Positions 1 through 39,404 of a stretch of 39,404 nucleotides of DNA are shown here, in pieces. The notes beneath the pieces were generated by a model. It did no database searches. It saw only the letters and a program-made list of their open reading frames with translations, and had not been told where the DNA came from. How positions within the stretch are numbered: position 1 is the first letter of the stretch; every line of letters starts with the position of its first letter. Source of the DNA: a virus; IMG/VR virus record IMGVR_UViG_3300035698_010429, positions 1 through 39,404 of that record. The stretch is one strand, 5' to 3'. The translations under genes and the position numbers were made by a program.

Positions 1-117
1 GGTGCCTGCGTATCCGAAGACGCGGAAGACAAGGGGACCACCTTTTCCGATGGTCTTGTCTTCGAACCATCGCTTCGCAGCGTCAAGTCCTGCTTGCTGT
101 TGAGGTGAGAATTCCAT
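1..117 (-). CDS. Dda/RecD-like DNA helicase, N-terminal fragment (cut by window edge)
   Basis: The 39 visible codons start at ATG 117 and run off the left edge. The N-terminus (MEFSPQQQAGLDAAKRW) followed by a basic/glycine stretch and VFGYAGT is typical of superfamily 1B helicases of the Dda/RecD type. In these, a Q-rich motif precedes the Walker A loop GYAGTGKT, and the window ends exactly inside that loop. Such phage helicases unwind DNA at forks or during recombination. The gene is the last visible one of the leftward replication module and follows the 269-residue phage protein after about 150 bp. An AAGGTAG segment 5-11 bases before the ATG can serve as ribosome binding site. The family call rests only on the N-terminus and the start of the P-loop. 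Confidence 0.72.
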   Translation of the reverse strand, partial: MEFSPQQQAGLDAAKRWFEDKTIGKGGPLVFRVFGYAGT

Positions 118-265
118 GGTGCTACCTTGGTAGATGGGGGTGTGGGGCTTCCACCCACTGCGCCGACTGTACTATGGACGGCTCTGGTCAATTGCGGAGA
201 CCAATCGTCGGGTTAGGAACCCGCACGCCCTGGCGTAGCAGGACGGTCCCAAGGTAGCACTTGGA
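118..265. other. Intergenic region ahead of the left-edge helicase
   Basis: This is a 148-bp gap between the stop of the 269-residue protein and the helicase start. On the minus strand it holds a short perfect hairpin (CGGGTT, 3-nt loop, AACCCG), a smaller CGCC/GGCG stem and an AT-poor segment with TTGACC and CATAGT whose spacing does not fit a sigma-70 promoter. No T-tract follows the hairpin. It may contain a weak attenuator or regulatory site, but nothing can be assigned firmly. Confidence 0.35.
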
Positions 266-1075
266 TCAGAAGACTTCGTCGGTGGACTCGCTAGAGCCTT
301 CCGTCGCAGCCTCGTACTTCACGGTGCGCTCGCCCGAGGTAATTCCCTCGACGAACCCTTGCGCAGCCTCGAGGATCGGGCTGGTGGGCGGAAGAAGACT
401 CTCCGCCGTCGTACCCACAAACGGGGCAGTGGCCACGTTGAAGTATTTCTCTCCCTTCTTGTTCTGCGCCTTGACTGCAGTCATGGTAGAACGGTGGGCG
501 AAGAGGGGAATGTTCTTCGAACCTTTGAGGGTTCGGAGCCTCGTCATCATGTCCCGGTAGGGACGCTGCTTCGTGGAGGTGAACGACATGATGGCGAAGT
601 CGAGAACCTCGTCACCGGCATCGTTCAGAATGCCCAGGTAGAGCTGGAAGGTGTCGATTAGATCGTTCCCTTCTTCCGTCTTCAGCCTGTTCTTGTCCAC
701 GGCCGCAGCCTTCGCCTCAGCGACCACGGGGCTGTCCTTCTGGTGGACGCCCACGAAGCCTCCGTTGTCCGGGATCCACTCGACGTAGACATGCTCGCGG
801 CGAACGACGATGAAGTTGAAGGACTCCATCAGTTCCTTGCTCACCGTGTTGAAGAAGAGGCCAGGCTTGGCACCCTCGATGTAGGTCCCTTCCGAGGAAT
901 CAACTTCCGGGGACATGCTCTGCAGCTGCTTGATCCACGGAATTGAGAAGTCGTCCTGATCGGTCTCCTCCCAGCCGGCACCAGCCGCCTGTCCGTAGTC
1001 GTAGGTCGTGACTGCGCCAGCCGAATCGGTGATCGCGACTGCAGTTTCTTCAGTTTTCTTCTTGGCTTGTGCCAT
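266..1075 (-). CDS. Conserved phage replication-module protein (possible ssDNA-binding protein)
   Basis: A 269-residue soluble protein, ATG start at 1075. I do not recognise a named domain with certainty. The layout resembles a protein common in phage replication modules: a proline/leucine segment near the N-terminus (IPWIKQLQSMSPEV), then GLFFNTVSKELMESF, then VEWIP and GGFVGVH. The C-terminus is acidic and ends in an aromatic residue (SSESTDEVF), a property shared with phage ssDNA-binding proteins such as T7 gp2.5, whose tails contact partner enzymes. It sits between a NUMOD3 peptide and a helicase, downstream of the SNF2-type helicase in the same operon. A separate OB-fold SSB is encoded at 30880-31230, so an SSB role here is only an inference. 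Confidence 0.6.
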   Translation of the reverse strand: MAQAKKKTEETAVAITDSAGAVTTYDYGQAAGAGWEETDQDDFSIPWIKQLQSMSPEVDSSEGTYIEGAKPGLFFNTVSKELMESFNFIVVRREHVYVEWIPDNGGFVGVHQKDSPVVAEAKAAAVDKNRLKTEEGNDLIDTFQLYLGILNDAGDEVLDFAIMSFTSTKQRPYRDMMTRLRTLKGSKNIPLFAHRSTMTAVKAQNKKGEKYFNVATAPFVGTTAESLLPPTSPILEAAQGFVEGITSGERTVKYEAATEGSSESTDEVF

Positions 1076-1144
1076 GGGTTCTGTCTCGTGAGGTTTCTGA
1101 GGCGGGCATGTTTACGTCCCCCAGCTCGATTGGACGTGAGCGAA

Positions 1145-1366
1145 CTATTCGCCCGAACTACGGCTCCTGTGAGCCGCAGAAATCTTGGCGCGAGTCTCCG
1201 CAGAATGCGGTCCTCGCTTCTTTCCACGCTGTCCGCCTGCAACCGCCTGGCGGTGTGCGATAGATAGCGGTTTACCTGTCTTGGCCGCAGAAATCTTGGC
1301 TCTGACCTCCACCGGGTGCTTCTGCCCAGTGGTGGGTCGATCGATCCTGTAGGCGTAGTGGTTCAT
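1145..1366 (-). CDS. Orphan NUMOD3-repeat DNA-binding peptide
   Basis: A 73-residue basic protein. Two copies of the NUMOD3 helix are visible: HPVEVRAKISAAKTG at residues 17-31 and HSAETRAKISAAH at 54-66. They are separated by a degenerate copy around IAHRQAVAGG and a KKRG linker. NUMOD3 is the DNA-binding repeat found in GIY-YIG and HNH homing endonucleases. No nuclease motif is present, so this is either a remnant of a homing endonuclease or a free DNA-binding peptide. The ATG at 1366 overlaps the stop of the upstream gene (TGATG), which points to translational coupling. A GTG one codon earlier (1369) is also possible. It lies in the replication operon between two conserved phage genes. Confidence 0.72.
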   Translation of the reverse strand: MNHYAYRIDRPTTGQKHPVEVRAKISAAKTGKPLSIAHRQAVAGGQRGKKRGPHSAETRAKISAAHRSRSSGE

Positions 1367-1938
1367 CACTCTCCGAAGACCGATTCCGGCTTTGCAGTGA
1401 TACGGGTTTGGCGGAACTCGTGAGCACCGAACAGGTCAAGCGGGATGTCGTCCCCTTCGGCGAGGCGGTCCTTCACAAACTTCTTGAGGGTGGAGGACTC
1501 AACCTTTCGCTCGTCCTTGGTCGCGAGGCCCAACCCCTCGAGGTAGGCTACCAGCTCCTCGGCCTTGGCGGCTTCTTCTCTTCCGAATCCGGCAGTAACA
1601 TTGTGCTTGACCAGGTCGCCGAAGCCTCGAGCCTCGAGCCAGTCGTAGACTTCCTGGCGACGTGCGGCCGGAGGCGACACCCGGAGGTTCTCCTTGATGG
1701 AGATCTTGATTCCGGAGCTCGTGGTGAACTCGGCCATGCCGATTTCGTCCATCAGCTCGGGGATTCGGAACTCTCCGATGTCGCGAGCTTTCCGCTGGGC
1801 TTCGCGCAGTGCTTCTTGTGCCAGCTCAACCTGGAGCTCAGCGTGGTAGAGCTCGGTGGCCAGAGCGGCGAGGGTGGCGAGGCTATCCGCCGAGGGTGCC
1901 TCAGCTACGAATTTCGAGTAGTCGTGGTTGGCTTCCAT
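1366..1938 (-). CDS. Conserved phage protein of the replication module
   Basis: A 190-residue protein, ATG at 1938. The first about 60 residues are an alanine/glutamate-rich helix that should form a coiled coil (AELQVELAQEALREAQRKA). A compact domain follows with PELMDEIGMAEFTTSSG, a conserved ARRQEVYDWLEARGFGDLVKH-type segment, and a C-terminal STLKKFVKDRLAEGDDIP..LF motif. I recall this combination from many phage proteins next to SSB-like and recombination genes, but no activity is established to my knowledge. It starts 22 bp after the helicase stop, with GGA in the leader as a weak ribosome binding site. It is probably a DNA-metabolism accessory factor. Confidence 0.62.
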   Translation of the reverse strand: MEANHDYSKFVAEAPSADSLATLAALATELYHAELQVELAQEALREAQRKARDIGEFRIPELMDEIGMAEFTTSSGIKISIKENLRVSPPAARRQEVYDWLEARGFGDLVKHNVTAGFGREEAAKAEELVAYLEGLGLATKDERKVESSTLKKFVKDRLAEGDDIPLDLFGAHEFRQTRITAKPESVFGE

Positions 1939-1960
1939 GGGGTCCTGTATTGTAGTGTTC

Positions 1961-3409
1961 CTATGCCCAGGGGGTAATCAAATCGCCCGTAATCACGCGG
2001 GCAGTGTCACGTTTTCCTCGAAGCCCTCCTAAGAGCTTCTCGTCAAAGGTGTTACGGGCGACGATGTCGATGTAGACGACCGGATCTCCGGTCATCCCTG
2101 CTCGGTGTGCGCGGTCCTCGGACTGGAGGCGCTCGCGGAGAGACCACGTGTTGCTCATGTATACAACTGTCTTGGCACGATGGAGGGTCAGGCCCTCCCC
2201 GGCTGCCGAAGCTTTGGCCACGAAGAACCTTGCGGTGCCTTCCTTCTGGAATCGGCGGATGGCTTCCTCTCGCCCAGCTACGTTGGTCTGCCCATCGAAG
2301 CGCAGCGCATCCTTCCCGAGAGCCTTCATGATCTCGTCGACTTCCCAGGTCCAGCGGCACCAGATGATGACCGAGCCGGACACATCTTCCAGGACGTCCT
2401 GTAGGAGCTTGAGCCGAACGTTCTTCCCAACGGGCACTACCTTGTCGTCGTCGTCCTTGATAAAGCCTGAGCAGATCTGAGAGAGTCTCAGGTGTCTTGT
2501 GAGGACGAGGTCCGCTGTAGCCATGCTACCTTCACCTTCGAGCCAGGTGATGAACTTTTTCTCGAGCTCCTTGTAGGATTTCTGCTGAGTCGGATCGAGA
2601 TCGAAGAATCGTTTCTCGTAGATCTTGGACGGGAGGTCCAGGACGTCGGACTTCAGGAGGCGGGTGCCCACCGAGTCAACGATGTCGTGCAGTTCGTCGA
2701 GGTGCAGGTATCGGACGAGGGATTCGTAGGACCTTCCCTGGCCACGGTTGATCTTCTTTTCCCAGAGCCCATACCTGGCCTTGAACGTGCCGGCGTTCGG
2801 GAGACCCATGTCCTTCCAGATGTCCGGTCGGATGAAGCGGACCTGGGTGTACACGTCGAAGGGGCTGCCGTCTACCGGCGTGCCGGTGAGGACGCGCTTG
2901 TACTTGGCATACTTGGCGCTGGCCGAGATGCGCTTGGTCCTCTTCGAACCGGGTGTCTTGATGCGACCACTTTCGTCAAGGACGTAGAGGCATTCCCGAT
3001 CGATCAGCAGCTTCTTCAATGCCTTGGCGCCACGGTCAGTCATGACGGCATCGTAGCTCATCACGAATACGACCAGGCCTTCGTGGAGGACCAGCTCTGC
3101 GAAGTCCTCTTGGACTCGTTTACTGGCAGACGTCGAGGAGTGCCAGGCCATCGTCCGGTAGTCCGTCCACTCGGGCAGGTGGATCGGAACCTCCTCGTCT
3201 GTCCAGTTCTGGTGGACCCCGTTGGGGGCGACGACGATCAGCGTGTTGATCTCGCCACGATGGTAGAGCCAGGCAGCCGTGTCGATCGTGAGCTTCGTCT
3301 TGCCACATCCCATCTCGAGCCAGAACGCATAGCCTTCCTGGTCTCGGGACTCTTCCCAGATCTTGCGCTGGAAATCGTACGGCTCGGTCTTGAAGGAGAA
3401 GTCTTTCAT
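1961..3409 (-). CDS. SNF2-type DEAD/DEAH-like helicase
   Basis: A 482-residue superfamily 2 helicase, first gene of the leftward replication operon. Motifs from the N-terminus: Q-like FQRKIWEES (13-21), Walker A GCGKT (34-38), motif II LDESGRIK (144-151), motif III LTGTPV (about 172-177), a C-terminal helicase lobe with IIWCRWTWEVDEI, and motif VI LQSEDRAHRAGM. This is the usual layout of short phage SNF2 proteins that remodel or unwind DNA with ATP. Motif II reads DESG instead of DEAH or DESH. The ATG at 3409 is chosen because the longer open frame to 3628 runs through a strong terminator and the promoter at 3500-3535. No clear Shine-Dalgarno precedes it. Confidence 0.88.
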   Translation of the reverse strand: MKDFSFKTEPYDFQRKIWEESRDQEGYAFWLEMGCGKTKLTIDTAAWLYHRGEINTLIVVAPNGVHQNWTDEEVPIHLPEWTDYRTMAWHSSTSASKRVQEDFAELVLHEGLVVFVMSYDAVMTDRGAKALKKLLIDRECLYVLDESGRIKTPGSKRTKRISASAKYAKYKRVLTGTPVDGSPFDVYTQVRFIRPDIWKDMGLPNAGTFKARYGLWEKKINRGQGRSYESLVRYLHLDELHDIVDSVGTRLLKSDVLDLPSKIYEKRFFDLDPTQQKSYKELEKKFITWLEGEGSMATADLVLTRHLRLSQICSGFIKDDDDKVVPVGKNVRLKLLQDVLEDVSGSVIIWCRWTWEVDEIMKALGKDALRFDGQTNVAGREEAIRRFQKEGTARFFVAKASAAGEGLTLHRAKTVVYMSNTWSLRERLQSEDRAHRAGMTGDPVVYIDIVARNTFDEKLLGGLRGKRDTARVITGDLITPWA

Positions 3410-3499
3410 GGGGGTGGTGGAGAAGTGAGGACCGGACCCTGCCAGATCCGGCCCTCGAGGGTGCAAGTAGCCAACCTGCTTTTTCCCGCTCGCACTTTG

Positions 3500-3535
3500 A
3501 TTATACCTGCCCTGCCCGGAGGGGAAGGGGATTCC
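3500..3535 (-). promoter_or_regulatory. Promoter of the replication operon (TCCCC-box class)
   Basis: On the minus strand a perfect TATAAT (3505-3500), preceded by GG, lies 15 bp downstream of GGAATCCCCTTCCCC (3535-3521). The same box occurs at four other promoters in this window (34604, 37383, 37714, 38448). The predicted start would be about 85 bp before the helicase ATG. The -35 is not a TTGACA type, so a phage or host activator, or a nonstandard sigma factor, may read it. Confidence 0.7.
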
Positions 3536-3537
3536 TT

Positions 3538-3581
3538 GAGAAAAAGGAGGCCCTGCCCAACCGAAGCTGAACAGGACCTCC
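3538..3581 (-). terminator. Intrinsic terminator of the virion operon
   Basis: Minus-strand RNA forms a 16-bp stem (3581-3566 with 3561-3546, G-U pairs included) closed by a UUCG tetraloop and followed by UUUUUCUC. It stands 183 bp after the last virion-operon stop and directly before the replication promoter, so it isolates the two operons. Confidence 0.88.
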
Positions 3582-3763
3582 ACCTCACTTCCATCAGACC
3601 CCCATCTGACAGTTGCACCTCCCTCCACTACCTCACTACCTAACTAGAACTAATAAGGGGGTAGTAGACAGCGCCAGGCTCCCTCAGTTACTGAGGTGTG
3701 TCGCCAGGATCTAGTTTCTAGTGGACTGGGCATAAGTCCGCCCCCCACAAGGACTTAGACCCA
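3582..3763. promoter_or_regulatory. Repeat-rich intergenic region A
   Basis: 182 bp without a credible gene. It contains TCCACTA at 3624-3630, its inverse inside GTTTCTAGTGGA at 3714-3725, CCACTAT at 3761-3767, a CCTCAGT-T-ACTGAGG palindrome (3682-3696), the inverted repeat TAAGTCC/GGACTTA (3733-3757), two CGCCAGG direct repeats about 30 bp apart, and AAGGGGGTAGT near 3656-3666. Several of these recur in the other large intergenic region (29759-30136). Candidate roles are an operator/promoter region, a replication origin or a packaging-related site. Confidence 0.55.
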
Positions 3764-4060
3764 CTATGGGTGTCGGATACCCTCCTTGAATCCTAGCCAG
3801 ACAGCTGCTGCAAGCCCAGAAATCATGATTCCGATTAGTACGAGTAGGCCTCGCGACTTGATTTTCTCGCTCGTGTCTCGAAGCTCACGGATAAAATGCA
3901 TGTCCCGCTGCAGGCCGAGCGGATTCCCTGCGTCCATTCCAACTGTGATCAGAGTCTGAGTTACTGCGATTCGAACTGCCTCTTCCACGCCCACGGAGTT
4001 GGATTTGGTGATGACTGCGAGTTCTTCACGAACCATCGCCCTGAGTTCTTCGTCTGTCAT
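3764..4060 (-). CDS. Small single-pass membrane protein, end of virion operon (holin-accessory-like)
   Basis: 98 residues with ATG at 4060, one base after the stop of the tail-tip gene. The N-terminal two thirds are soluble and partly helical (MTDEELRAMVREEL; RDMHFIRELRDTSEKIKSR). A single hydrophobic segment near the C-terminus (LLVLIGIMISGLAAAVWLGF) is followed by a short basic tail. This topology, soluble helix then one transmembrane segment, is that of XhlA-like proteins of phage lysis modules, and the place after the tail genes fits. No sequence signature proves it. It could instead be an unrelated membrane-anchored phage protein. Confidence 0.6.
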   Translation of the reverse strand: MTDEELRAMVREELAVITKSNSVGVEEAVRIAVTQTLITVGMDAGNPLGLQRDMHFIRELRDTSEKIKSRGLLVLIGIMISGLAAAVWLGFKEGIRHP

Positions 4061-4061
4061 G

Positions 4062-6980
4062 TCAGTTTTCCAGAATGGCGAAGCCATCCTGCCCTGCTCC
4101 GGGGGCATTCATGTCAAGTTGTTTGAGGATACCCGAATCAGAAGATGTATGTCGGACCTCGATGGTGTCCGTCGCTGTGGCCGCAAAGCTTCCGGATGTG
4201 TTCCCGGTTGCGATGAGCGTGGTCCACGCACCAGCATTGATTCTATACTGAACAAGACCAGCAGCGAAAGCAGAAGAAAGAGTAAACGAATAGGTGCCCG
4301 TGACCGTGGTGGTGTAGAGCGCCGACGTTTCGTTTTGACTCAGCAGTCCGAATTCGAACTGCCCCTCCAGCGCGGAGGTGATATCCGCTGCGTGGACAAG
4401 GGATTGCCGGGAGGTAAGGGTCTCCCCGCCGTCCGTGTGGCTGGCTGTCCAGCTGAATTCCAGGTCTCCCGTGGGCACCGCACCGTCCAGTGCCTGCAGG
4501 ATCTCGATCCGGAGTAGGGTGTACGTGGTCCCCGAGAAGGAAGCGTTGAGGATGAGATCGTTGGTGCCCGTCGGATCGTGGCGCACTTCGAGATCATGAT
4601 CCGTAGTGTTCGCCGCAGGGAAGGTAGCATCTAGAGACTCAGCGTCCGTGGAGAGTCCGAGTAGCTCGTTGCCTCCGTCGGCCACCCGGTAGTCCCTACG
4701 TCGGATCGCGCACGCTACACCGTAGTCCTCGGCCGCAGAACCCGTACCTTCCAGACTGACGTTGGTGGTATCCCACGCCACCGCGTTCAGGGTCACGTAG
4801 CTGGGTGGATATGGGCGTCGAATCCTCTGGTCCATCTGGAAGGAGATGGTAGTGGCCGAAGCTTCCGCCAGCTCACCACTGAAGGCCACCGGGATCAGCT
4901 TGATGTCCACATTGTCCGTCTCCGGGAGAGCATCGGTAGTGCCGGCTCCCGCCATCAGGATGTAGACCTCAGCCGTATCTGCGTGAGCTGCCTGAACGCT
5001 GTCGAGGACACCCCGATAGACGTTGGTCAAGCTCACGTTTCCACCCGAGGTGATTGCTCCCTCCACCAGCATGAATTCGTTGTCCACCAGGATTAGATTC
5101 ATAAGGGTAGAGCCCAATTCCTCAGTTCCCGAGGGGATCGCGAACGAGGCCAAGATTGCGGCCTGAGTGTCCGGCGTGGAGGACACAGTCATGGAGGTCA
5201 GGGGATATGCACTCCCGATCGCCAGGGCACCGGACAGCTCACCCACCTTGACGAACTGCGTCACGTCACCGATGCTGGTGTACGCTCCCGCAGGTACGCC
5301 TGCGGAGTGACGCTCCCTCACGTCGACAGAGATCTCGGATCCCGCCTTCCGCGCGGTCGCCATGATCGTGGAAAGCAGCGCACCATTGGTGGCCGGGTCG
5401 CGACGAACGATGGCTCGCGGAGACTCGAACGCGCGTTGGTACGTGAAGCCTACCAGGTTCTCGCTGGGCGATGTCCAATTTGTCGACGTCGGGTCAGAGA
5501 AGCTTGGGGTGGCGGTGTAGAAGACATCCTGTACAACCTCCAGGCGGATCCGGTTGTTATCGAGCTCGCCCAGATCCATCGAGGTAATCCTCATGGGCAG
5601 TCGGCTGAGCCCAAGGTACGCATGGGTGAACTCGATCACGTCACCCGGAAGCTTGTCCCAGAAGGTTCGGTCCACTACCAGCGAAGCCTTCGCCAGAGGG
5701 TAGGACAGCGTGCGGAGATCCCGCCAGGCCAGGAAGTTTGCCGTGGTACGGTTCATCACCCCAGGGTAGTTCTTCGTGACGCTCAGATCTACACCCTGGA
5801 TGCGGACGTTGGCTGTATCCTGAGCCATAGCGTAGGTGGTCTTGTACTCGTCGGTCCGGTCGGCGAATTGCACTCGAACCAGGTTCGACGTACCTTCCCA
5901 TGCGCCTCGGCCAAAGTTGACCAACTCCACCAGATTGTCTACGTTGACCTCGTCCAACGTACCAGGCGTGTAGTCCGCTCTGGCCAGCTTGATTTCCCAT
6001 TTGGCACTGGCCTGGTTGAATCGGATAAGACCATCCACCTGCTCCTCGAGAAGTCGGATGATGTCCGAAGCTTCTTTGGCAGAAGTCAGCAGCATACTGA
6101 AACCATTTCCCTCACCCTCAAGGGTAGTGGCCGCCGTCCTGAAGTTTGTGACATCGATGTCCGAGGCAGCGTAGCCAAGACCCCACTCAGTGTTGGTCAT
6201 GATCTCGTAGGCCACGCACGCAGGATTTGCATCGAAGGTGTTGACCACCTCCACCCCACCCGTAGCGGCAAGCTGGTTGGGGATCCGCTGGAGCTCGAAC
6301 TTCCACGGCTTCATGGAAGTGGAGTTGCCCACGTAGAACGGATCAGTCTCCGGAGCGAGGTAGCAGGTCCCTCGATATGCGGGAGTGTCCCCACCCTGCT
6401 GTTGATATGTGGACAGGTAGGTGGACGCGGTCTGGGTTGAGTTTCCCTCAAAGAACTCGAACGTTCCGATGAAGCCACCGTTACCTCGGTCCTTCCCTCC
6501 AAAGAGCTCAGGCTCGTTGACAGTGAACGTGCCCCCATGGGCCACCGAACCCGTCCAGACCTTGTCGTCGCCAATCCAGAGTCCTAGGATCTTATCCACC
6601 GGACCTCGGGCGATTGCGAACTGAAGACCAATACGGTACTCATAGCCCTGGACCACTTGCTCACTGGAGAACATCCCGGTCTTGACCTTCTCCACGATGG
6701 CGTTCTGACGGAGATCGCCATACCAGATTGCATTGGGCCCATCGACGCGAACGGTTCCCCACAGCAGGGGCACAACCCTACCTTCGGTTGCAGTTGGAAT
6801 CTGGAAATCACCAAGACCAGCAGGCTTGGCATCTTCGAACTCAGGCTTCGGCCGCAACAATTCTGCAGCGACGAAGAGCACCACCTGGAACAGGAGCGTA
6901 AGCCAGAAACCGCCTCGACGCCTGGCGGTATGGTCACGCTCCCATCGAAGGAAGATCAGCTGAATCTTGGAGAGCTTCAA
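4062..6980 (-). CDS. Tail-tip / central baseplate protein (host-specificity type)
   Basis: 972 residues. The N-terminus has a hydrophobic stretch (FWLTLLFQVVLFVAAELL) followed by a segment typical of putative phage tail proteins of the PF13550 group: IPTATEGRVVPLLWGTVRV, then NAIWYGDL. The middle has the hub-like region with CVAYEIMTNTEWGLGY and IIRLLEEQVDGLIRF, and the C-terminal third looks like beta-sandwich domains. In this family the protein forms the tail tip that contacts the cell. It begins with TTG at 6980, which overlaps the previous stop as TTGA. The first in-frame ATG lies about 100 residues in and would delete the conserved N-terminus. It ends one base before the small membrane protein gene. 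Confidence 0.82.
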   Translation of the reverse strand: MKLSKIQLIFLRWERDHTARRRGGFWLTLLFQVVLFVAAELLRPKPEFEDAKPAGLGDFQIPTATEGRVVPLLWGTVRVDGPNAIWYGDLRQNAIVEKVKTGMFSSEQVVQGYEYRIGLQFAIARGPVDKILGLWIGDDKVWTGSVAHGGTFTVNEPELFGGKDRGNGGFIGTFEFFEGNSTQTASTYLSTYQQQGGDTPAYRGTCYLAPETDPFYVGNSTSMKPWKFELQRIPNQLAATGGVEVVNTFDANPACVAYEIMTNTEWGLGYAASDIDVTNFRTAATTLEGEGNGFSMLLTSAKEASDIIRLLEEQVDGLIRFNQASAKWEIKLARADYTPGTLDEVNVDNLVELVNFGRGAWEGTSNLVRVQFADRTDEYKTTYAMAQDTANVRIQGVDLSVTKNYPGVMNRTTANFLAWRDLRTLSYPLAKASLVVDRTFWDKLPGDVIEFTHAYLGLSRLPMRITSMDLGELDNNRIRLEVVQDVFYTATPSFSDPTSTNWTSPSENLVGFTYQRAFESPRAIVRRDPATNGALLSTIMATARKAGSEISVDVRERHSAGVPAGAYTSIGDVTQFVKVGELSGALAIGSAYPLTSMTVSSTPDTQAAILASFAIPSGTEELGSTLMNLILVDNEFMLVEGAITSGGNVSLTNVYRGVLDSVQAAHADTAEVYILMAGAGTTDALPETDNVDIKLIPVAFSGELAEASATTISFQMDQRIRRPYPPSYVTLNAVAWDTTNVSLEGTGSAAEDYGVACAIRRRDYRVADGGNELLGLSTDAESLDATFPAANTTDHDLEVRHDPTGTNDLILNASFSGTTYTLLRIEILQALDGAVPTGDLEFSWTASHTDGGETLTSRQSLVHAADITSALEGQFEFGLLSQNETSALYTTTVTGTYSFTLSSAFAAGLVQYRINAGAWTTLIATGNTSGSFAATATDTIEVRHTSSDSGILKQLDMNAPGAGQDGFAILEN

Positions 6981-7804
6981 ATCCGGATCCCAGTTTGGAA
7001 GATGTTCTTAGTTGGAACCCAGGCAAACCCGCCGAAGTTGATGACATTATCGAACTTGCTCTTGCACGTAGAGATCGAGTGATCACATCCCGCGAACACC
7101 AGTACATTTGTACTGATTGGTGAAACGGTGAAAGGCAGGTGCAGGGTCAGTACCGTTCCGGTCTGGTCAAGGATCATGCGGCGATCGTTTGAGCTCACGT
7201 TCTCCACGAATCCTCCCGTGAAGTAGTCGTCCCCGTTTGCGTCCGCTCCCGTGACCGTGATGGTCGTACCACTCACAGCCGTTACTGCCCCCGAGATACG
7301 GTAGGCTGCATCGGCATCATCCACCTGGCACAGGGAGTCGTACAGCACGTGGTTGCATAGACCCTGATAGGTGTGGTTGGGGAGAGGTTTTGACTGCGCA
7401 GTAACCAGAGGCTCGATCTTGATTTTCGCTTCGCGACCAGACTTACCAAACGCGACGGAAGAGATCCTACCGTTGAAGATAGTGATCACCTCATAGGCAG
7501 CACCATCGGGTCTTTGGATCCGCTCAATCTTGAGAGTGCCCACGATTCCCGGGACGCTGTTGATGTACCGTTGGGCAACTGCGTTATCGCCGGCAACCGT
7601 GATAACCAGGTTCTCCTTGCGAGTGTCCGGACCCCCACCCTTGACCGTACTGCGGATCAGGGGTATCGCGGTGAAGACCTCTGAACCTTCAGTGATATTG
7701 TCTTCGGCAGAAGTCCACCTGTACAGGGTAGAGCCGATCGTGAACGTGTAGAGTTCAACAGGCTGGCTTCCCTCTGGGGAAGATTCGAATGCGTCGTATG
7801 TCAT
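6977..7804 (-). CDS. Tail assembly protein, DUF2163 / phage BR0599 type
   Basis: 275 residues, ATG at 7804. The N-terminus (MTYDAFESSPEGSQPVELYTFTIG) and the central beta-rich part match the DUF2163 layout. The C-terminal segment has the cysteine-bearing signature GCDHSISTCKSKFDN followed by NFGGFAWVPTKN, characteristic of the BR0599 family that caps gene-transfer-agent-like tail modules. The protein is expected at the tail tip, between distal tail and hub. It lies in the expected order between the 575-residue tail protein and the large tip protein. The ATG is 7 bp after the previous stop with no clear Shine-Dalgarno. An upstream start at 7840 is possible but would overlap the preceding gene. 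Confidence 0.82.
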   Translation of the reverse strand: MTYDAFESSPEGSQPVELYTFTIGSTLYRWTSAEDNITEGSEVFTAIPLIRSTVKGGGPDTRKENLVITVAGDNAVAQRYINSVPGIVGTLKIERIQRPDGAAYEVITIFNGRISSVAFGKSGREAKIKIEPLVTAQSKPLPNHTYQGLCNHVLYDSLCQVDDADAAYRISGAVTAVSGTTITVTGADANGDDYFTGGFVENVSSNDRRMILDQTGTVLTLHLPFTVSPISTNVLVFAGCDHSISTCKSKFDNVINFGGFAWVPTKNIFQTGIRI

Positions 7805-7811
7805 GGGGGAT

Positions 7812-9539
7812 TTAGTTGAAGGTGGAGATAACAGGACCACTCACGTAGACCTGCCTTTCTCCGAGTGAGTACTCGATATTGATATCGTCTGTGTTGAATC
7901 GCACTTCTTCCAGGTACGATATGCGATCGATTTCTGCGATGGTGACGTCTTGACCCCAAGTAGTGTTCAGAGCAAGAGTTTCAATTGTAGAGCTGGTCTC
8001 TACGGAGCTAGTGATTTCACGAGTGAAGATCGTACCATCAACTAGACGAACCCAGATGTGGTTGCGAGGCTGCCGGGTTCGGATGAACTGGGTGTAGCCA
8101 ATGTTATCAATCACGAGATCCTGCGAAGCAGAAACCAAGTCCTGGGTGGCAACCAAGTCCTTACCAAACGTCGGCACATAGAAGCTAATCTGCTGCCCAC
8201 CCAGGGAGTGAAGAAGCTGACGTAGGTCCCACACCTGGGCGCGAGTATTTGCTCGAAGCGTGAGGGTAGTTGCTCGCTTGCCGTTCACCCATGGACTGTC
8301 CTGAGATGTCCGGCCAACCTGGCTGTCTAGTACGATGATATTCTGCTGGTACGTTTCGGAGATGGTACTCCCTCGGATTACGTTGCAGTCGTCCAGGAGA
8401 ACCTTGGAGTTGTACGTGTCCTGGCCAGTTAGGTCGCCCAGGTTCGCGTCGTTGTCCAGGATCCGGAACGTGACCGACAGCTCTTGGTCCGCAGAGATGT
8501 ACCGGGTTGCGTTGACGCTCGAGGTGAGATTGCCCGTGCGCAGTGGGGTGACTACCGTGCCCACTCCATATGCCGTGAGGGTTGCATTACTGAGCGTGAT
8601 TGTGTTGGACGTCCGGCTGGCAACCGTCTGTACGTCGAAGGTTTGGGCATCGGTGAAGATCATAACCAGACCACCCACACGGTAGTCCGCGTCTGCCGTG
8701 CTGTCAACGTTGATGGTCATAGCACCCACGGAAGCCGCCACCGTCAGGAACGTAGCCTCGTGCCAGATCGGGACTCCCCAAGTTCGGGACTGCCAATCAA
8801 ACATAAGGGTGTCCAGTCGGTTCTTGTCGAACGTTCCGTCGTCGGCCCTCACCCGCCAGTTGAAGAACTGGCGAGGATTCTTCCTCAGACGGATCCTCTG
8901 CTCCTTCCCAGACTCAGTAGGGAGAATGTCCGTAAGGAAGGACAAGCGTTCCGTGTACGGGATCTCAGGACGAACAGGGAAGAGTACAATCCTGTTCAGG
9001 GTGATCGGCACGTTGATCTGATCGCCGCCGAAGTCGAAGACGAATCCGAGGTCATCGTCCACCGAAGGGTTGCCCGACGTGCTGACCTCCAGCGTCATCG
9101 CGTATCCGGCCAGCGGATTCATCGCGGTGGGTAGGGATGGCTGATTGAGAAGTGTAGTGCCAGCGCCAGCATTGTTCACGAAGCTGGACCAGGTTCTGAA
9201 CTCTCGCCTGTATCCCGAGAAGACCACAAGCGGAGAGGTCTGCGTGCTCAGGATGTTTCCGAAAGCAAAGCTTCTCGGAATGACATGGAAGTTCTCGTAG
9301 AAGTCCTTGCCGATGGATTGATCGTCAAACAGCCCAGCGAACTCGTTGTTCACTACGAAGCTTGTCTTTCCGGGACCAGCAGTAGGTGGCGTGACGAAGT
9401 CGTTCAGGATGTCTCCCTGATTGTCGTCCACAGTCAGAACCGTAGCCACTCGGGAGTATGCCTTTGCAGCTCCGATGTCGTCCCCAGCATAGAAGTTGAG
9501 GTACGTCGACTGACTCGGTCCAGAGACGAAAGTGGCCAC
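7812..9539 (-). CDS. Distal tail / tail-tip structural protein
   Basis: 575 residues, beta-rich and low in cysteine, consistent with a virion protein. The middle has repeated short beta segments (TINVDSTADADYRVGGLVMIF; TITLSNATLTAYGVG) of the type seen in distal tail proteins that connect tube and tip. The C-terminal half contains WDLRQLLHSLGGQQISFYVPTF, a motif I associate with tail proteins next to DUF2163 genes. The start is GTG at 9539, overlapping the previous TAG stop by one base (TAGTG), so it is probably translated by reinitiation. I cannot assign a precise tail position. It most likely lies between the tube and the DUF2163 protein. Confidence 0.65.
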   Translation of the reverse strand: MATFVSGPSQSTYLNFYAGDDIGAAKAYSRVATVLTVDDNQGDILNDFVTPPTAGPGKTSFVVNNEFAGLFDDQSIGKDFYENFHVIPRSFAFGNILSTQTSPLVVFSGYRREFRTWSSFVNNAGAGTTLLNQPSLPTAMNPLAGYAMTLEVSTSGNPSVDDDLGFVFDFGGDQINVPITLNRIVLFPVRPEIPYTERLSFLTDILPTESGKEQRIRLRKNPRQFFNWRVRADDGTFDKNRLDTLMFDWQSRTWGVPIWHEATFLTVAASVGAMTINVDSTADADYRVGGLVMIFTDAQTFDVQTVASRTSNTITLSNATLTAYGVGTVVTPLRTGNLTSSVNATRYISADQELSVTFRILDNDANLGDLTGQDTYNSKVLLDDCNVIRGSTISETYQQNIIVLDSQVGRTSQDSPWVNGKRATTLTLRANTRAQVWDLRQLLHSLGGQQISFYVPTFGKDLVATQDLVSASQDLVIDNIGYTQFIRTRQPRNHIWVRLVDGTIFTREITSSVETSSTIETLALNTTWGQDVTIAEIDRISYLEEVRFNTDDINIEYSLGERQVYVSGPVISTFN

Positions 9540-10558
9540 TAGGCTGTCACCTTCTTGTAGGCAATGCCCGCATAGTACGTTCGGCCAACGATATTGTCCT
9601 CAGTCCTTCGGACCTGAGGAAACAGAACCCAAACGTCGCTGCCAATCGTTACTTCCTGACCCGCTGCGAAGTTGAAGATATCGACTCCGCGGACGTCAGG
9701 GATGTTACCCATCAGGTAGCACCACTGATTTGTGAAATCCCTCGCGAAGATCGTCCAGGGATAGAGAGGGATGTGCCCAGTAGCCACGTCTGATCTATAT
9801 TGGGACATTGGAAAAGCCATGGGACCACCGCGCTGTCCGCCGAAGGTTACACGCTTGGCATTACCTGCCGTGTCGTTGAAGGATGCATTATCCCCAGAGA
9901 CACCACCGGCATGGTGCATCCATTTCTCTCCTGCGAGCTGGTGCGGGAATCCTTCGACGTGGATCGTAGCATTTCTAGGTGCTGTTACCGAAGTCAGTGC
10001 GTTGATGCCGTCGAACGGAGGCACCGCGTTGAGGTCTAGTGCATCGGAAGACGTGAACTCGTCAGCGAAGTGCCCATAGCAGTATTCGCCTCCGGTCCAG
10101 TCGTTGAATTTCTCCATTTCTCCCCATCCGAAGTGGCGGAAGGTTTCCGTAGAGATCTCGACGACGACATGGACATAGGCTGGTCCAGAGTCCTTCTCAA
10201 AAAAGTGGTAGCTGAAGAACGGTCCGTCCCCGATGTCGTTCACGCATCTCTCGTCGTCCAGGTTGGCGTCGCTTCCAAAAGCTGCGTTGTAGCCATTACC
10301 AGAGTCATTTGTATGCGCCCCAGGAAACACTGCGCCAGCGTTACCCAGCGCCTGGTGGATGCTCATGTTATTGGGAGCATTCGCTACCCACTTCACTCCA
10401 ATATGCATGGAGTTTTTGTTCCACTGGGCGAAGCCTTGGGCTGCGACGCTCGCGCCATTATCAAAGTCGTCCTGTGTCCAACCGTTTGCCACTAGAAAAG
10501 TGTCAAGCTTGGTGAGGAGATCTCCGAGGTCGGTTGCTGACCCTGTTTGGTAAGCCAT
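9539..10558 (-). CDS. Virion protein of unknown function, paired with the next upstream gene
   Basis: 339 residues, ATG at 10558 overlapping the previous stop (TAATG). The N-terminus (MAYQTGSATDLGDLLTKLDTFLVANGW) resembles that of many phage tail or decoration proteins: a helix of a short assembly domain, then a large aromatic-rich beta domain (WNKNSMHIGVKW, FFSYHFFEKD, WCYLMGNIPDV). The upstream 546-residue protein has a similar opening (MPFNSGTGITDHIAMLNKLV) and a similar aromatic C-terminal part, so the two are probably distant paralogs. Position after the tape measure and before the tip proteins suggests a tail component or receptor-binding accessory. No enzymatic motif is visible. Confidence 0.55.
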   Translation of the reverse strand: MAYQTGSATDLGDLLTKLDTFLVANGWTQDDFDNGASVAAQGFAQWNKNSMHIGVKWVANAPNNMSIHQALGNAGAVFPGAHTNDSGNGYNAAFGSDANLDDERCVNDIGDGPFFSYHFFEKDSGPAYVHVVVEISTETFRHFGWGEMEKFNDWTGGEYCYGHFADEFTSSDALDLNAVPPFDGINALTSVTAPRNATIHVEGFPHQLAGEKWMHHAGGVSGDNASFNDTAGNAKRVTFGGQRGGPMAFPMSQYRSDVATGHIPLYPWTIFARDFTNQWCYLMGNIPDVRGVDIFNFAAGQEVTIGSDVWVLFPQVRRTEDNIVGRTYYAGIAYKKVTA

Positions 10559-12198
10559 TAGTCTTCGTCCATTGCAAAGTAGGACCAGTTCTGCGTGCGG
10601 TTTCCGTTCTGGAAGATGGTGTAGCGTTTGGTTCCGCGAACGAAACGGTCCTCGCTGATGATAGCGTTGTTCCCTCGGTTGAACCAGTAGACTCCGTCAA
10701 TCTCGCCCTGGATCTTGTGCCCAGTGGTGAGGAAGGTTCCAGTCGCCTGCTCCGTAACAATCGGGGCGACCAACCAGTAGTAGACGTCGCCAGTGCCGGG
10801 TGTGGGCTTGAAGAGAATGTTCTCCGTGCCCGGAACTCCGGTGTTCGGGATGATATCATGCGAACCTCCGGACCAGTCGACGTCGGAGCCTTCGGACGAA
10901 GTACCACTGACTCCGCCGAGCGCAGGTGGGCGGAAGAACGGGAAGATGCCCCACTCGGTTTCAATCAGACGTTGACTACCAGTACTGGAGGCTTCAGCCG
11001 CATGAGATTGCCAGGTACCATCGGTCTTCCGGATGTATCCAGGACCAGACGGATCTGAGGATCCGAAGTAAATCACCTCGACGATGCCGCCCATCAGCTG
11101 GGAGTTGTCAAACCAGATGCGGTCTCTGTCGTTCGTGGTTCCGCAGATCCAGAGAGGGTATGGATACTCGGCGTCCGTAGCTGCCTGGTTGAGGAAGCCC
11201 ATGTAGGCACTCATGTAGTACGTGGTGGTGCCGCTTTCTACCTTGCACACCATGACGATACGCCTGCCCGTATGGTTGATCCACCAGGAGATATCCGGGT
11301 CCGCGTCGTTGTCCTTGAGAACCAGGTACGCTCCACTGTCTGTGCTGGGTAGTGTTCCGTCCGTATCGATCTGTGTGTTATCCACACCGAGCTGCGTCTG
11401 GATCGGCAGGAGCGCGTTGTATCCGGTCGCTCCGAGGAGCTGCCAGTTGTATGCAGTATTCACTCCGCTGGCGATGGAGTACGGTCGGATGATGACGTGG
11501 ATCTCGTCGGCGCCAGCCAGGCCAGAGCCTTCCAGCATGCAGACTTGCTCGTCGTTCACCGCCTTGGTTCCGTTCGTCCAGGTGACCGTCAGCTCGCAGC
11601 CCGTACCCGTTCCTCCGGTGGTTGCTGCATCGTTGGCCGGGACCTCCTCGTAGTTTCCTGCGGTAACAAGGGTGACCGTTGCGACCGGACCCGTACCTCC
11701 GCCTCCGGAGATCGTCGCCACCGTGAACGTGGCTGCGACGTAGGCTGCTCCCTGGACTCCTCCACTGACCGTCAGAGTATCGCTGACAGTGTAACCCGTA
11801 CCACCGGCCCCAATAGCAGCCGAAGCCGCCTGCTGCGTCCTACGGTTGACCGACCAGGATGCAGCCGAGAAAGTGAGGACGAAGGTAGCTCCGGTGCCCG
11901 ACCCCGTCGTGGAAGTCTGGGCATTCGTCAGGACGTCGGTTGGGTCAACCGTGTAGGCTCCGCTTCGGTAGACTCGGATTCCGTCGATCACTCCGGCAGC
12001 TACAGAGGTGACCTCGAGCTGGGCAACGATCGTGGAAGTAGAACCCGTGGCCGTGATTCCGATCACGTCACCGATTGCATGTCCCGTACCACCTCCGGCG
12101 ACTGCGACTGCAGTCAGCGATCGAGACGTGACCACCTCGACGAGCTTGTTCAGCATCGCGATATGGTCTGTAATTCCTGTTCCGCTATTGAAGGGCAT
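10558..12198 (-). CDS. Glycine-rich repeat virion protein
   Basis: 546 residues, ATG at 12198, overlapping the tape-measure stop by 14 bp. After an N-terminal helix there are two tandem glycine-rich units of about 75 residues, each starting GGTGHAIGD or GGTGYTVSD and running through SGAYTVDPT or AGNYEEVPA to GTGATFVLTF or GTGCELTVTW. Such units form beta-strand stacks in phage tail proteins. The C-terminal half is aromatic-rich (YWLVAPIV, VYWFNRGNNAI) and resembles the following gene product. It is likely a tail surface or tip protein, perhaps involved in adsorption. The exact role is unknown. Confidence 0.58.
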   Translation of the reverse strand: MPFNSGTGITDHIAMLNKLVEVVTSRSLTAVAVAGGGTGHAIGDVIGITATGSTSTIVAQLEVTSVAAGVIDGIRVYRSGAYTVDPTDVLTNAQTSTTGSGTGATFVLTFSAASWSVNRRTQQAASAAIGAGGTGYTVSDTLTVSGGVQGAAYVAATFTVATISGGGGTGPVATVTLVTAGNYEEVPANDAATTGGTGTGCELTVTWTNGTKAVNDEQVCMLEGSGLAGADEIHVIIRPYSIASGVNTAYNWQLLGATGYNALLPIQTQLGVDNTQIDTDGTLPSTDSGAYLVLKDNDADPDISWWINHTGRRIVMVCKVESGTTTYYMSAYMGFLNQAATDAEYPYPLWICGTTNDRDRIWFDNSQLMGGIVEVIYFGSSDPSGPGYIRKTDGTWQSHAAEASSTGSQRLIETEWGIFPFFRPPALGGVSGTSSEGSDVDWSGGSHDIIPNTGVPGTENILFKPTPGTGDVYYWLVAPIVTEQATGTFLTTGHKIQGEIDGVYWFNRGNNAIISEDRFVRGTKRYTIFQNGNRTQNWSYFAMDED

Positions 12199-14890
12199 TC
12201 TTCACGACCGTAGCATTCTGGGTGATGGCGTTCATGATCAGCTGCGTACCTTGGGCACTGCCCATCGCGTTGATCGTGTCTTCCGGTGAGGAGGAGTTGA
12301 CGACCGTGACGTTGACGGCCGGAGGCGAAACACCTGCAGTAGCAGATTGACCACCCAGGGCTGCGGTCTCCGCAGCTGTCTTGATGTTTCCAGCGCCAGG
12401 CGGGACGAAGAGCTCGGGACCTTCCTCGCCAACCTTGAACGCCTGGTTCGGGTTGACCGGACCACCCGATGCGCGCGCACCGCCGAAGAGCGAACCAACC
12501 AGACCCGCACCCCCGCCAGGGGCACCAGTTCCGCCTAAGATTCCGAGGAGCGCCTGCTTGACGAGAAGCCTGGCGATGTCTTGGATGAGTCCATCCACGA
12601 ACGCTGAGAAGTCGGCTTCTCCTGTGGTGATGAAGTCCACCAGAGCGTCTTCAGCGTTTCCGAATCCGTTGACCAGGAGGGTTTCCGCTGCGCCACCCAC
12701 ATCGGTGATTCCCCGGATTGCAGAGTCAAGTCCGTCCTGCAAACCTTCGCCAAGCGAGCGGTTGAGAATCTCGGTAGAGACGGCAGCTGCTTCGGTCTTC
12801 TCACCAAGATCTTCCACAGCAGGAAGTCCTTCGGTGACAGCTGCGTTTGCGGCGGCCTGGGCAGCTGCGAGGTTTGCGGCCGCGTCTGCCTGAGCCCGCT
12901 GGGCGTTGGCCGTATCGAGAGAAGCCAGGATGAAGTCGGTCGAGGCGGAGAAGTCCAGTCCGTCGTTGAATCCGGCAATCAGGTCATTGGCAAGCTCCTC
13001 GCCTTTACCCTTGAACGGGTTGTCGATCTCGTCGAGCAGGCGTTCACCCTGAAGCTTCTTCAGCTCTCCCTTGAAGCTGTTGGAGAAAGTGGTACCAATA
13101 CCGCCGAGCTGGCTCTTGAGCTGGTCAGCGGCTTGGCTGGCCGTCGTGGCGGCACCCTCGATGTTACCTTTCGCGAGCTGCGTCAGGGAGATGTTCAGTT
13201 CGCTGAAGAAGATCAGCATCTGACCGCCGAGGATCTTCGCCGTGGTGCCCACAGCGTTGAAGAACGCGCGGGTCCGGTCGGTACCACCTTCGATCAGGTT
13301 GATGACACCATTGACGATAACGAAGAACCCCGAGCCGATAGCTGGACCTATTCCCTTGAAGAGCGCAACAGCAGCATTCCCGAATCCGAGTAGAATACCG
13401 ATGCCCGTATCAACGAACACAGCGATCCCCAGCAGTACCGTTTGAAGGTCGAGCTGGAATCCGTCGAACGCACCCCCAAGGGTATCGTTGATCGTGTCTG
13501 AGAGGCTAGTGATCAGCGGCAACAGGTCGTCGAAAAGCTTCTTCGCTTGGTCAAACATGGCCCCGAGTAAGTCGCCGAGGGTAGTGGTGCTGTCCGACGT
13601 CAGGGTGATCTCTTCGCGGAATCCGATCAGCGCTCCTGCAGCGAGGGTTACTACAGTCGCCAGAGCTCCAATGGGGTTGGCTGCGATTGCCACCCCAAGA
13701 GCCTTGAGCTGGGCGATGACAGCCGGGATTGCCTTCCGCGCGAGCGTAGTGCCCAGTACAAATGCCAGACCTTCAAGGCTGCGGATGAACGCATCGATGT
13801 TATCCGCGCCTGAGCGGAGCACGCCGGTGAGGGTGTCGAAGAATCCACGGAGAGCCCCTTGGGCTCCGTTCTCACCGAGTCGCAGGATCAGGCCTTCGAA
13901 GGCAGATCTAGTCGCGAGGATGGCACCGTTGAGGTTATCGTCCATGGCCTCGGCCACTCGCTCGGCTGTACCACCCGCAGTGTTCAGTTCTGCCGAGAAC
14001 TTCGCGACGTCCGGACCCGCCGTCCGGAGGACTTCGAATGCAGGACCTCCTCGCTGTCCAAAGATCTCAAGCGCAGTACCCGTATCGATCCCGGCTTTCC
14101 CGATGTTTTCCAGAGCTTTGGTCAGGCCCACCGAGGAGACTTTGACATCTTCGAGCGTCACCCCTGTACCTGCAAGCGCAGCCCGCAGCGCAGGTCCACC
14201 TTGCTCAAGCCTGGCCAGGATTGTCCGGAGGCCCGTACCTGCAGTGGATGCCTGGAGGCCAGCGTCGGACAGCGCAGCGATTGCAGCGGTGGTGTCTTCG
14301 ACGGACACGCCGAGGCCGGCAGCCACCGGAGCGACGAACTTCAGGGCCTGGCCGAGCTGACCGACCGTGGTGTTTGAGTTGTTGGCGGCGAACGCCAGGA
14401 CGTCCACGACCCGAGCTGTATCCTCCACCTCGAGGCGCATACCCTTGAGGACGTTCGACGTAATGTCCGCTGCTTCCCCGAGCCCGAGCGCACCCGCCTG
14501 CGCGAGCTGAAGCGTACCCTCGATGGTACCCAGTACCTGCCCCGTGTTGAAGCCTGCACGGGCGAGGAACGTCATGCCCTCGGCAGCCTGCGTAGCGGAG
14601 AACCGGGTGTTGGTACCCAGCTCGATGGCTCGCTCCTGGAGTCGGTCGAACTCGGCCCCAGTAGCCTGGGCGATTGCGCCCACCGTAGACATCTCCTGAC
14701 TGAAGCTCGCCAGAGTCTTGGTAGCGTTCCGGATCAGTACGCCTGCGCCGATGAAGGCGATGGCCCTGCGCAGCGCAGCACCCAGGTTGTTGGCCTTCTC
14801 TGTGGTCCTATCAAGCTCTTTGTTGACGACCTTCGTGCCAGTCTTGGCCATCGAAGGATCGATCTTGACATTGATAGTGAATTCAACCAC
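12185..14890 (-). CDS. Tape measure protein
   Basis: 901 residues, alanine/glycine-rich and highly helical. The PhageMin_Tail region is clear in the first third (ATGAEFDRLQERAIELGTNT, then AAEGMTFLARAGFN and VEDTARVVDVLAFAANNSNT). Hydrophobic stretches follow around 380-420 and 470-560, and then an A/E-rich coil. The C-terminal end (GGARASGGPVNPNQAFKVGE, then GPELFVPP) is the usual processed/tip end. At about 1.5 angstrom per residue the length predicts a tail near 135 nm. The start is GTG at 14890, overlapping the end of the frameshifted chaperone by 8 bp. No better ATG exists nearby. Confidence 0.93.
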   Translation of the reverse strand: MVEFTINVKIDPSMAKTGTKVVNKELDRTTEKANNLGAALRRAIAFIGAGVLIRNATKTLASFSQEMSTVGAIAQATGAEFDRLQERAIELGTNTRFSATQAAEGMTFLARAGFNTGQVLGTIEGTLQLAQAGALGLGEAADITSNVLKGMRLEVEDTARVVDVLAFAANNSNTTVGQLGQALKFVAPVAAGLGVSVEDTTAAIAALSDAGLQASTAGTGLRTILARLEQGGPALRAALAGTGVTLEDVKVSSVGLTKALENIGKAGIDTGTALEIFGQRGGPAFEVLRTAGPDVAKFSAELNTAGGTAERVAEAMDDNLNGAILATRSAFEGLILRLGENGAQGALRGFFDTLTGVLRSGADNIDAFIRSLEGLAFVLGTTLARKAIPAVIAQLKALGVAIAANPIGALATVVTLAAGALIGFREEITLTSDSTTTLGDLLGAMFDQAKKLFDDLLPLITSLSDTINDTLGGAFDGFQLDLQTVLLGIAVFVDTGIGILLGFGNAAVALFKGIGPAIGSGFFVIVNGVINLIEGGTDRTRAFFNAVGTTAKILGGQMLIFFSELNISLTQLAKGNIEGAATTASQAADQLKSQLGGIGTTFSNSFKGELKKLQGERLLDEIDNPFKGKGEELANDLIAGFNDGLDFSASTDFILASLDTANAQRAQADAAANLAAAQAAANAAVTEGLPAVEDLGEKTEAAAVSTEILNRSLGEGLQDGLDSAIRGITDVGGAAETLLVNGFGNAEDALVDFITTGEADFSAFVDGLIQDIARLLVKQALLGILGGTGAPGGGAGLVGSLFGGARASGGPVNPNQAFKVGEEGPELFVPPGAGNIKTAAETAALGGQSATAGVSPPAVNVTVVNSSSPEDTINAMGSAQGTQLIMNAITQNATVVKNALQ

Positions 14891-15721
14891 GTTTGTTACT
14901 CATCGTCTTGGCACGCTGCGCAGGAGAGGGGCGATCGACCATCTCTTTTCGAGTCCGCTCGCCATTCACCCACTTATTGTGATCGAATTCCAGTTTGCGG
15001 ATCAGCGTAACCAGTACGTTGATCATAGTAGAGTCGAGCCCAGAACGCTCGCCATATTCTACAATCTTGGACCAGGGGATAGAATTAGAACCATTCCTCT
15101 CGGAGGAGAGGTTCCAGTATGCAGACATGTAGAAGCACTCGATGGGGAGTAGGTCGGGTTCTCTGTCAACCACATCCTGCAGCCCCGTCGGGAGGACTCG
15201 TTTCAGACGGTAGTGCTGCTCGATAGCATGACGCTTTCCGTCATACTCCAGCTCCCAGAGCAGCCGCCCTGTCAGTTTCCCGACAGCTCCTCGAACTCCT
15301 CGACATCCATCTCGTCGACGTCGCGGAAGTTATCAATGTCCAGGCAGAACGCACGGAGCTGGGTGAACATGTCGGGCGGGATTGCCGTGAGGAATGCCTC
15401 AACATTCTCACGGGAGAACTCGACCTCGTTTCCCTTACTGTCCAGGACTCCCGCCCAACCCGTTACGATGCAGGAAGCGAAGAGGATGATGTCCTCTCTG
15501 CGTGCGGCTTCGATCGTCTCCTTGGTCGGAGTAGCCTTGCGACTCTGACTTCGACGGGAGGCGTTCTTACTCGCCTTCAGGGCAGCGTTGAAGAACTCAC
15601 GGTTGGTCTCGTGAGCCGGACGGCAGTGTAGCGTGGGCTCGCCGCCAATCCGGTAGAACGTATAGGGCTGAGTCGCATCGTCCTTGATGCGAAGTGAGTT
15701 GAGGTGGCTGAAATCAGTCAT
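14883..15721 (-). CDS. Tail assembly chaperone, -1 frameshift fusion (G-T type)
   Basis: If ribosomes slip back one base on GGGAAAC at 15281-15275, the 149-residue chaperone continues for 130 more codons to the stop at 14883, giving about 279 residues. The extension reads sensibly from the slip onward (KLTGRLLWELEYDGKRH and so on) and has no plausible independent start close to its beginning. The first in-frame GTG, at 15173, would lose about a third of it. In lambda and most siphophages the gene pair before the tape measure works this way. The short product coats the tape measure and the T extension recruits tail tube subunits. Position, slip site and frame all agree. Confidence 0.87.
15272..15721 (-). 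CDS. Tail assembly chaperone, short (G-type) product
   Basis: 149 residues, ATG at 15721, between the tube protein and the tape measure. The sequence has an N-terminal beta part (RIKDDATQPYTFYRIGGEPT), a basic serine-rich loop (KASKNASRRSQSRKA) and an acidic helical C-terminus (DVDEMDVEEFEELSGN). The last two sense codons are GGA AAC followed by TGA, and with the preceding G they form the slippery heptamer. The acidic tail and size fit G-type chaperones that bind the tape measure during tail assembly and are absent from mature virions. No strong Shine-Dalgarno is seen in the A/C-rich leader. Confidence 0.85.
   Translation of the reverse strand: MTDFSHLNSLRIKDDATQPYTFYRIGGEPTLHCRPAHETNREFFNAALKASKNASRRSQSRKATPTKETIEAARREDIILFASCIVTGWAGVLDSKGNEVEFSRENVEAFLTAIPPDMFTQLRAFCLDIDNFRDVDEMDVEEFEELSGN
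15275..15281 (-). promoter_or_regulatory. Programmed -1 frameshift site GGGAAAC
   Basis: The minus strand reads TC-G GGA AAC TGA, so the X XXY YYZ heptamer abuts the zero-frame stop. After the slip the frame stays open to 14883. A GCTC-TGG-GAGC stem can form about 15 bases downstream and may stimulate slipping. Confidence 0.88.
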
Positions 15722-15777
15722 TGGATTTTGAGGGTTGAGGTGAGGAGGGTGGTGAGCGAACCCACCACCCCGTTCGA

Positions 15778-17295
15778 TCAGGCGACGATCGGGAAGTACG
15801 GGAACTCAGTGATCCCGAAGCTCGTTCCGAGGGTCGCATCCTGGAAGGCCGAACCCGTGACAGAAATCCGGATGGATTCGTTCACCGGGAAGGACCTTGC
15901 GCCACCGCCAAGTGTAAGGCTCGGGATGTCCAGAGCGATAGCACCATCGTCGTTTTGCATCAAAACATCGAAGGTGACCGTCTCGTTATCGCTGATCGCT
16001 TGGGCCAGGTTACTGTCCGTGAAGAGCAGCTCGGCATCAAGCGTCACCGTGAAGTTGCCCGTGTTCATGAACAGCGCACCCAGGGTGCCAAGGCACTTCT
16101 CCGGGGACACCTCGTTACCAAGCGTCAGCGTCAGCGTCTTGAAGCACGTCCCGAGATCCGACTCGCTGGTGTTCCAGAGGTTGAGCCTGGCGAAGTCCGA
16201 GCTCGTAGAGAACCCGCTCGTCTGGACGGGCACCACAGCGTTCGCCGTGTTACCCTTGCGGGTGGTGGTGATATTGTCCGAGTTGGTCCCGATGAAGCCG
16301 AAGCTCATCGTACCTTTGTCCTGTCCGGGCAGGTTGAGGGTGAGCTCGTTGCACAGGTTCCCGATGGCGTACTCGTACTCGTCGCCCGTTCCGTCGGGCA
16401 GCTGTAGATTGTTGTATGCCAGCTCGAACTGGAAGGAGCGCTCGATGAAGTCCGTGTCCGAGACAGAGACGTTCCGGATGTACGGACCATAGAGCAGGTC
16501 CACATCGTTGGCCGTCACGTTACCCCCACCGTTGAGGGTGGAGGCGCCAAGGTTCTCCACCTTGTCCAGCGTGATCGCTGCAGCAGTCACTGAGACGATC
16601 CGACCAACAATTTGCCCACCCGTGAGCGCGTTGGCGTCGGAGCCTACACGCAGCATTCCACCGGCACTGAGACCGAGCGTAGACAGGTCCGTAGCTGCAC
16701 TCGAGATCGTCTTGGCCGTGTCGTTCCAGACTCCGTCCGTGAGGCGGAATCCGCAGACGTCGAGACGTGCACCACTTGCGATGGTCGGAGTCTCGTTCGT
16801 CGGAGCAGCCGTGACGATCGTCAGGATCGTAGTGCTCGACGCATCCACTTCCTTCAGACCGTTGTTTGCAGCCGTGGCAAAGCCTCGGGTGAAGACCAGC
16901 GTGCCTGCCGGAATGGCCGTCGTGATTGCGTCGTGCGCATAAGCACTGGTGGCATTGACAGCCAAGAGGTCCTCGTAGTCCGCGCCAGCTTGGATACGCT
17001 CGTGGACGGTACTGTTCGCCCGTTGGGCAAACACGAAACCTTCCGCAAACGTAAGCACGTGATGCTTGGTGAAGTCTCCCTCGAACTCCACGCTGGAGTC
17101 CTTGTCGGTCACCGAACCCTTTCGCGCCTGGCGAGTGTTCGAAATCGGGTTCCGGGGAACCGTAGTGATCTCAGCGCCATAAGCGCCGAGCGTGTTTGGC
17201 TCCAGGTTGACCCACAGAGGAGTCGCCGGGAGCACACCGATCGAGGACTCGATCGCGACCGCAACAGCGGCATTGTTTGTAAGTGAACGTGCCAT
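15778..17295 (-). CDS. Major tail tube protein
   Basis: 505 residues, ATG at 17295 with a good TAGGAG ribosome binding site. The N-terminus (MARSLTNNAAVAVAIESSIG) and the beta-rich body with repeated TITLD/TITVT-like strands match the phage tail tube family used by long-tailed phages. An internal region (about 130-250) with several AITLDKVENLG-type strands looks like an inserted Ig-like or decoration domain, which explains a length well above the common 200-300 residues. The gene sits after the tail terminator and before the chaperone, the standard place. The strong ribosome binding site fits a high-copy protein. Confidence 0.85.
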   Translation of the reverse strand: MARSLTNNAAVAVAIESSIGVLPATPLWVNLEPNTLGAYGAEITTVPRNPISNTRQARKGSVTDKDSSVEFEGDFTKHHVLTFAEGFVFAQRANSTVHERIQAGADYEDLLAVNATSAYAHDAITTAIPAGTLVFTRGFATAANNGLKEVDASSTTILTIVTAAPTNETPTIASGARLDVCGFRLTDGVWNDTAKTISSAATDLSTLGLSAGGMLRVGSDANALTGGQIVGRIVSVTAAAITLDKVENLGASTLNGGGNVTANDVDLLYGPYIRNVSVSDTDFIERSFQFELAYNNLQLPDGTGDEYEYAIGNLCNELTLNLPGQDKGTMSFGFIGTNSDNITTTRKGNTANAVVPVQTSGFSTSSDFARLNLWNTSESDLGTCFKTLTLTLGNEVSPEKCLGTLGALFMNTGNFTVTLDAELLFTDSNLAQAISDNETVTFDVLMQNDDGAIALDIPSLTLGGGARSFPVNESIRISVTGSAFQDATLGTSFGITEFPYFPIVA

Positions 17296-17309
17296 GGTAG
17301 GCTCCTAGG

Positions 17310-17717
17310 TTACTTGGTTTCCTGGTAATCGAATGAGGCGTCTACAAGAACTTGGTACCATTCGCCATCCTGCCCCGATTCGCGAATGTCTGCACCGATG
17401 AAGGAGATACCTGCGAAGGTTGTCCCTTCGAAGATAGCTCTGGCTGCAACGGCAAGAACGTCGAGGTCTTGCAGGCCGTTATCAACCTGGTCGAAGATCT
17501 GAATAAGAACCCTGCCCCGACGCAGGAACTTTCGTTGGCCAATCCTTCCAAGAGAATCCTGTTCTCCGTTTTCATGATTGACTGTGATACGTGCCCACGG
17601 AGTGTCGTTGGGCGCGGTGTACTTCTCGTTGGCCAGAGTCCAGTTGACGAGGGGAGCGTTATCCGCCCATCGCTGGTAGATAGCTTCGCGAGCTTCGGTG
17701 AACGTGACGGATGTCAT
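17310..17717 (-). CDS. Tail terminator-like protein (DUF4128 type)
   Basis: 135 residues, ATG at 17717 overlapping the previous stop (ATGA). Features of the tail terminator group are an N-terminal helix (FTEAREAIYQRWADNAPL), a beta strand with PWARITVNH, then GRIGQRKFLRRGRVLIQIF and a helix with DLDVLAVAARAIFEGTTF. These small proteins form the hexameric ring that stops tail tube growth and docks to the head. A longer open frame to 18128 exists but its extension is arginine-rich out-of-frame sequence from the neighbouring gene, so the shorter form is right. The call is based on motif layout and on the position just before the tube gene. Confidence 0.8.
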   Translation of the reverse strand: MTSVTFTEAREAIYQRWADNAPLVNWTLANEKYTAPNDTPWARITVNHENGEQDSLGRIGQRKFLRRGRVLIQIFDQVDNGLQDLDVLAVAARAIFEGTTFAGISFIGADIRESGQDGEWYQVLVDASFDYQETK

Positions 17718-18112
17718 ATCAGAGTCCTCACGTTGTTCACGGCTTCTTGGATCGCTCGCTGTACGAACCCTTTGGGTGCTTGCCCAGAAGAGCCTTCGTT
17801 CAGGCGGGTGATGTACGGAACGTTGTTCGTGATATAAACAGGTCCGGCCGCAAGCTTGTAGACCAGGAGGGAGCCGAGACCAGCTTCCTGCGCTGCTCGG
17901 GCAGAGCCTACGGCCTCGTTGGACCCCACAGGTTCGGTGAGGGGAGAGCCGATACGGGGTTGCCAGTTGGCGCGAGCCCAACCCGTATCGACTGGAGTAC
18001 CACCTTCGCTGGGTGCGCGTCGAAGGTTCGCGACGATATCCAGAGCAATGGCCTTGATGACCTGCTCGGATACGCTTTCGAGAGCCTGGATGACGACGCG
18101 GATGTCGCTCAC
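17714..18112 (-). CDS. HK97 gp10-like neck / tail completion protein
   Basis: 132 residues, GTG at 18112 overlapping the previous stop (GTGA). The sequence runs from a helix (VSEQVIKAIALDIVANLRR) to TPVDTGWARANWQPRIG, the hallmark 'PVDTG.AR.NW' motif of gp10-like proteins. It then has GPVYITNNVPYITRLNEGSSGQAP-type sequence with the conserved YI..LNEG..SQAP pattern and a final helix. These proteins sit at the head-tail interface. The neighbours, tail terminator after and small connector before, support this. No in-frame ATG is available close to the start. Confidence 0.87.
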   Translation of the reverse strand: MSDIRVVIQALESVSEQVIKAIALDIVANLRRAPSEGGTPVDTGWARANWQPRIGSPLTEPVGSNEAVGSARAAQEAGLGSLLVYKLAAGPVYITNNVPYITRLNEGSSGQAPKGFVQRAIQEAVNNVRTLI

Positions 18113-18480
18113 TCGGAGTCTCCCTCAAGTAGTTCCTGTGCCTTCTTCTTGCCGTGCACGCGCTCCGTGGAGCCGTCCTCGAGAACTACCGAGTACCAAC
18201 CGCCACCCAGATGGAGGGGCGGCTCAGGGGGGAGCTCAGGACCGTCGAGGCAGTTGCCGAGAGCGTAGGGCTGGGGAGCTTCGAAGTCTGCCATCTCGAT
18301 GATGCCGGCTTCCCACCACATCTTGAGGCGCTGACGGCCAAGGGCATGGACGATTTCGTCGGTCACCGGATCGCCGGGATTCATAAATCCGTCGACTCCA
18401 AGCGCAAACTTCCTCCGCTTGCGGAAGACCATTTTGGCCGTCGGATCAAACCGTTGTTTCCAGTGTCGCATCTTGCCCAT
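18109..18480 (-). CDS. Head-tail region protein of unknown function
   Basis: 123 residues, ATG at 18480. A basic N-terminus (MGKMRHWKQRFDPTAKMVFRKRRKF) is followed by DPVTDEIVHALGRQRLKMWWEAG, a proline-rich turn (ELPPEPPLHLGG) and a short C-terminal WYSVVLEDGSTERVHGKKKA. I do not recognise the family. The place between the capsid gene and the gp10-like gene suggests a connector or stabiliser of the head vertex. The frame open to 18531 uses an upstream start, but MGKMRHW is the first ATG and keeps the gap to the capsid gene free. Confidence 0.55.
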   Translation of the reverse strand: MGKMRHWKQRFDPTAKMVFRKRRKFALGVDGFMNPGDPVTDEIVHALGRQRLKMWWEAGIIEMADFEAPQPYALGNCLDGPELPPEPPLHLGGGWYSVVLEDGSTERVHGKKKAQELLEGDSE

Positions 18481-18559
18481 TATTCTGTTCCGTCGTAGGG
18501 GTGTTGGGGAGGTGGGCCAGGCCCCGTGCACAGGTCAAGCACGGAGCCCAGCGTTACGA

Positions 18560-19549
18560 TCAGCTCACCGCGTTCAGGAAGAACGCGCCGAGGTCGGCCG
18601 AAACCAGCTTCTGGTCGAAGGCCATCTCGATCTCGATCCGGTCCGCCTTCAGCGGGTCCATGCGCATGCGCGAGATCCGGCTACCTAGGGCACCACCACC
18701 AAGGAGACCCGTCCAAGTGAACGTGTATCCGGCAGAGGGAACCATGAGACCAGGGCTCGGAGGCGTGTAGATCAGCAGGGCATTCTTGCCACCGATGAAA
18801 GCGTGAACGTTGGTGAGGCCTTCGGCCGCCGTGTTCTGGATCGCATCCATGACGAGGATTTCCTGCATCTCGAAGAGAGCCGCAAGGTTCGCCCGCATGA
18901 CCATCGCCGTGCCCGAGGTTTGGCCTCGGTCAAGACGACCCACGATGTCCGGGTGGTCGAGAAGCGCATCATACACTTCGCGGCCGAGGACCATCCTGTT
19001 CGGGCGCATGCCCGTCGACTGGTGGACCGTGCGGACACCCTGGCGGACATCCTCGATCGGCGTCGAAGCAGCGTCGTCCCAGCGGAGGAACTGCGTACCC
19101 GTGGGGGTAGCAGCCACGCCGGCACGCTCGGTCGTCCACACAGAGGTCACGAAGTGAGCCGAGGCCCACTCAGTTTCCTTGCGCAGAAGCGCCTGCGTAG
19201 AAAGCAGGAGCGCAGCTTCACGGTCGAGCGAGATGGGCGAGTCTGCGTTGGCACGGACCTGGTCCGCGATGTCACGGTGGAGAGCCCACACTTCGGCCGC
19301 ATAGCTGTCGGTCGAGATGCTGTAGTTCGCACCAGCAGACTCGGTCGCAGGCGCACGCTTTTGCATTTCTGCACGGTTGAAGTAGCCACGATCATATGTG
19401 AAGTATGAATCGGTCTGCTTCGCAACACCGAGGCGCGGGAACGCGCGATCGGCGACGAATGCATCTGCGCTTTGAATGAACGCAAGCGAGACGCTGGTAA
19501 GAGGTCCATCGACGTGAACGTCGGACCTCGACGGTTGGTTGAAAGGCAT
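18560..19549 (-). CDS. Major capsid protein
   Basis: 329 residues, ATG at 19549 with GGAG 6-7 bases upstream. The protein has the order expected of an HK97-fold coat protein of the gpE-like class: N-arm with PLTSVSLAFIQSADAFVADRAFP, a long helix region (DREAALLLSTQALLRKETEWA), the P-domain segment (EDVRQGVRTVHQSTGMRPNRMVLGREVYDALL), and a C-terminal A-domain with KNALLIYTPPSPGLMVPSAGYTF-type sequence. It follows a decoration protein and scaffold, and the strong ribosome binding site fits high expression. It has no obvious N-terminal delta domain, in line with separate scaffold genes upstream. Confidence 0.88.
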   Translation of the reverse strand: MPFNQPSRSDVHVDGPLTSVSLAFIQSADAFVADRAFPRLGVAKQTDSYFTYDRGYFNRAEMQKRAPATESAGANYSISTDSYAAEVWALHRDIADQVRANADSPISLDREAALLLSTQALLRKETEWASAHFVTSVWTTERAGVAATPTGTQFLRWDDAASTPIEDVRQGVRTVHQSTGMRPNRMVLGREVYDALLDHPDIVGRLDRGQTSGTAMVMRANLAALFEMQEILVMDAIQNTAAEGLTNVHAFIGGKNALLIYTPPSPGLMVPSAGYTFTWTGLLGGGALGSRISRMRMDPLKADRIEIEMAFDQKLVSADLGAFFLNAVS

Positions 19550-19573
19550 TTGATTGCTCCTTTGTTATTCAGG

Positions 19574-19948
19574 TCAGGCGACTTGGTCGAGATCGACCGT
19601 GAAGAGGACGGAGATGATTTGACCATCAGCGCCTGCGGTGAGTGCTTTGCCCACGAAGCTGGAAGCGACAGCGCCAGCGTAGTTTTGGACTTTGCCGTCG
19701 GCCATAGCCTCGAGCTTGCCACCAGCGGTGACAGCGCCACCACATTCGATCTTGACGACAGCGCCATTCGGGATAGCGACGCCAAGGACGCCTCCCGAAG
19801 CAACGGTCTCAGCGGAAACACCATCAGGAGCGCCATCGGCACCCGTGTGGTCCCAAGCGCCATCGGCGGCAAGGGTGACGAGACGGTAGACCGTGACGGC
19901 CGATCCCGCGACGCCCGAAATGAGCTTGACGCTCTGTGAAGTAGCCAT
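19574..19948 (-). CDS. Capsid decoration (cement) protein, DUF2190-like
   Basis: 124 residues, ATG at 19948 with GGAG ribosome binding site. The small beta-rich sequence with VYRLVTLAADGAWDHTGADG, VLGVAIPNGAVVKIECGG and a final beta strand ending VDLDQVA is typical of DUF2190-type capsid decoration proteins, which trimerise at local threefold sites. It sits immediately before the coat protein gene, the normal order. High alanine/glycine content and absence of cysteine except one fit a virion surface protein. Confidence 0.82.
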   Translation of the reverse strand: MATSQSVKLISGVAGSAVTVYRLVTLAADGAWDHTGADGAPDGVSAETVASGGVLGVAIPNGAVVKIECGGAVTAGGKLEAMADGKVQNYAGAVASSFVGKALTAGADGQIISVLFTVDLDQVA

Positions 19949-19966
19949 GATTCAGTTCTCCTTAGA

Positions 19967-21160
19967 TCAAAGGCCGAGGGACTTAGCGTATGCCGCTTCG
20001 CCCTCAGGTGTATCCAGAGCCTTGGCCACAGCCTCGTGCTCCGAGAGGGACGGGTTCGCGACACGAAGTTGCTTCGCAATCGCCTGAAGAGGATCGCTCG
20101 TGGTCGGAACGATCGAGGTGCCGGCACGCTTGAACGCCTCGGACATCTCGGAGTTCTGAGCCTTGAGCGCCTCAAGAGCGGGACCTTGCTCAGCCTCGGG
20201 CAGCGCATCGATCCCCTTCAGTATTGACATACGAACGTCGACAGTTCCCGGAAGGAACTCCAACTCTTGGGCACGCTTCTCAAGCTTGCCCTTCTTGGCC
20301 TCTTCGTCGGCCTCTTCACGCTTCGACTTTTCTTTGTCGAAAGCCTTGGCCATACTGACTAGGCGAACGTCATCGCTCTTGCGATACTCGACACCTTGCG
20401 TATCAGTGTAAACAATAGCATTTGCCTCAGCAGCTTTCGCCACCTCCGCGTTCCGCTGCTCAGGGGAAAGAGCCAGGAAGCTATCAGCCGCCTCGCCCTC
20501 AAGGGACTTGAAAATGCCACGTTGGGCATCGTTCAGCTCGGAAACCAGCTCGGCACGCTCTGCGCGCTTCGTGACTTCCTCAAGCTGCTTGGCGACCATC
20601 GCGATTTCGTCGACGGTCTTTTCGTTCTTCTCGGTCATTGCTGCCTCGTTGGGAACGTTGCCGACAGGATCGGCGGATGAATTGTCCGGAATGTTTTTGG
20701 AGGCTTCGGAAGTGCCGGACGCACCGTCTTTAGCCTTTGACATTGAGTCCACCAGTACTTGGTGGGTGTGGCCCTCTGCGGCACCGATGATGATCTCACC
20801 GAGCTCGTTGACTACAAAGGGATGTGTGTGATGGATGCTCATGCCGTCAGCGCCCTCAGGCATCCGAGTACTTTCGGTGTAGCCAGAGGTAATGTCCCCT
20901 GTGACATGGGAGAGGGCGATCAGGTGGGTGTGTCCGGCGAACTCCGCCGTGAGGATTCCTCTCTTGCCGAAAGGCTTCTTCTTCCCTTCGTCCTTGTTCT
21001 CGTCTTCTGTCTTCATGGAGTCTTCTTCCTCCTTAGTCGCACGTTTCATGATCGACATGCGCGCACCCGGCTGGGCCGGACAGTCGACTGCGGAGATCTC
21101 GTCGAGGCGGAACTCCTTGAACACACTCGGAACGATCTTACCTGTCTCGGGATCAATCAT
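19967..21160 (-). CDS. Capsid scaffold protein carrying the C-terminal strand of the prohead protease
   Basis: 397 residues, ATG at 21160 overlapping the previous stop (TAATG). The first about 40 residues include FKEFRLDEISAVDCPAQPGA, the strand that normally closes the S78_2/XkdF protease fold and here is encoded in the next cistron. The region from about 60 to 135 has histidine-rich motifs GHTHLIALSHV and IHHTHPF and EGHTHQVL that could bind metal. From about 150 on the protein is a charged coiled coil (AMVAKQLEEVTKRAERAELV; KSKREEADEEAKKGKLEKRA), as expected for scaffolds. Scaffold is expected to be degraded by the protease encoded just upstream. Confidence 0.75.
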   Translation of the reverse strand: MIDPETGKIVPSVFKEFRLDEISAVDCPAQPGARMSIMKRATKEEEDSMKTEDENKDEGKKKPFGKRGILTAEFAGHTHLIALSHVTGDITSGYTESTRMPEGADGMSIHHTHPFVVNELGEIIIGAAEGHTHQVLVDSMSKAKDGASGTSEASKNIPDNSSADPVGNVPNEAAMTEKNEKTVDEIAMVAKQLEEVTKRAERAELVSELNDAQRGIFKSLEGEAADSFLALSPEQRNAEVAKAAEANAIVYTDTQGVEYRKSDDVRLVSMAKAFDKEKSKREEADEEAKKGKLEKRAQELEFLPGTVDVRMSILKGIDALPEAEQGPALEALKAQNSEMSEAFKRAGTSIVPTTSDPLQAIAKQLRVANPSLSEHEAVAKALDTPEGEAAYAKSLGL

Positions 21161-21552
21161 TAGATGGCCTCGTTGATGGCTTGGCCACCGATGGAGAAAC
21201 CCGTGTAGGTTCCGTCTGCAAACTTCTGGAGGACCTCAGCTTTGTGCGGCTTCATCACGATGAGCAAACCCGTGGTCTTGGTTACGATGCCCAGGGACTT
21301 GGCGATATCGGTCGTGAGCGGGAAGAGGCCCAGGATGGTACCCACGGCATCTCCCTTGTGCATCTCCTTGGCGACCCGCTCTGTCTCGGCGAATTCCATG
21401 GCACCCTTCAGCATTACCTGCTCGGGGATGTGGTCTCCCTGTAGGTCGAAGTGGTCCTTACCATCTTCCTTGCAGATGATGGCGAATCCGAACACAAGCC
21501 CGAGGCTTTCGTCCACCTTCAGGATGCTGGATGCTTGTAGTTGTTGAGTCAT
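21160..21552 (-). CDS. XkdF-like prohead protease domain (S78_2 type)
   Basis: 130 residues, ATG at 21552. The motif order fits S78_2: ESLGLVFGFAIICKEDGKDHF, then HIPEQVMLKGAMEFAETERVAKEMHKG with candidate catalytic histidines, then GLLIVMKPHKAEVLQKFADG and YTGFSIGGQA, the serine/glycine end motif. In other members the chain continues into a strand with F.L.EISAVD.PA.PGA. Here the gene stops and that strand opens the next gene, joined by TAATG. The protein should mature the prohead by cutting scaffold and coat. It may work as a split enzyme. Confidence 0.8.
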   Translation of the reverse strand: MTQQLQASSILKVDESLGLVFGFAIICKEDGKDHFDLQGDHIPEQVMLKGAMEFAETERVAKEMHKGDAVGTILGLFPLTTDIAKSLGIVTKTTGLLIVMKPHKAEVLQKFADGTYTGFSIGGQAINEAI

Positions 21553-21617
21553 TTGGAACTTCAGGTTACGATGATACGGTAATGGTGGTCGTGGGCAATA
21601 GTATTTCTACGGAAATC

Positions 21618-22604
21618 CTAGATGATTTCGATAGAGAAACCAGCGGGTGCTGTGATCTGAGTGATCCTCGTCCCAACGTTGCATGCACACTGGATGTCTT
21701 CTTCGGCAACTCCGAAGGATCCAGGGAACAAAGCTTGGTTGCCTTTACCCGAAACAAACATCTCGCCGAACGGACGCTTCTGTCCATGCATGGCCTGGTG
21801 GCTGTCCCGCACGTTATCGCGCAGGCTGGTGTTCCACTCGTTCATCAGGTTGTTGGGATCTAGGTCACCGGATTCGATGGCCTGCTTGTACATCTCGTGG
21901 TTGCCCTGGTGGACGGATCGAAGAGACTCGGTTCGAGCAATGACCTCAGATCGATACTTGATATATCGATCCTGATATCGCTGGACCATCCGATCCATCT
22001 GGGCCTTGGTCAGCGGCTCCCCGTTCTCAAAAGCTCGCTGGACGACTCGGTCGAAACGCTTGTCCCGGAGAGCGCGGTCAAGGACAGACTTGTCCCCATC
22101 CTGGAGCCCACGACGGTAGTTCTCCACAGCCTTCACCTGCTTCTTTGTGAGGCCGATGGAGTCGCGGAAGGCTCGGGCCTGGGCACGCGGGTTGGCGCCG
22201 TTCTCGATACCATTCAGGAGAGCCTCTCTCGTTGCAGCACGCTGCTTCGCGGTGAACTCCCGGATCATCCGCAGCTTCTCCTCGCGCATGACGGCTTGCG
22301 AGAAAGGGTTGGTCGTGTCGAAATCGATGACCACCTGCTGGAGATTGGTGTTCAGGAACTTGGCTGTATCCTTGGCTGCCTCCACCATGGAGTTCACGTA
22401 GAGGTTCCCAATGTTCGGTGCCCGCCGCAGCACCTGGGCAAACGCCTCCTCGAGATTTCCTCGCGAGAGGAGATCCGCGATCACGTCTAGATCCAGGTCG
22501 CTCTTCATCTGGCTGATGAGCAACTGGAAGCCAGCGGAGAAGGCTGGCTCTTGGGCACCTACCAACGCCTCCAGCCTCTCCCAAGGATCTACGATATCAT
22601 CCAT
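21618..22604 (-). CDS. Phage head morphogenesis protein (Mu F-like / SPP1 gp7-like)
   Basis: 328 residues, ATG at 22604 overlapping the previous stop (TGATG). The N-terminal half is helical. The conserved region lies in the C-terminal half: RYIKYRSEVIARTESLRSVHQGN, then NEWNTSLRDNVRDSHQAMHGQ and a final segment with AEEDIQCACNVGTRI. The arginine/threonine-glutamate helix (IARTE) and the R..H..M.G motif followed by a C-x-C pair define this family. Such proteins enter the prohead in few copies with the portal and aid assembly or DNA ejection. The order portal, connectors, F-like, protease is a mild rearrangement since connectors usually follow the coat gene. Confidence 0.85.
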   Translation of the reverse strand: MDDIVDPWERLEALVGAQEPAFSAGFQLLISQMKSDLDLDVIADLLSRGNLEEAFAQVLRRAPNIGNLYVNSMVEAAKDTAKFLNTNLQQVVIDFDTTNPFSQAVMREEKLRMIREFTAKQRAATREALLNGIENGANPRAQARAFRDSIGLTKKQVKAVENYRRGLQDGDKSVLDRALRDKRFDRVVQRAFENGEPLTKAQMDRMVQRYQDRYIKYRSEVIARTESLRSVHQGNHEMYKQAIESGDLDPNNLMNEWNTSLRDNVRDSHQAMHGQKRPFGEMFVSGKGNQALFPGSFGVAEEDIQCACNVGTRITQITAPAGFSIEII

Positions 22605-23203
22605 CAGGCCGGGGAGCCGAGGTCGATGTAGAAGAGGTCGATCCAGCCGTTGAGGGTGATGGATCCCTCCACCGTGACGGAAGACTGGACGTTCAGGAAA
22701 AGCCCACTCGCCACCGATGGACGAGGGTAGTTGGTGACGGTCGATCCGGAGATAACGGCGAAGGCGTTGAAGTCTCGATCCAGGTGGTTTCCTACGCCGT
22801 TGATGTCCACCTTGGCCATGACGTCCGAGTTCGCGAAAGCCGTCAGAGACTGGCTAGACGCAGCAACACTTGACAGGGAGACGTCAATGGCTGCACCCGA
22901 GGTGACGCCCACTCCGTCCTTGACAAAGTCAAGCTCAGAACGAACGCCCAGGGTTATGAATCGGTCGCCCAGGGTGGCCAGCTGGAGTGAGTAGAAGTCC
23001 GTAGCAGCGGGGATCGCCCCGACGTAGTTCGTGATGGTCACTCGCAGGCGCTGGACGGCCAGTGCCGTGTCCTCAATGGTGACCTCACTACCCGCGGTTG
23101 CTGCGGTGAGTGGAGTCGCTCCACTTCCCCCAACGGACTGTCCGTCGAGGCGAAGGTAGTCGGGTGCCAGGATTGGAGAGTTGAATCGTTCGACGTTTCC
23201 CAT
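22604..23203 (-). CDS. Virion protein of unknown function (beta-sandwich-like)
   Basis: 199 residues, ATG at 23203. Alternating beta strands (TIEDTALAVQRLRVTITNYVG; RFITLGVRSELDF; ITLNGWIDLFYIDLG) and the lack of cysteine point to a small virion beta-sandwich. No family is recognised. It is coupled to the F-like gene by a one-base overlap and starts 3 bp after the stop of the 124-residue connector-like protein, so it is made together with head-vertex proteins. A decoration, neck or vertex role is plausible. Confidence 0.5.
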   Translation of the reverse strand: MGNVERFNSPILAPDYLRLDGQSVGGSGATPLTAATAGSEVTIEDTALAVQRLRVTITNYVGAIPAATDFYSLQLATLGDRFITLGVRSELDFVKDGVGVTSGAAIDVSLSSVAASSQSLTAFANSDVMAKVDINGVGNHLDRDFNAFAVISGSTVTNYPRPSVASGLFLNVQSSVTVEGSITLNGWIDLFYIDLGSPA

Positions 23204-23205
23204 AT

Positions 23206-23580
23206 CTATTCTGTCTTGCTGATGCAGCTGTAGAGAGCCAAGGCCGGATCGACCTCGACGCTCAGGATGTTGTAAGTCGTACCAAGGATTGTGATTCGGT
23301 CGCCAGGCTTGGGCACCTGCGAGCTTGCGATTGAGTCTCCCACAAGGGCGATTGAGGCGTCCGCGTCCTCAACTAGAGAGGCGTCTAGCCTATTCCGATC
23401 CAACGTGTCCACGAAGCCTTTGCAGGCATAGGAGACGGACGTCGGTTGCGTTCCTGCTGCCAGGTTGCCCGCAGTACGGGTGCCGGGTGTGACCTTGATG
23501 AGGATGGCACTATTGACACCCGGACCAATGTTATCCCGGATGAGCCCGGAGATGTCAACACCAAAGAGTGGGTTGCCCAT
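23206..23580 (-). CDS. Head closure-like connector protein
   Basis: 124 residues, ATG at 23580 overlapping the previous stop (TAATG). The N-terminus (MGNPLFGVDISGLIRDNIGPGV) is a short helix followed by beta strands (SAILIKVTPGTRTAGN; YACKGFVD; IALVGDSIASSQVPKPGDRITILG) and ends with YNILSVEVDPALALYSC. The small barrel with a PKPGD-I-turn resembles head-tail joining proteins (gpFII/gp16-like stoppers). The neighbouring gene upstream is an adaptor-like protein, the usual partner. The assignment is from fold-like pattern and context, not a diagnostic motif. Confidence 0.6.
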   Translation of the reverse strand: MGNPLFGVDISGLIRDNIGPGVNSAILIKVTPGTRTAGNLAAGTQPTSVSYACKGFVDTLDRNRLDASLVEDADASIALVGDSIASSQVPKPGDRITILGTTYNILSVEVDPALALYSCISKTE

Positions 23581-24182
23581 TAGGCCAGGCCCGCGTCAAG
23601 ACCGAAATCGTTTGCACAGAAAGGGTTGGCCACAGATGTACCCGTGATGGTCGGACCGGACAGGGTAGAGGCGCTCTGCGTGTAGCACTTGCTGTAGTCG
23701 TGGGCGATCTGGGGCAGCCGCACATCGGCACCCGTACCGATCGTGGGCTTGAAGAAAGTCACCGATGCGGAACCCGCCTTGGCCGTCTTGATATTTGAAC
23801 CCTGGGAGCTGGCTGAAGCAGCTGATGCACTGATGAGAACGGATCCCGCCAGAGCAGCTTGGGCATAGAAGATGTCATCGGGAGTCGTCCCGCTGGGGAC
23901 AGAAGTGCCAGTACAGCTGTTCGAGGCATTGTCCCGAGGCCACGACCGAGCCTGCGTAGTCACCGTCAACGTCCCGGTGAAGATCAGAGCTCGATCGATC
24001 CAGTCCGCTGCCGTGACCAGTGCTTGGTCTTTTTCGGTACCAGATGCAGCTGCCCAGGCAGTAGCCTCGGCATCCAATCGACCAGCATAGTAGCTCGTGG
24101 TGTTTGCTCGTGCTTCAGTGAGCACGAGTGCATAGACGCTGAACGTGTCAGTGCCGATTGTGATTGTGTCGATGACTGCCAT
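23580..24182 (-). CDS. Head-tail adaptor (connector ring protein)
   Basis: 200 residues, ATG at 24182. After an N-terminal strand segment (MAVIDTITIGTDTFSVYALV) the helical core shows the pattern used by phage adaptors: ALVTAADWIDRALIFTG, then a QARSWPRDNA-like motif, a loop, and TTPDDIFYAQAALAGSVL (the 'P..i..A...lA' helix). A long small-residue tail follows and ends in VANPFCANDFGL. The W-P-R motif and the helix pair are often annotated as DnaT-like or gp6-like adaptors that dock under the portal. The stop of the beta-helix gene lies just upstream, so the start is well placed. An ORF extension to 24239 is unlikely. Confidence 0.72.
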   Translation of the reverse strand: MAVIDTITIGTDTFSVYALVLTEARANTTSYYAGRLDAEATAWAAASGTEKDQALVTAADWIDRALIFTGTLTVTTQARSWPRDNASNSCTGTSVPSGTTPDDIFYAQAALAGSVLISASAASASSQGSNIKTAKAGSASVTFFKPTIGTGADVRLPQIAHDYSKCYTQSASTLSGPTITGTSVANPFCANDFGLDAGLA

Positions 24183-24183
24183 A

Positions 24184-25677
24184 TCAGTTGACCAGGAGAG
24201 CTTCGATCTCCATTTGAGTGAAGGGACGCTGCTGTCCAATAGCAGTATCGTACTTGAAGAGAGACCAGTCCGGTACTTCTTTCAGGTGAATCGTGGTCGC
24301 ACCATTGAGGGTGCCATTGGAATTGAAATTCCAGATCGTGTCGAGAACCACAGGACCAACGAAGATGTTATCGTACAGGTGGACCCGATCGACGCTGGAG
24401 ATGGACACGGTAGAGCGTTCCGTCTGGGGGCCAGCCGTGAAGCGATTGCCGGAGACGTGGACTTCGTTGTGCTGGTTTCCTGATGGGAGGAACGGGAAGT
24501 TTATAGTTGTATCCTGTCCCGAGATGACCAGAGCCTGGAAACGGAAGTTGTCTGCGGTGTTATCGTAGATGTACGTTCCTGCGCTGGAGACCCAGACCGT
24601 GTAGACGGCACCCCCATCGCCGAACTCATGGTTCGAGCCGTAGTCTACGCAGTAGTTGTTCCGGACCATGAGGCGGTCGGTGGGCAGCGGTTGATACTCC
24701 ACACCTGGACGCTTCTGGAAACCCGTGCGGTTGCCCCCATACATGTCGCATCCCTCGATCAGCGTGCTGGTCTTGCCCGACTTCAGGTACGCAACCGGGT
24801 GCTCCCTGAACTTGACTCCAGGATCACCGGGATTCTCCCCTCGCCACTTGTGGTTGCGGATGACCAGCGTGTCCCAGCCATCGAGGTGCAGGCCGGAAGC
24901 AAACGACGGTTCGCTGTAGCTCATGCCGGGTGCGTTCAGGAACCAGCAGCCATCCAGCTGCACATGGTCCGACCCACCGTTCGCACGGATGACGAAGCTA
25001 TCGGGACTGCCTCGTAGTCCGATGTCGAAGGCCATCACGTCTCCTGTACGCATGACTGCAGTGCCCCCGCTGGAGAAAGTGAGCCGTACACTGGCGGTGT
25101 CCGTCATACCGACAAACGTCGCAGAGGCTTTCTCGTCCCCAGGGTACGTAAGGACATCGGTGCCGTTCTGATTCCACGTGCCGCCCACGCGAGCATAACC
25201 GCTGGAGTCCATCACGCCGAAGATGATATGCTCGTCGCCCGTGGAGCGGGAGCGGCGATACGCATCCCCGTATCCGGTCGTGACGATGCCCAGCCCACGC
25301 TGGCTCTGGAATGCGTTACCCTCAACGATCCAATCGAACTGGTCCGGAGTGGGCTTCTCACGGACGTGCCAGTCCAGGTCCTCGCCGGGTCGTCCTTCGT
25401 TGGGCAGTGGGCTGTTCAGCCATTCAAGATACGCGGCGAGTGCACGCGCAGCTTCGTCGGCCGCAAGCTGGGTAGTGATACGGGCATCCCGAACGACACC
25501 CGCCTGCGTGCGAGCCGCAGCAGTTAGCTCGCTGAGCTCGGCTTCCTTCTGAATCTGAACAGTCTGCGCCTGAGCGTGGGCCTCCATGGCCTCGGCTGCG
25601 ATGATGCGGAGATCTTCGGTTGAAGTGAGGAACGCTGCGGATGCAAGCGACAGGATAGCAATGGTGATGATCTTCAT
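24184..25677 (-). CDS. Secreted/anchored coiled-coil plus parallel beta-helix protein inserted in the head module
   Basis: 497 residues, ATG at 25677 overlapping the portal stop (ATGA). Residues 1-20 form a signal peptide or anchor (MKIITIAILSLASAAFLTST). Residues 22-90 are an alanine-rich amphipathic helix, probably coiled coil. From about 115 a right-handed parallel beta-helix is suggested by repeated short strands with D, N and G turns (IVEGNAFQSQRGLGIV; LVIRNHKWRGENPG; TLIEGCDMYGGNRTG; LMVRNNYCVDYG; VHVSGNRFTAG; VHLYDNIFVG). This fold is used by polysaccharide lyases, tail spikes and surface adhesins. A gene of this type between portal and adaptor is not part of the normal head set. It may be a depolymerase, exported modifier or host-interaction factor. 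Catalytic residues cannot be assigned. Confidence 0.7.
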   Translation of the reverse strand: MKIITIAILSLASAAFLTSTEDLRIIAAEAMEAHAQAQTVQIQKEAELSELTAAARTQAGVVRDARITTQLAADEAARALAAYLEWLNSPLPNEGRPGEDLDWHVREKPTPDQFDWIVEGNAFQSQRGLGIVTTGYGDAYRRSRSTGDEHIIFGVMDSSGYARVGGTWNQNGTDVLTYPGDEKASATFVGMTDTASVRLTFSSGGTAVMRTGDVMAFDIGLRGSPDSFVIRANGGSDHVQLDGCWFLNAPGMSYSEPSFASGLHLDGWDTLVIRNHKWRGENPGDPGVKFREHPVAYLKSGKTSTLIEGCDMYGGNRTGFQKRPGVEYQPLPTDRLMVRNNYCVDYGSNHEFGDGGAVYTVWVSSAGTYIYDNTADNFRFQALVISGQDTTINFPFLPSGNQHNEVHVSGNRFTAGPQTERSTVSISSVDRVHLYDNIFVGPVVLDTIWNFNSNGTLNGATTIHLKEVPDWSLFKYDTAIGQQRPFTQMEIEALLVN

Positions 25678-27113
25678 TCGGATTCTTCAGGCTGCATGGC
25701 AGCCGCCTCTTCTTCCGGGGTGGTCGGTGCGTTCTGGTTCATGAGCGCCTGCTGGGCAAGCGCCAAATCCAGCTCGTCTACCTCGGGGGCATCCGGCAGA
25801 CCCAGGATTCCACGAAGGATATTGATCGCCTCGTCGTCCGGAGCAAGGCCAGCTGCTGCGAGATCCTTGAGCGCCGTGGTCACCTCGGTGATGTCGCGAT
25901 ACTGGATCTTCTCGACGGAGAAGGTGGGCATGAGATCTTCGTCCCAGCCATTGAGTGCCCACAGAGGCTTGAGGAAATCCTTCTCGTAGGTCTCCTTGAG
26001 TTCCTTCAGGCAGCTGTCCACGATAAGGCCGAACTGCTGAGTCTTGTCCCTGGAGAGCGCATAGGATCCACCCGAGTCGCCGCCCAGGAGCAACTGCTCC
26101 ACACCGAGGACACGAGCGATCTCTCGATTGAGCCTCTCGATAGCAGCCGCAACCTCAGCTGCGGTGCCAGGGCTTCCTTGGAGAAGCTCTACGTCCCACT
26201 GGCGAACGTTGCTCGGGGTAGAGCGTTCGTCGCTGGTCTGGTAGGTCATGCTGTCCAGCAGCATCCCCATCTCCGGAGTCTTGTTGTGCGAGGAGATGAA
26301 GTCAAGCATGGGCTGCTTGAGTGCGTTCGCTTGGACCTCGGTGAGCTGGCCAGCTGTGACCATCTGCTCGAGCTGAGAGAACGGGCCGCGAGCAACCGGA
26401 ATTCCGCGCAGGTCCGTCTCGAATCCCCAGGCCTCGAGGAGCTCGTATCGCTGCAGCTTCTTGGCTGCCTTGATTACGTGCCGGAACATACCCAAACCTT
26501 CGGGGCTGTCGTTGATCGTGTCGTCGACCAGGTACAAACACTTGCCCCTGGGCAGGTAGATCTCCTGCTGGGTCTGGGGGTTGGTCTGAACGAAGCCCAA
26601 GACCGTACCGGACACGTCGACGTCCCAGCGTTCGATGGTCATTTGGGCACGAGGCTCGATGTCCATGAACGCGATGATGCCATCCTCGTTGCGCTTGGCG
26701 GTCCACTCCTGGACGCTGAATCCCCACATGCAGTACATGGCTCCACGCCGCACTACCCTGTGCCACGGGGTGGTCATGCCGTCCATGATCTTCTTCACCT
26801 TCTCGGCAACCTCCTCGGCTGCCGGCGAGTCGTCTGCAGGCTCAACTGTCCACTTGGCCTTGGCGACCAGGTTCGCGAAGTAGCGAACGCCTGCTGCAAC
26901 GATGCTGACGTTGGCCAGCATCTCCGAGTAGGTCCGATATCGTTCCGATCCCTGGAGGCTTTGATCCTTCTCCTTCTGGAGGACATAGCCACCATAGATC
27001 GCGGTGCCAGGTGCACCCACCGACTGAAAGGGAGAGGCCTTTGCAGGATTGCTCCCCCTGACGCTCGGGTCCAGGACCTCAGCCTTGCTGAATTGTTTGC
27101 GTTTTCTACTCAT
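25674..27113 (-). CDS. Portal protein (DUF935 / Mu gp29-like)
   Basis: 479 residues, ATG at 27113 overlapping the terminase stop (TGATG). Portal features in order: a clip/stem N-terminal region with YRTYSEMLANVSIVAAGVRYF, the wing with RRGAMYCMWGFSVQEW and FMDIEPRAQMTIERWDVD, the helical LGMFRHVIKAAKKLQRYELLEAWGFETDLRG, and LNREIARVLGVEQLLLGG with GGSYALSRDKTQQFG, a signature of DUF935 portals. The acidic C-terminus (TTPEEEAAAMQPEESE) is probably disordered. The dodecameric ring carries DNA through the prohead vertex and binds the terminase encoded just upstream. Confidence 0.9.
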   Translation of the reverse strand: MSRKRKQFSKAEVLDPSVRGSNPAKASPFQSVGAPGTAIYGGYVLQKEKDQSLQGSERYRTYSEMLANVSIVAAGVRYFANLVAKAKWTVEPADDSPAAEEVAEKVKKIMDGMTTPWHRVVRRGAMYCMWGFSVQEWTAKRNEDGIIAFMDIEPRAQMTIERWDVDVSGTVLGFVQTNPQTQQEIYLPRGKCLYLVDDTINDSPEGLGMFRHVIKAAKKLQRYELLEAWGFETDLRGIPVARGPFSQLEQMVTAGQLTEVQANALKQPMLDFISSHNKTPEMGMLLDSMTYQTSDERSTPSNVRQWDVELLQGSPGTAAEVAAAIERLNREIARVLGVEQLLLGGDSGGSYALSRDKTQQFGLIVDSCLKELKETYEKDFLKPLWALNGWDEDLMPTFSVEKIQYRDITEVTTALKDLAAAGLAPDDEAINILRGILGLPDAPEVDELDLALAQQALMNQNAPTTPEEEAAAMQPEESE

Positions 27114-28708
27114 CAGTATTGTACCATCCGCCCAGGAGTGAGAGCAAGTTTCGGTCCAGCGTTCTGCAAGATGTAATCGTATGCGCGTGATGCTGCGTCA
27201 ACTTGGTCCTTGTACTCCGAGTTCGGAAACAGTCCGGCTTCGGCGAGGAAGGCATCATTCCATGCCCCACGAACGAGGAATACGTTACCGGCTTCGGTCT
27301 GAGCCGCCAAGGGAATTGCGCGATTCTCCTTAGATCCTGTTTCGGGAGAGAAGCGACAGTTGAATCCCTGAAGCAGAGCAGCGAATGCTCGGATCTGAGA
27401 TTTGCCTGCCTGACCAGGATCCTGGGGAATGGAGATGGGGATCCCGACTCCGTCCCGATGGGCACATGCCAGGATGGATTGCTCAACCCCACCCGCCTCT
27501 TTTCGGTATCGGTCAACGTCCGAGATCACGATTCGCCCATCACTCGTTCGGCCCACCTTGACGCCTACCGTCCAGGCAGCGTTCTGCTTGTCCGTGGCAG
27601 CGAGGTCATAGCCTCTGCACCACTGGATACAATGGGGCTCGCTGTCCAGGAAGATGAAATCGTCCTTGTTGAACATTCCCCCTCCACGCGGAACGGGTCG
27701 CTGCTGGAGCTGGGCAGCCTCAGCATAGCTGCCTCCCTCAGAGCGGAACTGCAGCTTGAGGTCGCGAACGGTCGCGTCGTTGAAACGCTCGGGCCATGCG
27801 AGCTCGCCCTCCACGGACCTGGGGTCCTGGCAGTACATGAGCTGGCCATCGTCGTCAGGGACGAAGTACGGGAGAGGCTCACCGTCCTCCTTGATGCGCC
27901 TCATCCGTGTCGGCGCACCGAACGGGGAGGCTACCGTCGTCCAGCTCTTGTGCTTCGGCTCAGCCTCCATGGGGATGACCAGGTGGGTCCAGTTCTGCTC
28001 GGCTGCCAGCTTGTTGATGATGAGGCCAGAGATGTCCTGCTCGTGCAGTCGCTGCATGATGATCACGTAGACAGGACGTGCCTGGTCTATGAATCGCGTC
28101 GGAGTAGTCTCCGAGAACCAGAAGCGAGCCGTCGCACGCTCAGTATTGCTCTCTGCCAAACCCACACTATGAGGGTCGTCAATGATGAAACGATGACCAC
28201 GACGACCAGTAAGACCAGCACCAACAGAAGCTGCGAAACGCCAACCACGTCCAGTGTTTGCATAGTGTTCCTTTCCATCCTGGTCGGCCTTGAACTCCAT
28301 CGGCCAATGACTCTGGTACCATTCGCTCTTGAGGAGATCTCGGCACAGCATCATATCCCGGATAGGCAGTCCCTTCTCGTAGGATGCTGAGATGTACTTG
28401 TAGTGAGCCTGTCCCTTGGGACCCCATTCCCAGGCAGGCCAGAAGACGTTGACCAGGAGACTCTTGGCGAAACCAGGTGGAACGTTGATCAGGACTCGAG
28501 TAATCTCACCTCGGGTGACTGCCTCGAGGGTGGCACAGATCCTCTCCATGGACCAGCCGCCGATCATCTCCTCACCTGGGTGCAGGTTGGGCCACGCTGC
28601 AGTTACGAAGGCCATAAGGCTCTTCTCACAGCGGAGCTTCTCCATCTCCTTGAGCGCTCGCTTCGGATGGGCCAAAGCAGCCTTGATGATGTCCTCTTCC
28701 GATGTCAA
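27113..28708 (-). CDS. terL: Terminase large subunit
   Basis: 531 residues. ATPase: a variant Walker A VPPGFAKS (about 76-83) and Walker B FIIDDPH (about 175), followed by the coupling motif region PVYVIIMQRLHEQDISG. Nuclease: RNase H-like acidic residues in GYDLAATDKQNA, in ISIPQDPGQAGKSQ and in YKDQVDAASRAY at the C-terminus. The enzyme cuts concatemeric DNA and pumps it into the prohead. It begins with TTG at 28708, since the preceding stop TGA overlaps this TTG (TTGA) and the first in-frame ATG is 21 residues further in. The adjacent gene order, small subunit before and portal after, is standard. Confidence 0.92.
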   Translation of the reverse strand: MTSEEDIIKAALAHPKRALKEMEKLRCEKSLMAFVTAAWPNLHPGEEMIGGWSMERICATLEAVTRGEITRVLINVPPGFAKSLLVNVFWPAWEWGPKGQAHYKYISASYEKGLPIRDMMLCRDLLKSEWYQSHWPMEFKADQDGKEHYANTGRGWRFAASVGAGLTGRRGHRFIIDDPHSVGLAESNTERATARFWFSETTPTRFIDQARPVYVIIMQRLHEQDISGLIINKLAAEQNWTHLVIPMEAEPKHKSWTTVASPFGAPTRMRRIKEDGEPLPYFVPDDDGQLMYCQDPRSVEGELAWPERFNDATVRDLKLQFRSEGGSYAEAAQLQQRPVPRGGGMFNKDDFIFLDSEPHCIQWCRGYDLAATDKQNAAWTVGVKVGRTSDGRIVISDVDRYRKEAGGVEQSILACAHRDGVGIPISIPQDPGQAGKSQIRAFAALLQGFNCRFSPETGSKENRAIPLAAQTEAGNVFLVRGAWNDAFLAEAGLFPNSEYKDQVDAASRAYDYILQNAGPKLALTPGRMVQY

Positions 28709-28950
28709 AAGATCTCGTCCTCGTGCTGGAAGCCCAAGGAGGTTAGCTCGAACTGAGCTACGATCCTCCCTTCCAGGGAAGGATGAAGCTCGACACGTGG
28801 CCCAGCGTACTCGCGGAAACGCTTGTGGGCGGCACGCATGGAGGAGCGTAGGGTCTTACGTCCCTCCCCATCGTACCATCCGTCCTGGAGGAGAGCCAGC
28901 TCGGCGAGGCGTTCGGTGATGTACATGGGTGCCTTGTACCTGCGCTTCAA
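28705..28950 (-). CDS. Small protein between terminase genes (DGE-motif type)
   Basis: 81 residues if TTG at 28950 is used (it overlaps the previous stop as TTGA and has GAGGGCG upstream), or 73 residues from ATG 28926. The sequence ALLQDGWYDGEGRKTLRSSM followed later by GPRVELHPSLEGRIVAQFEL recalls a widespread small family with a 'GW.DGEG...P....GGI..E' pattern whose function is not known to me. It is cotranslated with the terminase genes. It could be a packaging accessory or simply a passenger. Confidence 0.6.
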   Translation of the reverse strand: MKRRYKAPMYITERLAELALLQDGWYDGEGRKTLRSSMRAAHKRFREYAGPRVELHPSLEGRIVAQFELTSLGFQHEDEIF

Positions 28951-29153
28951 ACGCGATCGCCCTCGCCCAACTCCTCAGCGAGCATGTCCTCGATCAACGC
29001 ATGCATCCGGCGCAGCTGACCCTTCTTGAGTCGGCCGTCGTACCGGATGATGGTGAAGGACTCAGAAGGGGTGTGGCCGCTTGCCATTTCCCAACCCGTC
29101 TCCAAAAGACCCAGGCTTGCTCGCAATAGATGGAGCATTTCTTTGCTGTTCAT
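28947..29153 (-). CDS. Small helical protein of the terminase region
   Basis: 68 residues, ATG at 29153. Predicted helices: MNSKEMLHLLRASLGLLETGWEM, then a short strand FTIIRYDG and a basic helix KKGQLRRMHALIEDMLAEELG. No known family. The first 34 codons overlap the zinc-finger gene in another frame. Its stop overlaps the next gene's TTG (TTGA). It is most likely real because codon usage and charge pattern look natural and the coupling is tight, but no homolog is recognised. Confidence 0.5.
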   Translation of the reverse strand: MNSKEMLHLLRASLGLLETGWEMASGHTPSESFTIIRYDGRLKKGQLRRMHALIEDMLAEELGEGDRV

Positions 29154-29283
29154 CGTCGTCTCGATCGAAGAGGTAGTGGTCGATAGCACAGTCGGGGGAG
29201 CAGTGCTCCAGCCCATCGTACAGCGGAGCAGCCTCGAGACTGATCTTCTGCTTGCAGAAAGGGCATGTCCTACTCGGCTTCAT
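29062..29283 (-). CDS. Small zinc-ribbon peptide next to the small terminase
   Basis: 73 residues, ATG at 29283 overlapping the end of the small terminase gene by 14 bp. A CPFC pair (residues 7-10) and a CSPDCAIDH segment (about 28-36) form a C-x2-C / C-x3-C-x3-H arrangement that can bind zinc, a layout seen in phage HNH-less zinc fingers and in host-takeover factors. The C-terminus is a glycine/lysine-rich tail. It overlaps the following 68-residue gene by 92 bp in a different frame. The GGA at -7 is a possible ribosome binding site. The metal motif makes a real gene likely, but the length of the tail is uncertain. Confidence 0.55.
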   Translation of the reverse strand: MKPSRTCPFCKQKISLEAAPLYDGLEHCSPDCAIDHYLFDRDDDEQQRNAPSIASKPGSFGDGLGNGKRPHPF

Positions 29284-29758
29284 CTTCCAGGAGTTGCTTG
29301 AGAAGAGCCTGCTGGCGATCGCTGAGCTTCCCGATGCCCAGGTCACCTTCATGCTGTACGGAACCCGAGAGCTCGACCTTGTTGGTTAGGCCCTGGCGAA
29401 CTCGGGCGGAAATGATCCGCGAGTAGAGCTCAGCCATCTTGTCTGAGTACACAGTCTTCCTTCCGACGATGCCCGTTCCCTCGTTGTTCCCGAGGTTCCC
29501 GTAGACGTCCTCCTCAATCCCGTCTATGCCCCTTCGCTTGAGTTGGCGGAGTAGCTCCTCGTCTGCCTCCTCGATAGCGTCAGCCCAGCGAGCAGCGAAC
29601 TCAGGGTTGCGGCCGCGCTCCTCGTAGAAGGCGGATTGGCAGCCAAGCTTGCTGTGGGGGCTCGCATGCTTGGCAGCCAGGATGACGAGCCCATGCTTAC
29701 TGAGGTGGTCAAGGAATGCTTCCATCCTTGCAGGGGACATTCTGCGTTGTTCTACCAT
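29270..29758 (-). CDS. terS: Terminase small subunit
   Basis: 162 residues, ATG at 29758 with GAGG 9-12 bases upstream, first gene of the virion operon. The N-terminal part is a helix-turn-helix DNA-recognition domain (GLVILAAKHASPHSKLGCQSAF, then YEERGRNPEFAARWADAIEE), the arrangement seen in the HTH-type small terminases. The middle is an oligomerising coil (ELLRQLKRRGIDGIEEDVYG) and the C-terminal helix (SDRQQALLKQLLEDEAE) would contact the large subunit. It recognises the packaging site, which in many phages lies in or near this gene. Confidence 0.82.
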   Translation of the reverse strand: MVEQRRMSPARMEAFLDHLSKHGLVILAAKHASPHSKLGCQSAFYEERGRNPEFAARWADAIEEADEELLRQLKRRGIDGIEEDVYGNLGNNEGTGIVGRKTVYSDKMAELYSRIISARVRQGLTNKVELSGSVQHEGDLGIGKLSDRQQALLKQLLEDEAE

Positions 29759-30136
29759 GGTTCGATCCTCGCGCACATGTGGGTTGTGTTCGCCTCGATT
29801 CGGGCGATGCCCCATTCTACGTCCTACTGCCCAGAACACCTACCACTATTCCCCGAACTATGTCCACTAGAAACGCATCTGCAGAAATAGTCGGGATTTC
29901 ACGTCCTCACAGTCACGCCACTCCCTATCCACTATCATACTACTAATTTAGAGAAAGGGGGTAGTGATGGACAACAGGGTCCGCCACTTTGAGCGTTTTG
30001 GGCAAATCCCCACCGCAAACCTAGTACGGTCGTAACTCACGTTCGCCATTACACTTACGACCGCTATCACCCCCATAGTGGATCTAGTAGTCTAGTGGAC
30101 TCCACTACAGACCACCAGTCACGCTACCCTTCAGAT
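29759..30136. promoter_or_regulatory. Repeat-rich intergenic region B, between virion operon and trypsin-like gene
   Basis: 378 bp without a gene, between divergent starts. On the minus strand TATGAT (29939-29934) preceded 17 bp upstream by CTACCCCC could drive the virion operon. Motifs shared with region A (3582-3763): TCCACTAGAAAC at 29863-29874 (inverse of 3714-3725), TCCACTAT at 29928-29935, TAGTGGATCTAGT at 30076-30088, a perfect TAGTGGA-C-TCCACTA dyad at 30093-30107, and AAGGGGGTAGT near 29955. A packaging site, operator or origin are all possible. A long inverted repeat is listed separately. Confidence 0.6.
30027..30063. repeat. Perfect 9-bp inverted repeat (operator-like)
   Basis: CGGTCGTAA (30027-30035) and TTACGACCG (30055-30063), 19-bp spacer, 74 bp before the trypsin-like gene. 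The centre-to-centre distance is 28 bp, near two and three-quarter helical turns. The dyad could be a binding site for a dimeric repressor or an RNA hairpin. The same 10-mer ACGGTCGTAA also occurs at the end of a small gene near 37768. Confidence 0.5.
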
Positions 30137-30793
30137 ATGAGATACATCGTCATCGCAGTCCTTTTCGCCGCATGTTCGACTACACCTGCCCCCAACGAGC
30201 AGGCCTTCTTAGCTCTCCACAAGTCCTGCTTGGCAGAGACAGAAACTAGCAGCGGATCGGGATTTGCGATCAACGAGACCCAAGTCATGACTGCCTGGCA
30301 CGTGGTCCAGTACGCCACATCCGTCAAGGCCGATGGACGAACCGCTTGCCACTGGTCTCAGCTCGAGCTCCATGACGCAGCCATCATCACCTTCGAGCGG
30401 CCGCACGGTCTCAGGGTATGGACGCTCCGCAGCCATGATGTCACAGCAGCGGAGCGTGTCTACATCTCAGGGTGGGGAGTGGGCCGCCACTGGTGGTCCT
30501 CTGGTTACGCCACTGAGGACCCCGACCGGATCAACCTACCCATCTGCCCCGGAGACTCCGGAGCGCCCGTGTACGACAAACGAGGAGCAGTGGTGGGCAT
30601 CGTAACCGCGAGGGGACACTACGCTCAGCACCACTGCCACATCGTTCCGATGTCAAGGCTTCTTCCAGCCATCCAGGGACCACCCAGACATATCCACATC
30701 CTCAGTATCGATCAGGATCCCGCCAGTTTCCCCGGGATCGAAGGTGATGATGTCCAGGTCACCCTGGAGCTCGATCCCCTCCTCCGCGAATAG
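30137..30793 (+). CDS. Trypsin-like serine protease lipoprotein
   Basis: 218 residues, the only convincing plus-strand gene. Residues 1-13 are a lipoprotein signal (MRYIVIAVLFAAC), with C13 as lipidation site after L-F-A-A. A short linker is followed by a trypsin fold: AWHVV with H55, ELHDAAIITF with D80, and CPGDSGAPV with S141, together the catalytic triad. SGSGFAINETQVMTAWH and GVGRHWW look typical of S1-like proteases with a histidine/aromatic loop. It should be exported and anchored at the outer membrane or cell surface in a Gram-negative host. The ATG at 30137 is chosen because it opens the signal peptide. The C-terminal 46 residues lie opposite the end of a minus-strand gene. Confidence 0.86.
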   Translation: MRYIVIAVLFAACSTTPAPNEQAFLALHKSCLAETETSSGSGFAINETQVMTAWHVVQYATSVKADGRTACHWSQLELHDAAIITFERPHGLRVWTLRSHDVTAAERVYISGWGVGRHWWSSGYATEDPDRINLPICPGDSGAPVYDKRGAVVGIVTARGHYAQHHCHIVPMSRLLPAIQGPPRHIHILSIDQDPASFPGIEGDDVQVTLELDPLLRE

Positions 30794-30880
30794 TGCCAGG
30801 GCGATCTCCTCGCAGAAGCCCAAGGTTGGGCCTACAGCGACGACGAACATCCCTCGATACCTGACGATGATCCCAACCAT
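30653..30880 (-). CDS. Small protein of unknown function, antisense to the protease gene end
   Basis: 75 residues, ATG at 30880 overlapping the SSB stop (TGATG), last gene of the long overlapping operon. The sequence MVGIIVRYRGMFVVAVGPTLG followed by CEEIALALFAEEGIELQGDLD and DPGETGGILIDTEDVDM is acidic and looks like a compact alpha/beta domain, perhaps nucleic-acid or nucleotide related, but no family is recognised. Its 3' half (30653-30793) is antisense to the protease gene, an unusual convergent overlap. Translational coupling to SSB supports that it is real. Confidence 0.55.
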   Translation of the reverse strand: MVGIIVRYRGMFVVAVGPTLGFCEEIALALFAEEGIELQGDLDIITFDPGETGGILIDTEDVDMSGWSLDGWKKP

Positions 30881-31230
30881 CAGAATGGAGTGCCGTCAGC
30901 AGGCTCACGGGACCCGACAAACTCAAACCCGTTGGCGTGGATGACGAGCTTGGATCGCTTCTCGCCATCCTTCTCCCAGCTCTCGTAGACCAGCTCGCAG
31001 GAGGGGAAGCATGCCGGCGACCCTTTGCTGTGGTGCTTGGCAAACGCCTCGGCACGCTTGCCAAACAGTTTGACATCCACGAACACAGGCTCGTCGATCC
31101 AGTCCTCTCCCTTCTTGCGTCGTCGGTTGATAGCCAACCCCACATTCGCGATCGCAGTTCCGCTCTGGGCAAACCGGAGGTCCACATCGCGAGTTAGGTG
31201 TCCTGCGTAGGTTCCGTTGTTGATGTTCAT
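30880..31230 (-). CDS. ssb: Single-stranded DNA-binding protein (OB-fold)
   Basis: 116 residues, ATG at 31230. The N-terminus MNINNGTYAGHLTRDVDLRF and GTAIANVGLAINRR followed by EPVFVDVKLFGKRAEAFAKH is the classic SSB OB-fold order (strand 1, 'N..G.lt.D.e.r', 'va.f.la.nr', 'w..v..fgk.ae'). The C-terminus is short and ends DGTPF, which resembles the partner-binding tip ending in PF of bacterial SSBs, although the acidic part is short (EPADG). The protein coats ssDNA at forks and recombination intermediates. It is coupled by ATGA to the upstream gene and TGATG to the downstream gene. Confidence 0.88.
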   Translation of the reverse strand: MNINNGTYAGHLTRDVDLRFAQSGTAIANVGLAINRRRKKGEDWIDEPVFVDVKLFGKRAEAFAKHHSKGSPACFPSCELVYESWEKDGEKRSKLVIHANGFEFVGSREPADGTPF

Positions 31231-31496
31231 GCCGTGGCGATCCCCAGTAGAATTGCCTGAATGACACCGACGAGGCGAGCGTCTGCTGCCCGAGCCTCGA
31301 GGGAAGCGTTGATACCCAGCTTCATGGCAACCAGGTCGCGGGATGCACGAAGCACCATCTCGAATCCCGGCTCCGCACTGGCAGCTGCCAGTCGAGCTCC
31401 TTCCAGGGCCACGATCTGAATCGCTTCATCCTTGGCCATGTTCAGTCGGACGTTGGTCTCGGACAGCGCATCTCGGAGTAGATCTTGAGGACTCAT
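31227..31496 (-). CDS. Small alpha-helical protein of unknown function
   Basis: 89 residues, ATG at 31496 overlapping the lipoprotein stop (ATGA), and its own stop overlaps the SSB start (ATGA). The chain is almost all helix (LLRDALSETNVRLNMAKDEA; IVALEGARLAAASAEPGFEM; VLRASRDLVAMKLGINAS) with a hydrophobic C-terminal segment (LVGVIQAILLGIATA) that may be a weak membrane helix. No family is recognised. Position between a lipoprotein and SSB does not define its function. Confidence 0.5.
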   Translation of the reverse strand: MSPQDLLRDALSETNVRLNMAKDEAIQIVALEGARLAAASAEPGFEMVLRASRDLVAMKLGINASLEARAADARLVGVIQAILLGIATA

Positions 31497-31933
31497 CGGT
31501 ACACGTTCCCGGCGATTGCCGAAGGCGGGTGGGTTGCCCACGAAGAAGAGGAGATGACGATCGGAGTTCTCCTGACACGTCGAACGAGCACCACGCGGGT
31601 GTACTCCTCGACGGCCAAGCGGAAGGTAGAGGCGCGGTCGCGCAGAATCGCAGCACCCTGCGGCCCCACGTCCCCAGCCACCAGTCGGGAGTCAATCCCA
31701 AGTAGGGCTGTCTCCTCGAGCTGTACGACATTCAGGATCCGCAGCGCACCAACGGAAGCAGAGTCAACTGCCTCGTCCCACTGTTCAAGGATCGCAGCGT
31801 CGAGTCCGCCGAGTTGGGCATCTGCCCGGACGCCAGGCCATCCAGCCTGAAAGGAGGGGACGAGGGTACGGTCTTGCACCCTGGAGGTAACACAGCTCGC
31901 CAAGACGAGCAGTGCGATGAGTAGAGATTTCAT
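31493..31933 (-). CDS. Predicted lipoprotein (possible outer-membrane spanin subunit)
   Basis: 146 residues, ATG at 31933. The first 14 residues (MKSLLIALLVLASC) are a lipoprotein signal, with LASC as lipobox and C14 as the modified residue. The mature part is helical and alanine-rich (DAAILEQWDEAVDSASVGAL, ILRDRASTFRLAVEEYTRVV) with a basic C-terminus. It follows a two-helix membrane protein directly (ATGA overlap), so an o-spanin or lysis lipoprotein is possible, although spanin lipoproteins are usually short and proline-rich and nested in the i-spanin gene. It could also be an unrelated periplasmic protein. No other motif is visible. Confidence 0.58.
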   Translation of the reverse strand: MKSLLIALLVLASCVTSRVQDRTLVPSFQAGWPGVRADAQLGGLDAAILEQWDEAVDSASVGALRILNVVQLEETALLGIDSRLVAGDVGPQGAAILRDRASTFRLAVEEYTRVVLVRRVRRTPIVISSSSWATHPPSAIAGNVYR

Positions 31934-32136
31934 TTTTGGTTCTCAAGAAGAGCTGCGGACTTGCCGCGATCGGCGAAACCTTGCGCACCGATGTACGCAA
32001 GCATGGGTGAAACGAGAGCGATGATTTCCTCCAGCTGGATCTCGGGGATGCCCAGCTTGACGGCGATGGCCGAAGCCATCGTGATCAGGGCACCAACGAA
32101 TTTCTTGCTGCTGAAGAGGTCACGAAGAACGGTCAT
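31930..32136 (-). CDS. Two-helix membrane protein (holin-like)
   Basis: 68 residues, ATG at 32136 overlapping the preceding stop (ATGA). Two hydrophobic segments, KFVGALITMASAIAVKLGI and EEIIALVSPMLAYIGAQGF, are joined by a short charged turn, and the C-terminus is lysine-rich (DRGKSAALLENQK). Small two-TM proteins with this size and charged ends are the usual shape of class II holins, and similar proteins are annotated as phage holins. No endolysin is visible nearby, so the lysis role is an inference from shape and from the adjacent lipoprotein and mini-protein. Confidence 0.6.
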   Translation of the reverse strand: MTVLRDLFSSKKFVGALITMASAIAVKLGIPEIQLEEIIALVSPMLAYIGAQGFADRGKSAALLENQK

Positions 32137-32228
32137 AGGACGATGTGGGCAACCAGTGCCCAAAAGGGTACACAGACAGCGAGACCGAAAATCATACCAC
32201 GTACAGGATCAATGTTTGGATATCGCAT
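32133..32228 (-). CDS. Tiny single-TM peptide upstream of the holin-like gene
   Basis: 31 residues from ATG 32228, or 20 residues from ATG 32195. The hydrophobic segment MIFGLAVCVPFWALVAHIVL spans nearly the whole short form. Its stop overlaps the next ATG (ATGA), which supports translation. The longer form overlaps the dNMP kinase-like gene end by 20 bases. The context (next to a two-TM protein and a lipoprotein) suggests a lysis-related or inhibitor peptide, but short hydrophobic frames also arise by chance. Confidence 0.42.
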   Translation of the reverse strand: MRYPNIDPVRGMIFGLAVCVPFWALVAHIVL

Positions 32229-32763
32229 ATCTGAGCAGGGGAAGGAACGTAGCGTCGCCATAGTTGTGGATGTCGACGGTACGCACACCAAGGGAGTCGA
32301 GGTTGATGTAGCCTCGGGAGTCTCCTTTGAAATCATAGCCTTCTCGGTGGATTCTGACAAGAGTGCATACCTCTGGTCCGAAGAACTTTACGATCGGCTC
32401 AGTCTCCGCCTGGAAGCCTGAGTCGCTGATCAAGAAGGTGGTCTCCGCATTCCCGATCTGGCACATCTCATCTACGAGCTGGTGCCCAAGGAAGTCGTCG
32501 CCGAAGTACGGTTTGATCACGTTCTCCGACATGTCGATGTATGCCTTCCTAGGTGAGCGACCACCGAACAGCTGGCTGTCCCTGTCCTTCGAATCCTCGA
32601 AGTAGTCGTGGCCCAGGGGAGCTCCCTGGAAATCGGTCAGGCCGGCAGCTGCGTGCGTCATGCATTTCAGCGTCGCACTCAGCTTCATGTTGATGCCCGG
32701 CAGCGCTTTCGCCGCGAAGTCCTTGCCCGATCCTGGTGGGCCATTCAGAAAGATGATTCTCAT
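32209..32763 (-). CDS. Deoxynucleoside monophosphate kinase-like P-loop protein
   Basis: 184 residues, ATG at 32763 overlapping the previous stop (ATGA). Walker A GPPGSGKD at residues 8-15 with a hydrophobic strand MRIIFLN before it. Further on GDDFLGHQLVDEMCQIG, then TTFLISDSGFQAETEPIV and VCTLVRIHREGYDFKGDSR, the strand and lid region expected of phage dNMP kinases of the T4 gene 1 type. Such enzymes phosphorylate dNMPs, in some phages modified ones, for DNA synthesis. The fold is clear, and the exact substrate is not. It sits in the small-gene operon with a MazG-like protein that also acts on nucleotides. Confidence 0.72.
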   Translation of the reverse strand: MRIIFLNGPPGSGKDFAAKALPGINMKLSATLKCMTHAAAGLTDFQGAPLGHDYFEDSKDRDSQLFGGRSPRKAYIDMSENVIKPYFGDDFLGHQLVDEMCQIGNAETTFLISDSGFQAETEPIVKFFGPEVCTLVRIHREGYDFKGDSRGYINLDSLGVRTVDIHNYGDATFLPLLRYAISKH

Positions 32764-32912
32764 AGCAGGCGAAACGCAATGTCCTCGGCTTTGACTTGGA
32801 TCGTATCCGGGCAGCCCAGCATGGTGACCCCATCAAGCTCGGAGAAGGATTCGATGTTCACCTTCACCACGAAGATGGCGTCGCCATTCAGGAGTGTAAG
32901 TCGGAGGGTCAT
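32760..32912 (-). CDS. Small beta-rich protein of unknown function
   Basis: 50 residues, ATG at 32912, ending in TGA at 32760 that overlaps the kinase ATG. The sequence (MTLRLTLLNGDAIFVVKVNI, then ESFSELDGVTMLGC, PDTIQVKAEDIAFRLL) suggests four beta strands. There is no known family. Tight overlaps at both ends and a natural composition support translation. Confidence 0.52.
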   Translation of the reverse strand: MTLRLTLLNGDAIFVVKVNIESFSELDGVTMLGCPDTIQVKAEDIAFRLL

Positions 32913-33025
32913 GAGTAGTGCCCCCAGATGATGAGCGCCAGCGGAGTGCCCACTGCGAGGACCACAGCCCAGCAGAGCACAGACAAAGTGTACTCGACGA
33001 CGCCAGCTTCGATGTATGATCTCAC
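32909..33025 (-). CDS. Single-TM membrane peptide
   Basis: 38 residues from GTG at 33025, which overlaps the preceding stop (GTGA), and ending with an ATGA overlap onto the next gene. A single hydrophobic segment, YTLSVLCWAVVLAVGTPLAL, follows the short N-terminus MRSYIEAGVVE, with C-terminal IIWGHYS. One of several tiny membrane peptides in this operon. Function unknown. The other frame open here to 33310 is a shadow. Confidence 0.5.
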   Translation of the reverse strand: MRSYIEAGVVEYTLSVLCWAVVLAVGTPLALIIWGHYS

Positions 33026-33210
33026 ACGGACCTCCGTTGGCTGATCTCGATGCACTTCCCGCAGACGCGGCTGGTGGGGGACACGGGTATGCCCCTGAGC
33101 TTGGTACCGCAGATGGCGTAGTCGCCTTTCTTCGGTACGACTCCCTTCTCTACGAGGTGGGCCTTGGTGACTTTGCCGAGATCGATGTCTAGGCAGGGGT
33201 TGGTCTTCAT
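33022..33210 (-). CDS. Small cysteine-containing protein of unknown function
   Basis: 62 residues, ATG at 33210 overlapping the previous stop (ATGA). Four cysteines: C6, then C34, and a CGKC pair near residues 50-53. The basic/hydrophobic spacing (VEKGVVPKKGDYAICGTKLRG) could form a small zinc-bound fold using the CGKC pair. No family is recognised. It lies inside the overlapping small-gene operon. Confidence 0.52.
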   Translation of the reverse strand: MKTNPCLDIDLGKVTKAHLVEKGVVPKKGDYAICGTKLRGIPVSPTSRVCGKCIEISQRRSV

Positions 33211-33374
33211 CTGTTCCTCTTCCGCGCCTTCTTGGCACGCTTGGCTTTGGCCCTGTCCGAGCCTGCTTTCTTGGTTTTGCTTGGGTCACTACACCATCCG
33301 GCACCGCCACCCCCAGTAGGTGCTTGCGCCATGCCGCGCATCACCCATTCGCTCGTTGACTTACATATGGCCAT
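33207..33374 (-). CDS. Small basic protein
   Basis: 55 residues, ATG at 33374 with a GAGAGA-type leader. The N-terminal part (MAICKSTSEWVMRGMAQAPT) is followed by GGGGAGW and a strongly basic C-terminal tail (DRAKAKRAKKARKRNR), which could bind nucleic acid. The frame stays open upstream to an ATG at 33491, but in 33361-33498 another frame encodes a more natural protein, so the shorter form is preferred. It overlaps that gene by 14 bp. Function unknown. Confidence 0.5.
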   Translation of the reverse strand: MAICKSTSEWVMRGMAQAPTGGGGAGWCSDPSKTKKAGSDRAKAKRAKKARKRNR

Positions 33375-33498
33375 AAATCTCTCGCGCTCCTGCCCGCTTC
33401 TTCCATTCCCTGTACTTCCGGATGATGGAGAGAAAGCCTCGCCACCCGTTCTCTTGTGCTTCAGTTTGCACGGCATCGTGGGGGTCCACATAGCACAT
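33361..33498 (-). CDS. Small basic/aromatic protein
   Basis: 45 residues, ATG at 33498 overlapping the previous stop (TGATG). The sequence MCYVDPHDAVQTEAQENGW followed by GFLSIIRKYREWKKRAGA has a helix with basic and aromatic residues. No family is recognised. It is preferred over the competing frame 33207-33491 because of its coupling and composition. It is one of the micro-proteins of the operon downstream of the MazG-like enzyme. Confidence 0.48.
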   Translation of the reverse strand: MCYVDPHDAVQTEAQENGWRGFLSIIRKYREWKKRAGAREIYGHM

Positions 33499-34004
33499 CA
33501 GCCCATCTCCGGACCATCGCGGTCTGCCATGAACTGAGTCTTGTACTCGTAGAGAACCCGCTGCGGGTCGGGTGCCTGCCAGCCGTCAGGCTTCGTCGGC
33601 TTGGTCAGTGGGCCAGCGGGCACCTTTGCCATGTTCGCACGCTGCACGTCCTTCCAGAACGGCCTGAGCGGAAGGCCCAGTGCAACCAGCGTACCAATGG
33701 TCACGTAGATGAGGTCCACGGCTTCGGCCGCGATCTTGGCGAGGGAGCGGAGCCTGATCGCTTCGACCAGCTCTTTGCATTCCTCTTCGATGCGAGCAAT
33801 CCGGAACTCCAGCATCTCCGAGTCTGCCATACCTGGCGAGGCGGGTGCGGGATGTCCGAACTTCAGGTGGAACGCACGGACGTCCTCCTCAATCCCTTCC
33901 TCCAGGCTCCTGGCATGAGTGGCGCAGTCCCGCAAGAAACCCGCATGCGCAGGCGAGGAAGAGAATCGAGCTGCATTCTGCAGCGTGCTGGATAGGGTCG
34001 TCAT
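33498..34004 (-). CDS. MazG-like NTP pyrophosphohydrolase
   Basis: 168 residues from ATG 34004 (GTG 34019 is an alternative). The all-alpha NTP pyrophosphohydrolase domain is clear: DVRAFHLKFGHP, then MLEFRIARIEEECKELVEAI with the E-x2-E-like metal ligands (EEECKE), AAEAVDLIYVTIGTLVALGL with the second acid pair (E..D), and FWKDVQRANMAKV. These enzymes hydrolyse (d)NTPs to (d)NMPs and may regulate nucleotide pools or alarmones. The N-terminal about 45 residues precede the domain and overlap a 60-residue gene in another frame, so the true start may lie further downstream. It is placed with a dNMP kinase-like gene. Confidence 0.82.
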   Translation of the reverse strand: MTTLSSTLQNAARFSSSPAHAGFLRDCATHARSLEEGIEEDVRAFHLKFGHPAPASPGMADSEMLEFRIARIEEECKELVEAIRLRSLAKIAAEAVDLIYVTIGTLVALGLPLRPFWKDVQRANMAKVPAGPLTKPTKPDGWQAPDPQRVLYEYKTQFMADRDGPEMG

Positions 34005-34071
34005 CGGTAATGATCTCACGGAGTTCCATGATACGGGCGAATTCTTCTAGTTCAGTCAGTTCAAGTTTCAT
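33889..34071 (-). CDS. Small helical protein overlapping the MazG-like gene
   Basis: 60 residues, ATG at 34071. The chain MKLELTELEEFARIMELREI, DDDPIQHAAECSSILFLACA, CGFLAGLRHSCQEPGGRD has natural composition, an acidic first helix and a cysteine-rich hydrophobic helix. It overlaps the upstream gene by 11 bases and the MazG-like gene by 116 bases. Either both are translated or the MazG start is internal near the end of this gene. No function is assigned. Confidence 0.45.
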   Translation of the reverse strand: MKLELTELEEFARIMELREIITDDDPIQHAAECSSILFLACACGFLAGLRHSCQEPGGRD

Positions 34072-34375
34072 CGGTATGCCTCGCGTCTTCGCCGCGATCG
34101 AGCGCACCAGCTTGGGTGCCCAAAGCGATCACCACTTTGCGGTCGATCTTCCCGTCGCCCAGTAGGGTCCAGATGACATGTGCCAACTCTTCCCGTCGGA
34201 CGTAGGTCGCTCGATGCACTTCATTCGATTTGGCATTGTACTTGGCAAACCAGTATGCGGACGATTCGTCCCTGCGCTTGAGCTCCGCCTCCAGTTCGGC
34301 GATACGCTCGTCCACCTCATCGCAGTCGTAGACATCCGCATGGAAGTGGTAGTCCCCTGCTCTGTGCTTCTTCAA
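34061..34375 (-). CDS. Small protein with charged helix, unknown function
   Basis: 104 residues from TTG at 34375, which overlaps the previous stop as TTGA. No ATG exists in frame. The N-terminus is histidine-rich (MKKHRAGDYHFHADVYD), then a charged coiled-coil segment (VDERIAELEAELKRRDES), and a helical C-terminal part (ELAHVIWTLLGDGKIDRKVV). No family is recognised. The natural composition and the TTGA junction support the call. Part of the overlapping operon that starts at 34569. Confidence 0.55.
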   Translation of the reverse strand: MKKHRAGDYHFHADVYDCDEVDERIAELEAELKRRDESSAYWFAKYNAKSNEVHRATYVRREELAHVIWTLLGDGKIDRKVVIALGTQAGALDRGEDARHTDET

Positions 34376-34569
34376 GCGAACGCTCCCATGACAGCGCGGA
34401 GAGCGTTGGTCAGGTCGAGGTCGATGACGGGCATCCAGTCCTCGTCTTCTAGGATCTCCAGGATGGTGGCGGCCGGATCGAACTGGTCGGCCGAGGCGGC
34501 GAAGGCATCAAGGCTCGGGAAGCTGATCGGCTGGAGCGGGAAGGCGGTGAGGTTGATTGCTTGTACCAT
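34372..34569 (-). CDS. Small acidic protein, first gene of the overlapping operon
   Basis: 65 residues, ATG at 34569, 35 bp downstream of the promoter at 34604-34639. The sequence MVQAINLTAFPLQPISFPSL, DAFAASADQFDPAATILEIL, EDEDWMPVIDLDLTNALRAV is acidic and alternates short strands and helices. No family is recognised. It opens the about 4-kb leftward operon running to 30653. Confidence 0.55.
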   Translation of the reverse strand: MVQAINLTAFPLQPISFPSLDAFAASADQFDPAATILEILEDEDWMPVIDLDLTNALRAVMGAFA

Positions 34570-34603
34570 GATTACGTTGGGTTGCGGAACTCGTTACACC
34601 ATG

Positions 34604-34639
34604 ATCATACCACGGATCTTGAGTCGGGGACGGGGATTT
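34604..34639 (-). promoter_or_regulatory. TCCCC-box promoter overlapping the ClpP-like stop
   Basis: AAATCCCCGTCCCC (34639-34626), 16-bp spacer, CGTGG then TATGAT (34609-34604). The hexamer overlaps the TGA stop of the ClpP-like gene. It should start transcription of the small-gene operon beginning at 34569. Confidence 0.7.
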
Positions 34640-35231
34640 CCCAGATTTCGTCAACAATCCCCCACTCCACCGCCTGCTTGGCGTCGAAATATGTGTCCTC
34701 AGTCTTCTTCCCAATCCTCGACCAATGACTGTAGGGCATGCAACTGTACTTGGCTAGAAGTCGGTCCATAGTCTGGTCTCGCAGCTTCTGCATGGCAGCT
34801 GTGGCCAGTATGCCGCCTGGAGTGCCTTCGGCAGTCATGCTTGTTCCGTGACACATGAACAGGCAGTTCGGCGAGGCGGAACGCCTGTTGCCTGCAGCAA
34901 CCAGGAAGGGAGCAGCCGACATACAGAAGCCCAACGCTACCGTATGGACGGGGCAGCGGACAGCACGCATCACGTCGTGCAGCACGAAGCTTTCGTCGAT
35001 GGAGCCACCGTAGCTGCTGATCACCATCTCCACCGGCACGTCGCTGACGTCAGCCATGTAGATCAGACCACGAATCGCGAATGCGATGGTGTCTTCGCCA
35101 ACATCCCCATGAAGGAAGATCCTCCGCCTGTCGATGTCGATCCCATAATCCAGCAGGTAGGACAGACCCTCTACGGGGTGAGGACTGCCAGGGTGTGGCT
35201 GCCTGGGCAGATCTCTCGGCTTGTTCGACAT
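34605..35231 (-). CDS. ClpP-like serine protease (S14 family)
   Basis: 208 residues, ATG at 35231. The ClpP fold is clear: IFLHGDVGEDT, then the glycine loop SSYGGSIDE, catalytic S105 in GFCMSAAPFLVAAG, H128 in LFMCHGTS and a probable Asp at about 179 in the KKTEDTYFDAKQA segment, followed by AVEWGIVDEI. In phages S14 proteases usually sit in the capsid module and mature the head. This one lies in a small-gene region more than 10 kb from the capsid genes, and the head module has its own XkdF-like protease. It may act on host or phage regulatory proteins. No Clp ATPase partner is visible. Confidence 0.85.
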   Translation of the reverse strand: MSNKPRDLPRQPHPGSPHPVEGLSYLLDYGIDIDRRRIFLHGDVGEDTIAFAIRGLIYMADVSDVPVEMVISSYGGSIDESFVLHDVMRAVRCPVHTVALGFCMSAAPFLVAAGNRRSASPNCLFMCHGTSMTAEGTPGGILATAAMQKLRDQTMDRLLAKYSCMPYSHWSRIGKKTEDTYFDAKQAVEWGIVDEIWEIPVPDSRSVV

Positions 35232-35386
35232 GCGTGACGATAGGGGAAGATCCGGCCCTCGCCTAGACGAGCACGGAATGGACGCTTGCAGGTGGTACAG
35301 AACACAGGACGCTGGCCTTCAAGCGCAAGCTTGTACTGCCTTTGCATCATTCGGATCAGCTCGATGAAATCGTTCTTGTCCATCAT
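35171..35386 (-). CDS. Small zinc-finger-like protein overlapping the ClpP-like gene
   Basis: 71 residues, ATG at 35386 overlapping the metallophosphoesterase stop (ATGA); a second ATG follows at once. N-terminal helix MMDKNDFIELIRMMQRQYKL, then CTTCKRPFRAR (C-x2-C) and YRHACRTSREIC with further cysteines and histidine, a plausible zinc site. The last 20 codons overlap the ClpP-like gene by 61 bp in another frame. It is probably a small regulator or adaptor. No family is recognised. Confidence 0.55.
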   Translation of the reverse strand: MMDKNDFIELIRMMQRQYKLALEGQRPVFCTTCKRPFRARLGEGRIFPYRHACRTSREICPGSHTLAVLTP

Positions 35387-36693
35387 ATCTCAAGCATGGC
35401 CTGACGTTGGTCCTGCTCCTCTGTAGTGATCTCCCAGGTGTATCCGCCGAAGTAAGCCATAGACCTACCGATATGACACTCCTCAACCGCCACGTGCCTG
35501 TGGCGAGGAAACAGCCGAGCGACGATGAAGGTGGTCGCCCATCCCGAGGACTCTAGTGGGCCAGGCATGTACTCGTCACCCACCCCATGGGGGAAGGCCA
35601 TGCATCCTGTCTGGAACCAGCGGACAGGGCCAGTAGCCAGTGTCCCCGAGGAGGCTGTCTCGGGGTTGTGCATGTGGCCGTTCGTCCCGTAGGTCATGAA
35701 CTTGACCAGGTGCTTCATCGCCGAACCCGTGCCGGTGAGGAATCCGTGAACTGTGGTCCAGAACGGTTGGCCGTTCGAGTCGTACAGGACCTCCCAGTTC
35801 TTGGCGATGTCACGACGTCGCATCCTCTCGGTGGGGTTGAGGAACGTACTCTTCGCAACCAGCCCAACCTCCAGTTCGTCCAGGTGGAAGAGCTTGTCGT
35901 ATCCCACATACTCGCCCAGCTGATACAGAGCGTTGGGTGCCTCGGCCAGAGCGTAGACCAGACGCGCATCGTGGTTCCCCATGATGATCTTCAGGTCTGC
36001 ATCGGGGCAGGCCTCGCGGTCCGCTCGCATCACCGGGTTGACGAAGCTGTCTGCTTCCGCCTTGATCGTGAGCGGGAAATGCCCAGGGAGTTGTCGGTGC
36101 TTCGACAGCTTGGGGAAGTCGACCATGTCTCCGTTGTACCGGATCCCGTCGGGCTGCACGATGTCCCGCACCTCGCCCCACACGCGCAGACCAAACGGGT
36201 CCAGGTAGCGGCTGTGCCAGTCGCTACCGATCTGGAGTACCACCTGCTCGGCGGACATGTCCAAACGGTCATAGGCACCGTCCCACGGCTTCACGTGCTG
36301 CTCAGCATAGTGCATCACATCCTGCGCCCGAAGCGTCTTGGATATGTTGCTGTACACCCGTTTGTCCGCCATCGTTTCATCGATGCCGGCCCGACGCTTG
36401 AACTCAGCGTGGGTGCCGATGGTGTAGCGGGCCAGCTGTTCGCTGTAGTGCCCATGCTGGCGATAACGCTCGCGCGAGGCCGAAGGCGGGAACAGCTCTC
36501 GGGGAAGTTGGAACACTCGGCGCAGATCAGCGCAGAGCTCCTCACGAACAGACTCGGCCAGTTCCGGATCTTGCCGAACTGCTTCAATGAGATGGGAATT
36601 TGCTTCGCGGTTCGTACGAGCTTCCGCCATCATCTCTGCGATGGCTTGTGATCTCTGCTCGGCGACCGATGGAGTGTCGGAAGTTTCACTCAT
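35383..36693 (-). CDS. Calcineurin-like metallophosphoesterase
   Basis: 436 residues from ATG 36693 (a TTG two codons earlier is less likely). After an N-terminal helical region of about 150 residues, the metallophosphoesterase motifs appear in order: SDWH (157-160, D-x-H), NGDMVD (187-192, GD-x2-D), MGNHD (238-242, GNHD) and GTNGHMH (about 340, GH-x-H). These bind two metal ions and hydrolyse phosphoesters, including nucleic acids in some members. The N-terminus contains RVYSNISKTLRAQD-type sequence found in phage relatives. The substrate is unknown. It lies upstream of a zinc-finger peptide and the ClpP-like protease, probably cotranscribed. Confidence 0.86.
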   Translation of the reverse strand: MSETSDTPSVAEQRSQAIAEMMAEARTNREANSHLIEAVRQDPELAESVREELCADLRRVFQLPRELFPPSASRERYRQHGHYSEQLARYTIGTHAEFKRRAGIDETMADKRVYSNISKTLRAQDVMHYAEQHVKPWDGAYDRLDMSAEQVVLQIGSDWHSRYLDPFGLRVWGEVRDIVQPDGIRYNGDMVDFPKLSKHRQLPGHFPLTIKAEADSFVNPVMRADREACPDADLKIIMGNHDARLVYALAEAPNALYQLGEYVGYDKLFHLDELEVGLVAKSTFLNPTERMRRRDIAKNWEVLYDSNGQPFWTTVHGFLTGTGSAMKHLVKFMTYGTNGHMHNPETASSGTLATGPVRWFQTGCMAFPHGVGDEYMPGPLESSGWATTFIVARLFPRHRHVAVEECHIGRSMAYFGGYTWEITTEEQDQRQAMLEI

Positions 36694-36733
36694 GCCCAAG
36701 CATAGCGTACCTTGGCAGGAGCGGCGGAAAGAA

Positions 36734-36850
36734 TTACCCGATCGCTGCTTGAAGTATGACGTTCAGCTTCAAGAGGCTGAAGAACAGGACGCCGACGAAG
36801 CCGGCAAGGAAGAGAGCGGTGGGGGGAATGTCTTGGATGAGGTCTTTCAT
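36734..36850 (-). CDS. Tiny single-TM membrane protein
   Basis: 38 residues, ATG at 36850, stop TAA at 36734. Nearly the whole chain is one membrane helix, TALFLAGFVGVLFFSLLKLN, preceded by MKDLIQDIPP and followed by VILQAAIG. A promoter with TGGTATCAT stands 9 bp upstream of the ATG. The length and hydrophobicity suggest a membrane-acting small protein such as a toxin-like peptide, inhibitor or holin-like factor. No family is recognised. Confidence 0.58.
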   Translation of the reverse strand: MKDLIQDIPPTALFLAGFVGVLFFSLLKLNVILQAAIG

Positions 36851-36858
36851 AACAAGTG

Positions 36859-36886
36859 ATGATACCACGCTCAGAGCGAAAGGCAA
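36859..36886 (-). promoter_or_regulatory. Promoter before the tiny membrane protein
   Basis: TTGCCT (36886-36881), 16-bp spacer, CGTGG then TATCAT (36864-36859), an extended -10. It lacks the TCCCC box of the other promoters but keeps the CGTGGTATNNT core, and has a more usual -35. Confidence 0.62.
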
Positions 36887-36904
36887 ATGGATCTGTAGAA
36901 TTGA

Positions 36905-36936
36905 TGAAAGAATCCCAGAGCGAGGGGCTCTGGGAT
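36905..36936 (-). terminator. Intrinsic terminator
   Basis: Minus-strand RNA: ATCCCAGAGC, 5-nt loop, GCTCTGGGAU (36936-36912), a perfect 10-bp stem followed by a mixed U tract (UCUUUC). It ends the transcript of 37346-37055 together with the structured RNA just before it. Confidence 0.8.
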
Positions 36937-36960
36937 CCTGCTAAATGCGAGATGGAGTAG

Positions 36961-37036
36961 TCAGCTCCACCGTCTGGTGGTCACCTCCTTAGCTCAGTCG
37001 GGAGGAACTCCCGACGATGCCCCATTGTACGGGGCA
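36961..37036 (-). ncRNA. Structured RNA with a perfect Shine-Dalgarno sequence and no evident gene
   Basis: On the minus strand, three hairpins stand in a row: TGCCCC/GGGGCA (37036-37018), a perfect 8-bp GTCGGGAG/CTCCCGAC stem (37015-36997) and CCACC/GGTGG (36980-36967). Between the second and third lies TAAGGAGGTGA (36991-36981), fully complementary to the last 11 bases of 16S rRNA. Only frames of 7-9 codons follow. The CCTCC inside the second stem can pair with GGAGG instead, so two structures exclude each other. It may be a translational decoy, a leader, an attenuator or a processed 3' UTR. Real only as a candidate. Confidence 0.4.
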
Positions 37037-37054
37037 CGGCCGAGATGCGCTTGC

Positions 37055-37204
37055 TCAATCCGGGATACCGACAGGAGGACGAACCTCGTACATACCATCG
37101 TCGTTCTCGACTACTGCCCAGGTGTCGGCTCCGTAGGTTTCCTCAGCGTAGGCAACGGCTGAGTCCTCAAAGACGAAAGTGACTTCTTTGTAGGGATCGT
37201 TCAT
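37055..37204 (-). CDS. Small acidic protein of unknown function
   Basis: 49 residues, ATG at 37204, two bases after the previous TGA. The sequence MNDPYKEVTFVFEDSAVAYA, EETYGADTWAVVENDDGMYE is acidic and beta-rich, with aromatic residues. No family is recognised. It is the second gene of a two-gene operon that starts at 37346. Confidence 0.52.
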   Translation of the reverse strand: MNDPYKEVTFVFEDSAVAYAEETYGADTWAVVENDDGMYEVRPPVGIPD

Positions 37205-37205
37205 A

Positions 37206-37346
37206 TCAGCTCCGTGCGTGAAACCACTTGGCAGCCTGGTACTCCAGATCGGAGTACTCGTTCTCGTCCATGATGTCCTCGACATCCATCGAGAGGTCGG
37301 AGAGGAAGGCTTCCAGGGAGGAGAGGTCGTATTGGTCGAATGTCAT
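37206..37346 (-). CDS. Small acidic helical protein
   Basis: 46 residues, ATG at 37346, 37 bp downstream of TATAGT. The sequence MTFDQYDLSSLEAFLSDLSM, DVEDIMDENEYSDLEYQAAK is strongly acidic and helical, the kind of charge pattern seen in phage DNA-mimic or host-inhibitor proteins, but it is very short and no match is recognised. It is the first gene of the small operon with 37055-37204. Confidence 0.55.
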   Translation of the reverse strand: MTFDQYDLSSLEAFLSDLSMDVEDIMDENEYSDLEYQAAKWFHARS

Positions 37347-37382
37347 GGTCTTTGGTAGGTTGGGCCTTTCGGCGAACACCTC

Positions 37383-37419
37383 ACTATACCACGAGATGTG
37401 AACCGGGGAAGTGGATTCC
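37383..37419 (-). promoter_or_regulatory. TCCCC-box promoter embedded in a hairpin
   Basis: GGAATCCACTTCCCC (37419-37405), 16-bp spacer, CGTGG then TATAGT (37388-37383). The box lies inside the 10-bp perfect palindrome that also acts as terminator for the preceding gene (37401-37425). Confidence 0.7.
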
Positions 37420-37425
37420 CCGGTT
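37401..37425 (-). terminator. Hairpin after the 78-residue gene, overlapping a promoter box
   Basis: AACCGGGGAA, 5-nt loop TCCAC, TTCCCCGGTT (37425-37401): a perfect 10-bp stem 11 bp after the stop at 37436. No long U tract follows, so termination is probable only in part. The same DNA carries the box of the next promoter. Confidence 0.55.
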
Positions 37426-37435
37426 TGTTGAAAGA

Positions 37436-37672
37436 TTACTTGCCCATGGCAGCTTGCTCGAGTAGCGCCTGCGCTTTGGCGAGGAGGTCCTGCACCTCGC
37501 GCATCCTCTCATCTCCGTGCTCCCGAACCTCGAAGACTTCCCTGCGCACCGCGTCAACCTTCTCGGCGAGCGCTGCCTCGGGGGAGGTCAGGAGAGCGAG
37601 TCCCTCCTCGGTGAGGTTGTACTGGTCGTCGGCGAGGTTCAGGAGGGAGCTTTGGACGTTGGTGAGTTTCAT
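37436..37672 (-). CDS. Small coiled-coil protein
   Basis: 78 residues, ATG at 37672. The N-terminus MKLTNVQSSLLNLADDQYNL is followed by a long charged helix (EKVDAVRREVFEVREHGDER, EVQDLLAKAQALLEQA) that should dimerise as a coiled coil. No family is recognised. It is a single-gene unit between a promoter (37714-37750) and the hairpin at 37401-37425. The C-rich leader lacks a Shine-Dalgarno and shares 17 bases with another leader at 38420-38436. Confidence 0.6.
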   Translation of the reverse strand: MKLTNVQSSLLNLADDQYNLTEEGLALLTSPEAALAEKVDAVRREVFEVREHGDERMREVQDLLAKAQALLEQAAMGK

Positions 37673-37713
37673 GGTCGTAGTTTGGTAGAAGGTGGTGCTT
37701 TCGCGAACACCTC

Positions 37714-37750
37714 ATCATACCACGAGATGTGGTGCGGGGAAGTGGATTCC
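37714..37750 (-). promoter_or_regulatory. TCCCC-box promoter of the coiled-coil gene
   Basis: GGAATCCACTTCCCC (37750-37736), 16-bp spacer, CGTGG then TATGAT (37719-37714). The match to the copy at 37383-37419 runs over almost 40 bp. Confidence 0.72.
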
Positions 37751-37756
37751 TGGGAT

Positions 37757-37915
37757 TTATCCCTGGGACGGTCGTAAGTCCTGCTGCTTCAGCTTCCTAC
37801 GAACTCGGCGAGCATCGAGAGCCTTGGCCTTGGCCTTGCTGTACTCACAGCAGCAGGGGCACTTCATTCCGCCAGGTCCGTGCTTGTCCTTCCTGATCTC
37901 CTTGGGCGTCTTCAT
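37757..37915 (-). CDS. Small basic cysteine-cluster protein
   Basis: 52 residues, ATG at 37915 overlapping the previous stop (ATGA). Basic N-terminus MKTPKEIRKDKHGPGGMK followed by CPCCC at residues 19-23 and a lysine/arginine-rich helix (SKAKAKALDARRVRRKLK). It may bind metal through the cysteines, or nucleic acid through the basic helix. No family is recognised. Last gene of a four-gene operon starting at 38412. Confidence 0.55.
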   Translation of the reverse strand: MKTPKEIRKDKHGPGGMKCPCCCEYSKAKAKALDARRVRRKLKQQDLRPSQG

Positions 37916-38052
37916 GCCATCTCCGCCCGTACTCGGGCAGCAACTTCTTCGCGAGTACCCTGCAGCAGCAGAGCGTCAGCTCCTTCGTCGAACAGAAGCC
38001 ACTCGGTTCCGTGGTCTTCGATCCGGAGGTCGCAGATTCGATAGATCTTCAT
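37912..38052 (-). CDS. Small protein of unknown function
   Basis: 46 residues, ATG at 38052 overlapping the previous stop (ATGA). MKIYRICDLRIEDHGTEWLL, FDEGADALLLQGTREEVAAR forms a beta-beta-alpha pattern. No family is recognised. Its own stop overlaps the next gene by 4 bases. Confidence 0.52.
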   Translation of the reverse strand: MKIYRICDLRIEDHGTEWLLFDEGADALLLQGTREEVAARVRAEMA

Positions 38053-38207
38053 CTCAGGTCCTCAAGGTCAACTTCTTCACAGCTGTCGTCACCGAACTCC
38101 GGAACGCGGTCCTCACACAGCAAGGCGCACATCTTCCCGAAGGCTTCATAGATGTCCACGATGAAGAAGCTCTCTCCATCGTAGAGTACTTCGTCTCCGA
38201 TCTCCAT
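38049..38207 (-). CDS. Small acidic protein, beta-barrel-like
   Basis: 52 residues, ATG at 38207, one base after the previous TAG. MEIGDEVLYDGESFFIVDIY, EAFGKMCALLCEDRVPEFGD has the strand order of small SH3-like or KOW-like barrels (GDEVLYDGE..FIVDI), with an acidic C-terminus. No firm family. Part of the four-gene operon. Confidence 0.53.
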   Translation of the reverse strand: MEIGDEVLYDGESFFIVDIYEAFGKMCALLCEDRVPEFGDDSCEEVDLEDLR

Positions 38208-38208
38208 C

Positions 38209-38412
38209 CTAGCACTCCTCCAGGATCGAGTAGCTCTCGCGCCAGCTGGCCTTGGCCATCTCCTTCTCGTATGCCTTCTCAATGAGATCGTCGATCATGT
38301 CGGTGTATGCCCAGTCGGTTGGGAAGGTTCCGGAGATCTTGTGGGTGCGGAGGACTTCGTCGTTGCTGCTCAGGACGTCGTAGTTGATGGTGACTTTTTC
38401 GGTGTTAGACAT
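38209..38412 (-). CDS. Small protein, first gene of a four-gene operon
   Basis: 67 residues, ATG at 38412. MSNTEKVTINYDVLSSNDEV, LRTHKISGTFPTDWAYTDMI, DDLIEKAYEKEMAKASWRES forms a two-strand plus helix pattern. No family is recognised. A start at 38457 would run into the promoter, so it is rejected. The leader repeats 17 bases of the leader of the coiled-coil gene at 37680-37696. Confidence 0.57.
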   Translation of the reverse strand: MSNTEKVTINYDVLSSNDEVLRTHKISGTFPTDWAYTDMIDDLIEKAYEKEMAKASWRESYSILEEC

Positions 38413-38447
38413 GGCTTTGGTTTGGTAGAAGGTGGTCGGAACAAATG

Positions 38448-38483
38448 AGTATACCACGTCCCCTCGGTCGGGGACGGGGATTC
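38448..38483 (-). promoter_or_regulatory. TCCCC-box promoter of the four-gene operon
   Basis: GAATCCCCGTCCCC (38483-38470), 16-bp spacer, CGTGG then TATACT (38453-38448). CGTCCCC and GGGGACG around the spacer form a 7-bp inverted repeat (38457-38476). Confidence 0.72.
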
Positions 38484-38496
38484 ACCGGAATTCACA

Positions 38497-38531
38497 AAGA
38501 AAAGAGGCCGAGCCCCGAAGGACCCGACCTC
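38497..38531 (-). terminator. Intrinsic terminator after the DUF932 gene
   Basis: Minus-strand RNA GAGGUCGGGUCC-UUCG-GGGCUCGGCCUC (38531-38504), a 12-bp stem with UUCG tetraloop, followed by UUUUCUU. Strong terminator, 22 bp after the stop at 38553. Confidence 0.9.
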
Positions 38532-38552
38532 AAACTCCTACCAAAGAGTGAC

Positions 38553-39404
38553 TTAGACCGTGGCGAGGATCGTTTGGAAAGCTTGACGCTTCGTACGATC
38601 ACTGGCCCCGAAGATGTTCGAGCCGATGCGAGCGGAGCTTTCCCCGACCGGAGCGTAGTTGCCTCGGTCGTGATCGTTCCACTCGGTGATGGCGTTCAGG
38701 AGGCTCCAGGCGGTTCCTCGGATGCCGGCCATGTTCTGGCGGGAGTTGCCCAGGTTCTCGTACCACGCCTCGATCAGCTTGGCACGCTTGGCGATGAGCT
38801 TCTCACGAACCTCCCCCGAGACCTGGAACTCGTCGGGGATTCTCCCGAAGGACTTGTCCGCGATCTCGTTCAGGATTCGGTCAGTCTCTGCAGCGGAGAG
38901 CTGCTTGCCGACCATGGCCGTTACCTTCTCCTGGAAGCTTTCGGCCTGCTGGGTAGCGGTGCCGAGGACAGCCTGAGCCTGCAGAAGCTTCTCGTCGAAG
39001 TCCCCGGAGTGGCGGAACTTGATTCCCTTGGCCATGTCCGACTCCGACCAGCGGAGGGTGTTGGCGCAGACCACCCGGACGGCGGTGGGATAGCAGGAGA
39101 AGGCAGCCGTGCCGCCGTGCCCGTTCTGGACCAGCACGTAGTTCTCGAGGACGTCGTCGGCCGTTGCTCGGATCAGGTTGGGCAGCTTCACCAGGGCGAA
39201 GACCCGACGGGAGTTGTAGAGCGAGCCAGCCGTTTCGACGTGAGCGCCACCCTGGGAGAGAGCGTCGGCGAACCGAGCCAGGTCCATGTTCTCCATCGGC
39301 TTGTAGCCAGAGCTGACCATCCCGAGGAGGCGGTGACCCTCGCCGTTACTGCCCAGGCGGAGGTGGGCCATCGGCTGGTTGCGACCCTTCAGCGACACGT
39401 TGAC
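38553..39404 (-). CDS. DUF932 (phage/plasmid-like) protein, C-terminal part, cut by window edge
   Basis: 283 residues visible. The frame is open to the right edge, so the true start lies outside. The GTG at 39398 is not a credible start because about 60-80 residues of the usual DUF932 N-terminus are missing. Recognisable parts: LLGMVSSGYKPMENMDLARF, GAHVETAGSLYNSRRVFALV and the C-terminal RGTAWSLLNAITEWNDHDRG-type segment, all typical of the family. The cellular role of DUF932 proteins is not well defined; many lie on plasmids and phages near recombination genes. Here it precedes the small-gene region and ends in a strong terminator. Confidence 0.85.
   Translation of the reverse strand, partial: VNVSLKGRNQPMAHLRLGSNGEGHRLLGMVSSGYKPMENMDLARFADALSQGGAHVETAGSLYNSRRVFALVKLPNLIRATADDVLENYVLVQNGHGGTAAFSCYPTAVRVVCANTLRWSESDMAKGIKFRHSGDFDEKLLQAQAVLGTATQQAESFQEKVTAMVGKQLSAAETDRILNEIADKSFGRIPDEFQVSGEVREKLIAKRAKLIEAWYENLGNSRQNMAGIRGTAWSLLNAITEWNDHDRGNYAPVGESSARIGSNIFGASDRTKRQAFQTILATV

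Follow-up and report, generated by a model that had tools for sequence, protein, structure and literature searches.

The junction between the portal gene and the head-tail adaptor gene (Ad1) is a variable cargo slot in RDJL/YuA-like phages. In the genome analysed here this slot holds an orphan gene, whose product we read, at about even chances, as an exported glycan-active or glycan-binding protein that would be made late in infection. What looks new is the location. Core head genes are commonly regarded as an invariant block; in about half of the relatives the portal-Ad1 junction is swappable, and some of what it carries is apparently exported rather than structural. Below, "the window" denotes the whole stretch of DNA that was analysed, namely positions 1 to 39,404 (39,404 nucleotides) of IMG/VR virus record IMGVR_UViG_3300035698_010429.

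The orphan gene in the head operon

A sequence-only reading of the window had placed a gene at 24184-25677, overlapping the portal stop by ATGA and adjoining the adaptor gene, and this placement is correct. On the minus strand, a complete reading frame runs from the ATG at 25677 to the TGA at 24184, and the plus strand across this interval is interrupted by stops and not open. The features discussed here are as follows.

27113..28708, minus: terminase large subunit (family match)
25674..27113, minus: portal protein, Mu/DUF935 type (phrog_113, E=1e-54; Portal_Mu, E=4e-28)
24184..25677, minus: orphan gene, 497 aa; signal or anchor, helix and probable right-handed beta-helix
25618..25677, minus: Sec signal-like segment MKIITIAILSLASAAFLTST, aa 1-20 (direct sequence, hydropathy, rule-based scan)
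25417..25620, minus: predicted long Ala-rich helix, aa 20-87 (AF2 helix, pLDDT about 40-70)
24358..25080, minus: probable right-handed beta-helix, aa 200-440 (coil signatures, dN/dS, fold matches)
23580..24182, minus: head-tail adaptor Ad1 (phrog_477, E=6e-20)
23206..23580, minus: head closure Hc1 (family match)

The order on the minus strand is terminase large subunit, portal, orphan gene, Ad1, Hc1, a 199 aa protein and a Mu F-like morphogenesis protein. The ATGA is common to the portal stop and the start of the orphan gene, and Ad1 most likely starts at the ATG at 24182, 2 nt beyond the orphan-gene stop. Since GC3 of the orphan gene (0.71) lies within the range of the adjoining genes (0.63-0.75), with no deviating composition, and a search for promoter-like sites within 23000-29500 returned none, the gene reads as a member of the head operon. 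A short hairpin-forming inverted repeat, GGCTGCATGGCAGCC, lies immediately upstream of the orphan-gene start at 25690-25704 and is possibly relevant to coupled translation; no RNA family was found in the orphan-gene region.

The gene is real and under purifying selection. IMG/VR contains one homologue, with 72% identity, on an independent contig (L001/L002/L017), in the same slot and with the same neighbours; none was found in 50,697 phage records, in plasmids or in GTDB genomes, and the protein has no Pfam, PHROG, NCBIfam or PDB sequence match with a meaningful E-value. Against this homologue, dN/dS is 0.21 overall; the flanking conserved head genes give 0.03-0.15 and the 199 aa protein 0.40. 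Along the orphan protein the ratio is 0.36 in aa 1-20 and 0.34 in aa 21-95, and it drops to 0.07 in aa 266-350, which is the best-conserved stretch (91% identity), the N-terminus being the least conserved part. From these values we conclude that the gene is maintained and that the beta-rich core is its conserved part. The difference between core and N-terminus suggests that the probable beta-helix is the business end and that the N-terminus needs only to keep its character.

The 199 aa protein itself (22604-23203, minus strand), between Hc1 and the Mu F-like gene, evolves fast (57% identity to its L017 counterpart). Its N-terminal motif F-N-x-P-I-L-A-P is seen again in L090/L092 slot proteins and, in a looser form, in L050.

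The portal-Ad1 slot in related phages

The closest isolates by portal are Roseobacter phage RDJL Phi 1 and its relatives (54% and lower); some of the relatives suggest that the window phage is probably marine. The sequence-only reading had proposed a comparison of relatives for presence or absence of the gene. In the isolates RDJL Phi 1, S0112, Tedan, KPP23 and ZS04, the adaptor gene or the gene in the corresponding position comes straight after the portal gene, and the orphan gene is absent; an essential, non-secreted portal accessory present in all relatives, the finding that the sequence-only reading had said would refute it, was rejected on this ground. In Rhizobium phage RHph_Y5A, the portal-adaptor slot holds a 71 aa "putative head fiber".

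For a wider survey, portal relatives were collected from IMG/VR and GTDB, Ad1 was located by profile, and most duplicate contigs were removed. Among the complete portal-Ad1 slots in RDJL/YuA-like phages, 49 are filled and 44 are empty; note that many of the surveyed slots lie on metagenome contigs, and the ends and assembly of these contigs were taken as they stand. The largest insert is 7 kb, and 46 of the 119 plus-strand slot ORFs in the first set are without a relative in another slot. The gene had been called unexpected for a head vertex, a judgement to be softened because this junction is commonly variable in the group. Phage morons are optional genes inserted between conserved structural genes, and the orphan gene is moron-like in being optional cargo at a junction that receives unrelated genes. 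Unlike a moron, it has no promoter-like site, has a GC3 like that of its neighbours and is coupled in translation to the portal.

Cargo in the relatives is mostly fibre-like. The recognisable cases include the GP4 gp80 and gp77 fibre families, YadA head repeats, DUF7265, and PHROG virion structural or tail proteins, and many fibre-bearing relatives have a gp77/BppU-like fibre adaptor just before Ad1. Other cargo was also seen. A sulfotransferase-family gene lies in the slot of two near-identical loci (L038:6206-7009 and L097:12249-13052, an IMG/VR contig and a Desulfocapsa MAG), and an N6/N4 DNA methylase gene lies within another slot (L105:10407-11639).

Sec signal-like N-terminus, helix and probable beta-helix

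The N-terminus of the orphan protein, MKIITIAILSLASA, reads as a Sec signal or anchor, as had been claimed. It has K2, a hydrophobic core of 9-10 residues and small residues (A-S-A or S-A-A) near positions 12-15, all kept in the 72% homologue, and hydropathy peaks near the N-terminus at 2.47 over 15 aa. In a rule-based scan, the charged n-region, the hydrophobic core and the small residues at -3/-1 expected of a Sec signal were all found, and cleavage after A14 or A15 would be possible. The coiled coil that had also been claimed fares less well: a long Ala-rich helix is predicted for aa 20-87, and its amphipathicity is weak, so that the evidence favours a long helix and makes a coiled coil no more than plausible.

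For the C-terminal part, a right-handed beta-helix at about aa 200-440 is likely, not proven. The sign looked for was a series of repeated coils of about 22-35 aa with a stacked strand/turn signature, and such a series is present, as judged by a partly post hoc pattern. Five coil signatures (VQLDGCWF, LVIRNHKW, LMVRNNYC, VHVSGNRF and VHLYDNIF) were observed against 0.53 expected, and 0 of 5000 shuffles did as well, for a pattern that was partly tuned on this sequence; the same pattern scores 0-2 in each of ten other window proteins. AF2 models of the protein alone and with its one homologue were both poor (pLDDT about 36), and Foldseek with these low-confidence models gave no match at E<=0.001. 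The structures nearest to the second model, a solenoid of low confidence, are a chain of an Sf6 entry, beta-helix lyases, epimerases and tailspikes (Z 9-11), and LRR proteins align with the same model at Z 8-9. For the beta-helix claimed by the sequence-only reading, support comes from the coil signatures.

These model-based results, together with the lack of a match to any beta-helix Pfam family, leave some room for another fold, such as a different beta solenoid or an LRR-like structure, with a function unrelated to glycans. We consider this very improbable, since the signature I-x-I-x-N-N-x-F recurs with a spacing of 26-38 residues and since a slot protein of the same layout in another phage (L005; signal-like start, helix, Pro-rich linker, beta-helix) matches Pfam Beta_helix at E=0.0027, which is below the curated cut-off.

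The probable fold would be shared with beta-helix polysaccharide lyases, epimerases and tailspikes (RbmB, AlgE, PL6, Sf6 and LKA1; weak matches, Z about 10). The orphan protein differs from these in having no sequence family match, no identified catalytic triad or other catalytic motif, and no tailspike head-binding domain; for the conserved N-terminal virion-binding domain of tailspikes there is no domain match, and the N-terminus is the part that varies most. Any depolymerase activity of the protein is putative.

Proposed export or attachment to the virion

In the preferred reading, the orphan gene would be a cargo of the variable slot, translated late and coupled to the portal. The Sec signal, either cleaved or retained as an inner-membrane anchor, would export the protein from the cytoplasm; its helix would then serve as a stalk, with the beta-helix turned to the periplasm or the cell surface, and the beta-helix might bind or cut envelope or exopolymer glycan. 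The effect could be to open the way for progeny to be released, or else to strip receptors from already infected cells.

Export is favoured first because unrelated Sec-signal proteins recur in the same slot. One rule was applied to every ORF of 80 aa or more, in the slot and downstream alike, and signal-like ORFs were found in 10/197 slot cases against 6/599 downstream (odds ratio 5.3, Fisher p=0.0013); because signal-bearing loci share ancestry, this p value is indicative only and is not an independent-sample probability. The ten slot ORFs are the window protein, its homologue, and those of L005, L103, L130, L041, L048, L116 (two) and L077, where the L077 entry is a doubtful alternative start and L042, a duplicate of L041, was excluded from the count. 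Two of them are sulfatases with 32% identity to each other: L103:11275-12591 (PF00884, E=1e-38; modification motif C-S-P-T-R) and L130:4920-6245 (PF00884, E=5e-26; lipobox-like LVAAC; C-A-N-T-R). They share with the orphan protein the slot, the signal and a likely extracellular glycan target, and differ from it in belonging to an unrelated family with a recognisable sulfatase domain. A lipoprotein-like ORF of L041/L042 also has its start inside the portal stop.

The smaller signal-bearing products bring in a further explanation, namely an inner-membrane-anchored protein that acts on the infected cell, either in superinfection exclusion or as a spanin-like lysis aid, with a beta-helix that binds and does not catalyse. 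A layout of signal-anchor, long helix and periplasmic domain would suit this role, and the slot does hold a free-standing 84 aa signal-helix-Pro-rich protein (L048) and a small lipoprotein (L041). Nevertheless, we regard it as improbable, because neither known spanins nor small exclusion lipoproteins resemble a beta-helix of 400 aa and the slot sulfatases point to glycan chemistry. The N-terminal module of the L048 protein shows no significant similarity to that of the orphan protein.

A stronger contender, which we hold to be possible but well short of an even chance, is a neck or collar appendage of the virion, in which the N-terminal hydrophobic helix and a helical stalk would sit on the portal or Ad1 and the beta-helix tips would bind host glycan. 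Such an appendage would be in keeping with the mostly fibre-like cargo of the relatives, and the coupling of translation to the portal fits a virion part equally well. There is also a precedent in the neck passage structure (collar-whisker) of lactococcal 936 and P335 phages, which resembles the orphan protein in being optional, in its place at the head-tail connector region, and in having a helical stalk followed by a C-terminal beta-helix. In 936 phages, neck passage proteins have beta-helix C-terminal ends in two of seven groups (D and E), and the neck passage protein of TP901-1 is expressed together with the capsid and believed to be attached to the portal (PMC6669499). However, the neck passage structure is conserved over its N-terminal 180 aa or so, a region with a BppU-like domain, and lacks an export signal (PMC6669499), whereas the orphan protein starts with about 20 hydrophobic residues followed by the predicted helix, and no family match to a BppU-like domain of about 180 aa was found at its N-terminus.

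Two further slot proteins also count against export. The first 84 aa of the L005 protein have 33% identity to the orphan protein and the remainder is dissimilar, as is usual where an anchor carries an exchanged tip. Clear homology of these modules was considered and then downgraded by class-preserving shuffles (p about 0.004; 0.05 for the helix alone), according to which common descent is possible, not established. In L116, a signal-like start heads a 777 aa repeat protein (L116:11311-13644) that otherwise resembles the slot fibres; this protein has a CPDPxP motif, also present in L094:5625-6095.

Against attachment to the virion, and in favour of export, is the conservation pattern: between close homologues, the N-terminus is the least and the probable beta-helix the most conserved part, unlike what is seen in a virion anchor. 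In addition, the core of the N-terminus looks like a signal and not like a docking domain, the window slot has no gp77-like or BppU-like adaptor, and unrelated enzymes that are apparently exported occupy the same slot elsewhere. The sequence-only reading had offered a secreted protein and a whisker-type virion protein as alternatives; these are indeed the two best readings, with export favoured, although the data distinguish between them only in part.

More tentatively, and with confidence well short of even, the export reading can be extended to the group: RDJL/YuA-like phages may keep a dedicated slot for Sec-exported glycan-active enzymes (sulfatases and beta-helix proteins) that is coupled to head assembly, so that the late operon would remodel host surface polysaccharide just before release. 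If export of part of the slot cargo is confirmed, it would explain the presence of beta-helix and sulfatase genes amid head genes, and it would mark a genome site at which to seek phage-made extracellular enzymes that alter the polysaccharides of (probably often marine) hosts during infection.

Elsewhere in the window, two adjacent minus-strand genes (9539-12198; 339 and 546 aa) both match phrog_687, annotated as a structural protein, and the minus-strand region 266-1938 encodes homologues of gp33 and gp34 of cyanophage Pam3.
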